From: Verrucomicrobiota bacterium
GTDB taxonomy: Bacteria; Verrucomicrobiota; Verrucomicrobiia; Limisphaerales; UBA1096
NCBI GenBank assembly: GCA_030749225.1
Contig: JASMKO010000025.1
Coordinates: forward strand, 1 to 64,000
Length of the DNA: 64,000 nt
Reading direction: 5' to 3'
Shown: in pieces, positions 1 through 64,000 of the stretch
Numbering within the stretch: position 1 is the stretch's first letter
Layout: each line of letters opens with the position of its first letter
Program-made: the position numbers and the translations under genes
Notes under the pieces: generated by a model
Told to the model about the DNA's origin: nothing
The model's input: the letters and a program-made list of their open reading frames with translations, nothing else
Database searches by the model: none

Positions 1-737
1 CCGCTGATGCGGTTGCGCCCGCCCACCGTCGTGCAGTGGCAGGCGTAATTCGCCCAGACCGCGCGCACCGCGCCGTTCGCATCGCGTGCCGCCAGCACCG
101 GGAGGCTGTGGTCGACCGGGGCGTTCCGTTGATGCCCAAACCCGGCCCAGTTTCCGCCGTTGATAACCCGCCGGTTGCCGCCAAACGTTGCGCGGCCCTG
201 CGCCCACTCAAGCGTCATCGGCTTGCGGCGAGCCAGGGCCTCGGCGACGGCGCGCTCCATTTTGTCGACGGCAAACTGCGTGTACGCCTCAACCCGTTGA
301 TCCTGCTCCGGGGTCGTGCGGCCTTTCCAAACGATCGGCGCGTAACCGACCAACGTCGGGGCGTTGTGCGTGTGCGTGGTCGCGACGACGAGCCGATCGG
401 CCGCCACGCCGCGCTTGGCCAAGCGCTTGGCCAAGCGATCCGTAATCGCCTGAGTCACGCCGCAGTTGTCGAGCACGACGATTACCGCCGGCTTGGTTTG
501 GCCGATCACCATCGACCGCACCCAGAGCGGCGTGTCGACACCCTCGTGCTCGGTCGTTCGCCCCCCGTAACCGGCCAGCAACACCGAATGCGTCGGCGTC
601 ACGTCCACCTTAGACACGCCGACGGAAACAGTCGCCCCCTGTGCGATGAACGTCGCCAGCAGAAAAACCAGCGCGCTTAGAAACCGGTGTACCGTTTGGA
701 AACAACACGCAGTCAACTGTTGAACGGCATGAGGCAT
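1..737 (-). CDS. Neutral/alkaline ceramidase-like secreted protein (partial, runs off left edge)
   Basis: This gene is absent from the ORF track because its stop lies outside the window. Reading the minus strand from the ATG at 737 gives a hydrophobic signal sequence (FLSALVFLLATFIAQG), then VSKVDVTP, an AGYGGR stretch, VVLDNCGV and TTHTHNAP. This matches the N-terminal domain of the neutral/alkaline non-lysosomal ceramidase family, often seen as a 'hypothetical' secreted hydrolase in Planctomycetes and Verrucomicrobia. The THTH segment belongs to the metal-binding region; YACHCTTVGG follows near the edge. About 245 residues are visible. The tandem palindrome pair at 413-436 encodes RLAKRLAKRG inside it. 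The true substrate (ceramide or another amide) is unknown. The plus-strand ORF 36-680 is its shadow. Confidence 0.72.
   Translation of the reverse strand, partial: MPHAVQQLTACCFQTVHRFLSALVFLLATFIAQGATVSVGVSKVDVTPTHSVLLAGYGGRTTEHEGVDTPLWVRSMVIGQTKPAVIVVLDNCGVTQAITDRLAKRLAKRGVAADRLVVATTHTHNAPTLVGYAPIVWKGRTTPEQDQRVEAYTQFAVDKMERAVAEALARRKPMTLEWAQGRATFGGNRRVINGGNWAGFGHQRNAPVDHSLPVLAARDANGAVRAVWANYACHCTTVGGRNRIS
413..436. repeat. Tandem pair of the GCTTGGCCAAGC palindrome
   Basis: Two exact 12-nt copies lie back to back (413-424 and 425-436) inside the ceramidase-like gene, where they encode LAKRLAKR. It is the only exact tandem pair in the window; imperfect pairs occur near 11738, 30533 and 33980. 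Confidence 0.9.
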
Positions 738-753
738 TTCATGTTGCTGTTTG

Positions 754-864
754 TCAATTGGACTGATCCCACAACCGGTACGGATCGTCCAGCCGCTGCA
801 TCTCCTTGCGCAGCAACACCTCCATCTTCCTGTTTTTGGCCACGTATTTGGAGTCGGTTTCATC
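754..864 (-). pseudogene. 3'-terminal remnant of an S1 sulfatase gene
   Basis: Between the ceramidase-like gene and the first sulfatase the minus strand still encodes a sulfatase-type C-terminus. It reads DETDSKYVAKNRKMEVLL, then a segment with LDDPYRLWDQSN, then a stop at 754-756. This aligns with the ends of the 860-2431 protein (KEMEALLLTEMRRLDDPYRLWNQP) and the 3881-5371 protein (LNDPHRLWNQPKD). Upstream the frame is closed by a stop after about 36 codons, and no sulfatase body precedes it. It is best explained as the leftover of a tandem paralogue removed by deletion or recombination. It overlaps the 860 stop codon in a different frame. Confidence 0.7.
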
Positions 865-2431
865 GACTATTTTTCAGCCGCTTCTCCTTGCCTGCTCTCT
901 CCTTGATTTTCGGAGTCTCAAGTCCGTCACCCGGCTGGTTCCACAGACGGTACGGATCGTCGAGGCGGCGCATCTCGGTTAGAAGCAAGGCCTCCATTTC
1001 CTTAAGCTTTACGGCGTACTTTGGATTGTCCGCAAGATTCAGCTGATTCTGGGTTGGCTTGATCCCGGTCAACGCAACCACCTTGGGATCGTGATGTTCC
1101 TTGATAAACTCGTGGGGGTTTTCCTTTAAGTTGAAAAGCTGTGTGTGCTGGACTCCAGTCTTCTCCACTTGATACTTCGTCAATTTCCAGTCGCCCTGTT
1201 TGACACAGCGCGTCCCCGGCCGTCCGCCGCCACAGTACACCCCGTAAAGAGTATCACGCACCGTTTCCTTTTTATCCAGAAGCACTCGCTTGAAGCTGAT
1301 GCCTTCCGAGGTAGCTGGAGCTGGAATATCTGCCAAATCACAAATCGAGCCCAGCACATCAAGTAGATAAATGTTTCCCTTCGCCCGCGAGCCGGCCTTG
1401 ATGCCCGGCCCCTTCGCAATAAATGGTATGCGCCAGGTATGATCGTACATATTCTGCTTGCCCTGCAGACCGTGACGACCGATGGCCATGCCGTGATCGG
1501 CGGTGTAAAAGATGTATGTGTTGTCCAGTTCGCCCATCACCTCGAGTTTCTTGAGCACCCGCCCGATCTGGATATCAATATTCTCACTACAGGCAAACTG
1601 GCGACCGATCTCGTTGCGAATGGTCCGTTCATCACGCCGCTCCCAAACGCCCTTCACCCCTACTTCATCACGCACGGTGGTGTGACCGTGGTCAAAGGGA
1701 TGCTTGGGCAAATAATTGACGGGCAAGGCAGGTTGTTTGGGATTTGCCGATGGCAGCGTCGTTTTATCTTCATGATTCACTGCACCGTACTTTGCCAGCA
1801 GCTCTGGTTTGCCATCACGCACATCATGCGGATGGGAAAAGCCGAAATAAATCAGGAAGGGATCTGTATCCTTAGCTGATTCGCGTTCATTCAGATAGTC
1901 CAGGACTTGATCGGCGTGCCAGGCGCTTCCCCTTTCATCCGAAGCTCCGCGCCGGGTTCCATCTCGTCGCACTTGAAATAGTTCGTTGGCGTCCGCATAG
2001 CTGTTGCCATTTTTACAGGTGCGCATGGTGTCGTAGCCGGCGCGGTTGAACACGGCGGGCAGGGTGAACTTGGCCAAGCCCGGCGGCACGTGGATGGGGT
2101 TGTTCACGTGAGGGTTCATCATTCGACCAGGCTTATCCGGGATGTGCCACACGGTGCGGCCGCTCATGATCATGTGGCGCGAGGCAGTGCATACACCTCC
2201 CACCCACGAGCCCATCTGGTACGCGCCGTCGATCACCATGCCCTGGGCCGCAAGACGGTCGATGTTCGGCGTTTGGAGCGCCGACCTTGGGTTGTAAACC
2301 TTCAGGTCAAACGGCGACTGGTCATCGGCAATGATAAACAGAATATTAGGTCGATCCCCAGTTAACGCAGCGGTTTTCGCTGTGTTCGGGACAAGCAATG
2401 ATGCCAGCAGAATGGTCAGCGTGATTCTCAT
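860..2431 (-). CDS. S1-family sulfatase, secreted (paralogue A)
   Basis: About 523 residues. The ATG at 2431 gives a clean signal peptide (MRITLTILLASLLVPNTAKTAA), so the extra 27 residues of the ORF track were dropped. RPNILFIIADDQ carries the N-terminal metal-binding Asp pair. The formylglycine motif is CTASR (Cys about 81) followed by SGRT. YTADHGMAIGRHGLQGKQNMYDHTW is the C-terminal metal-site region. The family consensus is C-x-P-S-R, so the Ala at the Pro position is unusual; activation by the formylglycine-generating enzyme is plausible but unproven. It lies 4 bp after the 2436-3836 sulfatase and is probably co-transcribed. It is a close paralogue of 3881-5371. The C-terminus carries a Lys/Arg-rich tail (KIKERAGKEKRLKNSR) that the paralogue lacks and that may result from the rearrangement behind the 754-864 remnant. 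Substrate unknown. Confidence 0.85.
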   Translation of the reverse strand: MRITLTILLASLLVPNTAKTAALTGDRPNILFIIADDQSPFDLKVYNPRSALQTPNIDRLAAQGMVIDGAYQMGSWVGGVCTASRHMIMSGRTVWHIPDKPGRMMNPHVNNPIHVPPGLAKFTLPAVFNRAGYDTMRTCKNGNSYADANELFQVRRDGTRRGASDERGSAWHADQVLDYLNERESAKDTDPFLIYFGFSHPHDVRDGKPELLAKYGAVNHEDKTTLPSANPKQPALPVNYLPKHPFDHGHTTVRDEVGVKGVWERRDERTIRNEIGRQFACSENIDIQIGRVLKKLEVMGELDNTYIFYTADHGMAIGRHGLQGKQNMYDHTWRIPFIAKGPGIKAGSRAKGNIYLLDVLGSICDLADIPAPATSEGISFKRVLLDKKETVRDTLYGVYCGGGRPGTRCVKQGDWKLTKYQVEKTGVQHTQLFNLKENPHEFIKEHHDPKVVALTGIKPTQNQLNLADNPKYAVKLKEMEALLLTEMRRLDDPYRLWNQPGDGLETPKIKERAGKEKRLKNSR

Positions 2432-2435
2432 GGTT

Positions 2436-3836
2436 TTATTTTCCCTTTGGATGATTTTTTTTCTTGTTTCGTTTCTTTGTCCCAGGGTTGCCAAACGGAA
2501 GTTCAAATTCATTTTTCTGCACCGGGCCCGGTGTGCTGCGACCGCGGTCGATGTAGCTTTCCATCAACTTCTCCAATCGCCCCGCCACTTCCCTATTGGT
2601 CTTGGAACGATCCCTGGTTTCACTGATGTCGTCCTTCAAGTTATAGAGCTCGCGGTTGCCATTTCGATACATGACGAGTTTCCAAGGCCCCTGTCGAATC
2701 GCCAGGCCAGCAGGTGCCTGATGTATGGTCGCCTCACGAATTGGCCCGGTCGTTTCCCCCAGCAAACCGGGCAAGATACTCACGCTGTCCTCGGCAGCGT
2801 CGGGGGGTAAATCATCACCAAGGATGTCCGCGCAAGTCGCAAAAAGATCGTTCAGGCAAATGACATCGTGGTTCACGGAGCCAGCGTTAATTTTACCCGG
2901 CCAACGGGCCACGAAAGGTTCCCGATGACCGCCTTCGTAAATGCTGCTTTTGGCCTCCCTCAATGGAGGATAAGGCCGTCTGGCCGCGCCGTTGTCGCCG
3001 GTGGCGATCATCAGGGTATTCTTTTCCTGACCGGTTCGTTTCAGCGCATCCATGATCTGGCCGAGCATGTGATCACCCTGATAGACCCAGTCGGCGTATT
3101 TGCCTTCCTTGCCAGTGATCCCGCTCTTGCCGACGAACTCGGCCGCCGGAACAATCGGACTGTGGGGCGGGCACATGGGGAAATAGAGGAAAAACGGCTT
3201 CTTCTCCCTGGAACGCTCCTCGATGTAATTGACGGCTTTGCCGATCATCAGCGGCTGGTTCTCGACCCCCTTCACGTTGGCCACCACCCTGTCCTGTTCA
3301 ATAATCGAGCCGATGTTGCGGGCGTGGGTAAAGCCATAGAAATAATCAAAGCCGAGCGCGTTGGGGCCATCGATGAGCCGGGCGCCAATGGGAAGCTGCT
3401 TTTCCGTGCCCGGCATTCCATCGACCCACTTCATGCCTAGATGCCACTTGCCGATGCAGGCGGTGTGGTAGCCACGGCCCTTAAGAAAGGAGGCCACTGT
3501 GAGACGCCTCTTGGGAATGATCGGGGCAGAGTAGGTCTTCAGTACACCGAATTGACCGATTCGGCATGGATATCGGCCGGTCAGCACACCGTAGCGCGTC
3601 GGTGTGCAGTTGGCGGCCGCCGAGTGCGCGTCGGTGAAGAGCATCCCTTGCTTGGCCAAATGGTCTATATTCGGAGTTTTAAAAGGGGAATCAGCACGGT
3701 AAGACGGTGGTTGCCCGTAGCCCATGTCATCAAATAGAATGAATACAATATTTGGCCGTTCGTTTTCGGTTTTGGCCAATACGTCCAACGGTTGGCACAA
3801 GAAGACTATGCATAACAGTATGGCTTGCTTCATCAT
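2436..3836 (-). CDS. S1-family sulfatase, secreted (arylsulfatase A/GALNS-like)
   Basis: About 466 residues from the ATG at 3836 (an ATG also at 3833), giving signal peptide MKQAILLCIVFLCQPLDVLA. RPNIVFILFDDMGYG is the metal site, CTPTR (Cys about 77) with LTGRYPCR is the formylglycine motif, GKWHLG is present, and ATGDNGA holds the later metal ligands. The CxPTR form and the DDMGYG motif are typical of arylsulfatase A / N-acetylgalactosamine-6-sulfatase-like enzymes, which act on sulfated glycans; the real substrate cannot be read from sequence. The tail is Lys-rich (TKKRNKKKNHPKGK). LAKQG in the N-terminal half is one of the palindrome-derived stretches. It sits between the two paralogous sulfatases 3881-5371 and 860-2431. 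Confidence 0.85.
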   Translation of the reverse strand: MMKQAILLCIVFLCQPLDVLAKTENERPNIVFILFDDMGYGQPPSYRADSPFKTPNIDHLAKQGMLFTDAHSAAANCTPTRYGVLTGRYPCRIGQFGVLKTYSAPIIPKRRLTVASFLKGRGYHTACIGKWHLGMKWVDGMPGTEKQLPIGARLIDGPNALGFDYFYGFTHARNIGSIIEQDRVVANVKGVENQPLMIGKAVNYIEERSREKKPFFLYFPMCPPHSPIVPAAEFVGKSGITGKEGKYADWVYQGDHMLGQIMDALKRTGQEKNTLMIATGDNGAARRPYPPLREAKSSIYEGGHREPFVARWPGKINAGSVNHDVICLNDLFATCADILGDDLPPDAAEDSVSILPGLLGETTGPIREATIHQAPAGLAIRQGPWKLVMYRNGNRELYNLKDDISETRDRSKTNREVAGRLEKLMESYIDRGRSTPGPVQKNEFELPFGNPGTKKRNKKKNHPKGK

Positions 3837-3880
3837 TTTTTCTTGGGAAATGCTACCCCGCCATCCTGTTCCAGAGAAGT

Positions 3881-5371
3881 TCAGTCCTTTGGCTGATTCC
3901 ACAGACGATGAGGATCGTTGAGTCTCTTCATCTCGGCATACAGCAAAGTCTCCATTTCCTTCAGCTTGTCAGCGTGAGTGGGATCGGTAACCAAGTTGAT
4001 TTGATTGGGTTTCGGCTTGGCCCCGGACAACGCCATCACTTGGGGCTCGTGGTTTTGCTGAATGTACTCGTGGGGATTCTCCTTCAGGTTGAAAAGCTGG
4101 GTTTCCCTTACTCTGCCATCCATGACGTCGTACTTGATCAACTTCCAGTCGCCTTTACGGACCGAGCGCATACCCGGCTTGGTGCCGCCGCAGTAGGCGC
4201 CGTAGAGCACCTCGCGGATCGTCTCCTTCTCACCCAGGAGAACTGGCTTGAAGCTGATCCCCTCACAGGTGGCCGGCGGCTTGATCCCGGCGAGGTCACA
4301 GAAAGTGGCCATGACATCGAGCAGGTAAACATTTCCGGGCGCCCGACTGCCGGGCTTAATCCCGGGACCTTTCACGAATAGCGGAACTCTCCAGGTATGT
4401 TCATAGAGGTTCTGCTTGCCCTGCAATCCGTGACGACCAATGGCCATCCCGTGGTCGGCGGTATAAAAAACATAGGTGTTCTCGAGCTCACCCATGGCCT
4501 CCAATTTCTTGAGCACCCGGGCAACCTGATGGTCGATATTCTCGCCACAAGCCAATTGCCGCCCGATCTCGTTGCGAATGGTCACCTCGTCCCGACGCTC
4601 CCACACCCCGCTGACCGACACCTCATCACGCAAACCGGGATGGCCGTGGTGAAAAGGATGCTTGGGCAACCAGTTTAAAGGCAGCTTCGGGGCTTTGGCG
4701 TTGGTTGGCGGCAGGGACTTACGGTCGCGATGGTTCACTGCCCCATACTTCTTTAGTAGTTCGGGCGTGCCGTCTCGGGTATCGTGTGGATGGGAGAAGC
4801 CAAAGTAGATAAAGAAGGGATCCTCGTCCTTGGTCTTTTCCCTCTCGGAGAGATACTCCATCACCCGATCGCCGTGCCAACCACTGCCCGTCTCATGCGT
4901 GCCGCCCCGCTTGCCCGCGTCATGGCGGACAGTGAACTGGGCGTTGGCACTCTCGTAGCTGTTTCCTTTTTTGCAGGTCCGCATGGTATCGTATCCCGCA
5001 CGATTAAAAACCGCAGGAAGAGTATTATTCAGGATGTCCTTGCCGCCGGTGATGCCTTGCTCACGTTTGAGATGTTTTTTACCACGTGGCGGAAGATGCC
5101 ACAGCGTACGCCCGCTCATGATCATGGTTCGGGAGGGGGAACATACCGCCCCGGACATCGAGCCCATGTGATAAGCCTGATCGAAGGTCATGCCCTCCGA
5201 TGACAGATTGCCGATCGCCGGTGCGATCAGAGGTGAGGACGGGTTGTAGGACTTAAAGTCGAACGGAGACTGGTCGTCGGCTATGATGAACAGAACATTC
5301 GGTCGCTTGACTTTGGCCTGTGAAACCATCGCAAGGGAACCTACGGCGAGTGCGAAAAGCAGGCGTTTCAT
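3881..5371 (-). CDS. S1-family sulfatase, secreted (paralogue B)
   Basis: 496 residues, starting at ATG 5371 with signal peptide MKRLLFALAVGSLAMVSQAK. RPNVLFIIADDQSPFDFKSYNPS is the metal-site region; the formylglycine motif is the canonical CSPSR (Cys about 77) followed by SGRT. YTADHGMAIGRHGLQGKQNLYEHTW is nearly identical to the same segment in the 860-2431 gene, so the two are duplicates that now flank a different sulfatase. The C-terminus LNDPHRLWNQPKD probably shows the ancestral end of this subfamily. It lies 12 bp downstream of the jelly-roll protein gene, consistent with one transcript. Substrate not assignable. Confidence 0.86.
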   Translation of the reverse strand: MKRLLFALAVGSLAMVSQAKVKRPNVLFIIADDQSPFDFKSYNPSSPLIAPAIGNLSSEGMTFDQAYHMGSMSGAVCSPSRTMIMSGRTLWHLPPRGKKHLKREQGITGGKDILNNTLPAVFNRAGYDTMRTCKKGNSYESANAQFTVRHDAGKRGGTHETGSGWHGDRVMEYLSEREKTKDEDPFFIYFGFSHPHDTRDGTPELLKKYGAVNHRDRKSLPPTNAKAPKLPLNWLPKHPFHHGHPGLRDEVSVSGVWERRDEVTIRNEIGRQLACGENIDHQVARVLKKLEAMGELENTYVFYTADHGMAIGRHGLQGKQNLYEHTWRVPLFVKGPGIKPGSRAPGNVYLLDVMATFCDLAGIKPPATCEGISFKPVLLGEKETIREVLYGAYCGGTKPGMRSVRKGDWKLIKYDVMDGRVRETQLFNLKENPHEYIQQNHEPQVMALSGAKPKPNQINLVTDPTHADKLKEMETLLYAEMKRLNDPHRLWNQPKD

Positions 5372-5383
5372 TTTTTGAATGAA

Positions 5384-6049
5384 TTATTTTCCGTGTAGTT
5401 TGATGTTGTCGAAGTCGTTCATGTCGTCGAACGACCCGATACCGATGCGACCTTTGCCATAGGTTTTTTCGATGACTCTCATATGAGGTTTTTTCATGTC
5501 ATCAAAGTAAACGTCGATCGTTCCCTTGGATGAGTCGCGAACGACTTTGACCTTGTGCCACGTCTCGTTTTTCCACGGCGTCTTGTTTTTGTTGTCGGTC
5601 ATGGCTTTTCGGGGGGCATCCTTGACGATCATGATCTGCCCGCTGTGCGGATCGGGGTTCGCGCCGAAGTGGCAGTAGTAAAAATGCTCCGCATCCTGCC
5701 AGTTGAAAAACACGCAGCAGTCGCGGTGTCCGCCGGTGTCCTTCGTGCTTTTCACGTCGAATGTCAGTTCGAAGTCGGCTACTTCAACCCCCTTGATGAG
5801 CGCGACGTGGTATGGGCTGCGAACCTTTGGTTTGTAGTCACTATTGCGCCGGTTGATCCCAAAGACATGGTTGCCATCGACTTTTCGGTGGGTCCAGCTC
5901 TTGGCATCCGTAACTTCCCAGCGTTTGTGACCTTTTTCAAAATCCTCCTCAAAAATGAGAGGTAGCTTTTCTCGCTTCGTATCCTCCGCTTGGCCAAGCG
6001 GGGCGACATAAAAAAGGGCGGCAATTAAAAACAGGGTAGAAACTCGCAT
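5384..6049 (-). CDS. Secreted concanavalin/jelly-roll-like domain protein
   Basis: About 221 residues from ATG 6049; the ORF track's extra 56 residues read through non-coding sequence. The signal peptide is MRVSTLFLIAALFYVAPLGQAE. The body looks like a LamG/DUF1080-type beta-sandwich: IFEEDFEKGHKRWEV at the start, FELTFDVKSTKDTGG, then HFYYCHFG, TWHKVKVVRD and IGIGSFDDMNDFDNIKL at the end. Proteins like this accompany sulfatases in PVC-phylum operons and may bind or cleave glycans. No catalytic residues can be assigned, so a carbohydrate-binding role is a guess. The palindrome CGCTTGGCCAAGCG (5987-6000) falls inside the signal-peptide coding region (PLGQAE). Confidence 0.6.
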   Translation of the reverse strand: MRVSTLFLIAALFYVAPLGQAEDTKREKLPLIFEEDFEKGHKRWEVTDAKSWTHRKVDGNHVFGINRRNSDYKPKVRSPYHVALIKGVEVADFELTFDVKSTKDTGGHRDCCVFFNWQDAEHFYYCHFGANPDPHSGQIMIVKDAPRKAMTDNKNKTPWKNETWHKVKVVRDSSKGTIDVYFDDMKKPHMRVIEKTYGKGRIGIGSFDDMNDFDNIKLHGK

Positions 6050-6108
6050 GCGCTGCAGCGTAGCGAACCGCGATGGCACTGCCACTAAAAAACGGAATCC
6101 AAGTTGGT

Positions 6109-7503
6109 TTATCGGCGGAGGTCTGAGACTGCGTTGGCTGCTTGGCCGAGCGCGATGCGGGCACGGAGTTTTGAGAGGGTTGGCACCATGGAGGGTTGCT
6201 TGGCCAAATTGGTCCACTCGTTAGGGTCGTAGTCGTGGTTGTACAACTCCTCCGATCCGTCGGCGTAGCGAATGTAACGCCAACGCTTGGTTCGGATGGT
6301 GTGGTTGTCCTTCCCGTAAGTGCTGATAGCCGGGTTGGGCCACAGCGCGTGCGGATCGCGGAGCAGAGGGACAGCGCTTGGTCCGTCGCATTTGGTTTTG
6401 TTCTTCAGCCCACAAAGCTCCAACAAAGTGGGATAGAGCACGGTCAAGTCGACCGGTTGTTCACAGCGGGAACCGGGCCGAGTCACACCCGGTGCAGAGA
6501 TGATGAACGGAACATGATTAGTTTTTTCCCAGAGCGCAAACTTCTCGATGTGATCTTTTTCGCCGAGATGAAAACCGTGGTCGGACCAAAGGACAACGAC
6601 TGTGTTTTTGGCAATGGGGCTGTTGTCGAGCGCGTCCAGCAGTCGACCGATTTGTGCGTCGGCAAAGAGGCAGCATGCGGCGTAGGCCTTGAAGAAGTCC
6701 TCGTATGAGCCAGGGATCTTTCGATCGAGTTCACTCATGGCGCTCCAGAACCACTTGGTGCGCTTCATCAGGGCGGTTGCCCCGGAAGGGAGATCGTCCC
6801 AGTCGTTCTCCAGTCGCTTCGGTTTCGGTATGGGTGGCAGGTTTTCGTGATACTTGGGGGGCGTAAAAAACGGTGAGTGCGGCTTAAAGATGCCGCATGC
6901 GAGGAACAACGGCTTATCCTTGGGAGGGTTTTTAAGATTGCGAATGCAGTATTCGGTCGTGCGGAAATCGATCGTGTCTTTTTCGTTGTCCGGCCAAACA
7001 CCCCAGTCGGTGTTACGCGATCCGTATTCCGGTGCCTTGTTGAGTTTTTTGGAAGGCATGTTCTGCGGTGCCATGGGTAAGAAATCATCAAACGATGCCT
7101 TATCGTGAAATGCACCGTTGAGTTTGTGGTGAAAAATCTTTCCTGCGCCGTGCACGGCATAGCCGGCGGCTTGAAACTGCTGCATGATGGTCCTCCGCTT
7201 GGGTAGTGCCTTCCGCCAGTCGCTGTTATTTTGATAAACGCCAGTCGTACTGGGCCGCAGTCCTGTAAGGGTGGCCACACGCGAGGGATTGCATGCCGCA
7301 GAAATACAATAAGCGCGGGTGAACAGCATGCCACGCTTGGCCAAGCGCTCGAGGTTGGGAGTCTTGATGGGCGACTTGGAATCGAGCAGGGAAATGCTGT
7401 CGTTCATGTCATCAATGACGATAAACAACACGTTTGGCTTGGCCTCCTTCCCCCCTAACAGTGTGCAGTTGAACACAAAAATGAGCAAGGCACGCAGAAT
7501 CAT
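6109..7503 (-). CDS. S1-family sulfatase, iduronate-2-sulfatase-like
   Basis: About 464 residues from ATG 7503, giving MILRALLIFVFNCTLLGG as signal sequence. KPNVLFIVIDDMND is the metal site. CNPSR (Cys about 71) with LTGLRPSTTGVYQN is the formylglycine motif in the form typical of iduronate-2-sulfatase-like enzymes. LWSDHGFHLGEKDHIEK and LWEKTNHVPF follow the same family pattern. This suggests a 2-O-sulfated uronate substrate, as in glycosaminoglycan- or ulvan-type polymers; that step is inference. LERLAKRGML is encoded by an exact palindrome copy at 7334-7347. The gene lies 8 bp after the 7512-8951 sulfatase. Confidence 0.86.
   Translation of the reverse strand: MILRALLIFVFNCTLLGGKEAKPNVLFIVIDDMNDSISLLDSKSPIKTPNLERLAKRGMLFTRAYCISAACNPSRVATLTGLRPSTTGVYQNNSDWRKALPKRRTIMQQFQAAGYAVHGAGKIFHHKLNGAFHDKASFDDFLPMAPQNMPSKKLNKAPEYGSRNTDWGVWPDNEKDTIDFRTTEYCIRNLKNPPKDKPLFLACGIFKPHSPFFTPPKYHENLPPIPKPKRLENDWDDLPSGATALMKRTKWFWSAMSELDRKIPGSYEDFFKAYAACCLFADAQIGRLLDALDNSPIAKNTVVVLWSDHGFHLGEKDHIEKFALWEKTNHVPFIISAPGVTRPGSRCEQPVDLTVLYPTLLELCGLKNKTKCDGPSAVPLLRDPHALWPNPAISTYGKDNHTIRTKRWRYIRYADGSEELYNHDYDPNEWTNLAKQPSMVPTLSKLRARIALGQAANAVSDLRR
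7334..7347. repeat. Exact CGCTTGGCCAAGCG palindrome inside a sulfatase
   Basis: It encodes LAKR in LERLAKRGML, a segment where sulfatases normally have a similar helix (compare DHLAKQG in the 2436-3836 protein). It shows how the repeat can sit in conserved coding sequence without harm. Confidence 0.9.
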
Positions 7504-7511
7504 GGCTGTTT

Positions 7512-8951
7512 CTATTTCTGTTGTGAACCGAGAAAACGCTTCAATCGAGGGCCGTACTCGGGTCGCTTGATCCACTCGGAAAAGTAGGGGCGATACGCCT
7601 CGCTCTCCCACCAGAAAATACGGGGTGGCTGTGGGTTTACTTTTTTCACGGGATAATCCCGCCCGCTCACGCTAGCGCTTACGGAAGCGTCGATCATCTG
7701 GAGTTTTTTGCGGAGGCGCTTGGCCACCGCGGGAGCCTTATTGATTAGGTTGTCTTGTTCAGCCGAATCCAGCTTCAGGTTGTATAGTTCGTAATGCGTA
7801 TTGCTGCCATCCGGGAGGGAGATGATTTTGTAGTCGTTATCGACTATGGCCACCCGGTCGCGACTTCGAAACGGAAGCGGTTTTTTGCGTGGACCGATCT
7901 CCTGCGAAAACAGTTTAAACAAACTCTGCCCATCCTGTGGTTTGAGACGGGTGATTTTTTTGAGTCGAGCCACCTTTGCTAGCGTCGGAAAAATATCGAC
8001 GGCTCCAGCGGGGTAGTGAGTGATGCGTGGTTTCTGAATTCCGGCGGGCCATTCGATGATAGCCGGGACACGCAGGCCACCCTCGTACATTGAGCCCTTG
8101 AACCCTCGCAGTCCACCGGTCGTTGGAGGATCTAAACGGGGCAGACCCCCGTTATCGCTCGTGAACCAAACAAGCGTGTCCCGGGCGACTCCCATTTTGC
8201 GAAGGCCATCCCGCAGCGTGCCGATACTGCGGTCCATAGCGACCAGTTCGCCGTAATGCTCCTGAGCCTTGGTGCTCAGTTGGGTGAACGTTTTTTTGTC
8301 TCCCTCATCGGCTGTCCAGGGATCATGCGGAGTGCCGAACCAGATAACGGTGAAAAATGGTTTCTTTGCCTCGATCTTCTTTTTGATGAACTTCAGCGCC
8401 TCGTCGACAATGATTTCCGAGGAGTCCCCGGAGTGCTCCTCGATGCGGCCGTTACGACTCATGATCGGGTTGCGATCAAAAAAATTCGTCACAGACAGCC
8501 ACTCGTCAAAACCGAATGCGCCCGGGTGATGTGTGTCATTCTTCAAGATCGGCGCACCGGGGCCGCGCAGTCCATTGAGGTGCCATTTTCCAAAATGCCC
8601 TGTGGCGTACCCGGCACTTTTCATCGCATGGCCAAGCGTCTTTTCCTGTTGGCGCAAGGCGTAGCCATGATCGAAGACCCCGGTCCGGTCATGGGTGCGC
8701 CCGGTCAGGACGGTAGCGCGGGTTGGGGAGCACACCGGGCCTCCGGCATAAAAACGCTGGAAACGCAGGCCATTCGCAGCCATCACATCGAGATGAGGTG
8801 TTTTGAGGACCGGATGGTTGTTGTAGCCGGTCTGCCCCCAGCCCTGGTCGTCCGCCATGACCAGCACAATGTTCGGCTTGACGGCGAACAGAGTGTGCGT
8901 AGACACAACCAACATCAGTGCAGTCAAAAATCCCTTGATCACCGGGAGCAT
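7512..8951 (-). CDS. S1-family sulfatase, secreted
   Basis: About 479 residues from ATG 8951 (MLPVIKGFLTALMLVVSTHTLFA signal); the ORF track starts at a TTG 39 nt upstream. KPNIVLVMADDQGWGQTGY is the metal-site region, CSPTR (Cys about 74) with LTGRT the formylglycine motif, GKWHLNG and FTSDNGG the later active-site segments. The order matches arylsulfatase-type S1 enzymes. The C-terminal region ends in FWWESEAYRPYFSEW and GPRLKRF. It is the second gene of the presumed sulfatase transcript, 64 bp after 9016-10377. Substrate unknown. Confidence 0.85.
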   Translation of the reverse strand: MLPVIKGFLTALMLVVSTHTLFAVKPNIVLVMADDQGWGQTGYNNHPVLKTPHLDVMAANGLRFQRFYAGGPVCSPTRATVLTGRTHDRTGVFDHGYALRQQEKTLGHAMKSAGYATGHFGKWHLNGLRGPGAPILKNDTHHPGAFGFDEWLSVTNFFDRNPIMSRNGRIEEHSGDSSEIIVDEALKFIKKKIEAKKPFFTVIWFGTPHDPWTADEGDKKTFTQLSTKAQEHYGELVAMDRSIGTLRDGLRKMGVARDTLVWFTSDNGGLPRLDPPTTGGLRGFKGSMYEGGLRVPAIIEWPAGIQKPRITHYPAGAVDIFPTLAKVARLKKITRLKPQDGQSLFKLFSQEIGPRKKPLPFRSRDRVAIVDNDYKIISLPDGSNTHYELYNLKLDSAEQDNLINKAPAVAKRLRKKLQMIDASVSASVSGRDYPVKKVNPQPPRIFWWESEAYRPYFSEWIKRPEYGPRLKRFLGSQQK

Positions 8952-8998
8952 CCTGCCGGGGACCACATAAAAAATCCAGTCCGTTGCCAACGGTCAAG

Positions 8999-9012
8999 CG
9001 CTTGGTCAAGCG
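8999..9012. repeat. Near-perfect palindrome copy just after a sulfatase stop codon
   Basis: CGCTTGGTCAAGCG differs from the consensus by one base. It lies 3 nt downstream (minus strand) of the stop codon of the 9016-10377 sulfatase, matching the post-stop placement of several exact copies. Confidence 0.7.
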
Positions 9013-9015
9013 TGG

Positions 9016-10377
9016 TTACTTTGCTGATTTTTGCCAGGGCGTCTTGCCGGCGCGCTGGTAGTGGAGGCGCAGAGCGGTGGCCAACTCGTTGAATTTCTTA
9101 CGGTTGGACTTGGCCAAGTCGTTTTGCTCAAGCGGGTCATCTTCAAGATTGTACAACTCGTAAGGGTCGAAAGGCGTGTTGTGGATCAGTTTCCAATCTC
9201 CGCGGCGAAACGCATGATAATCCTGTCCGTTGTACTTCAAGCCGCCTTCGCGCCGGACAAAGATGAGATCGCGCTCGAAAGTCTGGAGCTTGCCTAGCAT
9301 TGTTGGGAGGATGCTTTTACCCTCGACATAGCTGGGTACCTTTGCGCCCGCTACTTCACAGGCGGTGGTGTATAAATCCATCGTAATTCCCACGAGGTTG
9401 CTGCGCGTTCCAGCCTTGATTTTGGCGGGCCATACGGCGCAGGTCGAAACCTTTAGGCCACCCTCATACATGTCCTGTTTTCCACCGCGGTGGTTGCCGT
9501 TGGTGCCGCCGACGTTGACCTGTCCACCGTTGTCGCTGGTGAAAATAGTCAGTGTGTTTTCGTACTGGCCATTCTTTTTCATGGCATCGATCACTTGGCC
9601 GATGCCGTCGTCCATGTGCTCAATCAGCGCGACCAGCTTGGCTCGCTGATCGCTGATGCCAATCTCGCGAGACTTCACTTTTTTCAACCAATCCTGAGGC
9701 GGCTGGATGGGCGTGTGGGGCGCGTTGTAGGCGAGATACATGAAAAACGGCTCTTCCTTCCCCTTGCGGCTATTTACGTAATCGATACCCCACTCTGTGA
9801 TGAGATCAGTGGCATGGCCGGGTGGGTCGATCTCCTGACGGTTTTCGCGGAAGTAATTGATGCCATGACGGCGATGCTTATAGTAGTCATCGATCATGTC
9901 GCAGAGGAAACCCTTGAAATAATCGAAGCCGCGCCCATTCGGAGTATTGGGTTCCTCAAGTCCGAGGTGCCACTTGCCGATGATCGATGTGTGATAGCCG
10001 ACTCCTTTCAATACATTCGGCAACAGGGTGACGTTCTGCGACAGCCAGCCCCAGTTGTTCTCCGGATGAGTACGAATTACGCCTGGAACGCCGGCTATGT
10101 CGGGGTATGTTCCACTCAACAGCGCGGCGCGTGTGGGGGAACAGACCGGACAGTTGGCATAGAACGAATCGAACCGCATCCCGTCTGACATCAACTCATC
10201 CAGATGCGGTGTTTTCAAATCTTTGGCCCCGTAACACGACAAATCACCGTAGCCGAGATCATCGACGAGAATGATCACGATGTTCGGCTTTTCAGCCGCC
10301 CACGGGGCCACCGGCTCGGTCAGGGCAAGACATGCCAGGGAAAAAAAAGCAGAGCGAAAAAAAGTGTATAGGTTCAC
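9016..10377 (-). CDS. S1-family sulfatase, secreted (arylsulfatase-type)
   Basis: About 453 residues. I start it at the GTG at 10377 (LYTFFRSAFFSLACLALTEPVAPWAA signal). The longer ORF-track start at 10539 would run through the SRP RNA gene and is rejected. KPNIVIILVDDLGYGDLSCYG is the metal site, CSPTR (Cys about 79) with LSGTYPDIAG the formylglycine motif, GKWHLG and FTSDNGG follow. The DDLGYGDLSCYG signature is that of arylsulfatase A / N-acetylgalactosamine-sulfatase-like enzymes. It is the first sulfatase gene of the minus-strand run. Confidence 0.85.
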   Translation of the reverse strand: MNLYTFFRSAFFSLACLALTEPVAPWAAEKPNIVIILVDDLGYGDLSCYGAKDLKTPHLDELMSDGMRFDSFYANCPVCSPTRAALLSGTYPDIAGVPGVIRTHPENNWGWLSQNVTLLPNVLKGVGYHTSIIGKWHLGLEEPNTPNGRGFDYFKGFLCDMIDDYYKHRRHGINYFRENRQEIDPPGHATDLITEWGIDYVNSRKGKEEPFFMYLAYNAPHTPIQPPQDWLKKVKSREIGISDQRAKLVALIEHMDDGIGQVIDAMKKNGQYENTLTIFTSDNGGQVNVGGTNGNHRGGKQDMYEGGLKVSTCAVWPAKIKAGTRSNLVGITMDLYTTACEVAGAKVPSYVEGKSILPTMLGKLQTFERDLIFVRREGGLKYNGQDYHAFRRGDWKLIHNTPFDPYELYNLEDDPLEQNDLAKSNRKKFNELATALRLHYQRAGKTPWQKSAK

Positions 10378-10429
10378 GGGGGCAAACCGTAACAACGGCG
10401 CTTGGCCGGGAGCAAGCTTGAGGGAACAG

Positions 10430-10530
10430 TGAAGTGCGAGGATGCCAGGGTGACCACGGCAAATACGAAGCAAACTACCGTTGCTGCCTTCCGGCCCTGG
10501 CGGGGTTCGTAAGTCCGCACTCCGTGGGCC
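10430..10530 (-). ncRNA. ffs: Signal recognition particle RNA (small bacterial type)
   Basis: On the minus strand the sequence reads CCAGGGCCGGAAGGCAGCAA, which contains the hallmark GNAR-type apical loop region of bacterial 4.5S/SRP RNA (GGCCGGAAGGCAGCA). The closing arms also pair: AGTGCG (10516-10521) with CGCACT (10433-10438). Length is about 90-100 nt, normal for the small SRP RNA that binds Ffh for membrane targeting. The ends are approximate. It sits directly upstream of the sulfatase run, whose products all need Sec export, but that proximity is probably incidental. Confidence 0.88.
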
Positions 10531-10656
10531 CTGACGCACGCAACCTATCGTCAGGCCAGGTGGGACTCAAGGCTATTGACTGCACTTGGCCGTGCGGATG
10601 CGGATTGGGGTTGGACGACACAAGTCGGCTTGGCTATCATCCGCCGGTCACATTTC

Positions 10657-11592
10657 ATGAACTGCAATATCATCCCATTCATCACAGCCTGGCTATTTAC
10701 CGGATGCGCCTTATCCCCCCCAAGTGTATCTATTCACCAAGCAGCATGGAAAGGGGATACCAAGTCAATTGGTCAGCATCGCGTCGCCGGAACAGATATT
10801 AATCTGAGGAACAACTGGAACGCCACCCCGCTCCATTACGCCACCCGCGCCGGCCAGGCATCAGCGGCGGAACAACTCATCGCTGGCAGAGCGAAGATTG
10901 ATGCGAAAAATAACGAAGGGATCACCCCGCTCCATTATTCGGCCTCGGGAGGACATCAGGCTATTGTCGCGCTTCTCCTTGCCAACGGCGCGAAGGTGAA
11001 CGAGCCTGACGCCGAGGGCCTGACGCCGCTGCACCGCGCCGCCCGGAACGGCCACCAAGAAACGATTGATCTGCTCGTCGCCAAAGGCGCAGAAGTGAAC
11101 GCTAAAAACGCCGCCGGACTGACCCCGTTGGAGTTGGCGGACGGTACGGTCGCCGCCCTACTGCGCCAACACGGTGGACAAACTTCCGTCAAACTCGGCG
11201 CCCTTTCAGATGACGCAGCCAACGGCAACATCGAGGCCGTCAAGCAGCACCTGGCCGCAGGCGCAAATATCAACGGAAAGGACGATCTCGGCCGGACTCC
11301 GCTGTACCGGGCGGCATACAACGGCCACGGAGAAATCACAGGACTGCTCCTCGCCGGAGGCGCAGATGCCGATGTCCGGGATGCAAATGGATGGACCCCC
11401 ATGCACGGCGCCGCCTACAAGGGGCACGCTGAAATTGTCGCCGCACTCATCTCTGCCAAGGCGGATGTCAACGCCCAGGACACCGATGGAGATACACCGT
11501 TCGACTGGGCCAAGGGCAAGCCCGAAATCGCCGCCCTTCTCAGCAAGCACGGGGCCAAGCCCGGGACCGAACTAAAGGTTGCACCCAAATGA
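10657..11592 (+). CDS. Ankyrin-repeat lipoprotein
   Basis: About 311 residues from ATG 10657. The N-terminus MNCNIIPFITAWLFTGC looks like a lipoprotein signal with the acylated Cys at about 17, so the protein is probably anchored in a membrane facing the periplasm. The rest is about eight ankyrin repeats (TPLHYATRAG, ITPLHYSASGG, LTPLHRAARNG, RTPLYRAAYNG, WTPMHGAAYKG and others), a protein-binding solenoid. The ORF track's upstream start (10576) lies too close to the SRP RNA region and adds no signal. Partner unknown. It precedes the PhoD-like gene by about 80 bp. Confidence 0.82.
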   Translation: MNCNIIPFITAWLFTGCALSPPSVSIHQAAWKGDTKSIGQHRVAGTDINLRNNWNATPLHYATRAGQASAAEQLIAGRAKIDAKNNEGITPLHYSASGGHQAIVALLLANGAKVNEPDAEGLTPLHRAARNGHQETIDLLVAKGAEVNAKNAAGLTPLELADGTVAALLRQHGGQTSVKLGALSDDAANGNIEAVKQHLAAGANINGKDDLGRTPLYRAAYNGHGEITGLLLAGGADADVRDANGWTPMHGAAYKGHAEIVAALISAKADVNAQDTDGDTPFDWAKGKPEIAALLSKHGAKPGTELKVAPK

Positions 11593-11674
11593 CACCGCAA
11601 ATCATTCCTCCTCCGTTTTACCGCAAAATTCGCTTGAATGATTTCATAAAAACCCATCACCCGGCCAACTCTTA

Positions 11675-13546
11675 ATGACCCGATATAAGATGAATACGGC
11701 TCGTCCGGCTGTTCCTTTGGTTTGTTTGCTGTTTATCGCGCTTGGCCAAGTGCTTGGCCAGGATCGCAAACCCATTGGAACTCGAGTCACGCACGGCCCA
11801 ATGCTGGGCCGCCCAGGCCATGACGCAATGAGCCTCTGGATGCGAACCCGTCGCCCAGGCCAGGTGGTCGTGTTCTACGGGACAAACAAGGCCAGGCTCG
11901 ACCGTTCGGCGACACTTCAAACAACCTCAATCGAGCGCGACAACACCGGCATCCTCGAACTGAACGGACTCAAGGCGAACACGCGATACTACTATCGCAT
12001 CGAGGATCACCAGTTAAACGGATCTTTCCGGACCTTGCCCCATGCGGATCGATTCCGTCACCCCGACACCAATCCGAAGGGGCTGTTCAACTTCAAGTTT
12101 GAATTTGCCTGTGGCAATAACCAGCGGGGCGGAGGGGATAGTGCCGGCCCCACCCTGCCGGTGTACGACACCCTCAACGTCGAGGTACGGGATGAGATTC
12201 ATTTTGGCATCCTCAACGGCGACTGGCTGTACGAGCAGCGCCGCGATTACACGCCTAAGAGTTGGCTGCATCAGGTCGGCCTCGACTCGATGAAAAACAC
12301 GCCTCGCATCGTGCAGAAAGCGCCGTCTATTGTCGGCGTTTGGGAGAACTACAAGGTATACCTCGAGCGCGGCCACAACCTCAGCGAATGGCATCGGCAC
12401 GTGCCATCGTTCTACACCGCTGACGACCACGAGATGATCAATGACATTTATGGCACAGGCGAAACGGGCTATGTAAACCGCCGCGCGGTCTTCCGCGACA
12501 TCGGCATACGTGCCTGGTTCGATTACCTCGCGTGGTCCAACCCCGTCGAGCACAGCACCAAGGCATGGTTCGGCACCGGCCAATTCAAGAAAAGCAGCGA
12601 CATCCTGGAAGATCCCAACGCCAATTTCACCAAGCTCAATTACAAGGAACTCGCCAATCTACACGTGCACTGGGGCACGCCCACCGCCGGTGTGCCGGAC
12701 GCCAAACTCGACGCCGAACCCGGCAATCCGAACGCCGCAGTTTACGAGATCGCCGAGGTGATTAGCGCCACCAAAGTCCGCATTAACCCGCCCGCGAAAG
12801 CCAACGGCAGCGCGACCTATTCAATCGGTCGCCGTTGCTACGGCAAGTTTACCGTGTCGAACTGCGATTTCTTTCTGATCGACACACGGTCACATCGCAG
12901 CCTGCACAACGTCGACAACCCCGGCAACCCCAAGGCCACCATGCTGGGCAAACAGCAACTCGCCTGGCTCAAGAACGGTATCAAAAACAGCGAGGCTGAT
13001 TTTATTTTTGTCGTGTCATCGGTTAATTTCATGGTTCCACATGTCGGCAGCGGCGGCGGAGATGACAAACAGGCCACCATAAAGAAGGATGATGCATGGA
13101 CCGTCTTCCTCAAGGAACGCGAGGAACTCATCGAATTATGGGACAGCCTCGACAAGGGCGTGTTCGTGCTGACTGGAGACCTTCACAACAGCTTCGCCAT
13201 CAAGATCACAGATAATGTGTATGAGTTCGCAAGTGGCCCGCACAACTCTATCAACCATACCCCGATGAAGGACGAAGGCGGTCGTCCATCCAACGGCCGA
13301 TTCAAGTACGGCCCGCGCGCCTGCGACATCCGCTGGAGCAGCTATGCCATGGCGGACATACCGCGCGCGAACCGCACCTTCCCCCACTACTGCGTGGTGC
13401 AGGTCAACAATGTCTTCAACAACCCGGTCGAGCGAAACGGCGAACGCTGGTTCGCCTTCCCCCATCCCCAAGTCATTTTTCAATTCCACGACGCCTACAC
13501 CGGAGCACTCCGCTACTCCGAGACCTTCGTTCTCGGATTGAATTGA
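11675..13546 (+). CDS. PhoD-like metallophosphatase (alkaline phosphatase D family)
   Basis: 623 residues. ATG 11675 gives MTRYKMNTARPAVPLVCLLFIALGQVLG; the ATG at 11690 is an alternative. A Fibronectin/PhoD N-terminal domain (LNGLKANTRYYYRIED, FRTLP) is followed by the metallophosphatase core: FEFACGNNQ, FYTADDHEMINDIYG, FDYLAWSNP and TGDLHNSFAIKI, which carry the usual Asp/Asn/His metal ligands. Family members hydrolyse phosphomonoesters or diesters in the periplasm. A central insert (about residues 310-390, IAEVISATKVRINPPAKANG) looks like an extra beta domain. An imperfect double palindrome near 11738 encodes LGQVLGQ in the signal region, and an exact copy follows the stop codon. Confidence 0.82.
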   Translation: MTRYKMNTARPAVPLVCLLFIALGQVLGQDRKPIGTRVTHGPMLGRPGHDAMSLWMRTRRPGQVVVFYGTNKARLDRSATLQTTSIERDNTGILELNGLKANTRYYYRIEDHQLNGSFRTLPHADRFRHPDTNPKGLFNFKFEFACGNNQRGGGDSAGPTLPVYDTLNVEVRDEIHFGILNGDWLYEQRRDYTPKSWLHQVGLDSMKNTPRIVQKAPSIVGVWENYKVYLERGHNLSEWHRHVPSFYTADDHEMINDIYGTGETGYVNRRAVFRDIGIRAWFDYLAWSNPVEHSTKAWFGTGQFKKSSDILEDPNANFTKLNYKELANLHVHWGTPTAGVPDAKLDAEPGNPNAAVYEIAEVISATKVRINPPAKANGSATYSIGRRCYGKFTVSNCDFFLIDTRSHRSLHNVDNPGNPKATMLGKQQLAWLKNGIKNSEADFIFVVSSVNFMVPHVGSGGGDDKQATIKKDDAWTVFLKEREELIELWDSLDKGVFVLTGDLHNSFAIKITDNVYEFASGPHNSINHTPMKDEGGRPSNGRFKYGPRACDIRWSSYAMADIPRANRTFPHYCVVQVNNVFNNPVERNGERWFAFPHPQVIFQFHDAYTGALRYSETFVLGLN

Positions 13547-13548
13547 CT

Positions 13549-13564
13549 GCGCTTGGCCAAGCGC
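13549..13564. repeat. 16-nt perfect palindrome GCGCTTGGCCAAGCGC after phoD-like stop
   Basis: Begins 2 nt after the TGA of the PhoD-like gene and supplies the TTG at 13553, the most upstream start of the next small gene. It can fold as a tight hairpin on either strand but has no T-tract. Confidence 0.9.
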
Positions 13565-13834
13565 GAATCATTCCGCGCCGTGAAACCAGCCGAGCAATCA
13601 CCCGCCAAGCGCAGCCGACTTGGGTTGGTTTTGTTTCTGCTGTTTGCCCTCGCGATGTTCATGGGGCCGGGGCCGGGGCTGCACCTTGTCAACCCGAATC
13701 CCACTTCCTCCAGTGAGGCGCTCCTCTTTCTTGATTTGCCAGTAATCTATGCCTGGGGGTTGTTCTGGTACGGTGTTCAGGCTGCCGTTGTGATCACGGC
13801 AAGTGTCACAATCTGGAAATCGAACGAAGAGTGA
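13553..13834 (+). CDS. Small two-TM protein preceding a sodium symporter
   Basis: Up to 93 residues. Possible starts are TTG 13553, which lies inside the palindrome, and GTG 13580; no ATG covers the first membrane helix, so the start is uncertain. After a basic N-terminus two hydrophobic segments are visible (LGLVLFLLFALAMFMGPGPG and VIYAWGLFWYGVQAAVVITASVTIW). Small two-helix proteins of this kind commonly precede SSS-family transporters and act as accessory subunits or assembly partners. The TGA overlaps the ATG of the symporter gene (TGATG), so translational coupling is likely. Confidence 0.7.
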   Translation: MAKRESFRAVKPAEQSPAKRSRLGLVLFLLFALAMFMGPGPGLHLVNPNPTSSSEALLFLDLPVIYAWGLFWYGVQAAVVITASVTIWKSNEE

Positions 13835-15510
13835 TGCCTGATCCCGTGACTCCAGAGCTTGGCTGGCTTCCGCACCTTTGCCTTGCGGGTTATCTCTTTT
13901 TTCTGTTTGGAATTGGTCTCTGGGGTTTCCGCAAACGCCAGGCCAGCGAGGAGGACTACTATCTCGCCGGACGCGGACAGGGCTGGCTCGTCTCGTCGCT
14001 GACGATCATGGCCACGTTTTTCAGTTCGGCGGCGATGCTCGGCGCGCCGGGTATGGTATACAAGGAGGGGGTCGTGTTTGCGCTGTTCGCGCTGAACGTC
14101 CCACTTAGCGGCACCGCGATCTATCTGCTAGGCAACCGCATTCGCGAGCTGGGCCGTACGCATGGGCACATCACGCCGGCCGACCTGATCTGCAGTCACT
14201 ACGGCAGTCCGGTGGCCCTGCGATGCCTTGTGGCATTGATCGGTTTCCTGTACGCCTTGCCGTACGTAGTCATCCAAATTCAGGCAGGAGGCATCATTTC
14301 CAGTCGGCTCTTCGGCGGCGAACACGCATTCGAAATCGGGGCCTGCCTGCTGTCGCTGGTGACGATGCTCTACATCATGATAGGCGGCATGCGGAGTGTC
14401 GCGTGGACCGATGCACTGCAGGGCACGCTGCTGATGAGCGGGATGTTGCTGGCTGGCGCCGCCGCCGTGGCGGCACTGGGCGGGCCATCCGCTTTTTTCG
14501 CGAAAGTCGCGGAACTGCCGCGCACCTCGCTCTCCGTGCCTGGCACCACCGGCTCGTACACCCCAGAAAAACTGTTCACGCTCTGTATTTTCGGTGCGCT
14601 TGGTTCCATGATCCAGCCGGCGCAGTGGATGCGCTTTTACGCGGCCAAGTCAGCCAAAGCGCTCCGGCGCAGCGCGGTCATTTTCGCGCTTGGCCTGACA
14701 GCCTGTTTCCTGTTTGGCGTGATGCTGGTGGGTCTGGGCGGGCAGGTGCTCTATCCCGTGGCCAAACCAGGTGCTGGCGGGGCGTTTCATTATCACATGC
14801 AGGAGGGCACGAACACGGTTGCCATCAGCGAAGCTGACCTGACCAAGCGCTTGGCCAAAGGCTCCCAAGTCCTGCCCCACCCGGACGTCGGCGCTGGGCC
14901 CCGTGACTTCGATCAAATCATGCTCGTCGTACTCAAGCACCACCTGCCGGAACTGCTTGGCCCGGCGGGACTGCTACTGGCCACGCTGGTGATCATCGCG
15001 ATCATGGCCGCCGCGATGAGCACAGCCGACAGCAACCTGCACGCGATGAGCGCCGTGCTAACCCGCGACATTTATAGTGGCATCCTGCGGCCCGACGCCT
15101 CGGAGAAAAGCCGGTTGTGGGTCGGGCGCAGCGTGATCGCAGCGGCGACGCTTCTGGCACTGGGCATGATGTTCGTCAGCCGCAGCAGCCAGAGCTTCGA
15201 CCCGGTCGGGATGATCATGGAGATGAGTCTGCTGGCCATCGCCTTCTCGAGCCAACTCCTGCCGGTGACCTTCGACGTCCTGTTCCTACAGCGCGGCTCG
15301 CGGCGCGGGGCCATCGCGGGAATCATTGCCGGGTTGCTGGTGGTGCTGATGTTCAGCCCGCTGCTGGCGATCGTCACCGGGAGCGACTCGGCGGCGGTGG
15401 GCGTATTCGCCCGCCTCAAACAAATCGCCGACATTGGCTTCTGCGGCGTAGTGGTCAACGTGGCCGTGTTCGCCTCGCTCACTGTTCTTTGCAAACGGTC
15501 ACAAAATTGA
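13834..15510 (+). CDS. Sodium/solute symporter (SSS family)
   Basis: About 558 residues from ATG 13834 (GTG 13831 also possible), with roughly 13 membrane segments. EEDYYLAGRGQGWLVSSLTIMATFFSSAAMLG is the typical SSS N-terminal region; IMIGGMRSVAWTDALQG and STADSNLHAMSAVLTRDIY are further family motifs. The substrate (sugar, amino acid, carboxylate) cannot be told. A loop of about 70 residues between TM segments (residues 310-370) carries TKRLAKGS, encoded by a palindrome variant near 14848. It forms a pair with the small two-TM gene before it and is convergent with the gene at 15535. Confidence 0.85.
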   Translation: MPDPVTPELGWLPHLCLAGYLFFLFGIGLWGFRKRQASEEDYYLAGRGQGWLVSSLTIMATFFSSAAMLGAPGMVYKEGVVFALFALNVPLSGTAIYLLGNRIRELGRTHGHITPADLICSHYGSPVALRCLVALIGFLYALPYVVIQIQAGGIISSRLFGGEHAFEIGACLLSLVTMLYIMIGGMRSVAWTDALQGTLLMSGMLLAGAAAVAALGGPSAFFAKVAELPRTSLSVPGTTGSYTPEKLFTLCIFGALGSMIQPAQWMRFYAAKSAKALRRSAVIFALGLTACFLFGVMLVGLGGQVLYPVAKPGAGGAFHYHMQEGTNTVAISEADLTKRLAKGSQVLPHPDVGAGPRDFDQIMLVVLKHHLPELLGPAGLLLATLVIIAIMAAAMSTADSNLHAMSAVLTRDIYSGILRPDASEKSRLWVGRSVIAAATLLALGMMFVSRSSQSFDPVGMIMEMSLLAIAFSSQLLPVTFDVLFLQRGSRRGAIAGIIAGLLVVLMFSPLLAIVTGSDSAAVGVFARLKQIADIGFCGVVVNVAVFASLTVLCKRSQN

Positions 15511-15534
15511 CCCTGCTATTGGCGAAACTGCGGA

Positions 15535-16464
15535 TTACTTTTTCAGCTTGGCCAATTGTTTCCGAAGACGTTTGGATTGTTTGTCGTTAAGGATTTGCCA
15601 AACAGCTAAACCATTACCGACCAGTTCCCACTCGTCAAATTCCCAGACGACTTTTTTGTCACCAGTGATCTCGAAAATTTGCGGGTTGCCCTCGCCGGCA
15701 TGGCAATTGCCGATGATGTAGTTGCCGTTCTTCAATTCCTGCAGCGCTGTCATCCAGCCAAGCTCAATTTCCGTCCCGGGCACTGTCCCCTTGATCTCCC
15801 AAACCACCTTTTTGTCAGGCGTCACTTCGACGACACTTTTGCCACTTCCAGATGCGATCAATGTGTTGCCGTTCTTCAGACGGATCGCACCATAGCAACG
15901 GGTCTTGATGAGGTATTCCCAAACAATCTCGCCCTTGCGATTGTACTCCGTGACGACGCCCGGATTCTCCGAGGTGACAAGGTAATTGCCCTCCGGCGTG
16001 AAGCGCACCCAGCGCGTGTGTTGGCGGCCGTCCTTTTTCATCGGGATCTCGTGGACAATACTGCCTTTTTTATCCACCTCGATGATGCGCCCCACTCCGC
16101 TCTCGACGATCGAGGTGTTTCCGTTCTTCAATCGGGCGAAGGCGTGCACGTCCACCTTCTTGCCTTCGTTGCCGTTCATCGTGGCGGAGTCGTAGGTCCA
16201 GACGATTTTTTTGCCGAGTGTCATCTCGGTGAGTTTTGTCCAACTGTCGTGGTAGAGGATGTTGCCGTTGGGCAGAAGGTGCACGTCGTGGTGGCCGGCG
16301 TGGCCCCGTTGCGGCCCGGCGGTCTTGTATGACCACAGCACATCGCCGTCGCGATCGGTGATGGCAATGATGTTTTTGCCGTACGACGCACTGACCAAAA
16401 CAAAACGCTCGGCCTTGACCGCGGCTGTGGTGAACAACAGTGAGAGGATGAGTGAGTAACGCAT
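15535..16464 (-). CDS. Secreted beta-propeller protein (PQQ-like/arylsulfotransferase-like repeats)
   Basis: About 309 residues from ATG 16464, which has GGAG 11 nt upstream; the ORF track uses a GTG four codons earlier. Signal peptide MRYSLILSLLFTTAAVKA. The body is repeats of about 40-50 residues with LKNGNT and 'KKVVWE' type strands (ENPGVVTEYNRKGEIVWEY, GSGKSVVEVTPDKKVVWE, ITGDKKVVWEFDEW), which form a propeller of six or seven blades. No catalytic residue can be assigned. It follows lptD but is separated by a palindrome copy, so operon membership is uncertain. Confidence 0.65.
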   Translation of the reverse strand: MRYSLILSLLFTTAAVKAERFVLVSASYGKNIIAITDRDGDVLWSYKTAGPQRGHAGHHDVHLLPNGNILYHDSWTKLTEMTLGKKIVWTYDSATMNGNEGKKVDVHAFARLKNGNTSIVESGVGRIIEVDKKGSIVHEIPMKKDGRQHTRWVRFTPEGNYLVTSENPGVVTEYNRKGEIVWEYLIKTRCYGAIRLKNGNTLIASGSGKSVVEVTPDKKVVWEIKGTVPGTEIELGWMTALQELKNGNYIIGNCHAGEGNPQIFEITGDKKVVWEFDEWELVGNGLAVWQILNDKQSKRLRKQLAKLKK

Positions 16465-16489
16465 CTTGGATTTCACTCCGGGAAGCTAG

Positions 16490-16505
16490 CCGCTTGGCCA
16501 AGCGG
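16490..16505. repeat. 16-nt perfect palindrome CCGCTTGGCCAAGCGG after lptD stop
   Basis: Lies 17 nt downstream of the lptD stop codon and 25 nt upstream of the next minus-strand start. Intergenic exact copy without a T-tract. Confidence 0.9.
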
Positions 16506-16522
16506 CGTCGAGCGTGGGTTGA

Positions 16523-18811
16523 TTAGCGGAAGAGACGGGTTTCGAGGCGGTTGCTGTCGTCACCGATGTCGACGCTGGGCATGGCCTTAAGCGAGAAGAC
16601 CAAATTCACGCTGAAGTCGTTTTTGCCAGAGCGGTGATCGCGCAGGCGGAACCGCAGCGCCGCCGTCGCGCTGGAGAAGTCGCGGTAAACGCTATAGCTC
16701 TGTTCCTCCATCGTTCCGTCACTAGCCTCGAACTGGTGAATCATCCGGAAGCCCCACTCCTCGTTCAGTCGATAGTAGACGCGGCTGAACAGTAGGTCGT
16801 TGCCCCAGCGCCAGTCGGCGTCGATCTGCTGCCGGAAAAAGGGGTCGTACGGGAATCGCTCGCGCAGTTCGCCCGGCGACAGGTCGCGGAGGTACCGGTG
16901 GCCAAGCGTCCAACTCCAACGGTCGCTGGGGAGCAGCGAGAGGGTGTGGTTAGCCTCGTTGAGCCGGCTGTCGTTGGGATCGAACCGCGCCTCGGAGCCA
17001 AGCAGCAGCCACAAGCTTGGCTTAAGTTCCAGATCGGAGTAAACGTCGCTGAAGTGCACCTCACCCGCGTTCCTTTCCAGTCGCCAGTCGGTAAACAGTT
17101 CCCAGTTAAGCAGGTCGTCCACCTGGCCGTTACGCTTGGTTTGCAGGCGGTTCCGTACGCCCAGGCGGATGATGTGGCGCGAGTCGATGCTGTCAGTCGA
17201 GTTGTAGTCGGGAAAGTCGATTGGCCGCAGGCGTAACGTCTGCAGTTCACGGTCGAACTGCGGCAGTTCCCACGGGCGCTTGTTCGGTTCCGGCACGTAA
17301 ACGTAGTTGACCAACGGCTGCACGATGTGCCGCAGGCCGTCGACATCAAACAGGCGGCTTGAGGCATTGGCCCACGTGCTCGACGCCTTGAACGACACCT
17401 CGACTCCGGTGTTGAACACGGCGCGGTCCATCCCACCCGCTTGGCCAAGCGCGGGGTCGCCGCCGGACGTCGCGCCGTAATGCGTCAGCCGAACACCAGC
17501 GTGCGGCGTAACGTTGAGCCAACCAAGCCAAGTGCGCGGCAGGAGCAGTTGCTGGTGGGTGTCGGCGCGAAACGCCTCGTACTCGTACAGGTCAAGGTCG
17601 GTCGCGGCCGGGCGAAACCGGAAATGGCCGACCGAGATTTCGCTCTCGTAAAAGAGCGGCGACGCGCCGAGCCGCTGGCGGAGGCCGGTCACGCGGATCT
17701 CCGGCAGCCGCTCGATGGCCTGGTAAAAGTCATCGATCCGTGGCTGGGCCAGCAGGCTGACGCTGAAGTTGCGCCAATGCTTCGCGATCTCGACGTGCGA
17801 CGACGGCTGAGGGTTACGGCGGAAGTCGCCCTCGAAAAAGTCGCGGTTCACGAACGCGTCGCTCTGCTGCTGCAACAGCAGCTTGGCCGTAAAGTCGGGC
17901 CGGATGTCGACGGTGTGATACAGGCTCAGCCGATGCCGGCTGTTGCGGTCGGTGAAGTCGCCAGCCCGGGAGCGGCGGCCCGATCCGGCGGAGGGATCGC
18001 GATCATCAAGCAGGTAGATCGACGTCTCACCACTGCCGGTTTGGCCAAGGTCGTAGCGCGTATTCAGCCCGGTGGCCCAGCCCCGTCGCGTGCGGTAGTC
18101 GAGGTGCGCCTCGCCGCCCAGCCGGTCGCTCAGGCGCCAGTCGTACGCCCCCTCAAAGAACAGTCCGTAGCGACTTCGGTAGCCCGGAGTGAGACTCCAT
18201 TGGCTAGGTGGCTGGTCGAGCCGGCGGCGGTAGTACGGGAAATAAAACAGCGGCACCTTCCCGGCGTAGAGCGTTGCACCTCGCGCCTCGATGTATTTTC
18301 CAGGAACGAGGCTCAAGTGGCGGGTGCGGAGGCGTAGCACCGGATCGGCGTGATCGTCGGTAGTCAGCCAAGCGTCATCGGTCGAGTATCGGCCAGTTAT
18401 CGCGTCGCCTCGAATTTTCGTACCCTCCACAAAAAACGGCGCTTGACCTGCACGAAAATGGTCGGTCTGTATCGCGCGGGTCTGGAAATTGTAAACTAGG
18501 CGCTCGGCGGTGAAGACGCGATCCCGGTTTTGCAGCGTGACATTGCCTTCGGCAAAAATCTCTCCGGTGGACTGGTCTAGTCGCCCCTGATCGGCAATGA
18601 CGAAGGCTCGCTCGCCCTGATCCTCGAACGTAATGCGAAAACGGTCATTCAGGATCACCCGCCCGTCGTCGAGGTTGTAGTCGAACTCGCCCGGCTCAAG
18701 CGACTCTATCTCCCACAACGGCCCGGTCGGCGATGCCGACTCGGCCGCCCGGCCGTCGCTTGGCCAAGCGACGAACAGCGGGAAAACAAAACCAGCCCAA
18801 CGGAGATGCAT
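16523..18811 (-). CDS. lptD: LPS-assembly protein LptD
   Basis: About 762 residues from ATG 18811 (signal MHLRWAGFVFPLFVAWPSDGRAAE). The N-terminal third is the periplasmic OstA/LptA-like domain (FVIADQGRLDQSTGEIFAEGNVTLQNRDRVFTAERL), followed by the long LptD barrel (YFPYYRR, WSLTPGYRSRYG, many aromatic beta strands to the C-terminus). It inserts lipopolysaccharide into the outer leaflet of the outer membrane, receiving it from the LptBFG-C-A bridge; lptB and an LptA/LptC-like gene lie at 60.7-63.4 kb. The Phe-containing last strand (ETRLFR) fits a barrel terminus. Its signal peptide region contains a 20-nt perfect palindrome (18754-18773) that encodes AWPS. Confidence 0.85.
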   Translation of the reverse strand: MHLRWAGFVFPLFVAWPSDGRAAESASPTGPLWEIESLEPGEFDYNLDDGRVILNDRFRITFEDQGERAFVIADQGRLDQSTGEIFAEGNVTLQNRDRVFTAERLVYNFQTRAIQTDHFRAGQAPFFVEGTKIRGDAITGRYSTDDAWLTTDDHADPVLRLRTRHLSLVPGKYIEARGATLYAGKVPLFYFPYYRRRLDQPPSQWSLTPGYRSRYGLFFEGAYDWRLSDRLGGEAHLDYRTRRGWATGLNTRYDLGQTGSGETSIYLLDDRDPSAGSGRRSRAGDFTDRNSRHRLSLYHTVDIRPDFTAKLLLQQQSDAFVNRDFFEGDFRRNPQPSSHVEIAKHWRNFSVSLLAQPRIDDFYQAIERLPEIRVTGLRQRLGASPLFYESEISVGHFRFRPAATDLDLYEYEAFRADTHQQLLLPRTWLGWLNVTPHAGVRLTHYGATSGGDPALGQAGGMDRAVFNTGVEVSFKASSTWANASSRLFDVDGLRHIVQPLVNYVYVPEPNKRPWELPQFDRELQTLRLRPIDFPDYNSTDSIDSRHIIRLGVRNRLQTKRNGQVDDLLNWELFTDWRLERNAGEVHFSDVYSDLELKPSLWLLLGSEARFDPNDSRLNEANHTLSLLPSDRWSWTLGHRYLRDLSPGELRERFPYDPFFRQQIDADWRWGNDLLFSRVYYRLNEEWGFRMIHQFEASDGTMEEQSYSVYRDFSSATAALRFRLRDHRSGKNDFSVNLVFSLKAMPSVDIGDDSNRLETRLFR
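18754..18773. repeat. Longest perfect palindrome copy, 20 nt
   Basis: CGTCGCTTGGCCAAGCGACG is symmetric over 20 nt, so the symmetry extends beyond the 14-nt consensus. It lies in the signal-peptide region of lptD (minus strand). Confidence 0.9.
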
Positions 18812-18873
18812 CAACGGGCGTTGAGTTAAGCAGACGCCGGTGTTGGCTACAAGCCAAGCAGCTTGGCCGCAAG

Positions 18874-18908
18874 ACGAAAAAAGGCGGGGCAATTTATGCC
18901 CCGCCTTG
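18874..18908 (-). terminator. Rho-independent terminator of groEL
   Basis: The minus strand reads AGGCGGGGCA, loop TAAAT, TGCCCCGCCT, then a T-tract. The stem is a perfect 10 bp. It lies about 30 nt past the groEL stop and ends the dnaK-groES-groEL block. Confidence 0.9.
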
Positions 18909-18935
18909 GTCTGCTGTTTTTTGGAACAACGTGAA

Positions 18936-20561
18936 TTACATCATACCGTGGTCGTGGCCACCGCCCGCCGGTGGTGGCGGCTCCTTCTCGGGGATCTCGG
19001 TAATCAAGCACTCTGTAGTGAGCAGCAACCCAGCAATCGAGCCGGCGTTCTGGAGCGCGGTACGGGTAACCTTTTTCGGGTCAACAACACCAGCCTTGAC
19101 GAGGTCTTCGTACTTCTCGGTCGCGACGTTGAAACCATTGTTGCCCTTGCTCTCCAGGACTTCCTGAACGATCACGGCACCCTCGAGGCCTGCATTGGCA
19201 GCCAGGGCCCGCAGCGGCGCCTCAACGGCGTTGCGGATGATGGAAACACCAATCTGCTGGTCGCCGTCCAGTTGCAGCTTTTCGATCGTCGGGCGAGTTC
19301 GAAGCAGGGCAACACCACCCCCCGGGACAATCCCCTCCTCCACCGCAGCGCGAGTGGCATGCAGGGCATCCTCAACACGGGCTTTCTTTTCCTTCATCTC
19401 GGTCTCGGTGGCTGCGCCGACGTTGATGACGGCAACACCGCCGGCCAGCTTGGCCAAGCGTTCCTGCAGTTTCTCGCGATCGTAGTCGGAGGTGGTCTCC
19501 TCGATCTGGCGACGAATCTGGTTCACGCGACCCTGGATCTCGGACGATTTGCCGGAACCCTCAACGATGGTGGTGTTTTCCTTGTCCACCACGATGCTCT
19601 TGGCGCGGCCCAGATCGCTCAACTCAACGGACTCGAGCTTGATGCCGAGGTCCTCGGTAATGCAGCGGCCGCCGGTCAGGATGGCAATGTCCTCGAGCAT
19701 GGCCTTGCGGCGGTCGCCGAAGCCAGGTGCCTTGACTGCGGCGATGTTGAGCGTGCCGCGGATGCGGTTAACCACGAGGGTGGCCAAGGCCTCGCCCTCG
19801 ACATCTTCAGCGATGATCAGCATCTGTTTGCCGGTCTTGGCGACCTTCTCCAGCAGTGGAACCATGTCCTTGAGGCTACTGATCTTCTTCTCGAAAATGA
19901 GAATGTAGGCATCCTCGAGGCGGCACTCCATGGAGTCGGTATCCGTGGCGAAGTACGGTGAGAGGTAGCCCTTGTCAAACTGCATGCCCTCGACCACGTC
20001 GAGCGTGGTCTCGATGGACTTGGCCTCCTCGACAGTGATGGTGCCGTCCTTGCCGACCTTATCCATAGCATCGGCGATGATCTCGCCGACCTCCTCGTCC
20101 CAGTTGGCGGACACGGTGGCAACCTGATTGATCTCCTCCTTGTCCTTGACTTTCTTGGAGGCCTTGTCGAGCGCGCCAACGGCAGCTTCCACCGCCTTTT
20201 GAATACCACGCTGAATGGCGATCGGGCTAGCCCCTGCGGTGACGTGTTTGAGACCACCATTGAAGATGGCCTCAGCTAGTACAGTAGCCGTGGTGGTTCC
20301 GTCACCGGCGGCATCACTAGTCTTGCTTGAGACCTCACGCACCATCTGGGCACCCATATTTTCATACGGATCCTCGAGATCAATCTCCTTGGCCACGGTG
20401 ACACCGTCCTTGGTGACTGTGGGGGAGCCGAACTTCTTGTCGAGAACGACGTTGCGTCCCTTTGGACCGAGTGTGGCTGTTACGGCCTTGGACAGGGTGG
20501 TGACACCCTTCAACAAGGCCTGCCGCGCGGATTCATCAAACTTTAGTTGTTTTGCTGACAT
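18936..20561 (-). CDS. groEL: Chaperonin GroEL (Hsp60)
   Basis: 541 residues, the normal length. [20 protein letters not shown] at the start, then [17 protein letters not shown], the ATP site [13 protein letters not shown] and [12 protein letters not shown] in the middle all fit GroEL. It forms the double-ring folding chamber with GroES. The C-terminus ends [17 protein letters not shown]: the usual flexible Gly-Gly-Met tail is largely replaced by Pro and His. An exact palindrome at 19448-19459 encodes RLAKLAGG. It lies 22 bp downstream of groES, in the same transcript, with a strong terminator after it. Confidence 0.97.
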
Positions 20562-20583
20562 ACTTTATTATTCCTTTCCAAAT

Positions 20584-20880
20584 TTATCCAACGATTGCGA
20601 GGATGTCGTCAGAATTCAAAATCTTGAGTTCCTTGCCGTCAACCTTGACCTCGGTGCCGCCATACTTACTGATCAACACCTTGTCTCCTTTCTTAACCTC
20701 GAAGGGAATCTTGTTCCCCGAGTCATCGGTCTTGCCGGTACCCAGAGCCAGTACCTTTGCTTCAGTGGGTTTTTCCTTAGCAGAATCCGGGATGATAATT
20801 CCACCATCCGATTGCTGCTCATTCTCCTCGATCGGCTCAACAATAATGCGATCGCCGAGCGGTTTTAGTTTTAGTGCCAT
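20584..20880 (-). CDS. groES: Co-chaperonin GroES (Hsp10)
   Basis: 98 residues from ATG 20880 ([23 protein letters not shown]); the ORF track's longer start adds 21 residues with no homology to Gro[22 protein letters not shown] is the mobile loop, [24 protein letters not shown] the C-terminal strands. It caps GroEL. The gene lies between dnaK and groEL. I found no CIRCE element (TTAGCACTC-N9-GAGTGCTAA) upstream, so HrcA control is not indicated. Confidence 0.96.
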
Positions 20881-20909
20881 GTTTGTTTTTATCTTACTTG
20901 CTGTGTTGG

Positions 20910-20928
20910 TTCCCGCCTTAGGCGGGAA
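20910..20928 (-). terminator. Hairpin between dnaK and groES
   Basis: TTCCCGCC-TTA-GGCGGGAA is a perfect 8-bp stem with a 3-nt loop in the 102-bp gap between the dnaK stop and the groES start. No T-tract follows, so it is more likely an mRNA processing/stability element or weak attenuator that could give groESL different expression from dnaK. Confidence 0.5.
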
Positions 20929-20982
20929 AGTGTGCCGCGCCAAACAGCCAGGGCCACCCGGCCCCGGCCAAGCTCGGCTAAA

Positions 20983-22923
20983 TTATCGATCGGCCTTTTC
21001 CTCCACAACCTCGGCGTCGATGATCGGGCCTTCCTCCTTCTTGGCAGCCTCATCCTCGCCGGACGGAGCCGCATCGTCGCCAGCCGGCTGGCCGGCGGCT
21101 GCTTGTGCTTCCTGTGCGGCCTTGTAAATGTCACCGGAGGCTTCCTGCACAACCTGTTGCAATTTCTCTGTGGCGGCCTTGATCGCGCCGGAGTCGGAGC
21201 CTTTCAACGCCTCCTTCAACTCGTTGTTGGCGGCCTCAAGCCCGCTCTTTTTGTCGCCGGAAATCTTGTCAGCATTGTCCTTGAGCAGTTTCTCCGTCTG
21301 GTAGGCCAGGTTGTCGGCGTTGTTGCGCAGGTCAACCTCCTCGCGGCGTTGTTTGTCATCGTCGGCGTGCGCCTCGGCGTCCTGCTTCATCTTTTCGATG
21401 TCCTCCTCAGAAAGGCCGCTGCTTGCTGTAATGGTGATCTTCTGCTCCTTGCCGGTGCCAAGATCCTTGGCGTTGACGTTGAGGATGCCGTTGGCATCAA
21501 TGTCGAACGTCACCTCGATCTGCGGCGTGCCACGCGGTGCGGGCGGGATTTCGGTCAACTGGAATTTGCCAATGCTCTTGTTGTCATTGGCAAACTCTCG
21601 CTCACCCTGCAACACATGGATATCCACAGCCGGCTGATTGTCGGCAGCCGTGGAAAAGATTTCCGATTTCTTGGTAGGGATGGTGGTGTTGCGCTCGATG
21701 AGTTTTGTCATCACTGCGCCCATGGTCTCAATGCCTAGTGAAAGCGGCGTTACATCCAGCAGCAGCACGTCCTTCACGTCCCCCTTCAGGACGCCGCCTT
21801 GGATGGCCGCGCCAACCGCGACGACTTCATCCGGGTTGACCCCCTGGTTGGGTTTCCTGCCGATCGCTGCCTCGGCGGTCTCGACCACCTTGGGCATCCT
21901 GGTCATCCCGCCAACCAAGACGAGATCCTTGATGTCGCTTGCGCCGACTTCAGCATCCTTGAAGCAGGCCTCCACCGGCTTCAGGGTGCGCTCGAACAAA
22001 TCGTCACAAAGCTGCTCTAGCTTGGCTCGCGACAACTGCACGTTGATGTGCTTGGGTCCACTGGCATCCGCCGTGATGAACGGAAGGTTCAGGTCGTAGC
22101 TTGTGGAACTGGAAAGCGAAATCTTGGCCTTCTCGGCCTCTTCCTTGATGCGTTGCAAGGCATCTGGCTGGGTACTCAAGTCCATGCCGTTCTCCTCCTT
22201 GAAAGTGTCGAGCACCCAGTCGATAACGGCATTGTCCCAGTCGTCGCCACCGAGTTTTGTGTCGCCGTTGGTTGCCTTCACCTCGAACACCCCGTCGCCG
22301 ATCTCCAACACCGAGATGTCAAACGTGCCACCGCCAAGGTCGTACACGGCAATGTTCTGGTCCGTCTTCTTGTCGAGTCCATACGCCAGCGAGGCAGCCG
22401 TCGGTTCGTTGATGATCCGTAGCACTTCCAAACCGGCGATCTTGCCGGCATCCTTGGTTGCTTGACGCTGCGTATCGTTGTAATAGGCGGGAACCGTGAT
22501 GACGGCCTCGGTGATCGTTTCGCCCAAGCGCATCTCGGCGTCGGCCTTGAGCTTGCTCAGGATCATTGCGGAAATTTCCGGCGGGCTGTACTGCTTGGTC
22601 TCCCCCGCGACCTCCACCTCCACGGCGGCATCCCCGTTGGAAGCCTTTACGACCTTGTACGGCATCCGCTCGGCCTCCGAGCCGATCTCATCGAATTTGC
22701 GGCCCATGAACCGCTTGATGGAGAAAATGGTGTTCTTGGGGTTGGTGACGGCCTGGCGCTTGGCCGCATCACCCACCAGTCGCTCACCATCCTTGGTAAA
22801 TGCCACAACCGAGGGCGTCGTCCTGCGACCCTCGGAGTTCTCAAGAACAAGCGGCTCCCCGCCGTCCATGACAGACATGCAGCAATTCGTCGTTCCTAAA
22901 TCTATGCCCAATACTTTTCCCAT
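20983..22923 (-). CDS. dnaK: Chaperone DnaK (Hsp70)
   Basis: 646 residues from ATG 22923 ([18 protein letters not shown]), with AGGGTGG about 11 nt upstream as ribosome site; the ORF track's earlier start lacks support. NBD motifs are [47 protein letters not shown] and [11 protein letters not shown]; the substrate-binding domain starts near [18 protein letters not shown]. The tail is Ala/Glu-rich ([28 protein letters not shown]) and ends in DAEVVEEK, as in classical DnaK. dnaJ and grpE are not in the window. It is the first gene of dnaK-groES-groEL. Confidence 0.97.
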
Positions 22924-23141
22924 AACAATGCCGCCACCCTTGAGCAACCGAGATGCCAAGCACCAATTAAAGACTGTAACATACTGGAAACGAGTTCATT
23001 AAGTGTTATATCAGCTCACTGAGCGAATCTTGATTTTCGAGACAATTGCGACATAATGTCCCTGTCGTTGGTTTCTCAAGTCGGCGCGTGTCCCTCCTTG
23101 GGCTTGGTTTCACAAACGCGCTTGGCCGAGCGCCGGACCAC

Positions 23142-24017
23142 TCATTCACCGCCGAATGGGTTGCTAGAATCCCCCGAAGATTCGTCGAAAGGGTTGTCTC
23201 CCGAATCGCGCTTGGCCTTGGTTTTCTTTTGCTTGGACTTTTGCGGCTTGGGCAGTTTTGGAGCGAGGATCGGAGAAAACATCAAATACACCCATGACAC
23301 CACCAAGTGCACCCCCCACACGATTAGCAAAGCCACCAAGTCGAGTTGCTTCAGGCTATAAAGCACAATACCAACACTCATCACCAACGCGCCCGGAAGT
23401 TGGGCGGCAATCGCAACCTTCCGGGCACCCACCCAATCCACCCGGTTGACGGAGAACACCTTAGCCGGAAACGTGTACAGCAAACCAACCGCGGACCAAG
23501 TGACCAGAAGGAAGACCACGACCAGCAGACCAAGCCCGGCCAGCACCATGTGGGAACGTGCCCCCCACCACGGCTCAAGCTCGGTTTTGTTGAACAACCA
23601 AGTCCAGCCCGTGGGATAAGGCAGCGGCAGCAGGCCAAGCCCGAGGTTGCTGCCGACCTGCAGATTGTCCGGCCCAAAGGCCAGCACGAGATCAGCCGAT
23701 TCCACAACATTGGTGAAGCCCCCGGGGCGGATATCGATCCGCATAAACGGCCCCTCCTGCTGAACCATGGCCCCGCTTGGCCAAGCCAGACGGCCACCCC
23801 GAATCTGCCCGGTCGGCGGCATTTCCCGGATCGATTTGTCGATCACCGGTACCCAAGCCTGCTGGACAAACCAGACTGCCGTGGTCGCGACCATCAGCGC
23901 GAAGACCAGTTCCGCAGTCAGCAACCGCAAGCGGCTGGCCACAGCGAACCGGGCCACGCCGCCGAATGTCAATGGCTGCCAAGCCTCCTTCGGTCGATCA
24001 TCCGCCACGCCGCCCAC
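23142..24017 (-). CDS. Polytopic membrane protein of unknown function
   Basis: Up to 291 residues from GTG 24017; I do not recognise the family. About four or five hydrophobic segments are visible (LVFALMVATTAVWFVQQAW; MVLAGLGLLVVVFLLVTWSAVGLLY; VAIAAQLPGALVMSVGIVLYSL; VALLIVWGVHLVVSWVYLMF). The region between the first and second is extracytoplasmic-looking with GLLPLPYPTGWTWLF. The C-terminus is a charged tail (KPQKSKQKKTKAKRDSGDNPFDESSGDSSNPFGGE). The arrangement resembles YIP1/DUF1189-like membrane proteins, but only weakly. It is transcribed divergently from nusA. Confidence 0.55.
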   Translation of the reverse strand: MGGVADDRPKEAWQPLTFGGVARFAVASRLRLLTAELVFALMVATTAVWFVQQAWVPVIDKSIREMPPTGQIRGGRLAWPSGAMVQQEGPFMRIDIRPGGFTNVVESADLVLAFGPDNLQVGSNLGLGLLPLPYPTGWTWLFNKTELEPWWGARSHMVLAGLGLLVVVFLLVTWSAVGLLYTFPAKVFSVNRVDWVGARKVAIAAQLPGALVMSVGIVLYSLKQLDLVALLIVWGVHLVVSWVYLMFSPILAPKLPKPQKSKQKKTKAKRDSGDNPFDESSGDSSNPFGGE

Positions 24018-24093
24018 AAACTACCTTTGGGCAAACTGCCGGGAAACCCAAATTCGCGTCCTAACAGTGATTTTGGTCGAAAAAACAAAAAAA

Positions 24094-24117
24094 CACCCCA
24101 TGAGGCGGGGTTTTTAC
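24094..24117. terminator. Terminator-like hairpin between divergent genes
   Basis: An A-rich tract (AAAAACAAAAAAAC) precedes ACCCC-ATGAGGC-GGGGT and a T5 tract follows, so it could terminate in either direction. It lies between the minus-strand membrane protein and nusA, where no transcript is expected to end, and may insulate them or end an unannotated small RNA. Confidence 0.45.
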
Positions 24118-24119
24118 AC

Positions 24120-24149
24120 TTGACGCTGCTCGAGCGAAACGACTAGCCT
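24120..24149 (+). promoter_or_regulatory. Sigma-70-type promoter for the nusA operon
   Basis: TTGACG (24120-24125), an 18-nt spacer and TAGCCT (24144-24149) make a reasonable housekeeping promoter about 130 nt before the nusA ATG. It would start transcription near 24156. Confidence 0.5.
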
Positions 24150-24150
24150 G

Positions 24151-24238
24151 AAGCCGGTTGCCACCCCACGGGTGCCAGCTTGGTAGTCAACTCTGTTAAG
24201 AGTGAGTGAAGTCGGAGAGCAATCTGCCGGCTTTTTTG
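24151..24238 (+). promoter_or_regulatory. Possible structured leader/attenuator of nusA
   Basis: AAGCCGG (24151-24157) can pair with CCGGCTT (24227-24233), enclosing about 70 nt that contain smaller hairpins (GGTTGCCACCC/GGGTGCC area, CTCTGTTAAGAG), and is followed by six T. This would be an RNA of about 80 nt closed by a terminator-like stem right after the promoter and before the nusA start. I cannot match it to a known riboswitch. Covariation in related genomes would decide it. Confidence 0.35.
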
Positions 24239-24279
24239 TTCGCCGCGAATGGTTTGGAGCCTGTCGAAAAACGAAAACA

Positions 24280-25650
24280 ATGAATGCGGATTTTATAGCT
24301 AGCATGGAGTATTGGGAGCGCGAAAAGGGACTCGATCGTGAGATTCTCATCAGCGCTGTGGAGGACGCAATGGTCTCCGCGGCCAAGCGGGCGGTCGGCC
24401 CAGCCCGAGAGTTGCGGTGTGAAATCGACCGCAAGGATGGCGACATCCGCGCCTTCGCCTCCCTTGTCGTAGTAGAGATGGTCACCGACAAGCAGTGCGA
24501 AATCAGCCTGGAATCGGCAAAACGCCACAAGCCAGACGTTCAACTGGACGAGGAACTGGAAGTCGAGGTGACCCCAAAAAACTTTGGCCGGATCGCCTCG
24601 CAGAACGCTAAACAGGCGCTGATGCAGGCCATTCGCCGCGAGGAGAAGGCGTTGGTTTACACCGAGTTCAAGGATCGAGTCGGCGACATCGTCAGCGGCG
24701 AGGTTCGGGGTTTCGACCGATCGGATGTCCTCGTTGATCTGGGCAAATTTGAGGCCCTGCTGCCCAACCGCGAGCGTGTGCCCACCGAGGAATACCAGCG
24801 GGGCGAACGCATCCGCTGCCTGGTAAAAACCGTGCAAGGCTCGGACAGCCACTCCGAGATCATCCTCTCGCGAAGGGACACTGACTTTGTGCTCAAGCTG
24901 TTCCAACTCGAAGTCTCCGAAATCAACGACGGCACGATCGAGGTCAAGGGGATCGCCCGGGAACCCGGCTTCCGAACCAAGCTCGCCGTGCACTCGAGGG
25001 ATGAAAAAGTGGATCCCGTCGGCGCTTGCGTTGGCCTCCGCGGGCAACGGGTGAAAAACATCGTGCGGGAACTCAACAACGAAAAAATCGACATTATCCG
25101 ATGGGATGCCGACATCGAGACGTATGTGACCAACTCCCTCGCCCCGGCCCAACTCAAACGGCTTGAGATCGATCAAGACAAAAAAAGGGCGCACATCCTT
25201 GTGAACCCCGATCAACTCTCGCTGGCCATCGGACGCCGCGGCCAAAACGCCCGGCTCACCAGCATCCTCACCGGGTGGCAAATCGACATCGACCCGGAGG
25301 AGGAGGTTCGCGTCGGCTTTGAGGAACAGGTCGCCGGAGCCGTCGACGCTTTGGCCGCTATACCCGGCATCGAGAAGGAGCAAGCCGATGCCCTTGTCCA
25401 TGCCGGTTTGCTAACACTCGATGCCTTGATCGGTGTCGAGGCGGAAGACCTTGCGGATATCCCGGGCCTCGCGGACCATGCCGAGTCGGTTCAGGCCGCC
25501 GCCCGCGCGGAGAAGGAACGCCGCGGGGGTTCGAGCGCCAACCCGACAACAGAGGAGGCGCCTCCTGAAGTTGCCGCCGATCCTGAAGAGGAAACAGACC
25601 CCGAAACCGATACCGCTGGAGAAGCCGCCCCGACGAAGGAGGCTGAGTAA
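24280..25650 (+). CDS. nusA: Transcription termination/antitermination factor NusA
   Basis: About 456 residues from ATG 24280 (MNADFIASMEYWEREKGLDREILISAVEDAM). N-terminal RNAP-binding domain, S1 domain (GDIVSGEVRGFDRSDVLVDLG), two KH domains (DPVGACVGLRGQRVKNIVRELNNEKIDII and ILVNPDQLSLAIGRRGQNARL), then a helix-hairpin-helix tail (AIPGIEKEQADALVHAGL, DLADIPGL) and an acidic Ala/Glu-rich C-terminus. It modulates pausing and termination. rimP, which normally precedes nusA, is not here. Followed by infB after 72 bp. Confidence 0.95.
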   Translation: MNADFIASMEYWEREKGLDREILISAVEDAMVSAAKRAVGPARELRCEIDRKDGDIRAFASLVVVEMVTDKQCEISLESAKRHKPDVQLDEELEVEVTPKNFGRIASQNAKQALMQAIRREEKALVYTEFKDRVGDIVSGEVRGFDRSDVLVDLGKFEALLPNRERVPTEEYQRGERIRCLVKTVQGSDSHSEIILSRRDTDFVLKLFQLEVSEINDGTIEVKGIAREPGFRTKLAVHSRDEKVDPVGACVGLRGQRVKNIVRELNNEKIDIIRWDADIETYVTNSLAPAQLKRLEIDQDKKRAHILVNPDQLSLAIGRRGQNARLTSILTGWQIDIDPEEEVRVGFEEQVAGAVDALAAIPGIEKEQADALVHAGLLTLDALIGVEAEDLADIPGLADHAESVQAAARAEKERRGGSSANPTTEEAPPEVAADPEEETDPETDTAGEAAPTKEAE

Positions 25651-25722
25651 CCGGGGAGTATTGCCTCGGCGCTCCGCCAAGCGGCCGTTTCCCGTTGGCC
25701 AAGCGCAAGCAGATCACTTTTT

Positions 25723-28023
25723 ATGCCCGTTCGCATTTACGAGATTGCCAAAAAGGCGGGGATCCCGAGCAAGGATGTCCTCGCCAAGGCCAAGGAATTG
25801 GGGATCACCAACGCAAAGGTCGCCTCAAGCACCTTGGACAAGATCACCGCCGAGTACCTTGAGGAACAAATCGCAGGCACACACGAACCCGAGCCCGCCC
25901 CCGAGGAGACCCCAGTCGCGCCCGAGCCGGTCATCATCACCGCACCCGCCGAGGAACCGGAGGAGGTGGAAGAAGAGGACGTAGCCGAGCCGGAAGGTCC
26001 TCAGGACACCGCCGAGGAACCTGAGGCGGAAGAGGATGAGTCCAGCGACCTCGGCAAAAAAGTGGGCTTCATCGAGTTGGGAAAAATGCCAGTGCGCCCG
26101 GCGGTGCGGGAACACAAAAAGAAAAAAGACAAGCCAGCCAAGAAACCAGCCAAGGCCGATGAGGCCAAACAGGGCGCCCCAGCCCCCGCGCGCGCACCGA
26201 GCAAGCCAAAGTACGACGTGCCGGCCGATGCTCCGTTGATCGCCATGAAGCCCCCGATCATCGTCCGCGACCTCGCCGAGGAAATGAAGCGCAAGCCGTT
26301 CCAACTGATTGCTGACCTGATGTCGCTCAACGTCTTCGCCAACATCAACCAATCCATTGAGGAACCAGTCGCTCGCGTGGTCTGCTCCAAGAACGGTTTC
26401 CGCTTCCGGCTCGAGCGACGCGAACGCGGTGCCGGCCTTGTCAAAGTCTCGACACGAAAAAAAGTGGTGCTCGACGCCGAAGACAGTGAGGAGGACCTGC
26501 AACCCCGTGCGCCAGTGGTCACCATCATGGGCCATGTCGACCACGGCAAGACCACGCTGCTCGACGTCGTCCGCCACTCGAACATCACCGCCGGGGAGGC
26601 CGGTGGCATCACGCAGCACATCGGTGCCTACACGATCGACGTCCCCCACCCCGAGCATCCGAAACAGCTGGAGAAAATCACCTTCCTCGACACGCCGGGC
26701 CACGCCGCGTTCAGCGCCATGCGTGCCCGCGGCGCCAACGTAACCGACATCGTCATCCTCGTCGTCGGCGCGGACGACGGCGTCATGCCGCAGACGATGG
26801 AAGCATTGAGCCACGCGCAGGCCGCTGAGGTGCCGATCATCGTGGCGGTCAACAAGATCGACCACCCGAGCGCAAACCCGACCTTGGCCCGCACCCAGTT
26901 GCAGGAAAAGGGCGTCGTCTGCGAGGAGTGGGGTGGCGAGACCATTTTCGTCGATGTCTCCGCGCTGAAAAACACCAACGTCGACAAGCTGCTTGGCATG
27001 GTACTACTGCAGGCGGAGGTGCTCGAACTGAAGGCCAACCCGAACCGCAAGGCGGTCGGCAACGTCGTTGAGTCCGGCATGGAGGCTGGCGGCCCGACCG
27101 CCACGCTGCTCGTCCGCAAGGGCACGCTGAAGGTGGGCGACGTCATGATCTGCGACAGCTATTTTGGCAAGGTACGCGCGCTGGTGAATCACGAGGGCAA
27201 GCGCATCAAGCAGGCCGGCCCCTCCTCCGCCGTGAAGGTGCTGGGCCTCAACGGCGTGCCGGGTGCCGGTGCCGAATTCAACATCCTGCCCAGCGAAAAG
27301 GAGGCCCGCACCCTATGCGAGGAACGAGAGACCAAGGAGCGGGAGGAAGCCGTCTCCAATCGGCGCAAGATGACGCTCGAGTCCCTGTTCAGCCAGACCA
27401 AGTCGGACGAAAACAAGATCCTCAAGCTGATTGTCAAAGCCGACACGCAGGGCTCGGTCGAGGCCATTGTCGATTCCATCAACAAGATTGAGTCGGACAA
27501 GGTGCAGGTCGAGGTGATCCACTCCGGGGTCGGCTCCATCTCCGAGTCCGACGCCACACTAGCCAGCGCCTCGGACGCGGTCATCCTTGGCTTCCACGCC
27601 AAAATCGACACCGGCGTCGGTGACGTGGCCAAACGTGAGGGCGTCCAGATCAAGCTTTACGCAATCATCTACGAGTTGATCGATGAGGTAAAGGAGGGGA
27701 TGTCCGGCCTGCTCGACCCCTTGATGAAGGATGTCGTCACCGGCCAAGCGGAGGTGCGAAAGATTTTCGAGCTGAGCAAGGGCGGCAACGTCGCCGGATG
27801 CGCCGTCACCAGTGGCAAGATCGTGCGCGGCAAGATGCGCGTTGTCCGCAAGGGCGACCTCGTGTACGAGGGCATATCGCACACGCTCAAACGGTTCAAG
27901 GATGAAGTCAATGAGGTCCGCTCCGGCATGGAGTGCGGCATCCGGCTAGACGGCTTCGACGACTTTCAGGAGGGCGACATCGTCGAGTGCTACACGCAGG
28001 AGAAGGTCGCCCAGTCACTATAA
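25723..28023 (+). CDS. infB: Translation initiation factor IF-2
   Basis: 766 residues. [28 protein letters not shown] is the IF-2 N-terminal domain, then an acidic/Pro-rich linker and a Lys-rich stretch. G-domain motifs are [12 protein letters not shown] (G1), DTPGHAAF (G3) and NKID (G4); domains II-IV follow ([44 protein letters not shown]). The GTPase places initiator tRNA on the 30S subunit. An intergenic palindrome relative (GTTGGCCAAGCGC) lies about 30 nt upstream of the start. Confidence 0.97.
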
Positions 28024-28041
28024 ACCACGCCCGTCCGCGTT

Positions 28042-28428
28042 ATGCCCAACCTGCGCCACATGCGCGTGCGAGAGCTGCTCAAGCGGGAACTCAACGAGAT
28101 TTTCCGGCGCGAGTTCCCGGTCGAGCTTGGCCTGGTTAGCGTCAGCGAGGTGGGCGTCTCGAACGACCTCCATTCCGCCACTGTCTTCGTCTCCTCCATT
28201 GGCGACGAGTCAGCCCGGCGGAAGGCGTTCCGCGCTGTCCGGAAGGCGGCCGGAAAAATCCAAGCACAGCTTGGCCAAGCGGTCGAACTGCGCTACACGC
28301 CCCGGCTGAAGTTCACCCTCGATGAGGCCCGCAACCGCGGCGACCGGGTGCTTCATATCCTCGAAGAGATCGAGAAAGAATCCCCGCTTGGCCAAGCCCA
28401 TGAAGAAGGCACGACTGAAAACGATTGA
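28042..28428 (+). CDS. rbfA: Ribosome-binding factor A
   Basis: 128 residues, 18 bp after infB, as in many bacteria. VRELLKRELNEIFRREF, VSVSEVGVSNDLHSATVFVS and LRYTPRLKFTLDEARNRGDRVLHILEEIE match RbfA, a 30S maturation factor that binds near the 16S 5' helix. Exact palindromes at 28269-28280 (AQLGQAVEL) and 28386-28397 (PLGQAH). Its last 29 bp overlap the start of nrnA. Confidence 0.93.
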   Translation: MPNLRHMRVRELLKRELNEIFRREFPVELGLVSVSEVGVSNDLHSATVFVSSIGDESARRKAFRAVRKAAGKIQAQLGQAVELRYTPRLKFTLDEARNRGDRVLHILEEIEKESPLGQAHEEGTTEND

Positions 28429-29392
28429 TCGGATCCTCGAGATTCTCGACGAAAGCCACACCATTGCCGTCTGCAGCCACATGCGGCCGGACGGCGACTG
28501 CATCGGCTCGACGCTTGGCCTTGCGCTGGCGCTGCTCGAGCAAGGCAAGGAGGTCACCTGCTGGAACCAGGATCCCGTCCCGGCCAAACTGCGGTTCCTT
28601 GACCCAGACCAACTCATCCAGGCGCCGCGGCAAATAAAGCGCACCTTTGACTGCGTCATCGCCGTAGACTCGGCCAGTATCGACCGGCTCGGAACATCGC
28701 AGGAGCACATCACCAACCGGAAAACGCTCATCAACATCGACCACCACGCCAGCAACACCCGATTCGGCGACGTGAACTGGATCGCCAGCAGGGAGCCGTC
28801 TAGCGGGGAACTGGTTTACCAACTCATTCGTAAGGCCGGCTGGGAGATCACGCCCCACATCGCCGACTGCCTGTTCACGGCCATCTCGACCGACACCGGC
28901 TCGTTCCAGTACCCCACAACCTTGCCGGCGACCTACTACGCCGCTGGTGAACTTGTCAAAAAAGGCGCCGACCTCGCCACCGTTTGCGACGAGGTGTACC
29001 AATCTTACCCGCTTTCCCGTGTTAAACTGCTCCGGCACATCTACAACAAGTTCCGCCTCACGAACGACAACCAGATCGCCTACTTTTGGCTGAAGGAAGA
29101 GGACTTCGCCCGCACCGGCGCAAGCGCGAGTGACACGGAGGGGCTGATCGACCACGTCCGCGCCATCGAGCCAGTCGTCGTCGCCTGCGTGTTCGAGGAA
29201 CTGGAGCTGGAGCTGACCCGCATCAGCCTCCGCTCCAAGGACAAAAACGTGAATGTCAGCGACATCGCCGGGCAGTTCGGCGGCGGCGGACACCAGGCCG
29301 CAGCCGGGGCGCGCATCGTCGGCCGACCCATTGGGGTCCAGCGCCGAGTGATCGCCGCCATTCGCCGGGCGCTGGACGAGCGCCCGTCATGA
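28400..29392 (+). CDS. nrnA: Bifunctional oligoribonuclease/PAP phosphatase NrnA (DHH family)
   Basis: About 330 residues from ATG 28400 (MKKARLKTIDRILEILDESH); the ORF-track start at 28322 would overlap rbfA by over 100 bp. DHH-domain motifs are MRPDGDCIGS, NIDHHASN and the following Asp-rich segments; the DHHA1 domain ends with FGGGGHQAAAGARI. Family members degrade nanoRNA and dephosphorylate pAp, recycling RNA ends and sulfate-assimilation by-products. The rbfA-nrnA-truB order is common. The stop overlaps truB's ATG. Confidence 0.92.
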   Translation: MKKARLKTIDRILEILDESHTIAVCSHMRPDGDCIGSTLGLALALLEQGKEVTCWNQDPVPAKLRFLDPDQLIQAPRQIKRTFDCVIAVDSASIDRLGTSQEHITNRKTLINIDHHASNTRFGDVNWIASREPSSGELVYQLIRKAGWEITPHIADCLFTAISTDTGSFQYPTTLPATYYAAGELVKKGADLATVCDEVYQSYPLSRVKLLRHIYNKFRLTNDNQIAYFWLKEEDFARTGASASDTEGLIDHVRAIEPVVVACVFEELELELTRISLRSKDKNVNVSDIAGQFGGGGHQAAAGARIVGRPIGVQRRVIAAIRRALDERPS

Positions 29393-30114
29393 GAATGAAG
29401 GAGTTCAACGCACTGGACGGCGCGCTCCTCATCGACAAGCCGGCTGGCCCGACCTCGCACGACATCGTCGACACCGTCCGCCAATGTTACCGCATTAAAA
29501 AGGTCGGCCACTGCGGCACGCTAGACCCAGCCGCGACCGGCCTGCTCGTCCTACTGCTCGGCCGGGCCACAAAGCTATCCGAGAAACTGATGACCGACGA
29601 CAAGGTGTACGTCGGCTCCATCAAACTCGGCGAGACCACCAACACCCACGACGCCGAGGGCGAGATCAACGAAACCAAGCCGGTGCCCAACCTCACCCTC
29701 GAGGCGCTGCAGGAAGCGGCAAACGCCTTTCTCGGCGATCAAATGCAACTGCCGCCGATGGTCAGCGCCATCAAGATCGACGGCATGCCGCTGCACAAAC
29801 TCGCACGCAAGGGACTTGAGGTGGAGCGACGCGAGCGCTTCATTCACCTGTACAAGTTCCACATCAGCGAATACGAGCTGCCGTACGCCTGGTTCAAGGT
29901 CGCCTGCAGCAAGGGCACCTACGTTCGCTCACTCGCGCATGACCTTGGTCAAGCGCTGGGCTGCGGCGCGCATCTGGCCGGTCTGCGCCGGACGACCTCC
30001 GGCCGATTCAAGGTCAGCGCCGCCACCCGACTCGAGGAACTAACCGACCTCTCTCCAGCCGACCTGGCCAAGCGCATCGTGCCAATGCTTCAACTCGCGG
30101 CCACCGAGCCATGA
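29389..30114 (+). CDS. truB: tRNA pseudouridine(55) synthase TruB
   Basis: 241 residues. DGALLIDKPAGPTSHDIVDTVRQ and the catalytic motif GHCGTLDPAATGLLVLLLGRATKL (Asp is the nucleophile) are diagnostic; SGRFKVSAATRLEEL is the C-terminal part. It makes pseudouridine 55 in tRNA T-loops. The start overlaps nrnA and the stop overlaps ribF (ATGA), so translation is coupled. Confidence 0.96.
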   Translation: MRMKEFNALDGALLIDKPAGPTSHDIVDTVRQCYRIKKVGHCGTLDPAATGLLVLLLGRATKLSEKLMTDDKVYVGSIKLGETTNTHDAEGEINETKPVPNLTLEALQEAANAFLGDQMQLPPMVSAIKIDGMPLHKLARKGLEVERRERFIHLYKFHISEYELPYAWFKVACSKGTYVRSLAHDLGQALGCGAHLAGLRRTTSGRFKVSAATRLEELTDLSPADLAKRIVPMLQLAATEP

Positions 30115-31034
30115 AACATCTCAACCAACCGGCCGACCTGGCCAACGGCAATCGCAAGGTGTGCCTTGCGATCGGCATGTTCGACGGCGTGCACCTTGGC
30201 CACCAACAGGTGCTACGGCAGGCGATCGAAGACTGCCACCATCAGGAGATGTTGTCCGTCGCGGTCACTTTCGACCGTCATCCCGCCACCGTCATCGCCC
30301 CCAACTACGCCCCCGCCCTACTGCAAACCCGCGCCCAGAGGCTCCGCACCATCGAGTCGCTTGGCCTCGACGCTGCGCTGGTCATCCAGTTCGACGAGGC
30401 GTTCCACCGCAAGCCGGGCGAGGCATTCATCCGCGAACTAGCCACCGGGTTTAGCGCTATCCACAGCATTTGCGTCGGCGCGAACTTTGCCTTTGGTCAT
30501 CGACGCGATGGCAACGTCGAACTACTCCGCGCGCTTGGCCAAGCGCTTGGCTTCCACGTGCACAGTCTGCAAGCCGTGGCGCTTGACGGACAAGCGGTTA
30601 GCAGCACGCGCATCCGCACCGCCGTGCGCGACGGCCAACTCGATGCCGCCGGGCAGATGCTCGGCCGCACATTCGCCATCGAAGGCGACGTCGTCCGGGG
30701 CGACGGCCGCGGCCGCGAACTCGGCTTCCCCACCGCCAACCTTGACACCCGCGGCCTGGTTCTGCCACCGACCGGCGTCTACACTGCGCACGCCCGGATT
30801 GGCCAGACGACGCACCGCGCCGTTCTCAACATCGGCTTTCGCCCCACCGTTGCCGAGCCTGATGCAACGCCGCAGGTCGAAGCGCATTTGATCGACTTTG
30901 ACAACGACCTTTACAGCCAACGGATCGAGCTTGAACTGGTCGACCGGCTGCGCAACGAGCAAAGGTTCGGCTCGGTCGACGAATTGGCTTTGCAGATCAC
31001 GCGCGACATCGAGAACGCCCGCACCTTGTTTTAA
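30111..31034 (+). CDS. ribF: Bifunctional riboflavin kinase/FMN adenylyltransferase RibF
   Basis: 307 residues. GMFDGVHLGHQQVLRQA is the nucleotidyltransferase signature; FDEAFHRKPGEAFIRE and CVGANFAFGHRRDG belong to the FAD-synthetase domain; EGDVVRGDGRGRELGFPTANLD and PPTGVYTA mark the C-terminal riboflavin kinase. It makes FMN and FAD. An exact palindrome at 30533-30544 (ALGQALGF), followed by a half copy, lies in the interdomain stretch. It is the last gene of the nusA-ribF operon. Confidence 0.96.
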   Translation: MKHLNQPADLANGNRKVCLAIGMFDGVHLGHQQVLRQAIEDCHHQEMLSVAVTFDRHPATVIAPNYAPALLQTRAQRLRTIESLGLDAALVIQFDEAFHRKPGEAFIRELATGFSAIHSICVGANFAFGHRRDGNVELLRALGQALGFHVHSLQAVALDGQAVSSTRIRTAVRDGQLDAAGQMLGRTFAIEGDVVRGDGRGRELGFPTANLDTRGLVLPPTGVYTAHARIGQTTHRAVLNIGFRPTVAEPDATPQVEAHLIDFDNDLYSQRIELELVDRLRNEQRFGSVDELALQITRDIENARTLF

Positions 31035-31063
31035 TTCCTAAAAACGCCAATACTCCGCCACCC

Positions 31064-32053
31064 ATGAACGCAGGGATCACCGCCATCAACGAGGAAGTCG
31101 AGCGCGCCAGCGCCTTCGTGCAGCCGCTGCTCGGGGAGATGAGCAAGGTCGTCGTCGGGCAAAAGATGCTCGTCGAGCGACTGATCATCGGCCTGCTAGC
31201 CAATGGCCACGTGCTGCTCGAGGGCGTGCCCGGCTTGGCCAAGACACTCTCGATCAAGTCGCTCGCCCAATGCATGGACGCCCAGTTCGCGCGACTGCAA
31301 TTCACCCCCGACATGCTACCGGCCGACGTCGTCGGCACGCAGATTTACAACCCGCAATCCGGCAGTTTCACAACGCGACAGGGCCCGGTGTTTGCCAACC
31401 TCGTGCTGGCCGACGAGATCAACCGCGCTCCAGCTAAGGTGCAAAGCGCCCTACTCGAAGCCATGCAGGAGCGGCAGGTCACTATCGGCGAAAAAACCTA
31501 CCCGCTACCTGAACCGTTCCTCGTACTAGCCACGCAAAACCCAATCGAACAAGAGGGCACCTATCCGCTGCCTGAAGCACAGGTTGATCGCTTCATGCTG
31601 AAGGTGAAGATCAACCATCCGGACCGTGACGAGGAACGGCAAATCCTCGACCTCATGGGCCGCACTAACGCCGCGCCGGAAACGCAGCAGGTCATCGCTG
31701 TCGACGACATCCTCAAGGCCCGCGAAGTTATCAACAACATTTACATCGACGACAAAGTCAAAGATTACATCGTAGACATGGTCTGCTGCACACGCGAACC
31801 AGAGTCGTACGGCATCGACGTCGCCGACTTCATCCAGCTTGGCGCCTCACCGCGGGCCACCATCGCCCTCACACTCACGGGCAAGGCGCATGCCTTCCTG
31901 CGCGGGCGCGGCTTCGTCACGCCACAGGACGTCAAGAGTGTCGCGCAGGACGTGCTTCGCCACCGTGTGTCGGTCACGTTCGAAGCCGAGGCTGAAGAGA
32001 AAAACGCCGAGACCATCATCCAAAAAATCCTCGACGAACTCCCCGTGCCGTAA
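31064..32053 (+). CDS. MoxR-type AAA+ ATPase
   Basis: 329 residues. Walker A is EGVPGLAKT (Gly-x4-GLAKT; the Lys is present), Walker B VLADEINRAPAKVQSALLEAMQE, sensor 1 LATQNPIEQEGTYPLPEAQVDRFML. C-terminal AAA lid with LGASPRATIAL. MoxR ATPases remodel or insert cofactors into partner proteins, usually a neighbouring VWA-domain protein and DUF58 protein. Here no such partner follows; the next gene is a ClC channel 29 bp downstream. Such lone MoxR genes are known. Confidence 0.92.
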   Translation: MNAGITAINEEVERASAFVQPLLGEMSKVVVGQKMLVERLIIGLLANGHVLLEGVPGLAKTLSIKSLAQCMDAQFARLQFTPDMLPADVVGTQIYNPQSGSFTTRQGPVFANLVLADEINRAPAKVQSALLEAMQERQVTIGEKTYPLPEPFLVLATQNPIEQEGTYPLPEAQVDRFMLKVKINHPDRDEERQILDLMGRTNAAPETQQVIAVDDILKAREVINNIYIDDKVKDYIVDMVCCTREPESYGIDVADFIQLGASPRATIALTLTGKAHAFLRGRGFVTPQDVKSVAQDVLRHRVSVTFEAEAEEKNAETIIQKILDELPVP

Positions 32054-32082
32054 ACGGAACCGCCGATGCGGCCGCAGTCCCG

Positions 32083-33909
32083 ATGACTCGCTGGCTAAAG
32101 AACTACTCACCTCAACGCTTCCTGATTTCCTTCGGGCTGGCGGCATTCATCGGCCTGATGGCGTCGGTCGCTTCGGAGACGTTCGTGCTTGGCATTGCGT
32201 GGGTTAACGAAGTGCTGTTCGTCGCCCCCCACGCACGCGAGTTTGCCGACTCGGCCAAACTGCTACCATGGTTCACAGTACTGGCTCCAGTTGTGGGCGG
32301 CTTGATTGTCGGCGGCCTGCTTTTGCTCCTGCGCGGCAACCGGCCGCACGGTATTCCGGATGTCATATTCTTGTCCCAAACCGGCGACAGCCACATTCCT
32401 GTCCGCACTGGACTGCTGACCACGCTCACAAACTTTACATCGATCGGCTTTGGCGCGTCGGTCGGCATGTACGGCCCATTGGCAAGCCTGGGCGCATTCG
32501 TCGGCTCGCTTCTGGCCAAAGTTACCGCAGACCACCGGCGGTTGGGCGTGATCGCAGTAGCGTGCGGAGTATCGTCAGCCATCTCGACCGCTTTCAACGC
32601 GCCAATCGCCGGTGTGATCTTTGCCCACGAGGTCATACTGCGCCACTACTCCATCCGCGCCTTTGCGCCAGTGACTATTTCCGCCTACGTTAGCCAGGTG
32701 ATGGCCACGGAGGTATTTAACCGCCCACGCCTGCTCGAGGTCGGCGAGGTCAGCATTCAGCACGCATACGAATACTGTGCCTTTCTGTTTGTGGGCGTCG
32801 TTGGGGCTGCAGTGGCGATCTTTTACATGCGCAGTGTGCTCATGTCTGGAAAACTTGCCGGCAAACTCAAACTACCTATCTGGATCAAGCCGCCCTTGGC
32901 AGGTCTGGTACTTGGACTGATCTGCCTTGGTGTGCCGGAATTGCTGGGGGTTGGTCTAGATACAACCAAAGCTACTCTCAATATTGAGCAGGTTCGCGCC
33001 GGCAACCTCGATTACATCACCGGCATGACTACTATGGAGTCGGTCATCGATGCCAATGCCAAGGAATTCGTTCTAAAGGCAATTTTTCTGCTCGTTGTGT
33101 TATGCATAGGCAAGTCATTGATGACCGGCTTCTGCCTCGGGATGGGTTTCTGTGGAGGGGTATTTAGTCCTGCTCTTTTTATCGGAGCGACTTTTGGAGC
33201 GCTGTTCGGCCTAGCACTTGAGACGCTCGTTCCCGGCTCACTTAACCTCTCCTTCTACGCAATTTGCGGTATGGGCGCCGTGACCAGCGCCGTCATCGGC
33301 GCTCCGATCTCGACCATCCTCGTCGTGTTCGAACTCACAGAAAACTACGACCTGGCCAAGGCAGTGCTCATCAGCGTCGTATTCTCGAACATCATCTGTT
33401 CGAGGCTCTTTGGCCGCTCACTGTTCGATGTCCAATTGCTCGCGCATGGATTCGACTTTTCACTCGGCAAGGACAAAGTCGTTCTGCAGCAAAAAACCAT
33501 TCGCGACTATGTCACGCACGAGTTTGTGAAGGTCTCCCCCGAAACACCGTGCAACCAGGCACTCGACCGCCTCCTGGCTGCCGACCAGACCGAAGGCTAC
33601 ATTGTCAGCGAAACGGACACCTATCTTGGCCAGATAACTGTTAATGAGTTGCTTCAAATTCAACGTAATCCGACTAAGCCCGATCACGCTGTCGGCGACC
33701 TCGCGCAACACGAACAGATCACGCTCACCGACATGACCTCCATTTTTTCAGCGATGAAAAAAGTCGAGGACTTTGTCGGCGAAAGTGTCCCGGTCGTCAG
33801 CGCCAAGGATCACCTCAAACTCGTCGGCGTCATCCCCGAAGGCAATATCTTCAAGGCCTACTCTGACGCCATCAGTGAAATCCGCCAGGAGGAATACGGC
33901 GACAGTTAG
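32083..33909 (+). CDS. ClC-type chloride channel/transporter with CBS domains
   Basis: 608 residues: about 11-12 membrane segments, then two CBS domains (about residues 465-600, RDYVTHEFVKVSPETPCNQALD and VPVVSAKDHLKLVGVIPE). NRPHGIPDVI occupies the position of the GSGIP filter region and GGVFSPALFIGATFGALFG contains the GxFxP motif. In place of the GREGP motif with its gating glutamate the protein has GMYGP, that is Tyr instead of Glu, so it may act as a channel rather than a proton-coupled exchanger. The stop overlaps the convergent minus-strand gene by 4 bp. Confidence 0.85.
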   Translation: MTRWLKNYSPQRFLISFGLAAFIGLMASVASETFVLGIAWVNEVLFVAPHAREFADSAKLLPWFTVLAPVVGGLIVGGLLLLLRGNRPHGIPDVIFLSQTGDSHIPVRTGLLTTLTNFTSIGFGASVGMYGPLASLGAFVGSLLAKVTADHRRLGVIAVACGVSSAISTAFNAPIAGVIFAHEVILRHYSIRAFAPVTISAYVSQVMATEVFNRPRLLEVGEVSIQHAYEYCAFLFVGVVGAAVAIFYMRSVLMSGKLAGKLKLPIWIKPPLAGLVLGLICLGVPELLGVGLDTTKATLNIEQVRAGNLDYITGMTTMESVIDANAKEFVLKAIFLLVVLCIGKSLMTGFCLGMGFCGGVFSPALFIGATFGALFGLALETLVPGSLNLSFYAICGMGAVTSAVIGAPISTILVVFELTENYDLAKAVLISVVFSNIICSRLFGRSLFDVQLLAHGFDFSLGKDKVVLQQKTIRDYVTHEFVKVSPETPCNQALDRLLAADQTEGYIVSETDTYLGQITVNELLQIQRNPTKPDHAVGDLAQHEQITLTDMTSIFSAMKKVEDFVGESVPVVSAKDHLKLVGVIPEGNIFKAYSDAISEIRQEEYGDS

Positions 33910-34865
33910 GCCTGCTTGACACGAAACACTCCCTCCTCACCGGAGAAGTCAATCTGCGAACCGACGACATCGAAACAATGCTTGGCCAAGCACTTGGCCA
34001 AGATTTGCTCCGTGTGGCGGTAGGAGAAAAAAAGCCGCAATGAGTGTCCGGCAGCAAATTCAACCGACTCGCCAGCGACGCTCGATTTATGCGTTTCCAC
34101 AAAATCGAAGTCGGCAATGATCCGCAACAATCCGTCAACCTCCTCAATCCCAAATCGCAACTGTCCCGCAGTCCGCGGCACTCCCAATCCCTCCAAAAAC
34201 GACAGCAACCAATCACAAGTCTCAGCGTTGTCATACTGTGGCAGAACAGCCTCGACCCCACGTCGATAATCATCTCCTGGCGCAAGGTTGGCGCTGAGGA
34301 GCAACAAGTCACCGTCGCGCAGAGTCGCCGCCAAATGCGGTAAAATCACGTCCGGCTCAAAGTTCGGGATCATTCCGAAGAAGGTGAATACACGCTTGGT
34401 TTGCGGCGAAACGATGGCGTCGAGCAGTTGGCCAAGGTCGGGTGCGTTGGCCAAGTCGCAAACCAGCGGATGGATACGTTCGAGCGGCAATTCCGCCGCT
34501 GCCGCCTTACGAGCCACCTTCACCATCGCTTCGCTTACATCGCACGGCACGTAATCGATGACCGGGTGAACCGACTTAAGTCTGGGCAGATAACGTGTGT
34601 CCTTTTGGCCGCCGCCGCATCCCAAGCCGACGAGGCAAACCGACTCGCCCGCCGCTTGACCAAGCGACTCGTCAAACGCCAGGTCGTAAATCGACTGCAC
34701 TCCAGCATCGGTACGCGACGGCGAATGCGCCCGGTGCACCGCAAGCCACTTCTCCGTCTGCCGTTCGCCGTCATACAAAAACTTGGGCGGCACCTGGCCG
34801 ATTCGAAGCGAGTCGATCAATTGCCGCTGAACGGCGGCAGGCGCATGGCTAATATGAACAATCAC
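33906..34865 (-). CDS. EgtD-like N-methyltransferase (L-histidine N-alpha-methyltransferase family)
   Basis: 319 residues from GTG 34865. QVPPKFLYDGERQTEKWL matches the EgtD-type 'PPK.fYD..G' opening, LVGLGCGGGQKDTRYL is the SAM-binding loop, and FTFFGMIPNFEPD and RFGIEEVDGLLRI follow the family. EgtD makes hercynine, the first step of ergothioneine synthesis, but no EgtB partner is visible nearby, and the substrate here may differ. Exact palindrome 33980-33991 followed by a half copy encodes ILAKCLAKHC near the C-terminus. Its 16-bp distance to the OYE gene suggests a shared transcript with it. Confidence 0.75.
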   Translation of the reverse strand: MIVHISHAPAAVQRQLIDSLRIGQVPPKFLYDGERQTEKWLAVHRAHSPSRTDAGVQSIYDLAFDESLGQAAGESVCLVGLGCGGGQKDTRYLPRLKSVHPVIDYVPCDVSEAMVKVARKAAAAELPLERIHPLVCDLANAPDLGQLLDAIVSPQTKRVFTFFGMIPNFEPDVILPHLAATLRDGDLLLLSANLAPGDDYRRGVEAVLPQYDNAETCDWLLSFLEGLGVPRTAGQLRFGIEEVDGLLRIIADFDFVETHKSSVAGESVEFAAGHSLRLFFSYRHTEQILAKCLAKHCFDVVGSQIDFSGEEGVFRVKQA

Positions 34866-34881
34866 GATAGTCGGCGTTTAT

Positions 34882-36363
34882 CTAAAGCGACTTTTTGATA
34901 TGCTTCAGTTGCTCGGCCTCGGAACGGTTTTTGTAATAGTCATCCAGCGGATAACAGCCACTGACCAGGCCGTTGCGCGGGCCGGTGGTGCAGTCGCTGA
35001 ACGTGCGGCAGATGCGCCGGGGCGTCAGCATCCCATTGGCCATCCCATCCGAGAAAATATCCGGGTAACTCAAGACCATCCGCCCCAAGCCAACGACATC
35101 GACCCATCCATCGCGCACGAGGCACTGTGTGACGTGCGGCAGATAATCCTGCAGGTAGCTGTAGGCGCACCCGGCGATGGCGAGGTGGGCTGGCGCCGAT
35201 TCGCAGATTTTCCGGACGACCTGGATCTGCCGCTCGACATCGACGAGCGGATCATATGCCGGTTGGTAGCCGTCGGAGGGCGGATAAGCCGCCGGCCGCT
35301 GGATGTGCGGACTGTAGTACGGCGAGCCAGCGCTGAGGCTGACGAGTTTGACCCCCAAGTCTGCGCACAGTTTCACAAATTGCTGCGGCTCTGTAAGATC
35401 AACCTCAAGCGGATTGTCGGGATTCAGCCCAAACCCATAGTGGTATGGCAGACAATTGGAGAAATCCTCCGGGATACCGGGGCCGAGCCTGTTCGACTGC
35501 GACTGAGCCGGGTTGGGACGAAACGGCACAAAGTCAAATGCGCTTACACGCACGATCACATCGATGTAATTCTGGTCGGCACGAATACCGTCGATGATCT
35601 CCCGCAGAATTCGGGTACGGTTCTCGAACGAACCACCGTAACGGCCGGCCCGCGTGCGGGCACTAAGAAATTCGTGCAGCAGATAGCCGTGGCAATGCTT
35701 GATATCGATGAAGTCAGCCCCCGCCTCAGCGGCGATCCGAGCGGCGCGAATGTAGTCGCGGATGAGTTCGGTGATCTCATCGTCGGTCCAGATCTGATCG
35801 TTTCTGGTAACATTGAATTTCGCATCGAGAATCGGATGCCGGTAGGCGACCCGCGGTTCGTACCGAGTTTTTTCATTAGGACGGCAAAAGCGTCCCGAGT
35901 GGGTCAGTTGAAAGCCAATCACCAGATCCTCGGTCGAACCATGGCGTGCAGTATGCACCGCAATCAATGTTTCGCGCAGACCGGCGATATCGGCCTGGTT
36001 CACCTCGTTTAGGATGAGTTGGTTCGGATTGGCGCGGCCGTCGGGGCGGACGGCCATCGCTTCGCCGCCCAGGATCAGCTTGGCCCCACTCTCGCCGAAA
36101 CGTTGCCAACGGCGGGTTATCTCGTCGGTCACGCCACCAGTGGTTGTGCCATCCCAACCTTCCATCGGATGGATCGCGATGCGGTTGCCGGGCGTCTTGC
36201 CGCCGAGTTTGATTCGGTCGAGCGGCTTGGCCAAAGGCGACTCAGCACATGGCAGGATCACATCGTCGCACGGCAGATCGAGGCCAAGCGAGGCCGCATG
36301 GTCGCGGAAGGCCTGCGATGTCTTTAGCGACGGGATACGCGTAAGTTTGAACGGCTCGGCCAC
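34882..36363 (-). CDS. Old yellow enzyme-type NADH:flavin oxidoreductase
   Basis: 493 residues. NRIAIHPMEGWDGTTTGGVTDEITRRW is the FMN-binding start of the TIM barrel, FQLTHSGRFCRP and DIKHCHGYLLHEFLS (catalytic His-x-x-His region) and RYGGSFENRTRILREIIDGIR are family signatures; VDVVGLGRMVLSYPD binds the FMN phosphate. These enzymes reduce activated C=C bonds or demethylate. It is slightly longer than usual (about 360-400), with an N-terminal extension of about 55 residues. Located between the GH88 and EgtD-like genes. Confidence 0.88.
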   Translation of the reverse strand: MAEPFKLTRIPSLKTSQAFRDHAASLGLDLPCDDVILPCAESPLAKPLDRIKLGGKTPGNRIAIHPMEGWDGTTTGGVTDEITRRWQRFGESGAKLILGGEAMAVRPDGRANPNQLILNEVNQADIAGLRETLIAVHTARHGSTEDLVIGFQLTHSGRFCRPNEKTRYEPRVAYRHPILDAKFNVTRNDQIWTDDEITELIRDYIRAARIAAEAGADFIDIKHCHGYLLHEFLSARTRAGRYGGSFENRTRILREIIDGIRADQNYIDVIVRVSAFDFVPFRPNPAQSQSNRLGPGIPEDFSNCLPYHYGFGLNPDNPLEVDLTEPQQFVKLCADLGVKLVSLSAGSPYYSPHIQRPAAYPPSDGYQPAYDPLVDVERQIQVVRKICESAPAHLAIAGCAYSYLQDYLPHVTQCLVRDGWVDVVGLGRMVLSYPDIFSDGMANGMLTPRRICRTFSDCTTGPRNGLVSGCYPLDDYYKNRSEAEQLKHIKKSL

Positions 36364-36369
36364 GCTAGA

Positions 36370-37749
36370 TTAGTAGTCAAAAAACGTGAGGTAGCATTCG
36401 CCACGCGCCTCGCGGAGGAGCATCAGCGCCAGTTCGCGCGCGTGATAGTCGCCCCACATCGAGCTTTCGCCGCACGGGATTTTGCGGCCGCGCGGGATGT
36501 AATCCCAGCCGTTGGGCCGGTGATAAACCGAGTGCAACAGCAGGCCTTGGTGCCGGACATCCGTGGAGAGATACGGCACCTGCAGCAGCGTGTTGGCGAT
36601 GGTCAAGCCGGCTTGCCGGTAGCGCGTGCCTTCCGATTTTTTACCGGTGTTGCCCAGATAGTTACCCAAGCGCACAAGACCCTGCGCCGCGATCGCCGCC
36701 GCGGAGGAGTCGACCGGCTCAACGTCGTTTTGAGGATTAGAACACTTAGACAAATAGTCGCCCAAACGGTGCAGTTGCGGCGCGCCGGTGTCCCAAGCAG
36801 GGACACCGTCTGTGCAACTATTGGCAATGTAAAAATCTGCTGTAGCGGTGGCGGCCTTCAGCAACATGGCGATCAACTTGCGGCGGCCCCCGTGCGGCTT
36901 GAGCGCGGTATCCGTGAGTGTGCGGAAAAACTCAAGCTGCTCCGCATAACCGCAGATTGCCCAGGCCAAACCGCGCGTCCAGGTGCTGAACGGCGAGTAC
37001 CCCTGCTGCGAGTTCGGGCAGCGGTAGCTGCCGTCGTTCAGGTTGAAAATGCTCTCGTGTGCGGTGCGGCCGCGCACGTCGTATGCGTCGCGGCCAGCAC
37101 CGTAATAGACCCCGTACACCGCCGTCGCCTCGGCGTGCTGCACAAGCCGGCCGAGCAGCGAGATTTTCCGGTCCCGCTCGCCCATCAGCGCATGGCCAAG
37201 CTGGTGCGCCACTGCGAGCGAGCGCAGCGAGCGGATCGTGTCGATGAACAGCGAATGCGGGCCGTTGAACGAGTAAATATAGCCGCCGCCCGGAATACCG
37301 GTCCATCGCGCCGCCTGCACGGCGCCGGATACCTTGAGCGCCAGTTCGTAAAACTCCAGTTCGCGCAAGTCGTAGGCGAACTTTCCCTCCCGCATGAGGC
37401 GGCGCAAGTTGCCGTAGGTGGAGACATTGTTGAACCCGTGGTCATGGACGCCTGTGTGTGACACGTGCGAAGCCATGTGCTTGACCGTGCCGCGGCGACC
37501 AATCTTCAAAAACCACGCGTCGCCAGTGGCGTCGTACTGCAGCACCGCAGAACCGAACTGAAACCCCTGCGTCCACTCTGTCCAGCCGCGTGTGGTGTAC
37601 TGCCCCTTCTCGGTGAACACCGGCGTGCCCTTGGCCACGCGCCAGCTTTTTTGAATGGACAAAATCTTTTGCCCAGACAACTCGAAGAACCGTTCCAGCC
37701 TTGGAAGCAATTTTTGCGGTGTAAGCCTGCGGTCGATCCTGATAGCCAT
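36370..37749 (-). CDS. GH88-like unsaturated glucuronyl hydrolase
   Basis: 459 residues, six-hairpin (alpha/alpha) barrel. The pattern fits GH88: HDHGFNNVSTYGNL, YSPFSTWTRGLAWAICGYAEQLEFF (WxRGxAW motif), VPAWDTGAP, and EPVDSSAAAIAAQGLVRLGNYL. GH88 enzymes remove the 4,5-unsaturated uronic acid left by polysaccharide lyases from oligosaccharide ends. There is no signal peptide, so it acts in the cytoplasm. Its neighbours are an SDR dehydrogenase and an OYE oxidoreductase, consistent with further processing of the uronate. Confidence 0.8.
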   Translation of the reverse strand: MAIRIDRRLTPQKLLPRLERFFELSGQKILSIQKSWRVAKGTPVFTEKGQYTTRGWTEWTQGFQFGSAVLQYDATGDAWFLKIGRRGTVKHMASHVSHTGVHDHGFNNVSTYGNLRRLMREGKFAYDLRELEFYELALKVSGAVQAARWTGIPGGGYIYSFNGPHSLFIDTIRSLRSLAVAHQLGHALMGERDRKISLLGRLVQHAEATAVYGVYYGAGRDAYDVRGRTAHESIFNLNDGSYRCPNSQQGYSPFSTWTRGLAWAICGYAEQLEFFRTLTDTALKPHGGRRKLIAMLLKAATATADFYIANSCTDGVPAWDTGAPQLHRLGDYLSKCSNPQNDVEPVDSSAAAIAAQGLVRLGNYLGNTGKKSEGTRYRQAGLTIANTLLQVPYLSTDVRHQGLLLHSVYHRPNGWDYIPRGRKIPCGESSMWGDYHARELALMLLREARGECYLTFFDY

Positions 37750-37752
37750 GAC

Positions 37753-38541
37753 TTAAAGTGTGCGGACGTGGAAGCCGCCATCCACGTTGAAGACCTCGCC
37801 GGTGGTGAACGGGAACGAATCGCGCGCCAGCGCCGCGACCGCACGGCCAACATCGGCTGGCTCGCCCCAGCGTCGGATCAGCGTCAGTCCGTCGGCGATG
37901 AGCTGGTCATATTTCTCCTTCACCGGCGCGGTCATGTCGGAGGTGATCACGCCGGGGCACACCTCGTACACGTTGATGCCGTGTTCCGCGAGGCGCGCGG
38001 CGAAGAGCCGGGTGACCATCCCCAGGCCGGCCTTAGCAACGCAGTAGTCGCCGCGGTTGGTCGAGACTGCGTGGGCGCTGACCGAAGAAATGTTGATGAT
38101 TTTCGGGTGGCACTCTTCATCGGCCTTGACCTGCTCAATCATCAATTGTGCGGCGAGCTGGCTTAGAAAGAACGGCCCCTTGAGATTGATCGCCATAAGT
38201 GCGTCCCAGTTTTCCTCGGTGGCGTCGAGCAGGTCGGCGCGGCCGATGGAGGTGATGCCGGCGTTGTTCACAAGCAGATCCAGCCTTCCAAGCGACTCGC
38301 GGGTAAACCGGATCAGCCGGTTGCGATCCGCCGCTTGGCCAACGTCGGCCTGGCACACCTCAACGCGGATCGTGTGCCCGACGGCAGCGGCCCGCTCAGT
38401 GCAGCGCCTGGCCGTCTCGGCAGCAGCAGTCTCGTTCCCGGCGTAATTGACCACCAAGTCGAGCCCCTCCGCCGCCAACTCAAGCGAGATGCCGCGGCCG
38501 ATGCCACGCGACGCGCCTGTGATGAGTGCCACCCGATTCAT
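37753..38541 (-). CDS. Short-chain dehydrogenase/reductase (KduD/FabG-like)
   Basis: About 262 residues from ATG 38541 ([18 protein letters not shown]); the ORF track start adds 13 unrelated residues. TGASRGIG is the NAD(P)-binding loop, [27 protein letters not shown] holds the Ser/Tyr-Lys catalytic set, and the C-terminus has FNVDGGFHV. It lies 3 bp upstream of the GH88 gene, so the two are translationally coupled; the most likely substrate is a ketouronate or sugar, by context. Confidence 0.9.
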
Positions 38542-38605
38542 GCGCGACGCAGCGTAAAGAACCGGCCGTGCGATGAACATTTAAATCCGCTCGGCCAAGC
38601 GGCCC

Positions 38606-38646
38606 AAAACCGCCACCGCGAAGTGGGTTGCATCGGGGGCGGTTTT
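38606..38646. promoter_or_regulatory. Inverted repeat in a divergent promoter region
   Basis: AAAACCGCC (38606-38614) and GGCGGTTTT (38638-38646) are perfect 9-nt arms separated by 23 nt. They lie between the divergent SDR/GH88 operon and the TIM-barrel gene and could be a two-site operator or a stem. Confidence 0.4.
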
Positions 38647-38703
38647 ACGATTACTGTCGCGGCCGTTTCTCACGAAACTTTTACGGAAAAACATAGCAGA
38701 ACC

Positions 38704-39750
38704 ATGGCAAAACCGATTTATCACAGCAGCATCGAGGGGGCGCAGCACGGCGGGAAGGGGCTTGACGGCTTCCTAACCTTCGCCAAGGAGGCCGGGGCTG
38801 ACGGCGCACAACCAAGCCACTACATGCTTGAGGATGGCGACACCGGTGAGGCGTTCAAGAGCGCACAAGCAATCCGCGACACGTTCGAGAAACACGGCCT
38901 CAAGCTTGACGGCGTGAGCGGCCACTGCGCGTTCTGGGTGCACACCAGCGCGTGGACCGGCACCCGCAGCGGTCACCCGTTCATCCACGGCCCCAACCAG
39001 GACAAGAGCTCGGAGGAACTTGAGCAGTGGTACGAGGCGTACATCCTCCGGATGATGGATTTGTGCGCCGAGCTTGGCCTAAAAATCCTGCCGATGTTCT
39101 GGGGCGTGTCGCACGGCTGGGAACTGGCTACCGGCTATCCGTGGGGCTTCTGGGCCGGGCCGGGGTTCGACCTCATCAAAGCCGGCGAGGAGCGCTTCGT
39201 GGAGAAGACCGCCAAGATTCGTGCCCACGCCAACAGCCTCGGCATCCGGATCGCGCACGAGATTCATCCCGGCACAGCCGCGATGTGCGCGGAGGAGTTC
39301 GGCCGGCTCGTCGAGATTTGCGACGGCGACGAATGCCTCGGCGTCAACGCTGACCCGTCGCACTGCTGGGAGGGCGAGGACTGGGAAACACGATTCACCC
39401 ACCCCGCCGTGCGCGACCGCGTCTACGCCTGCCACGTGAAGAACTTCGTCGTCCGCCAGGGCGTGCCGCTGCGGCGCATGGACGGCGACTGGCACAACCG
39501 CGCAATGCAGTTCACCGACCTCGGCAGCGGCGACCTGAACATGGTGCGCTACGTCGAGATGCTCATCAAAATCGGCTACCCCGCGCGATACAACAAAATC
39601 ATGGGCACCGAGACCGCCCCGCTCATCGCCGAGACCGAGAGCGCGTACCGAGACCCGGACGCCACCGCCATCGAGGGCATCCAATACGTCCGCGACAACC
39701 TCTGCTTCCCCGTCGCCGAAGGCTCCTTCGAGGACGATATGGGAGCTTAA
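38704..39750 (+). CDS. Sugar phosphate isomerase/epimerase (xylose isomerase-like TIM barrel)
   Basis: About 348 residues from ATG 38704 (MAKPIYHSSIEGAQHG); the ORF-track start at 38335 would overlap the divergent SDR. TIM-barrel pattern with LDGVSGHCAFW, ILPMFWGVSHGWE, IAHEIHPGTAAM (metal-ligand Glu/His), GVNADPSHCWEGED and VYACHVKNF (later ligands). The family interconverts sugars or related acids. Divergent from the SDR-GH88-OYE genes, so it probably belongs to the same catabolic unit. Ends in a strong bidirectional terminator. Confidence 0.82.
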   Translation: MAKPIYHSSIEGAQHGGKGLDGFLTFAKEAGADGAQPSHYMLEDGDTGEAFKSAQAIRDTFEKHGLKLDGVSGHCAFWVHTSAWTGTRSGHPFIHGPNQDKSSEELEQWYEAYILRMMDLCAELGLKILPMFWGVSHGWELATGYPWGFWAGPGFDLIKAGEERFVEKTAKIRAHANSLGIRIAHEIHPGTAAMCAEEFGRLVEICDGDECLGVNADPSHCWEGEDWETRFTHPAVRDRVYACHVKNFVVRQGVPLRRMDGDWHNRAMQFTDLGSGDLNMVRYVEMLIKIGYPARYNKIMGTETAPLIAETESAYRDPDATAIEGIQYVRDNLCFPVAEGSFEDDMGA

Positions 39751-39761
39751 AATTTCTTGCA

Positions 39762-39795
39762 GAAAAAAGGCCCGGCAAATGCCGGGCCTTTTTTA
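39762..39795. terminator. Bidirectional terminator
   Basis: AAAAAAGGCCCGGCA-AA-TGCCGGGCCTTTTTT: a perfect 9-bp GC-rich stem flanked by A6 and T6, so it ends both the TIM-barrel gene (plus) and the SIS gene (minus). Confidence 0.93.
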
Positions 39796-39811
39796 TTGCA
39801 ATTGGCTTAGG

Positions 39812-40381
39812 CTACGCCTTCAGCTCGTCCACTTCCATGAAGGCGTAGCAGAGCATGTGGGCGATGCCCATTTGACAATCCTCGGCGCGCCCGTAGTGGG
39901 TGTCGTCGATCACGATCGTCTCCTTCGCCAAGTCGGCCAACTTACCGCGCTTGCCGCCGACCAGCGCGATGGTATACAGGCCGTTGGCGTTGGCCCATTC
40001 GAACGCCTTGACCAAGTTCGGCGAGCTGCCGCTGACGCTCATCGTCAGCGCGATGTCGCCGGCCTGGCCGTAGTTCTCGAGTTGGCGAACGTAGATGTCC
40101 GCGTAGGCGTAGTCGTTCCCGATCGCAGTCATCCAGCTAACATTGTCATTGAGCGACAAAACCCTGAAGCGTTTGCCCAGCGCATCAGACGAGCCCTTGC
40201 CCAGGTCGGTGGCGAAATGCGACGCGTTGGAGGCGCTGCCGCCGTTGCCGAACACAAAAATCTGCCGCCCCTCGGCGTGGGCTTCCTTGAACTTGAGAAT
40301 GATAGACTCGACCTGCTCAACCGGGATGGAGTCAAGAGAAGCCTTCTCGGCCTCGATATAGTTGGCGATCCATTCGCGCAT
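39812..40381 (-). CDS. SIS-domain sugar phosphate isomerase (GmhA-like)
   Basis: About 189 residues from ATG 40381 (MREWIANYIEAEKASLDSIP); the ORF track begins at a TTG 24 nt upstream. IFVFGNGGSASNASHFATDLGKG is the SIS sugar-phosphate-binding loop as in phosphoheptose isomerase; ALTMSVSGSSPNLVKAFEWAN follows and DDTHYGRAEDCQMGIAHMLCYAFME is close to the GmhA C-terminus (metal-ligand His/Glu region). GmhA makes heptose phosphate for LPS. The ROK sugar kinase gene ends 20 bp upstream, suggesting a joint phosphosugar pathway. Confidence 0.85.
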   Translation of the reverse strand: MREWIANYIEAEKASLDSIPVEQVESIILKFKEAHAEGRQIFVFGNGGSASNASHFATDLGKGSSDALGKRFRVLSLNDNVSWMTAIGNDYAYADIYVRQLENYGQAGDIALTMSVSGSSPNLVKAFEWANANGLYTIALVGGKRGKLADLAKETIVIDDTHYGRAEDCQMGIAHMLCYAFMEVDELKA

Positions 40382-40401
40382 GACGCGAAGCCTCGCAAAA
40401 C

Positions 40402-41322
40402 TCAATCGGCATTCAAAGCCAAAAGCAGTGCGCCGGCCGGCACGGCGTCCTCGCCGAGCTGAGCCAGGCGCACGCTTGGCCCCGGCCGAAGCACATCCAT
40501 GATCGCGCAGCCGAGCGCAGTCTCCACGCCAGCCCGCAGCGGCTCGCCGACCAATGACAGGCCGCCACCGAGGATGATCACCGCCGGGTTGACGAGGTGC
40601 ACTACATGCGACAGGCCAAGCGCGAGCCCGGCGCAGGTCTCGTCGAAAATCGCCTTGGCCCCGGCGTCGCCGTCGGCCATAGCCTTGGCCAACTGCCGCG
40701 CCTCGCCGCCCTCGCCATCAAGCCGCTTGGCCAAGGGCGAGCCGGGGTTGGCAGCAGCATACTCCCGGAGCCTCCAATCCACCGCCCAACCGGAGCAGCG
40801 CGACTCGAGCGTCTCACCCGCCGAGCCAAGCCGCACATGACCGATCTCCGCCTCAGTCAGTGAATGGCCGTGATAAATCTTCCCGTCGAGCACCAGCCCG
40901 CCCCCAATGCCGCTACCGAGCGTGATGTAAAATACCGGGCTTTTTCCCTGCCCCACCCCGGCGAGTGCCTCACCGAGTGCAGCTGTGTTGGCGTCGTTCT
41001 CGACCACCACCGGAGCGCCGTCGGCTTGTTCGCGGAGCCAATCCCGGAGCGGGAAGTCATCCCACCCGGCGACTTGGTGCGAGCAGCAGATTCGGCCGAC
41101 TTGGCGGTCGACCGGCCCGCCGAAGCCGACCCCGATCGCGGTGATGGCTTGCCGATCCGCCAGTTTGGCCAAAGCAGTGACAATCTGCGTGCGGATGCCC
41201 TCCGCGCCCACATCCGGGCATGTGGAAAAGCGTTGCCGGCTGGTGATCGACCCGTCCTGCCTGCCGGTAACGACCTGAATCTTCGTCCCGCCAATCTCGA
41301 TACCAACCAAAACGGAGTCCAT
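40402..41322 (-). CDS. ROK-family sugar kinase
   Basis: About 306 residues from ATG 41322 (MDSVLVGIEIGGTKIQVVTG); the longer ORF-track start overlaps the divergent gene. IEIGGTK is the phosphate-binding loop, VENDANTAALGEALAGVGQGKS has the catalytic Asp, YITLGSGIGGGLVLDG the phosphate 2 loop. The ROK zinc motif (GH..CxCGxxGCxE) is reduced here to GHVRLGSAGETLESRCSG, so zinc is probably not bound. Operon with the GmhA-like isomerase; substrate unknown. It is divergent from the DUF3500 gene. Confidence 0.88.
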   Translation of the reverse strand: MDSVLVGIEIGGTKIQVVTGRQDGSITSRQRFSTCPDVGAEGIRTQIVTALAKLADRQAITAIGVGFGGPVDRQVGRICCSHQVAGWDDFPLRDWLREQADGAPVVVENDANTAALGEALAGVGQGKSPVFYITLGSGIGGGLVLDGKIYHGHSLTEAEIGHVRLGSAGETLESRCSGWAVDWRLREYAAANPGSPLAKRLDGEGGEARQLAKAMADGDAGAKAIFDETCAGLALGLSHVVHLVNPAVIILGGGLSLVGEPLRAGVETALGCAIMDVLRPGPSVRLAQLGEDAVPAGALLLALNAD

Positions 41323-41415
41323 GAAAGCAACCAATTTATTGCCCGAGCCGCAGCCAAAGTCGAGAGATGCATTTTGGCATTGCCATTTCGGGCGGATTGG
41401 CCTGGACTCCTGGGC

Positions 41416-42462
41416 ATGCACTCCATGCGCATTATCCCGTTGATCGTTTTCGTCCTATCTTTGCTGGTTCCGTCAAGCGCCTTTGCCCATCCAGTCGAGG
41501 CCGCGGCGCGCGACATGGCCCATGCAGCCAGCGCCTTCCTCGCCACGCTCAAGCCGGAGCAAAAGGCGAAGGCGGTATTCCCGCTTGACCACGCTGAGCG
41601 TACGCGCTGGCACTTTGTCCCGACGGAGATGCACCCGCGCAAGGGGCTGTCTTTTCGCGACATGACGACCGAGCAACAGCACATGGCCTACGCGTTGCTG
41701 GCCTCGGTATTGAGTGCGCGTGGGGTGCAAAAGACGGCGCAGATCATGAGTCTGGAGCAGATCCTGCACGACGCCAACCCAAAAGGCCGATTCGCCCGCG
41801 ACCCGAAGTGGTACTTCATCAGCACCTTCGGCAAGCCAAGCGCTGAGGGCACTTGGGGCTGGCGTTTTGAGGGGCATCATTTGTCGCTGAGTTTCACCGT
41901 GGTGGACGGCCACATCGGCGGCTTGACGCCGGCCTTTTTCGGCACCAACCCCGGCATCGTGCTCGACGGCCCGCGCAAGGGGCTGCAGGTGCTCGCCGTG
42001 GAGGAGAACACCGCCCGTGCCCTTGTTCGGTCGCTGAACGCCGAGCAGCGCAAAGTGGCCATCGTCGCTGGGAAAGCCCCGGCGGACATCATCACCAAGG
42101 CTGACCGCAAGGCGAGGCGGCTCGAGCCGCTTGGCCTGCCGGCATCTAAGATGAACAAGAAACAGTTCACCCTGCTGTGGAACCTGCTCGAGGAACAACT
42201 CCGCAACTACCGACCCGACCTCGCCGACGAGAGCGTCAAGCATTTCGAGGGGCTCGACCTCGGGAAAATCCACTTCGCCTGGGCCGGCTCGCTCGAGCCG
42301 CGGCAGGGGCATTATTACCGAATCCAGGCGCCGGATTTCCTGATCGAGTACGACAACACGCAGAACGGTGCCAACCATGTCCACTACGTCGTGCGCGACC
42401 TGAGGCACGACTTCGGCGAGGACCTGCTGCAGCAGCATTACGAGCAGCACCACAAAAAGTAG
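41416..42462 (+). CDS. DUF3500 secreted protein
   Basis: About 348 residues from ATG 41416 (an ATG at 41425 also fits); the ORF-track start at 40864 is opposite the ROK gene. Signal peptide MRIIPLIVFVLSLLVPSSAFA. The repeat of ordered segments (WHFVPTEMHPRKGLSFRDMTTEQQHMAYALLASVLSARG, GWRFEGHHLSLSFTVVDG, TPAFFGTNPG, WNLLEEQLRN, FAWAGSLEP and GHYYRIQAPDFLIEYDNTQNGANHVHYVVRD) is the DUF3500 pattern, common in Bacteroidota and PVC genomes and of unknown role. The ends of the protein hold conserved His clusters (HVHYVVRDLRHDF) that could bind metal. Confidence 0.78.
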   Translation: MHSMRIIPLIVFVLSLLVPSSAFAHPVEAAARDMAHAASAFLATLKPEQKAKAVFPLDHAERTRWHFVPTEMHPRKGLSFRDMTTEQQHMAYALLASVLSARGVQKTAQIMSLEQILHDANPKGRFARDPKWYFISTFGKPSAEGTWGWRFEGHHLSLSFTVVDGHIGGLTPAFFGTNPGIVLDGPRKGLQVLAVEENTARALVRSLNAEQRKVAIVAGKAPADIITKADRKARRLEPLGLPASKMNKKQFTLLWNLLEEQLRNYRPDLADESVKHFEGLDLGKIHFAWAGSLEPRQGHYYRIQAPDFLIEYDNTQNGANHVHYVVRDLRHDFGEDLLQQHYEQHHKK

Positions 42463-42547
42463 GCTCGTTTCCCACTACATCCTTTCGCAAGGCCAGCGGC
42501 GCGGGTAACGTGCCCCGGCCTTGGCCCTTCCCCGAGCGCTTGGCTAA

Positions 42548-43738
42548 GTGCAAACTGTTTTGAGCGACACGGCAACAGGAACTGCGAAAGAGGAACTCAC
42601 CCGGCCGGAGGTCGGCCAACGGATCACAGTGCGCATCGACGACGTGGCTTTTGGCGGCGAAGGCGTCGGTCGCGTGAATGGATTTGTCGTGTTCGTACCG
42701 CTCGTGATCGAGGGCGAGGCGGTCGAGGCCAGGATCACCGAGGTGAAGAAAAAATTCGCCCGAGCCGAGCTCGTCGAGATCGTCGAACCGGCGGAGAGCC
42801 GGATCGCACCGGCATGCGACTTTTTCGGCGACTGCGGCGGCTGCCAATACCAGCATATCGCATACGAGGCACAACTGACGATGAAGCGGAAACAGGTCGC
42901 GGCGCTCTTTGGCCGCATCGGCGGTTTCTCGGAGGACCGGGTCGCGCCGGTGGTCGCCTGCCCACAGCCGTTTAACTATCGCAACCGCATCCTGATCCGC
43001 AGCCAATGGAACGGGAAGGCGAAAAAACTGCTGGTCGGCTTCCGCAAGCGCAACTCGCACTGGGTGGTCGAGGTGGACGACTGCAAGATCGCCGAACCGG
43101 CGTTGAACGCACAGATCCCTGAGGTGCGCAACAACCCGCCGAACAAGGGCGGCGTAAAGGTGAACCTGCGCGTCGCCCCGGAGGAGTGGATGGTGCCGGA
43201 TCACTCCTTTTTCCAGACCAACTACTTCATGCTGCCCCGGATGGTGGAGATCCTGCGGAGGATGTTCCAGATAAGCGGCTCGGAATACCTCATCGACGCC
43301 TACTGCGGTGTTGGATTCCTAGGAATCGAGCTGGCCGGCTTGGCAAAGCGCTACGCCGGTGTGGAGTACGACCACCGCGCCATCCTTGCCGCCCGCAAGA
43401 ACGCGGCCAAGTTCGGCGGAGACAACGGCGAGTTCATCGAGGGCCGCACCGAGAACCTGCTGCCAGAACTGCTGACAAAATTCAGCGATGGCAACACCAC
43501 TGTCATTCTTGATCCGCCCCGCAAAGGCTGCGCGACGGCGGCACTTGGCCAACTGCGCGAAATCCGGCCAGCGCAGATCATTTATGTCTCATGCCACCCG
43601 GCCACTCTGGCGCGGGATTTGAACACTCTCTGCGCCGATGGGGTCTACCGTCTGGAGCAGGTCGTGCCGCTGGACATGTTCCCCCACACCCAGCATGTGG
43701 AGTGCGTGACCGACCTGCGGCTCAACACCAGCACATGA
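42548..43738 (+). CDS. RlmD-like 23S rRNA (uracil-C5)-methyltransferase
   Basis: 396 residues from GTG 42548. TRAM domain (RITVRIDDVAFGGEGVGRVNGFVVFVP), cysteine cluster CDFFGDCGGCQYQ for a [4Fe-4S] cluster, SAM-methyltransferase domain (DAYCGVGFLGIELAGLAKRYAGVEY), DPPRKG and catalytic Cys in YVSCHPATLARD. This is the RlmD/RumA-RlmC-RlmCD family, which makes m5U in 23S rRNA; I cannot tell which uridine. Near-palindromes precede the start (GCGCTTGGCTAAGTG at 42536-42550) and lie in the gene (GCACTTGGCCAACTGC at 43541-43556). Confidence 0.9.
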   Translation: MQTVLSDTATGTAKEELTRPEVGQRITVRIDDVAFGGEGVGRVNGFVVFVPLVIEGEAVEARITEVKKKFARAELVEIVEPAESRIAPACDFFGDCGGCQYQHIAYEAQLTMKRKQVAALFGRIGGFSEDRVAPVVACPQPFNYRNRILIRSQWNGKAKKLLVGFRKRNSHWVVEVDDCKIAEPALNAQIPEVRNNPPNKGGVKVNLRVAPEEWMVPDHSFFQTNYFMLPRMVEILRRMFQISGSEYLIDAYCGVGFLGIELAGLAKRYAGVEYDHRAILAARKNAAKFGGDNGEFIEGRTENLLPELLTKFSDGNTTVILDPPRKGCATAALGQLREIRPAQIIYVSCHPATLARDLNTLCADGVYRLEQVVPLDMFPHTQHVECVTDLRLNTST

Positions 43739-43822
43739 ACCGCGAATGGAAGATTCACCTGCCAAAACCAGCCTTGCAATGGGCGCATGGGTGGGGTTCA
43801 ACTGTCGCCGCAACCGAGTGCG

Positions 43823-46800
43823 ATGGCACAACATAGCAACCCGCTGAAGTCATTTGCCGCCACCCGCCTCCCTTGGGCTGTTGCCCTGGGCGCTGGGGTG
43901 CTGTACCTGCTCACGCTCCATTCGTGGATCAGCTTCGCGAGCCTGACAGCCATATCGGACGTCGGAGGGTGGACCGGCGAGGCACCCTTTGAGGCCCCGC
44001 TGCTTTATCTGCTCACCCTGCCGCTAAAACCGCTGCCGGCTTCCGCAGTGCCGATGGCGATGAACACCTTAGCCGCGCTGTTCGGGGCGCTGACGCTGGC
44101 GGTGTTGGTGCGCTCCGTGGTGCTGCTCCCACACGACCGCACCAAGGAGCAACGGCAACGCGAACAGACTGCCCACTCGCTTTTGAGCATGCCGTGCAAC
44201 TGGGTGCCCGCCCTGTTTGCCGCATTGGTGTGCGGGCTACAGTTGAGTTTCTGGCAGCACGCCACCGCCGGCACGGGCGAGATGCTCAACGTGCTGCTGT
44301 TCGCCTACGTCATCCGCTGCCTGCTCGAATACCGTATCGAGCATAAGACCCAATGGCTCACCCGCGCAGTGCTCGTCTACGCGATCGGCATCACGAACAA
44401 CTGGGGCATGATCGGATTCCTGCCGCTGTTCGTCGTGGCGCTGCTCTGGACGGCCCGCATGCGATTATTCCAGGAGGGCCTGCCGCTGAAACTGGCGCTA
44501 AACGGCCTGGCTGGCATGTCACTCTATCTGCTGCTGCCGCTGGCCGCCGTGCTCACCGGCAGCGGGGAGAGTTTCACTGACGTATTGATGGCGAACCTTG
44601 GCCGGCAAAAATCGTTCGTAATGAACCTGTTCAGCCAGCGGCTGATGGTGCTGGTGATGGCCTCCACGGCAATCCTGCCACTGCTTCTGGTGAGCATCCG
44701 CTGGCCCGCGACATTTGGCGACACCAACGCCGCCGCCTCGGTCATCACGACCGGCCTGCTCCGGTTGGTGCATTTCCTGTTCCTGGCAGTTTGCATTTAT
44801 GTGGCATTCGACCACGTGGTCAGCCCGCGCAAACTGGTCAATCTACCGCAGATCACAGGGGTTGGCGCGCCGTTCCTAACGTTTTACTACCTCGGCGCGC
44901 TGAGCATCGGATATTTTCTGGGATACCTGCTGCTACTTTCCGGCAAAGAGGAGACCCGGCGATGGCGCAAGCCATCCGAATTGGCCAAGGCGCTGAACCG
45001 GGGGCTGCACTTCGGGCTGCAGATCGCGGCGGCGGGAGTCATCGCCGTGCTAGCCTGGCGGAACCTAGAACCGATGGTTGGTCACAACAAGAATGGCATC
45101 ACCAGTTCCTACACAAAATGGCTGGCCGCAAACCTGCCCGACGGAAAGGCCATCCTGTTCACCGACAACGACATGACCCCGCAAAGCCAACTCCTGCGGG
45201 CGGAATTGGCCCAGTCCGATGCCGGTGCGCAAACGTTGCTGGTGGAGACGCACCAGTTGGCCTCCCCCGATTATCAGATGCGCTTGGCCAAGCGCGATTC
45301 TGCCTGGCCGGAATTGTCCAGCGAGGTGGCCAGTTCCAAGCTTGTGGATGTATTCCTGATCCTCGACCAGTTACGAGCGGTCAGCGCCGACACCCCGATC
45401 TACTATCTGCACCCTAGCTTTGGCTACTTTCTTGAACAGTTTTACCTCAAACCGGAGAAGGGGATCTTCCGGTTGATGCCGTATCCCACCGAAACCGACT
45501 CGCTGAATAAACCGCCCCTGACCAGCGAGCAGGTCGCGACCGATGAGACCCTTGCAGATGACATTCTTGAACAATTTTATCTCAAGCCGGAGAAGGGGAT
45601 CTTCCTGAAACGCTTCGCAACGGTTGCCGAGCAAAGCAAATCTCTTTGGGAAAATAAGTTTCTCGATTCACTTGTCATCACGGGTTGGCTCTCCCGAAAC
45701 CTCAACCACAGGGGAGTGGACCTCGCCCGGAACAAACAGCCAAAAGCCGCTGAAACGCTTTTCCTAGCCGCCTGCAAACTTTACGAAGGCAGCCGAAATG
45801 GCAACATCATTGCCCAAGCCAACCTCCACGAAGTCAACTCCATGTCCGACTACGATTTTTATGAGGAGTTGGATCAACTGATCGAAGGGAACAAGTTGAT
45901 CGACATCGACGGTGACGGGAAGTTAAACAATAACGAAGTCGACTACTCTCTGAGAACATTCGGCCCCGTCGATGAATCGCACGCCTGTTTTCAACTCGGC
46001 CGGAATTTCGCGGAAAAGACAGAAATACGACAAGCCTACCACGAACTGACGCGCGCCGCCGAACGAGCTACCACGTTCCCGGACCCGGTCTTTTTCATCG
46101 CAGACATGTTTGTCTCGTACGGGCTGTTCGATAAGGCGAAACTTTTTATCGAGCGCCTCGAGACAATGAACAAGGCGAATCCGTTCATCCCTGACCAGCA
46201 GATCAAGCTGATCCGCCTCCAAGCCGGCATGATGCTGACCCGTTCCGGCTCCGTCGAGACCGAGAAATTCTTGATTGACCATTTGAAGCCGCACATGGAC
46301 ACCGTCCCAGGCCTCAACACCCTGCTGGAGTTTCACCTGGATCATGACCAGAACACGAAGGCGCTGGCGCTGCTCGACAACTGGCTCAAGGCGCATCCCA
46401 AGGACCTGGACAGGCTGAAGGTCAAGGGCAACCTGCTGACATGGTTGAAACGGCATAACGACGCGATCGAATTGTTCCAGTCAGCACTTCCGGAGTCCGA
46501 TTCACAGGAACAATCCAACTTGAAATCGTTGATCGCCGCGGCCTACACCGAGAAAGGCGACTACAAACTGGCGCTTGAAAATATCGATGACGCCATTGAC
46601 AGAACCGGCAAGCAAGGCTTCAAGTTCCAGAAAGCCGTGATCTACCAACGAATGAAAAGGCACAAAGATGCCATTTCACTTTTGTCTGAACTTCTTGAAA
46701 ACGGAACATACAACCGCGAAGTCTTGGCACATCGCGCCACCTCGTACATGGCAACGAAACAACACGATAACGCCAGGGAAGACTACCAAAAACTTCGCGA

Positions 46801-46987
46801 GTTTCATCCCGATGCCATCGGCATTTATTTGAACCTAGCCCAGATCGCCGAGGCGAAAGGTCAAGCGTTCGAAGCGCTCAAGAACTACGAACTTTACCTA
46901 AAATACGCCGATCCCGAATCCGCCCCGGCGGAGGAACTGCAGCACGTGCAAACGCGGGTGAAACAACTGCAGGGCGACGCACCTTGA
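43823..46987 (+). CDS. DUF2723 membrane protein with EF-hand and TPR repeats
   Basis: About 1054 residues from ATG 43823 (ATG 43787 also possible; neither has a clear ribosome site). The first half is polytopic (about ten segments; LYLLTLHSWISFASL, GWTGEAPFEAPLLYLLTLPLKPLP, TAGTGEMLNVLLFAYVIRCLL), like DUF2723/mannosyltransferase-type proteins. Residues about 694-705 are a perfect EF-hand loop, DIDGDGKLNNNE. The C-terminal 400 residues are TPR repeats (TEKGDYKLALENIDDAIDR, RMKRHKDAISLLSEL). A 13-residue segment LEQFYLKPEKGIF is present twice, 45 codons apart. It likely transfers sugars from a lipid carrier to proteins. A GT4 gene follows with overlap. Confidence 0.72.
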   Translation: MAQHSNPLKSFAATRLPWAVALGAGVLYLLTLHSWISFASLTAISDVGGWTGEAPFEAPLLYLLTLPLKPLPASAVPMAMNTLAALFGALTLAVLVRSVVLLPHDRTKEQRQREQTAHSLLSMPCNWVPALFAALVCGLQLSFWQHATAGTGEMLNVLLFAYVIRCLLEYRIEHKTQWLTRAVLVYAIGITNNWGMIGFLPLFVVALLWTARMRLFQEGLPLKLALNGLAGMSLYLLLPLAAVLTGSGESFTDVLMANLGRQKSFVMNLFSQRLMVLVMASTAILPLLLVSIRWPATFGDTNAAASVITTGLLRLVHFLFLAVCIYVAFDHVVSPRKLVNLPQITGVGAPFLTFYYLGALSIGYFLGYLLLLSGKEETRRWRKPSELAKALNRGLHFGLQIAAAGVIAVLAWRNLEPMVGHNKNGITSSYTKWLAANLPDGKAILFTDNDMTPQSQLLRAELAQSDAGAQTLLVETHQLASPDYQMRLAKRDSAWPELSSEVASSKLVDVFLILDQLRAVSADTPIYYLHPSFGYFLEQFYLKPEKGIFRLMPYPTETDSLNKPPLTSEQVATDETLADDILEQFYLKPEKGIFLKRFATVAEQSKSLWENKFLDSLVITGWLSRNLNHRGVDLARNKQPKAAETLFLAACKLYEGSRNGNIIAQANLHEVNSMSDYDFYEELDQLIEGNKLIDIDGDGKLNNNEVDYSLRTFGPVDESHACFQLGRNFAEKTEIRQAYHELTRAAERATTFPDPVFFIADMFVSYGLFDKAKLFIERLETMNKANPFIPDQQIKLIRLQAGMMLTRSGSVETEKFLIDHLKPHMDTVPGLNTLLEFHLDHDQNTKALALLDNWLKAHPKDLDRLKVKGNLLTWLKRHNDAIELFQSALPESDSQEQSNLKSLIAAAYTEKGDYKLALENIDDAIDRTGKQGFKFQKAVIYQRMKRHKDAISLLSELLENGTYNREVLAHRATSYMATKQHDNAREDYQKLREFHPDAIGIYLNLAQIAEAKGQAFEALKNYELYLKYADPESAPAEELQHVQTRVKQLQGDAP
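45431..45604 (+). repeat. Internal duplication of a 39-nt segment (copies 45431-45469 and 45566-45604)
   Basis: Both copies encode LEQFYLKPEKGIF and differ at three third-codon positions only. The spacing is 135 nt, in frame. Confidence 0.85.
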
Positions 46988-46992
46988 CGCCC

Positions 46993-48144
46993 ATGCGCGT
47001 GGCGCATGTCATCACCCGCCTCATCGTCGGCGGCGCACAGGAAAACACCGTCGCCACTGTCCTTGGCCTGCGCCAAAAGCCGGACATCGATGTCCGGCTC
47101 TACTGCGGCCCCACCGCCGGCCCGGAAGGCTCCCTCGAGCCACTCCTTGACAACATCGACGGCCTGTTTCACCTTGCCCACCATCTCATCCGGCCCGTCC
47201 GACCATGGAACGACTGGCGCGCCTACTGCGAGCTTCAACGCGCGTTCGAATCGTTCGAGCCGGACATAGTGCACACGCACAGTGGTAAAGCCGGCATCGT
47301 TGGGCGGCTTGCAGCCAGGCGCGCCGGGGTGCCGAAAATCGTTCACTCGATTCACGGCCCATCATTCGGTCCGTTTCAGGGCCGACTGGCAAACGCCCTG
47401 TTTCGCGGTGCTGAACGGTTCGCCGGGCGGAGGACCGACCACTTCGTCACGGTCGCCGATGCGATGCGCGACCAGTACCTTGCCGCTGGCATCGGCCAGG
47501 CGGACGACTACACCCGCATCCCCAGCGGCTTCGACCTTCAACCATTTCTCGTCGCAGAAAACTCAACAGCCAAGCGGGCGTCACTTGGCCTTGCGCCAGG
47601 CAACTTTGTCATCGGCAAGATCGCCCGACTGTTCGAGTTGAAAGGACACGACGACCTGTTCGCCATTGCCCCAAACTTGGCCAAGTGCATCCCCAACATC
47701 CGCTTCCTACTGGTCGGTGATGGCATTTGGCGCGAGCGGTTCGAGCGACTGGCCAAGCGGATTGGCTGCGAGAAAAACTTCGTCTTCACCGGCCTCGTGC
47801 CACCCGCTGAGATTCCGTCGCTCGTCGGCGTGATGGACGCGCTTGTGCACCTCTCCCGGCGCGAAGGCCTGCCGCGCGCCCTGCCCCAAGCCATGGCTGC
47901 CAGCAAACCGGTTGTGTCCTATGACTGCGACGGCGCGAGCGAAGTCTGTCTCGACGGCAAAACCGGCTATCTCATCAAGCCGGGCGACCAGGCCAAGCTG
48001 AAGGAGCGACTCGCCAAGTTGGCGGAAGATGCCGCGCTGCGAGCCTCGCTTGGCCAAGCCGGTCGGACGCTCGTGATGGAAGAGTTCACCGTCGAGCAAC
48101 TCGTCGAGCGGCAATACGCGCTGTACCAACGGCTGCTGGCCTAG
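46993..48144 (+). CDS. GT4-type glycosyltransferase
   Basis: About 383 residues from ATG 46993; the ORF track uses the TTG at 46984. MRVAHVITRLIVGGAQENT is the start of GT4-like family members, HTHSGKAGIVGRLAARRAGVPKIVHSIHG and IGKIARLFELKGHDDLFAIAP, FTGLVPPAEIPSLVG and SRREGLPRALPQAMAASKPVVSYDCDGASEV give the donor-binding GT-B signature (E-x7-E region). It probably builds a cell-surface glycan, perhaps with the DUF2723 protein. Exact palindrome 48048-48059 encodes SLGQAGR; a symmetric variant ACTTGGCCAAGT lies at 47675-47686. Confidence 0.9.
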   Translation: MRVAHVITRLIVGGAQENTVATVLGLRQKPDIDVRLYCGPTAGPEGSLEPLLDNIDGLFHLAHHLIRPVRPWNDWRAYCELQRAFESFEPDIVHTHSGKAGIVGRLAARRAGVPKIVHSIHGPSFGPFQGRLANALFRGAERFAGRRTDHFVTVADAMRDQYLAAGIGQADDYTRIPSGFDLQPFLVAENSTAKRASLGLAPGNFVIGKIARLFELKGHDDLFAIAPNLAKCIPNIRFLLVGDGIWRERFERLAKRIGCEKNFVFTGLVPPAEIPSLVGVMDALVHLSRREGLPRALPQAMAASKPVVSYDCDGASEVCLDGKTGYLIKPGDQAKLKERLAKLAEDAALRASLGQAGRTLVMEEFTVEQLVERQYALYQRLLA

Positions 48145-49538
48145 GCGAGAATAGAGCTAACGTGGCGAGCATCGCGCTTGGCAGGGCCAAGCCGGCCGTT
48201 GGCGCCCATGGCCCCGAGCATCGTGTTGTAGACGTCAAGTCCCTCGGCCCCGACGTCTATTATGCCGGACTTGAACCGGCCGTTGGCCCCGGTGATCGCG
48301 TGAAACACACCTGAAAGCTCGCGCTTGAAGTCGTTGTGACGGCCGTCGCCCGACTCGGTGGAGATGGTGATCATCGAATTCTCGAGTATCGACCGGCCGT
48401 TGGCATCCTGCTGCTCGTCGAGCCGGCGCAGGAAATATGCCACCTCACGCATCTTCATGTGGGCGTGAGCGCGCAGGGCGGTGTTCGTTTTCTTTTCGTT
48501 GAACTTGTGCCACCACTCGTGGCTGCACCCCTTGTCGGCGGTGGCGTTGTGCTGCGTGGCGTCGTCGAACTGGAAAACCTTACGACCGCCGTACTCATAG
48601 TCGCCGGTCAGCCGGATGCGCTCGCCGGCGGCGAGAAACGTCAGCGAGCCGAAGCGCACGCGATCCATTTGAATCGCCAGCGCGTACAAGTCGGCCATCA
48701 GGCGCCACTCGGTGGTGAGTTGATCAAGCGTGATGTCAATGCCCATGCCACCCGGGTCGGCTGGACCGCCGTGGGCGACCTTCGATCGTGGCGGTAGCGC
48801 TGGCGCGCCGGGGAATTTCTTTTTCATCTCGAACGCGCGCTGTTCAAACTCACGGATGCGCTCGAGATGTTCGGTGACGCGGGCCTTGGAGGCCGATCCC
48901 AACGGAGAGTTGGTGCCGGTGTAAAATCGGTATTGATTCACCACCGTGTCGAGCACGCTGCGCTTGAGCCGTTGTTGGCGGGCATCGCCACCGGTATCGA
49001 TCGCGACCGCGCCGAAGACGCGGTCAAACAGGTCGCGCGGCCGCTCCTGCATCGTCCCGGCGACCGTACCGTCGGCGTTGTAGCTGTGCACGTAGCGGCC
49101 CACGCGACTTCGGCGGAAATACGTCCCGCCAATCAACGTCGGCACCATGCCGGCGGGCATGCCGGCGGGATAAAATGTTTTGCGGACAACCTGGTCGATG
49201 GAAGGGCCGCCGGCCTTGGCCTCGCCCCCGGCCGGCATCGCTGTGAACGAGCCGGTCGCACCGTCGTAATGGGCGTTGATGCCGCTGACATCGCAACGCA
49301 CCTGGTCGACCTGACGCATGACGAGCAACTTGTCACGGAGCGGCTTGAGCGGCTCGAGCACACCGCCAAATCCCTCCGTTTGCAGCGGAGCCGGGATGCC
49401 CAATCCGAAGAAAACATTGAACGCCCGCACCGGGACCACCTTGGCCTTAGCGGCCAATGTCATTTCCTCCAGTAGCGGCAGGCCGATCGTGATGCTGCCC
49501 AGCCCCTTTAGCGCGGTTCGTCTGTTCATCCTGTTCAT
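48141..49538 (-). CDS. DUF1552 protein
   Basis: 465 residues (alternative ATG at 49529 gives MNRRTALKGLG). The N-terminus is Tat-like (NRRTALKGLGSITIGLPLLEEM). The order FNVFFGLGIPAPLQTEGFGG, LRDKLLVMRQVDQVRC, GGEAKAGGPSIDQVVRK, YVHSYNADG and HEWWHKFNEK is typical of DUF1552, a family of Planctomycetes/Verrucomicrobia exported proteins found with DUF1592 cytochrome-type proteins. Function unknown. The gene overlaps the DUF1592 stop by one base, so translation is coupled. Confidence 0.85.
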   Translation of the reverse strand: MNRMNRRTALKGLGSITIGLPLLEEMTLAAKAKVVPVRAFNVFFGLGIPAPLQTEGFGGVLEPLKPLRDKLLVMRQVDQVRCDVSGINAHYDGATGSFTAMPAGGEAKAGGPSIDQVVRKTFYPAGMPAGMVPTLIGGTYFRRSRVGRYVHSYNADGTVAGTMQERPRDLFDRVFGAVAIDTGGDARQQRLKRSVLDTVVNQYRFYTGTNSPLGSASKARVTEHLERIREFEQRAFEMKKKFPGAPALPPRSKVAHGGPADPGGMGIDITLDQLTTEWRLMADLYALAIQMDRVRFGSLTFLAAGERIRLTGDYEYGGRKVFQFDDATQHNATADKGCSHEWWHKFNEKKTNTALRAHAHMKMREVAYFLRRLDEQQDANGRSILENSMITISTESGDGRHNDFKRELSGVFHAITGANGRFKSGIIDVGAEGLDVYNTMLGAMGANGRLGPAKRDARHVSSILA

Positions 49539-52159
49539 CAGTTTGCCTCTGTTTGTATTTTTTGCACCAAATCGCTCTTGATGATGGCCCCCATCAGGCT
49601 AGCATAGGTTCCGCCCCTCTTCTGCGCCGCCTGATGAATCTTGTCAAGGGCGTGGGAATCGACTGGGCCAAGCGGACGGCCAAGCGCGAACTGGGCCACC
49701 TTCCACGTCAGGCTTTCCTGGACGCGATCACTGCCTGCAAGCAGGTTCATCAACTCGGTGGATGAACCATACGGCACCGGCTTGGCAGTACCAGGGAATA
49801 GAATTTCGCCGTCGTCGCGGAGTCGGTTTCCGTGCTCGTCCTTTTCATGAAACGCGCCTATGCCGTCGAACTTTTCCAGACCGAAAGCCAGCGGCTCAAA
49901 CTTGACATGACAAACGCCGCAGGTTTTGTCCTCGATACGCTCCTGCGCGATGTTGCGCTGGGTCAGGCCTGCCTTGGCCGCCACCGGCTCGGCGTTAAGC
50001 GCGGGCGGCGGGGATTTCACACCGCTGCGCAGGAGGTTGCGCAGCACGAACAGCCCACGCGTCACCATCGACGCCTCGTCACCCCCGATCGTCAGTACAC
50101 TGCCCTGCGTCAGCAGGCCGCCCCGCTCGGGGATGGACTTGAGGTCGTAGCGAGTCAACCCCTTACCCCGTACTGGCAGGCCGTAGAGCTTGGCCAAACG
50201 CGGCGTGGCGTAGGTGACCTTGGCATTGAGCAGGTCGGCCAGCGGGCGTTTTTGCTCCCATACCACGTCGTTGAAAAATGCGATCGTCTCAGCGCGCATG
50301 TCGCTGGCCAAACCGGCGTTCCATTGCGGGAATTTTTCCGGGCTGGGCTGCATATTGGCCAAGCGTCCGAGGTTGAGCCACTCATGGATGAACTCGGCGG
50401 AACGTCTGACTGCGCGCGGGTCGCCGAGCATCCGGGTGAGTTGCGCCTCCAGGCCGACTTCCTCAAAGAGCCGACCCTCCTCGGCCGCCTTAAGCAGTTC
50501 GGCATCGGGCGGCGCGCCCCAGAGAATGTAGCTCATTCGGGAGGCCAACTCGTATTCACCCGCCGGCCAGGCGGAGCCGTCGCCGCGCTGGTTCTCGACG
50601 CGGTACAGGAAGCGGGGCGACTGCAGCATCGCCTCGATGAGCAGTGACAAGGCTTCCTCAAACGTCCCCCCGGCGGCGGCGGTCGTAGTGGAGATCCCGC
50701 GAAACGCCGCCACCTCGTGCTCCTCGAGCGGCCCGCGCAACATCCATTTACCCATCTTGGCCACGAGATCGCGCATGATGTCATCAGTGAATCCCTGTTT
50801 CTTGGAGAAACGCAGCGCGAATTGCCGCACATTCATTTTGCCAACTATGATGCCAGCCAGCCTCGAGTAGGCCTCAACATGGTCGAGATCCACCGAGAGG
50901 TTGTAAGCGGTGTTGCTGAAACCGTCGGCCCGGATGTCCGGCGGCAGGGTTGCCTGCGCCTCCTTCGCGATGTTCACGCCGGTCAGGCTCCGCACGGTCT
51001 CGATGTATTCCGCCACCGTAAGCCGACGCACCCAGTTTTGCGCCGCGCGGCGGTCAAAAGTATGGGCCAGCGGATCGATCTCCTCTCCGGCCCAGACCGC
51101 GCCGTCGTCGATCCACTGACGGAATTTCTGCTTCTCGGCGGCACTCAATGGATCACGCTCATCCGGCATGTCGTCCTCCTCCACGACCTCCCACAACAGG
51201 CTTTCCGACGATTTGCCGGGGACGATCACGATCTCCTTTTTCGAGGTGGCGAATGCGGTCGATTTCTTGGACAAATCCAGTCGCCCCTTGTGGTTCACCG
51301 TGTCATGGCACTCAAGGCAGTGGCGCGACAGAAGCGGCGCAATTTCCCGCTCGAAGAATTGCTCCTTCGGCGACTGGGTTTGTTGCGCGAGTTGCGCGCC
51401 GATAGAGGGGGCGTCCACGCCGGCCCGAAAATGGGCGGTGACCTCCCCTGGCGAAAGGTCGCGACCGTAAATTGCCACGAGATGAAACGTCCCCAGCCAA
51501 GGCCGATCCTTCGACAGCTCGTTGGCCAGCGCCAGACGGTAATTGGCGTTCCAGTTGCTCGTCGCGCCGGCGATGCGCTTCTCGACCCGCAATTTGCCGT
51601 TGAGGAAAAGGCGCGCCTGTCCGCCGCGGTTGCGAGTGTAGACGATGTGTATCAGCTTGGTGGTTAAGCTGCGCTTGGGGCCGCCCAGCGACGGGGCACC
51701 ATTCCCGCTGGTCTTGGTGGTGCGCAGCCGGACGTCGATCGTGTCGCCCTCCTGGCCAAGAGTGAAGTTGCGCTCGGAAGTGTTGCCGGACAGCGTGACG
51801 ATCCGCGCCGGGCCATCCTGTCGCGTGTTGGCCGGGCGCACCCACGCCTCAAGGGTGATCTCGCCGGAACGGCGCACGGCGTTGAACAGCTTGGCCGCCG
51901 GCTTGCCGGAGCGGATGAGCGCCGGGCCGCGCAACTCGAGAGTGCCCTCGGAACGGCGCACATTATTGGAACTCTCGATTTCCAGGTCCAGCGGCGGATC
52001 GGCACCGGAGCGATCCTTGATAACATTACCCTTGGCCAAGCGGAAATCGTACAGCACCACCAAGCCGTCACCACTTCTTTCCGTGGCAAACGCACCGACC
52101 GCCTTGGCCAAACCCGCCAAGGCAAAACAGGCGGCTAATCGGCAGCAAATAGCGTTCAT
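49538..52159 (-). CDS. DUF1592/DUF1588 exported protein with LamG and cytochrome c-like domains
   Basis: 873 residues. Signal peptide at the start, then a LamG-like region (about 40-250; EITLEAWVRP, ARLFLNGKL), a planctomycete cytochrome-like domain with the CLECH heme motif (about residues 285-350), then DUF1587 (RRLTVAEYIETVRSLTG), DUF1592 (EALSLLIEAMLQSPRFLYRVEN), DUF1588 (GGLLTQGSVLTIGG) and DUF1585 (SLTWKVAQFALGRPL) modules. A second CxxCH motif (CGVCH) is present near residue 760. The pair with DUF1552 recurs in PVC genomes; a role in electron transfer is inferred from the heme motifs. Confidence 0.87.
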   Translation of the reverse strand: MNAICCRLAACFALAGLAKAVGAFATERSGDGLVVLYDFRLAKGNVIKDRSGADPPLDLEIESSNNVRRSEGTLELRGPALIRSGKPAAKLFNAVRRSGEITLEAWVRPANTRQDGPARIVTLSGNTSERNFTLGQEGDTIDVRLRTTKTSGNGAPSLGGPKRSLTTKLIHIVYTRNRGGQARLFLNGKLRVEKRIAGATSNWNANYRLALANELSKDRPWLGTFHLVAIYGRDLSPGEVTAHFRAGVDAPSIGAQLAQQTQSPKEQFFEREIAPLLSRHCLECHDTVNHKGRLDLSKKSTAFATSKKEIVIVPGKSSESLLWEVVEEDDMPDERDPLSAAEKQKFRQWIDDGAVWAGEEIDPLAHTFDRRAAQNWVRRLTVAEYIETVRSLTGVNIAKEAQATLPPDIRADGFSNTAYNLSVDLDHVEAYSRLAGIIVGKMNVRQFALRFSKKQGFTDDIMRDLVAKMGKWMLRGPLEEHEVAAFRGISTTTAAAGGTFEEALSLLIEAMLQSPRFLYRVENQRGDGSAWPAGEYELASRMSYILWGAPPDAELLKAAEEGRLFEEVGLEAQLTRMLGDPRAVRRSAEFIHEWLNLGRLANMQPSPEKFPQWNAGLASDMRAETIAFFNDVVWEQKRPLADLLNAKVTYATPRLAKLYGLPVRGKGLTRYDLKSIPERGGLLTQGSVLTIGGDEASMVTRGLFVLRNLLRSGVKSPPPALNAEPVAAKAGLTQRNIAQERIEDKTCGVCHVKFEPLAFGLEKFDGIGAFHEKDEHGNRLRDDGEILFPGTAKPVPYGSSTELMNLLAGSDRVQESLTWKVAQFALGRPLGPVDSHALDKIHQAAQKRGGTYASLMGAIIKSDLVQKIQTEAN

Positions 52160-52366
52160 ACGTCAGGATTGTTTGGATGCCCCCCGGGCTATTCGATCTT
52201 TTTTGGTCGGCGAAGCCTGTCCCAGCACGGGCGTTGAAACAAGATATTCCTGCAGCCCGACAGTAAGCCTTTCCTCCAACCCGCGGTTTCGCTATCATCA
52301 CCGCTTGGTCTGGCGTCGTTGCCATGGTTCCCGGTTCGAAAACGAGTGTGGCACCGTAGCGAGCAC

Positions 52367-53215
52367 ATGCAATTAACCATCGTCATCCTGTTACTGCTCG
52401 TCCTTTTGGCGTCGTTGATTCTGTCCATTCTCCTCCTGTTGGATCGGCGCAGAAACAAAGGCGCGCACTTGAGCTTTGCGGATGGCACCGGCGACTCGAC
52501 ACCAAGCCCCGACTCGGAGGAGTCATCGGTCACGGTTCATGAAGCCTGCAAGACAGGGAACATGAGAGAGTTGAACCAATGGCTATCGCTGGGCACAGAC
52601 CTGAATAAGAAAGATGAAGACGGGTACGCCCCGCTGCATCATGCCTGTGAGAATGGACACGAGGACATGGTGCAAAAACTCCTCGAGAACAAGGCCAAGG
52701 TCAACCTCTTGACGACCACCTCACTATTAAGCCCGATGGCCTGCCTCGTAATCGGCAGACTCGACGATAAGCTCACCGAGCCGGAATTGATCAAGATCAT
52801 CGGCATCCTCCGGAAAGCTGGAGGCGACATCAACCCCACCACGGAGGAGGCCGTGCCTCCCGTCAAGGCGGTCATCACGCGAGGCAACCTGGAGCTGCTG
52901 GATTTCTTCATGTCGATACACGTGCACATTTTCGTCGTGGACAGCGACAAGCGAACCATGCTGCATCACGCCGCGCTCAACCCGAACGAGAAATCCCTAG
53001 CGATCACGGAGTTTCTCGTCGAGAGAGGTCTAGAGGTCAACGCACAGGACAGCGACGGGAACACTCCCCTGCACCTGGCCCTTTCTCCATTCCAGCAGGA
53101 TGTGGCCAAATACCTGATCGATTCAGGCGCCGACGCCGAAATCAAAAACTGGAAGGGCATCAGTCCACATACGATGGTTCAACAGGACCTCATTAATTTC
53201 CTGAACCACTCTTGA
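52367..53215 (+). CDS. Membrane-anchored ankyrin-repeat protein
   Basis: About 282 residues from ATG 52367; the ORF track uses a TTG upstream. One N-terminal membrane anchor (MQLTIVILLLLVLLASLILSILLLLDRR), then ankyrin repeats (VHEACKTGNMRELNQWL, YAPLHHACENGHEDMVQKLLENKAKVN, TMLHHAALNPNEKSLAITEFLVERGLEVN, TPLHLALSPFQQDVAKYLIDSGADAEIKN). The repeats face the cytoplasm or periplasm; partner unknown. Unrelated in sequence detail to the ankyrin lipoprotein at 10657. Confidence 0.8.
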   Translation: MQLTIVILLLLVLLASLILSILLLLDRRRNKGAHLSFADGTGDSTPSPDSEESSVTVHEACKTGNMRELNQWLSLGTDLNKKDEDGYAPLHHACENGHEDMVQKLLENKAKVNLLTTTSLLSPMACLVIGRLDDKLTEPELIKIIGILRKAGGDINPTTEEAVPPVKAVITRGNLELLDFFMSIHVHIFVVDSDKRTMLHHAALNPNEKSLAITEFLVERGLEVNAQDSDGNTPLHLALSPFQQDVAKYLIDSGADAEIKNWKGISPHTMVQQDLINFLNHS

Positions 53216-53230
53216 ACGTGAAGAAGAAAA

Positions 53231-53306
53231 TGGTGGAGCCGACTGGTCTCGAACCAGCGACCCCCACAATGCCATTGTGGTGCTCTACCAACTGAGCTAC
53301 GACCCC
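53231..53306 (-). tRNA. tRNA-Ala(GGC)
   Basis: Minus-strand 76-nt cloverleaf. Acceptor stem GGGGTCG/CGGCTCC, with a G-T pair at position 3:70, the alanine identity element. D arm GCTC-AGTTGGTA-GAGC, anticodon stem CCACA with loop ATGGCAT (anticodon GGC), T arm GCTGG-TTCGAGA-CCAGT, discriminator A, and encoded CCA. Confidence 0.95.
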
Positions 53307-53385
53307 ACCAGAGGTGGCGGAATTGTATGGATCAACAATTGACCGTCAACCGATTTTTCAAGACCGAAAAAAACTAAACCATATC

Positions 53386-53751
53386 ATGACCCATTATGAA
53401 CTGAACCACGTCGCGCTTCACGTCGCAGATGTGGAGAAAAGCGGCGCGTTTTACCGCGATGTCCTCAAGCTGGAGTCGATGGATAGACCGGCGTTTAACT
53501 TTCCCGGCGCCTGGTTTCAGTTGGGGGATTTTCAGGAACTACACTTGATCGGAGGCCGCGATATCGAAGTTCATTCCCAACCGCGCAGTAATCATTTCGC
53601 CCTCCGTGCCGACAACCTCGACGAATGGGAAGCCCATTTCAAGAGCATCGGGCAGGAGTATGTCCCACGCCGCACACGCCCCGACGGCGCCTTTCAAATC
53701 TTCGTCGCCGACCCCGATGGCCACCACGTCGAGTTATTCACCGGCCCGTGA
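53386..53751 (+). CDS. VOC-family (glyoxalase-like) protein
   Basis: About 121 residues from ATG 53386 (MTHYELNHVALHVADVEKS); the ORF-track start at 53314 reads through the spacer after the tRNA gene. ELNHVALHVADVEKSGAFYRDVLKLE and FQIFVADPDGHHVELFTGP have the two beta-alpha-beta-beta modules of the vicinal-oxygen-chelate fold, with metal ligands at HVAL, ELHLIGG, NHFAL and HVELF. Reaction unknown. Confidence 0.85.
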   Translation: MTHYELNHVALHVADVEKSGAFYRDVLKLESMDRPAFNFPGAWFQLGDFQELHLIGGRDIEVHSQPRSNHFALRADNLDEWEAHFKSIGQEYVPRRTRPDGAFQIFVADPDGHHVELFTGP

Positions 53752-53763
53752 ACCGGCCCCAAG

Positions 53764-53777
53764 CGCTTGGCCAAGCG
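53764..53777. repeat. Palindrome copy abutting the trpE stop codon
   Basis: CGCTTGGCCAAGCG ends at the base before the trpE stop codon (53778-53780, minus strand) and fills the gap between the convergent VOC gene and trpE. Confidence 0.9.
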
Positions 53778-55310
53778 TTACTGGGCGCTGAAGCTCTCGG
53801 CCAGCGCCAGCGCCTTGATCATCGCCTTGGACTTGTTGACCGTCTCCTGAAACTCGTTCTCCGGGATCGAGTCGGCTACCCAGCCACCGCCAGCCTGCAC
53901 ATGCGCCTTGCCGTCCTTCAGCAATGCCGTGCGGATGGTGATGCAGCAGTCCAAGTTGCCGTTGAACGAAAAGTAGCCGACGCAACCGCCGTACGGCCCG
54001 CGCGTCGTCCGCTCGAACTCCGAGATAATCTGCATCGCGCGAATCTTCGGCGCACCGGAAAGCGTCCCCGCCGGGAATGTCGCGCGAATCAAATCGTACG
54101 GCGTGTGGCTGTCCATGAGGTTGCCCTCCACCTGCGACACGATGTGCATCACGTGGCTATACCGCTCGATAATCATCAGGTCCTTCACCTCCACTGAGCC
54201 GTAGTTGCAAACGCGGCCGATGTCGTTCCGTGCCAGATCCACGAGCATCACATGCTCGGCGCGCTCCTTCGGGTCGGCCAGCAACTCTTTTTCCAGCACG
54301 AGATCCTCCTCAGCGCTCGCGCCGCGCGGCCGGGTGCCGGCGATCGGACGAATCTCCACCCGCCGTTCCTCGCAGCGCACATGAATCTCCGGCGACGCGC
54401 CTATAAGCGAGTAGCCATCAAACTCGAGCAGGAACATGTACGGCGACGGGTTAATCGAGCGCACCGCCCGGTAGACGTCAAGCGGCGACGCCTCCACCGG
54501 GGCGGAAAACCGCTGCGAACCGACGACCTGAATGATGTCCCCGGCGTTGATGTACTCCTTGGCCTTCGCGACGTTTTTGAGAAAGCGATCCTTCTCCTGG
54601 TTGGATTGGAACGCCTTTTCCGGCAACTCGGCCGGGAATGATACCGGCTTGTATTCGCTCGGCTGCTCGAGCAACTCCACGATCCGCTCCACCTCCCCAG
54701 TGGCCCGCTCGTACACCTCCGCCGGCGAGTCACCGGGGCCGATGATCCCGTTGACGATGATCGTCAGCGTCTGCGCCACCCGGTCAAACACCAGCAACTG
54801 GTCGGCGATGAGGAAACAAATCGTTGGCGTACCCAGCTCATCCTCCGTCGGACGCGGCACAACCGGCTCGATGTCATGTATGAACTCGTGACCGACAAAA
54901 CCAAGCGCGCCACCGGTGAACCGCGGCAGACCGTCGACCGCCACCGGCTTATAATTAGCCAGGACTTTCTCGACAACCTCGAGCCCATCGCTTACCTCCC
55001 CCACCGCCTGGCCTCTGGCACGGCCGACTACCGTGTACGTCTCCCGCACTTGACCGCCCTCGATCCACTCCACCGTGTCGCCGACTTGGCAGATCATCCC
55101 GCGCGGATTGCATCCCACGAACGAGTAGCGGCCAAGATGCTCGCCTCCCTCGACCGACTCAAACAGAAACGACTCACCCCGACCGCGGATCTTGCGGTAC
55201 GCCGTCAACGGCGTTTCCTGGTCCGCCAACAGCCTGCGCGTGACCGGAATCAGGTTTCCCTGTTCGGCCAAGCGGCAAAACTCATCCTTGGTTGGACGGC
55301 AAAAATCCAT
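53778..55310 (-). CDS. trpE: Anthranilate synthase component I
   Basis: 510 residues. N-terminal part with FLFESVEGGEHLGRYSFVGCNP (the tryptophan-feedback region), C-terminal chorismate-binding domain: INPSPYMFLLEFDGYSLIGASPEIHVR, IAGTRPRGASAEED, ARNDIGRVC and GTLSGAPKIRAMQII. It makes anthranilate from chorismate, with TrpG (not in the window). Preceded by a 76-bp gap in which I find no leader peptide with Trp codons. The palindrome follows the stop. Confidence 0.95.
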   Translation of the reverse strand: MDFCRPTKDEFCRLAEQGNLIPVTRRLLADQETPLTAYRKIRGRGESFLFESVEGGEHLGRYSFVGCNPRGMICQVGDTVEWIEGGQVRETYTVVGRARGQAVGEVSDGLEVVEKVLANYKPVAVDGLPRFTGGALGFVGHEFIHDIEPVVPRPTEDELGTPTICFLIADQLLVFDRVAQTLTIIVNGIIGPGDSPAEVYERATGEVERIVELLEQPSEYKPVSFPAELPEKAFQSNQEKDRFLKNVAKAKEYINAGDIIQVVGSQRFSAPVEASPLDVYRAVRSINPSPYMFLLEFDGYSLIGASPEIHVRCEERRVEIRPIAGTRPRGASAEEDLVLEKELLADPKERAEHVMLVDLARNDIGRVCNYGSVEVKDLMIIERYSHVMHIVSQVEGNLMDSHTPYDLIRATFPAGTLSGAPKIRAMQIISEFERTTRGPYGGCVGYFSFNGNLDCCITIRTALLKDGKAHVQAGGGWVADSIPENEFQETVNKSKAMIKALALAESFSAQ

Positions 55311-55366
55311 GCGGCGGACAGTCTAACCGGCGCCCCTCACGGAACGCCAACACAATACAGGCGAAG

Positions 55367-55380
55367 CGCTTGGCCAAGCG
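55367..55380. repeat. Palindrome copy after the hisI stop
   Basis: CGCTTGGCCAAGCG, 6 nt downstream of the hisI stop codon (minus strand), in the gap before trpE. Confidence 0.9.
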
Positions 55381-55386
55381 GGGTTG

Positions 55387-55767
55387 CTACTGGTAAACCT
55401 CGTCCGGATTGACGAGCCGCTCCTCAGTGACATCAAACTCCCCACCCTCCTGGATTGACCGAAAAAAACAGGACTTGTAGCCCTCGTGACAGGCGGCGCC
55501 TTGCTGCGTCACCTGAATCAGCAGTGTATCCCCGTCACAGTCAAAAGCAATGTCACCGACCTGCTGCGTGTGGCCACTCGACTCGCCCTTCATCCAGTAT
55601 TTCTGGCGGGAGCGACTCCAAAAATGCGTTTTGCCGGTCTCAATCGTCGACCTCAGCGACGCTTCATTCATCCACGCCATCATCAGCACACGGCCGGTGC
55701 CCTCCTCCTGGACAATCGCCGGAATCAGGCCATCTGCATTGAACTTGAGTTTTTCAATGAACTTCAT
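55387..55767 (-). CDS. hisI: Phosphoribosyl-AMP cyclohydrolase
   Basis: 126 residues. GLIPAIVQEEGTGRVLMMAWMNEASL, HFWSRSRQKYWMKGESSGHTQ and the zinc/metal motif GAACHEGYKSCFF identify HisI (the single-domain form without HisE). It opens the imidazole-precursor ring in step 3 of histidine biosynthesis. Directly downstream of hisF (8 bp gap). Confidence 0.95.
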   Translation of the reverse strand: MKFIEKLKFNADGLIPAIVQEEGTGRVLMMAWMNEASLRSTIETGKTHFWSRSRQKYWMKGESSGHTQQVGDIAFDCDGDTLLIQVTQQGAACHEGYKSCFFRSIQEGGEFDVTEERLVNPDEVYQ

Positions 55768-55775
55768 CTGAAAAA

Positions 55776-56552
55776 TTATACTGTTCGAACGGGGATGCCC
55801 TCCCGTGCCAAAAACGCCTTCACATCAGCGACGCTATACTCGCCAAAATGAAAAATACTCGCCGCCAACACGGCATCCGCCCGGCCTTCGTGCAGCACCT
55901 CAGCCAAGTGCTCCAGGCAACCGGCGCCGCCGCTCGCCACCACCGGTACCTCCACCGATTCGCTGATGCGCCTCGTGACCTCCAGGTCGTAACCAGCCTT
56001 CGTGCCGTCCGCATCGATGCTGTTGAGCACGATCTCGCCCGCGCCTAATTCCACCGCACGCACTGACCATTCAATGGCATCCAAGCCGGTTTCCTTTCGG
56101 CCGCCATGCGAAAAAACACCCCACTCGTCGTCACCCGTTCGCTTCGCGTCGACTGATACGACGATGCATTGGCTGCCATATTTTTCCGCGCCCTCGCAGA
56201 TCAACTCCGGCTTGGCCAAAGCAGCGCTGTTGATGCTGATCTTGTCCGCGCCAGCCTTGAGCATGACGCCCATCTCCTCCACCGTGCGAATCCCCCCCCC
56301 CACCGTCAGTGGCATGAAGCAGCGGTTGGCCACACTTTCCATCACGCCGACCATCGTGTCACGACCGTGCGCACTGGCGGTGATATCGAAAAAAACCATC
56401 TCGTCTGCACCCTGCTCATCATAGCGAACAGCCAACTCAACCGGGTCGCCGACGTTGCGCAGGCCGCCCTCCTCCGCGCGGCCAAACTGAACCCCACGCG
56501 TCACGGCTCCATCGTGCACGTCCAGGCAGGGAATTACTCGCTTGGCCAACAT
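55776..56552 (-). CDS. hisF: Imidazole glycerol phosphate synthase subunit HisF
   Basis: 258 residues. [53 protein letters not shown] and [17 protein letters not shown] are HisF hallmarks. It makes IGP and AICAR from PRFAR using ammonia from HisH (not in the window). The start is at a minus-strand ATG followed by LAKR, encoded by GCTTGGCCAAC. Precedes hisI. Confidence 0.96.
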
Positions 56553-56555
56553 CTT

Positions 56556-56586
56556 AAAAAAATCCTGGCGGTGATGCCGCCAGGAA
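56556..56586 (-). terminator. Terminator of the histone-like gene
   Basis: Minus strand: TCCTGGCGG-CATCA-CCGCCAGGA, then a T7 tract. It lies between the histone-like stop (56662) and the hisF start (56552). Confidence 0.85.
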
Positions 56587-56661
56587 GCGAAATATCCTTT
56601 ATCCGCCCGCCATTCAAGTCCGTCGACCGAAACCGGCGAACAGGACAGGCGTGAGAAAGCG

Positions 56662-57240
56662 TCAAGCCGCAGTGAACTTGCCCTTGTTGTTCTTGAACGC
56701 TTTCTTGTTGTTATAAAGCATCACTCGGAGGCCGTTAACGGGATTCTTGCCGCCGAACTTGTGTCCCACCTTCTTGGCCGCCTCAAGAATCTGATCGGCG
56801 GTCAATGCCTTCCCCTTGGTCACCTGCAGGGCGACCTCCTTTAGTGAACGCTTTTTTTTTCCACCCTTCGCCGCTTTTTTTTTGGCGGCTTTCCCAGCCG
56901 TTTTCTTAATGGCTTTTTTGGCCGCCTTCTTGGCCGCCTTCTTGGCCGGTTTTTTTGCAGCCTTTTTGACGGTCTTCTTTTTCGCTGCTTTCCGTTTTGA
57001 TGCCGCCTTTTTCTTTGCTGGCCGGCCGCGTTTGGCAGTGGTTTTTTTTCTGGCGGGCCGGCCGCGGCGCTTGGCCGACGCGGAACCGGTTCCACCCAAA
57101 GCGGCCTCAATTTCGGCCAGTCTTTTTTCTGCGTCCGCAGCCGTTGCCTGTGCGTCGGCCAATGCCTTTGACAATGCAACCTTTTCCTTTTGCAATGCCG
57201 CACGAGCCCGTTGGTATAACTTAACCGTATCCTTGCTCAT
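56662..57240 (-). CDS. Histone H1-like protein with AT-hooks and a C-terminal winged-helix-like domain
   Basis: 192 residues. Residues 1-48 form a likely coiled coil ([42 protein letters not shown]). Then two AT-hook cores ([20 protein letters not shown]) and a Lys/Ala/Lys-rich repeat as in histone H1 tails. The C-terminal 60 residues ([46 protein letters not shown]) resemble the HARE-HTH-type winged-helix fold. Probably a nucleoid-associated DNA-binding protein. A -10-like TATAAT sits at 57317-57322 (minus strand) and a CGCCGTT-A-AACGGCG hairpin at 57260-57274 in the 5' leader. Own terminator follows. Confidence 0.82.
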
Positions 57241-57259
57241 AATTTATTGGGTAACAATA

Positions 57260-57274
57260 CGCCGTTAAACGGCG
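57260..57274. promoter_or_regulatory. Hairpin in the 5' leader of the histone-like gene
   Basis: CGCCGTT-A-AACGGCG is a perfect 7-bp inverted repeat about 20-35 nt upstream of the start codon (minus strand). It may affect translation or be an operator. Confidence 0.4.
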
Positions 57275-57357
57275 AAGCAGGGAACACTACACCCATACAA
57301 CTCATTGACAAGAGGAATTATAATGTTTCTTGTATGCTAAACTTGGAAACTATAATC

Positions 57358-58110
57358 TTATTTTATGGCTGTATGGATGCTCATTGCTCCCGCCATGATC
57401 TCTGTAACCTGGACGGAACTATAACCCATGTGATGCAGAACGGATGTCACCCCTTTTTGTGCGGCATAGTTTTTCAGTGATTTCAGGATATAGGCGTATG
57501 CCGATGCATTGCCGCAGCACAGCCATCCGAACACCGGCAGCATCAATGCGAGATATAGAAAATATACAGACCGGACAACAAGGTTGCGCGGCTTCCCAAA
57601 ATCCAGGATCAGCAGACGCCCCCTAGGCTTCAGGACACGGGTGATCTCGCGCAGGCCGGCCTCTAGATTGGCAAGGTTCCTCAGCCCGTAACCGATCGTG
57701 ACCAGATCGACGGTGCCATCCCCAAGCGGAAGGTTCAGGGCATCCGCCTGAGCGAGACGAATCCTGTCTTCGCCCCGCTTGGCCAAGCGGACGGCGGCTT
57801 GCCGCAGCATGGGCCGGTTCAGGTCCATCCCCAGCAGCAAACCGCCCCGCTTTACCAAGCCGATCGCGAGGTCGCCCGTACCGCAGCACAAGTCGAGGCC
57901 CATCTCCCCCTCCCTGAAATTGGACAAAGCCACCACCCGGCGTTTCCAGAGCCGGTGCAAACCAAGACTCTGGATGTCATTGACAAGATCGTATCGCCTG
58001 GCGATCGCGCCAAACATTTGATCGACCTTTTCTGTGTGGCAGACTGTCTCTGTTCCGGTTCCCACGGGGTGGCTACCATTACCATCCGCCCCCCATACAA
58101 ACCAGAACAT
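57358..58110 (-). CDS. UbiE/MenG-type quinone methyltransferase
   Basis: About 250 residues from ATG 58110; the ORF-track start 237 nt upstream overlaps the divergent moeA. TEKVDQMFGAIARRYDLVNDIQSLGLHRLWKRRVV is the UbiE motif I, LDLCCGTGDLA the SAM site, IGYGLRNLANLEAGLREITRVLKPRGRLLILDFGKPR the family signature. It C-methylates the quinone ring (demethylmenaquinone or 2-polyprenyl-6-methoxy-benzoquinol). Exact palindrome 57777-57788 encodes RLAKRGEDR. Confidence 0.9.
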   Translation of the reverse strand: MFWFVWGADGNGSHPVGTGTETVCHTEKVDQMFGAIARRYDLVNDIQSLGLHRLWKRRVVALSNFREGEMGLDLCCGTGDLAIGLVKRGGLLLGMDLNRPMLRQAAVRLAKRGEDRIRLAQADALNLPLGDGTVDLVTIGYGLRNLANLEAGLREITRVLKPRGRLLILDFGKPRNLVVRSVYFLYLALMLPVFGWLCCGNASAYAYILKSLKNYAAQKGVTSVLHHMGYSSVQVTEIMAGAMSIHTAIK

Positions 58111-58161
58111 CGTGCGCGTAAGTTTGATTCTCAGGGTATTAACAGCGACACTCCCGACCAC

Positions 58162-59370
58162 ATGTTGTCGCTGGAAGAAGCTGTTGGCCGGTCGCTTTTG
58201 GCTGTGCCGTTGCTCGGCACCGAGACTGTCCCCCTGGCCGACACCGCGGGGCGGTTTGCCGCCGTCGACGCGAACGCCAACGTGGCGCTGCCGGGTTTTG
58301 ACAACTCCGCAATGGATGGCTACGCGGTCCGAAGCCGCGATCTGCATGGTGCCACTACTAAATCGCCGGTCGCGTTGAGTTGCATTGGCGTGATCCCGGC
58401 CGGAACCGAATCGGCCGGCACGGTCGATGAAGGCACCTGCATGAGGATTTTCACCGGATCACCCATCCCAGCCGGCGCCGATACCGTGATCATGCAGGAG
58501 GATTGCCGTGCAGATCCCGGCGATGAACGCACAGTTCGTTGCAACGACTCGGTCAGGCCGTGGGAGAATGTCCGGCTCAAGGGCGAGGACATCCGCGAAG
58601 GCGACACGGTAGTTGCCGCGGGCACTCGCCTGACGGCTGGAACGATTGGGCTACTGGCCGCAACCGGGCACGGTTCGCTTGAAGTGGGGCTCCAGCCGAA
58701 GGTCGGCCTTGTGGCCACCGGCAGCGAACTGATCGAGCCGCCCGACGACCTTCAACCCGGCGAGATTTACGAGAGCAATCGCACCATGCTGGCCTCGCTC
58801 GTTGCCCGGGCAAACGGGCTGCCAACCCGGTACCCCATCGTGCCGGACTCGCTTGAGGCAACAGTGGATGCACTGGAGCGGGCATTCGCGGAAAATGACG
58901 CGGTGGTGACCTCCGGCGGGGTGTCGGTGGGCGACCATGACCATGTGAGGCCAGCAATCGAGCAGCTCGGCGGAGCGCTCGATTTCTGGCAGGTCGCCGT
59001 CAAGCCAGGCAAGCCGTTTGTGCTAGGCCAAGCCGGCGGCAAGCCGCTGTTCGGCCTGCCGGGAAACCCGGTCTCGGCACTCGTCACGTTTCTACTTCTG
59101 GTTCGGCCCGCCCTGTTGAAAATGCAGGGCGCCACCGAGTGGGGCTTGGCCAAGCGGCCGGGGCTGCTGGCGGAGGCATTGGCCAACCGGGGCGACCGGC
59201 GGCATTTCGTGCGGGTGACGCACGATGCAGATGGGCTGGTTCGGAGCGCCGGCGGGCAGCGTTCGCACATGCTGCGCAGCTTGGCCAAAGCGAACGGCTT
59301 TGTCGATCTGCCCCCTGATTCCCGCCTGGCCAAAGGCGACCCGGTGGAGGTGCTGCTGATTGACGACTAA
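58162..59370 (+). CDS. moeA: Molybdopterin molybdenumtransferase MoeA
   Basis: About 402 residues from ATG 58162 (MLSLEEAVGRSLLAVP); the ORF-track start at 57799 overlaps the divergent methyltransferase. PGFDNSAMDGYAVRS, IFTGSPIPAGADTVIMQED, VTSGGVSVGDHDHVRPAI, GLPGNPVSALVTF match MoeA. It inserts molybdate into the molybdopterin cofactor. Palindromes at 59144-59155 (exact, WGLAKRPG) and near 59280. Confidence 0.93.
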   Translation: MLSLEEAVGRSLLAVPLLGTETVPLADTAGRFAAVDANANVALPGFDNSAMDGYAVRSRDLHGATTKSPVALSCIGVIPAGTESAGTVDEGTCMRIFTGSPIPAGADTVIMQEDCRADPGDERTVRCNDSVRPWENVRLKGEDIREGDTVVAAGTRLTAGTIGLLAATGHGSLEVGLQPKVGLVATGSELIEPPDDLQPGEIYESNRTMLASLVARANGLPTRYPIVPDSLEATVDALERAFAENDAVVTSGGVSVGDHDHVRPAIEQLGGALDFWQVAVKPGKPFVLGQAGGKPLFGLPGNPVSALVTFLLLVRPALLKMQGATEWGLAKRPGLLAEALANRGDRRHFVRVTHDADGLVRSAGGQRSHMLRSLAKANGFVDLPPDSRLAKGDPVEVLLIDD

Positions 59371-59757
59371 TCAGTCGGCGTCTTGCCGAAGTTGATCGAG
59401 CTTGGACTTGGCGGCGGCGCGCTTGGCCTCCTCGTCGCGGATCACGTCTTCGAGGGACCGGGAAACACAGTCTGCCATTAGCTGTGCCGGGGTTTTGCCG
59501 GTCGCCTCCGAAGCGGCCTCAATTAGTTCAGTCAACCGCGGAGGCAGCACCCAGTCGATGGAACCAGCCGATTTCTCTGCCTCGCCCTCGGCCGACGACT
59601 CCTCGTCCGGATTCACCACGTTGCGAATGGCGCTCCGCATGAAGCCAACCATTTGTTTGCCTTCTTTGTCAGCAAATGACTTCATTTCCCGTAGGAGATT
59701 CTTTGGCACCCATGTGTCTTTCTCCTTGATTTCGTCTGGTTTTGGATCTTCCGCCAT
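59371..59757 (-). CDS. Small acidic protein of unknown function
   Basis: About 128 residues from ATG 59757 (MAEDPKPDEIKEKDTWVPKNLLREM). It has a charged N-terminus, a short region resembling a ribbon-helix-helix or coiled coil (PPRLTELIEAASEATGKTPAQLMADCVSRSLEDVI) and a Lys/Ala-rich end. No domain recognised. Its stop is adjacent to the convergent moeA stop, and it starts 10 bp after the hprK stop, so it is the last gene of that operon. Confidence 0.6.
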   Translation of the reverse strand: MAEDPKPDEIKEKDTWVPKNLLREMKSFADKEGKQMVGFMRSAIRNVVNPDEESSAEGEAEKSAGSIDWVLPPRLTELIEAASEATGKTPAQLMADCVSRSLEDVIRDEEAKRAAAKSKLDQLRQDAD

Positions 59758-59767
59758 GGTGCTGCTG

Positions 59768-60730
59768 TTAAGATTTGGGCGAGGCCATGGTCGCAATCAA
59801 CCGGTCGTTCAGCTCGCGAGCGGGGTTGTACCCGGCGGCGCTCAACTTCGCGTTGAGGGCGGCCACCTCAATCAGTCGGGCCAGATTTCGCCCGGTGCGA
59901 ACCGGGATGCTCACGTGCCGCACCTTAATACCCATGATTTTCATGTAATCCTCATCCATCCCGAGGCGGTCGATGTTCTTGACCTCCTTCCACGCCTTAA
60001 GGGTGACCACCAAGTCGAGGCGCTTCTCAATGCGAATGCTCTTCGCGCCGAACATGGCCGCGACGTTGATGATCCCGATGCCGCGCACCTCCATGTGGTA
60101 GCGGGACAGTTCGGAACTGGTGCCGATGATTTCCCGGCCGTCCAGCAGGGTGATCCGGGTGATATCGTCCGCGACCAGGCTATACCCCCGCTCAATCAAC
60201 TCGAGCACGGTCTCGCTTTTACCGATGCCGCTTTCGCCACGAATGAGCACCCCGATCCCGTGGACGTCCACCATACTCCCGATGAGCGTGTCCCGCGGCG
60301 CGAACAGCAGGTCGAGCTCGATCGTGGCCACGCTCACGAACCGCATTGTCACCATCGGGGTCTGGAGAATGGGCACACTCAGCTCGTTGGCGATCGATTT
60401 CAACTCCCGGTCGATCGGTAAATTTCGCGTGTACACGATGCACGGAATCTTGTACGAACACAGTTTCCGGTAGCTCTTGATGCGATCCCGTATCAGCAGC
60501 GAATTAAGATAGTACGCCTCCGCGTTGCCGATCACCTGGATGCGCTTGTAGGCGATGTACTTGGTGAACCCGGCCAGCGCGAGACTCGGGCGGTTGACCG
60601 TCGGCTCGATGATAGTCCGACCGAGGCCACTCTCCCCGGCGATCAGTTTGAGCCTCAGGTGCTCGGCCTGCTCGGTGAAAAAGCGCTCGGTCGTGATCTT
60701 TTCCCGCTTCCGTTTTTTCTTCGTTGCCAT
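59768..60730 (-). CDS. hprK: HPr kinase/phosphorylase
   Basis: 320 residues. Walker A GESGIGKSE, LIERGYSLVADD (catalytic Asp) and RGIGIINVAAMFG are HprK signatures; the N-terminal domain is as usual. HprK phosphorylates Ser46 of HPr in Gram-positive and some Gram-negative bacteria. Only the kinase gene is seen; no ptsH or ptsI nearby. Sits between lptB and the small 128-aa gene, an arrangement that suggests PTSNtr-type or surface-metabolism regulation, by inference. Confidence 0.93.
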   Translation of the reverse strand: MATKKKRKREKITTERFFTEQAEHLRLKLIAGESGLGRTIIEPTVNRPSLALAGFTKYIAYKRIQVIGNAEAYYLNSLLIRDRIKSYRKLCSYKIPCIVYTRNLPIDRELKSIANELSVPILQTPMVTMRFVSVATIELDLLFAPRDTLIGSMVDVHGIGVLIRGESGIGKSETVLELIERGYSLVADDITRITLLDGREIIGTSSELSRYHMEVRGIGIINVAAMFGAKSIRIEKRLDLVVTLKAWKEVKNIDRLGMDEDYMKIMGIKVRHVSIPVRTGRNLARLIEVAALNAKLSAAGYNPARELNDRLIATMASPKS

Positions 60731-60731
60731 G

Positions 60732-61454
60732 CTAAAGATTGAAATCGGGGCCGAGGTAAATCTCCCGCGCGGTGGGGTCGTTCACGAGAAACTCCGCCTC
60801 ACCCTCGCAACGGACCTCCCCCTTGTGGATGATATAGGCGCGATCCACCAACTTGAGCGTCTCGCGGACGTTGTGGTCGGTGATCAGGATGCCCATCCGC
60901 CGCTCCTTAAGCTTTCGCAAAATCTTCTGCACCTCATACACGGCGATCGGGTCGATCCCGCTGAAAGGCTCGTCGAGCAGCAGCATCCGCGGGCTGGTCA
61001 CCAGCGCCCGCGTAATCTCCAATCGCCGTTTCTCCCCACCGCTCAGGGTGTATGCCTTGTTCCGGGCGAGGGTGGTCAAGTCGAGTTCCTCGAGCAGCGA
61101 CTTGAGCCTAGCCTTCTGCTCCAGCTTGTCTGAGGTGCAGGTCTCGAGGATGGCAAGGATGTTTTGCTCAACGGTCAGCTTGCGGAACACGGACGGTTCC
61201 TGTGTCAGGTAGCCGATGCCCCGCCTCGCCCGCTGATGCATCGGCAGAGCACCGATCGACTTTCCCTCGAACAGCACCTCTCCCTCATCCGGCCGCACCA
61301 GCCCGACAATCATGTTGAACGAGGTCGTCTTGCCCGCGCCGTTCGGGCCGAGCAGGCCGACAATTTCCCCGGGCGAAACAGAGATAGTTACGCCGTTGAC
61401 CACGCGCCGTTTCTTGTACTCCTTAGCCAAGCCGTTCGCCTCGAGCAGGCTCAT
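60732..61454 (-). CDS. lptB: LPS export ABC ATPase LptB
   Basis: About 240 residues from ATG 61454 (MSLLEANGLAKEYKKRRVVNGV). Walker A GPNGAGKTTSF, signature YTLSGGEKRR, Walker B MLLLDEPFSGIDP, H-loop ILITDHNVRETL. LptB drives LPS extraction from the inner membrane together with LptFG. It directly follows the LptA/LptC-like gene (start codon overlaps its end), matching the lptA-lptB order in other bacteria. Confidence 0.94.
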   Translation of the reverse strand: MSLLEANGLAKEYKKRRVVNGVTISVSPGEIVGLLGPNGAGKTTSFNMIVGLVRPDEGEVLFEGKSIGALPMHQRARRGIGYLTQEPSVFRKLTVEQNILAILETCTSDKLEQKARLKSLLEELDLTTLARNKAYTLSGGEKRRLEITRALVTSPRMLLLDEPFSGIDPIAVYEVQKILRKLKERRMGILITDHNVRETLKLVDRAYIIHKGEVRCEGEAEFLVNDPTAREIYLGPDFNL

Positions 61455-63421
61455 GGTTTCGTTGCGTCCTGTTTTTCGGTTCGGCCGCGCATTCTGGCGA
61501 CCATCTTCGGGTTCAGCGTCATCTTCCAAAGGCCGGTGGCCTTGAGTCGCTTGGTTTGCGGGCTGAACACGATCTCCCGACCGCGCAACTCGCCCTCAGC
61601 GGTTTTCAACACCGGGTCGCCGTTCAGGCGCAGCCACCCGGTACGAAGGTTGTAAATCGCCGCTTGGCCAAGCGCAACCCACTCCACACCGTCGCGCTGT
61701 GCCCGAATCTCCAGGCTTGGCCTGCCAGTCAGCCGTACGGTCTCGTCCGACGTGGAGTGGACAAGCCGGTCGCCAGCATACCGTATGACATTTGTGCCGG
61801 TCGTTGCAGCGACCAGTCCGCCGGTTGCATCGAGCGACACCATGCCGGCCGTGCTTGGGTCGATCCCCGCCTCCACCCGTTGCGCCTCCACCCGCAACCC
61901 GTCGTCACCGGTCAACACGACGTTCCCGGCAAACACCGCTGAGTCCAGCCCCTTGGCCTCTACCGCACGCCGGTACTCGAATGAATTGCAAACAACCCAC
62001 AGCGGATCGCCGCCGGGTTCCGCCTTCGCCGCCGGATCGCTCTCGGCGGGCAACAGGAACCGCCCACCTCCCTTGGGACGGGGCAAATGCATCCCCACTT
62101 TTCGGCTCGCGCGAAACACGCCATCGGCCGGGGACAACTCAACCAAGCGCGCCTGACCACGTTGCGTGCCCCAGTTCCACCTTGGCTCGCCCCGAAACCG
62201 GATTGTGTCCTGCGCCATGTCGTAAGCGGCCGTCTGTGCCGTGAGCTGATCATCCCCATGCTCCAGCCGGACGCCAACGGCTGCGTTGACAGATTCCACG
62301 ACACCACCGGTGCCTTTGGCCAAACGGACGTTCAGGAAACTGCACCGCAGCCGGCCTTCGCCGCGGGCCAGCCGTACCGCGCCAATGTATCGCGCAAAGC
62401 CGGTTTGATCCGAAGTCGCGGCCTGGAACAAAAACACGTTGGATCGAATCTCAAGCGGGTGACCATCAACCGTCCCGTCTCCTGACGCGGTAAAGTCCAG
62501 CAGCTCACCTTCCCCCGCGGAATCCGCCGGGAGCTTCATGGCGACCTCCCCCTCAGCGTTCACAGACTGCGACTCGCGGTGGATCATAAGGAGGTTGGAC
62601 CGGCCGGAACGCTCACCCATCGTCCAGCTTGAGTTGCCCTTCAGCACAATCAACCCGGCGGCCAGGTCGTACTCGGCCTGCTCGCTGGTGGTCTTGATTT
62701 GTTCAGACTGCAACACCACGCTGCCATCCGCGCGGATCGTCTGCACCTCCCAGTCGTCCTCCCTCATGCCAACCGCAATCGAGTCACTGCCCAAGTTGCC
62801 GTCGGTGTCCTTGACCAAAACCGTGCCTCGAAATAGCGCTTGGCCCGGCTCGAGATCGAACTGGTCGGACGTGATTCGGAGTGGCTCCGAGACCGGGGTT
62901 TCCCTCTTTTTTTGCGCTTGGCCAGGTGGCCGTCGGCTGAATCGTTTGTCCAGTTTGGCCTCGATGTTGCTCGACACGGACAGGGTTGGCCCGACCAGAT
63001 TACCGGAAAACCCGACGCCTTTGAGCTGCATCTGGCCGTCACCCGTAGCGAGCGAAAGTTCGCCGGGCGATCGGATCGTTTTTTTGTCCTGATCGAAAAG
63101 GCACTCGTTGGAGGTAAACACGAGGTTGGTTTTCCCCCCAGCCGTTACGGTAACCAGCCTCGGATCGGTCAAGGCCATCGTGTCGTCAGCCTGAAACACC
63201 GCCTCGGCGCCGGTGAGGATGGAGATGCGTTGGCCGTCAGCCGATTTTTGCGTGATGCGGAACCGGCCCGTGCTGGCGCCTTCCTGGCCAAACACGCGGC
63301 CTGGCTTGGCGGCCAGAAGACACGCCGCGACAACCGGGATCACCCATGGCGCCTTCGTCAACACGACTGCGGCGAGTGTGAAATCGGAGCGCGCACTTGC
63401 AAAGGTTTTACTGCGCACCAT
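61451..63421 (-). CDS. Large LptA/LptC-like periplasmic LPS transport protein
   Basis: About 656 residues from ATG 63421 (signal-like stretch VVAACLLAAKPGRVFGQ). The body is repeated OstA/LptA-type beta-jelly-roll segments (FRITQKSADGQRISILTGAEAVFQADDTMALTDPRLVTV, LRITSDQFDLEPGQALFRGTVLVKDTDGNLGSDSIAV, SNVFLFQAATSDQTGFARYIGAVRLARGEGRLRC, VVCNSFEYRRAVEAKGLDSAVFAGNVVLTGDDGLRVEAQRVEA). It is several times the size of E. coli LptA, suggesting a fusion of LptC and LptA-like modules. Placed just upstream of lptB. Exact palindrome 61662-61673. Confidence 0.75.
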   Translation of the reverse strand: MVRSKTFASARSDFTLAAVVLTKAPWVIPVVAACLLAAKPGRVFGQEGASTGRFRITQKSADGQRISILTGAEAVFQADDTMALTDPRLVTVTAGGKTNLVFTSNECLFDQDKKTIRSPGELSLATGDGQMQLKGVGFSGNLVGPTLSVSSNIEAKLDKRFSRRPPGQAQKKRETPVSEPLRITSDQFDLEPGQALFRGTVLVKDTDGNLGSDSIAVGMREDDWEVQTIRADGSVVLQSEQIKTTSEQAEYDLAAGLIVLKGNSSWTMGERSGRSNLLMIHRESQSVNAEGEVAMKLPADSAGEGELLDFTASGDGTVDGHPLEIRSNVFLFQAATSDQTGFARYIGAVRLARGEGRLRCSFLNVRLAKGTGGVVESVNAAVGVRLEHGDDQLTAQTAAYDMAQDTIRFRGEPRWNWGTQRGQARLVELSPADGVFRASRKVGMHLPRPKGGGRFLLPAESDPAAKAEPGGDPLWVVCNSFEYRRAVEAKGLDSAVFAGNVVLTGDDGLRVEAQRVEAGIDPSTAGMVSLDATGGLVAATTGTNVIRYAGDRLVHSTSDETVRLTGRPSLEIRAQRDGVEWVALGQAAIYNLRTGWLRLNGDPVLKTAEGELRGREIVFSPQTKRLKATGLWKMTLNPKMVARMRGRTEKQDATKP

Positions 63422-63430
63422 CAAAAAAAC

Positions 63431-64000
63431 TCAGTCTTTGGGCGGCAACTGAAACTCGTCCGCGTGGTACGAACTGCGCACCATCGGCCCGCTGACCACG
63501 TACCGGAAGCCCATCTCCCGCGCCTTGGCCCCGTACTCCTCGAACTTGACTGGCAACACGTACTCCGCCACCGGCAAGTGGCACGAACTCGGCTGCAGAT
63601 ATTGGCCCAGCGTCAGGATGTCGCACTTTGCTAGGCGTAAATCCTCCATCGCCCCGAGCAACTCCTCCTCCGTTTCGCCGAGGCCAAGCATCAGGCCGGA
63701 CTTGGTGTAAACGGTGCCGCCGCCCCCCTCCCTAGCCTTGCGCAACACCGAGAGTGACCGGTCGTAAAGAGCACGGGAACGCACGGACAGCGTCAAACGG
63801 CGCACCGTCTCGAGGTTGTGATTGAAAATCTCCGGCTTGGCATCGAGCACTCGTTGCAGCGCCTCCTCCTTTTCGAGAAAATCCGGCACGAGCACCTCGA
63901 TCGCGATGCCGGGATTGCGTCTGCGAACGGCCTTGATGGTGGCTTGAAAATGGCCTGCACCGCCGTCAGTGAGGTCATCCCGGGCAACGGCAGTAATTAC
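63431..64000 (-). CDS. lipA: Lipoyl synthase LipA (partial, C-terminal part, runs off right edge)
   Basis: The frame stays open to 64000, so this is more than the 154-residue ORF of the track: upstream residues VITAVARDDLTDGGAGHFQATIKAVRRRNPGIAIEVLVPDF continue LipA, and the rest (NHNLETVRRLTLSVRSRALYDRSLSVLRKA, TVYTKSGLMLGLGETEEELLGAMEDLR, DILTLGQYLQPSSCHLPVAEYVLP, SGPMVRSSYHADEFQ) is the conserved C-terminal half. The radical-SAM CxxxCxxC motif lies outside the window. It inserts sulfur atoms into the octanoyl chain of lipoyl carriers. Confidence 0.95.
   Translation of the reverse strand, partial: VITAVARDDLTDGGAGHFQATIKAVRRRNPGIAIEVLVPDFLEKEEALQRVLDAKPEIFNHNLETVRRLTLSVRSRALYDRSLSVLRKAREGGGGTVYTKSGLMLGLGETEEELLGAMEDLRLAKCDILTLGQYLQPSSCHLPVAEYVLPVKFEEYGAKAREMGFRYVVSGPMVRSSYHADEFQLPPKD

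Follow-up and report, generated by a model that had tools for sequence, protein, structure and literature searches.

Pseudogene relicts of displaced paralogues are an established and ordinary kind of genomic remnant. In aquatic bacteria, complete gene clusters for surface structures are exchanged by homologous recombination, in the form of replacement flexible genomic islands (Lopez-Perez et al., 2014; PMC4033161). Furthermore, S1-type sulfatases are discussed for marine Verrucomicrobiota as degraders of sulfated methyl pentoses (PMC8857213). The locus described here lies at the beginning of a 64,000-nucleotide stretch of DNA, which we refer to as the window. It is a clear and layered instance of known events, in which gene-block recombination and pseudogene relicts combine in ordinary gene turnover; a literature search on this exact phenomenon returned nothing specific. 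The features of importance are given below, where P1, P2 and U are members of one sulfatase family and U stands for untailed.

1-737, minus strand: 5' portion of a neutral-ceramidase-like gene whose orthologue matches PF04734; the gene continues on contig C97
1-3650, no strand: the window's part of a tract of about 3.8 kb, 97-98% identical to L060/G013
754-873, minus strand: sulfatase 3'-end relict (the scrap), an open frame of 39 codons plus stop, in which a start is unlikely
754-827, minus strand: 3' part of the relict, derived from U, with 75 of 77 aligned nucleotides identical to the 3' end of the intact U in L077
818-827, minus strand: junction interval AGATGGAGGT, ten bases that the two parental types share
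828-862, minus strand: 5' portion of the relict, which resembles the older, decayed relict of G006, G011, G014 and G009 and is unlike U
860-928, minus strand: charged tail at the C-terminus of P1, GDGLETPKIKERAGKEKRLKNSR, an old feature that P1 orthologues share
860-2431, minus strand: intact sulfatase P1 (PF00884), of the tailed clade
2436-3836, minus strand: chimeric sulfatase S2436, with an L060-like body and a G017-like N-terminal part, at the left end of the putatively imported tract
3640-3700, no strand: approximate position, within S2436, of the left breakpoint of the L060-like tract
3881-5371, minus strand: sulfatase P2 of the same family, in its own clade with G017 and not the source of the scrap

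As in replacement flexible genomic islands (PMC4033161), near-identical blocks are found here in otherwise diverged genomes, at one chromosomal place and with differing cargo between shared flanks. Unlike those islands, in which complete clusters are exchanged, the tract at this locus is small and ends inside genes, namely S2436 and the ceramidase-like gene, and the relict 3' end is itself the place of a crossover. The likeness to ordinary pseudogene relicts is similarly partial, as the scrap is truncated, start-less and decaying independently in sister species, with an intact copy elsewhere, but appears to have been partly rebuilt by a second recombination into a composite of two sulfatase ends. 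With regard to the enzymes, P1, P2 and S2436 match PF00884, as S1-type sulfatases do (115 bits for P1 and 129.5 bits for P2, with a curated cut-off of 25), and P1 and P2 are predicted S1 sulfatases by this match; P1, P2 and U matched no NCBIfam equivalog above its cut-off. All genomes compared are draft metagenome assemblies, with one genome per species, and the window is a contig end.

The minus-strand translation of the scrap is KIVDETDSKYVAKNRKMEVLLRKEMQRLDDPYRLWDQSN, followed by a stop. Its frame differs from that of the gene at 860-2431, and it begins, in effect, at the stop codon of P1 (860-862). In a tblastn search of the whole genome with P1, positions 754-855 matched residues 469-502 of P1 at 56% identity (E 1.7e-6); an HMM of the C-terminus of the sulfatase family scored the scrap at 56.5 bits (E 1e-16), and the alignment score of its peptide lay 17-27 standard deviations above those of its own shuffled copies. 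The first-pass annotation had recognised a C-terminal scrap of the same sulfatase subfamily past the stop at 860, which these searches bear out, with 39 codons in place of the 36 it had counted; when aligned to the C-termini of the family, the scrap falls within this family and not with a different protein. The significant homology is to the C-terminal part of an intact gene whose remainder is absent, and no convincing start codon for the scrap was found. Nor is it a short gene conserved in frame: among relatives, the open frame is broken by a frameshift in G006 and by a deletion in G011, and of three clear codon differences between the window and G013, two alter the residue. Very probably, the scrap has no function and is what remains, as a 3' end, of a third family sulfatase (U) whose body is gone from this site.

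In a comparison with about 100 relatives, the scrap ends in 23 residues (MEVLLRKEMQRLDDPYRLWDQSN, then the stop) that recur without change at the C-terminus of a single protein, encoded in L077 of G008, a genome of the same genus as the window genome. At the DNA level, the window read from 827 to 1 is 95% identical to L077/G008 over 827 nt, comprising the end of U, the intergenic stretch and the ceramidase-like gene. In L077, U is intact (6001-7494, 497 aa) and is followed by the same ceramidase-like gene, so that the whole parent is found at the homologous place, and in the tree P1, P2 and U form three separate clades. Taken together, the identical C-terminus, the 827-nt match, the intact U and the three clades identify positions 754-827 as the true 3' end of the third paralogue, still located before U's own downstream neighbour. 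The proposal that a lost sulfatase of this family left the scrap behind is thereby upheld, and the third paralogue it implies was encountered in a related genome. P2 was rejected as the source, as it shares 17 identities with the scrap compared with 24 for U and belongs to a separate clade. The window genome contains two full members of the family, P1 and P2, which are 64% identical; no third full copy was found elsewhere in this genome, which is only about 80% complete, the next match being at 40%. More generally, the window genome (G000) is that of a very sulfatase-rich organism, with about 120 sulfatase-like matches to one query in 3.1 Mb, some genes being counted repeatedly.

The charged tail of P1 had been noticed in the first-pass annotation and was taken there as a product of crossover. 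The tail is indeed present, but its proposed origin was rejected, as tails of the same kind are conserved in P1 orthologues which lack the scrap, both within the genus (G017 and G007) and outside it (L066-L075). These orthologue tails start with DGLxxP (DNLxxP in one) and are rich in lysine and arginine.

A sulfatase relict is located at exactly this spot in six species, namely the window genome, G013, G006, G011, G014 and G009. In the last four, it precedes genes other than the ceramidase and has decayed, by an internal 36-nt deletion (G011), a +1 frameshift (G006) or substitutions; the example of G014 reads KTVDETDSKHVTKSRKMEVLLLLEVDRQNDPYRLSHKLLK, followed by a stop. Over the 35 nt of 828-862, the window matches the decayed relicts at 32-34 positions and U at 17; counted over the first 36 nt after P1, the figures are 33-35 and 18. 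Past this switch, it matches the decayed relicts at 25 of 41 (G011) or 42-46 of about 75 positions (the others), versus 75 of 77 for U. The scrap of the window is a composite of the 5' part of an older relict and the 3' end of U, and in both the window and G013 the 3' two thirds of the relict are swapped for the U end and the ceramidase. With about 65-70% DNA identity to any relative, the decayed relict is too diverged for its parent to be named, the DNA slightly favouring untailed relatives with no clear winner.

The genes which follow the relict differ between relatives. G006, G011, G014 and G009 share the order P1, relict, dehydrogenase, PVC and cupin, in which the post-relict genes are a 3-hydroxyisobutyrate-dehydrogenase-like gene and a large DUF7133/cytochrome-c gene. 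The order is P1, relict, ceramidase and cupin in G013 and the window, and intact U, ceramidase and cupin in G008 and G020, while in G017 and G007 P1 lies directly before the cupin gene and the relict is absent. The dehydrogenase and ceramidase arrangements rejoin at one cupin-like gene, which was named by eye and is without a Pfam match. In sister species, L062 8321-13005 and L060 8314-10380 represent alternative gene sets in the same sulfatase-to-cupin slot. Branching in the tree of P1 is ladder-like, (((window,G013),G011),G014),G009, with support of 94-100, which makes the ceramidase neighbour the derived condition. On the left side of the scrap, G013 shares mostly 82-99% identity with G014 or G009, and its identity with G008 is about 70% across most of the sulfatase cluster; on the right side, throughout the ceramidase and cupin genes, its identity with G008 is 88-96%. 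Judged from identity profiles, this pattern is that of an imported tract with its left crossover within the relict. No genome was found in which U or another whole sulfatase precedes the dehydrogenase gene, the only candidates being paralogues at 52-64% elsewhere, and a direct ancestor for the first step of the history given below was thus not encountered.

A second boundary lies within the window itself. Over its first 3650 nt or so, the window shares 97-98% identity with G013, and identity then drops to about 70%; the drop occurs inside S2436, within about 3640-3700, and from there the window resembles G017. At the other end, the window start shares an overlap of 141 identical nt with C97, a contig of this genome on which the ceramidase gene continues, followed by cupin and TIM-barrel genes. 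On C97, the G013-like identity lasts for about 300 nt, of which about 160 nt lie beyond the overlap, and the remainder of the ceramidase gene is only about 70-85% identical. These two drops thus delimit a tract of about 3.8 kb which begins and ends within genes and which carried the body of S2436 and P1, together with the relict and the first part of the ceramidase gene. The window genome, and not G013, would be the recipient, because S2436 looks chimeric only in the window. The overlap between the window and C97 suggests that the assembly broke within the ceramidase-like gene, possibly owing to coexisting alleles with and without the imported tract. With respect to the same gene, the TGA of P1 overlaps an ATG (ATGA, 860-864) in the ceramidase frame. 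In the window and G013, no stop interrupts this frame across the scrap and on into the ceramidase-like gene (723 aa in L060); since the homologous start of the ceramidase-like gene lies further in, this open frame is probably due to chance.

We have high confidence in a history of three steps as a whole, consisting of the formation of the relict, the import of the U end and the transfer of the tract of about 3.8 kb. In the first step, before the six related species split, a sulfatase downstream of the P1 position would have lost all but its 3' end; the relict is found at the same spot in all six, and the older sulfatase was probably displaced by the S2436-P1 pair. In the second step, a tract from a G008-like chromosome, comprising the 3' end of U and the ceramidase-like and cupin-like genes, would have entered the ancestor of the P1 blocks of the window and G013, with its left crossover in the relict, and would have replaced the dehydrogenase and the large cytochrome-c-domain gene. 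The identity switch at 818-827 and the order of the tree are observed, and the transfer would have run towards the relict-bearing ancestor. In the third step, the window genome would have received the tract of about 3.8 kb by homologous recombination from a G013-like donor; identity is 97-98% inside versus about 70-83% outside, with ends inside genes, and the window is the presumed recipient. The suggested direction of the second and third steps is based on parsimony and on the chimeric state of S2436 in the window only, and RecA-type homologous recombination is the presumed agent.

The first-pass annotation had favoured a crossover between tandem sulfatase copies which deleted a gene body in place. 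Such a deletion could have occurred in an ancestor which carried P1, the old relict and a complete U one after another, recombination between the relict end and the U end having removed the body of U, and it would be in keeping with a junction in sequence homologous between relict and U and with the existence of tandem family members in the order (G128). However, a P1-U tandem was not found in 21 genomes of the genus and 79 further loci, the window copy appears to have arrived on a tract, and a deletion alone leaves unexplained that G013 is G008-like beyond the U end, through the ceramidase and cupin genes. The identity profiles point to imported tracts instead, and we consider deletion in place unlikely. 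An in-register tandem crossover was also rejected, as it would leave one chimeric gene and no scrap, whereas P1 is complete and followed by a separate relict; a relative with P1 adjoining U was not found, and P2 represents a third clade.

A partial duplication of P1's own 3' end, to which the 56% identity between the scrap and the P1 C-terminus might point, is highly improbable, as the scrap is far nearer to U (75 of 77 nt, the same stop and no tail) and the downstream DNA continues as in the U locus; this origin is ruled out on DNA for 754-827, and the DNA of the older relict tends toward untailed relatives, not P1. Scarcely credible are, lastly, a short functional gene or programmed-frameshift extension of P1, for which the frame is open over 39 codons in the window and G013 but lacks a good start, is shifted in G006, has lost 36 nt in G011 and has two of three clear window-G013 codon changes altering the residue, and an assembly chimera, conceivable in a metagenome assembly with a contig end close by, as the same junction is present at 97% identity in a separate assembly (G013/NYYJ01000069.1).

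The three-step history, which we prefer to these explanations, leaves knowledge of the mechanism unchanged, and its importance lies in a legible record of change in the sulfatase-rich clusters of marine Verrucomicrobiota. In this record, a gene would have been displaced with its end left behind, the end would have taken up foreign sequence, and a sister species would have gained the result on a small tract. It also advises caution, in that tandem duplications and losses cannot be counted from the gene order of one genome, because the apparent loss in the window seems to have been imported ready-made. It is possible, although doubtful, that relict 3' ends in the sulfatase slot act as recurrent crossover anchors for the modular swap of downstream cargo between species. 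Each replacement might then leave a short homologous end for later recombination, the cargo being either the dehydrogenase and cytochrome-c-domain genes or the ceramidase; one instance of a crossover in a relict is seen here.

A second, independent relict of the same kind is found in G093 (L048), from another family of the order, where an intact U-type sulfatase is followed 200 nt further on by RNPKCAAKRKEMEALLHKEMVRLDDPFPLRDWPVK and a stop. From this peptide onward, G093 is 86.8% identical to L082 in DNA over about 1.3 kb, into the same arylsulfatase gene, and in L082 the matching end belongs to an intact sulfatase which precedes the arylsulfatase gene. Among the loci compared with the C-terminal HMM, such relicts occur at only two places, the P1 slot and G093.
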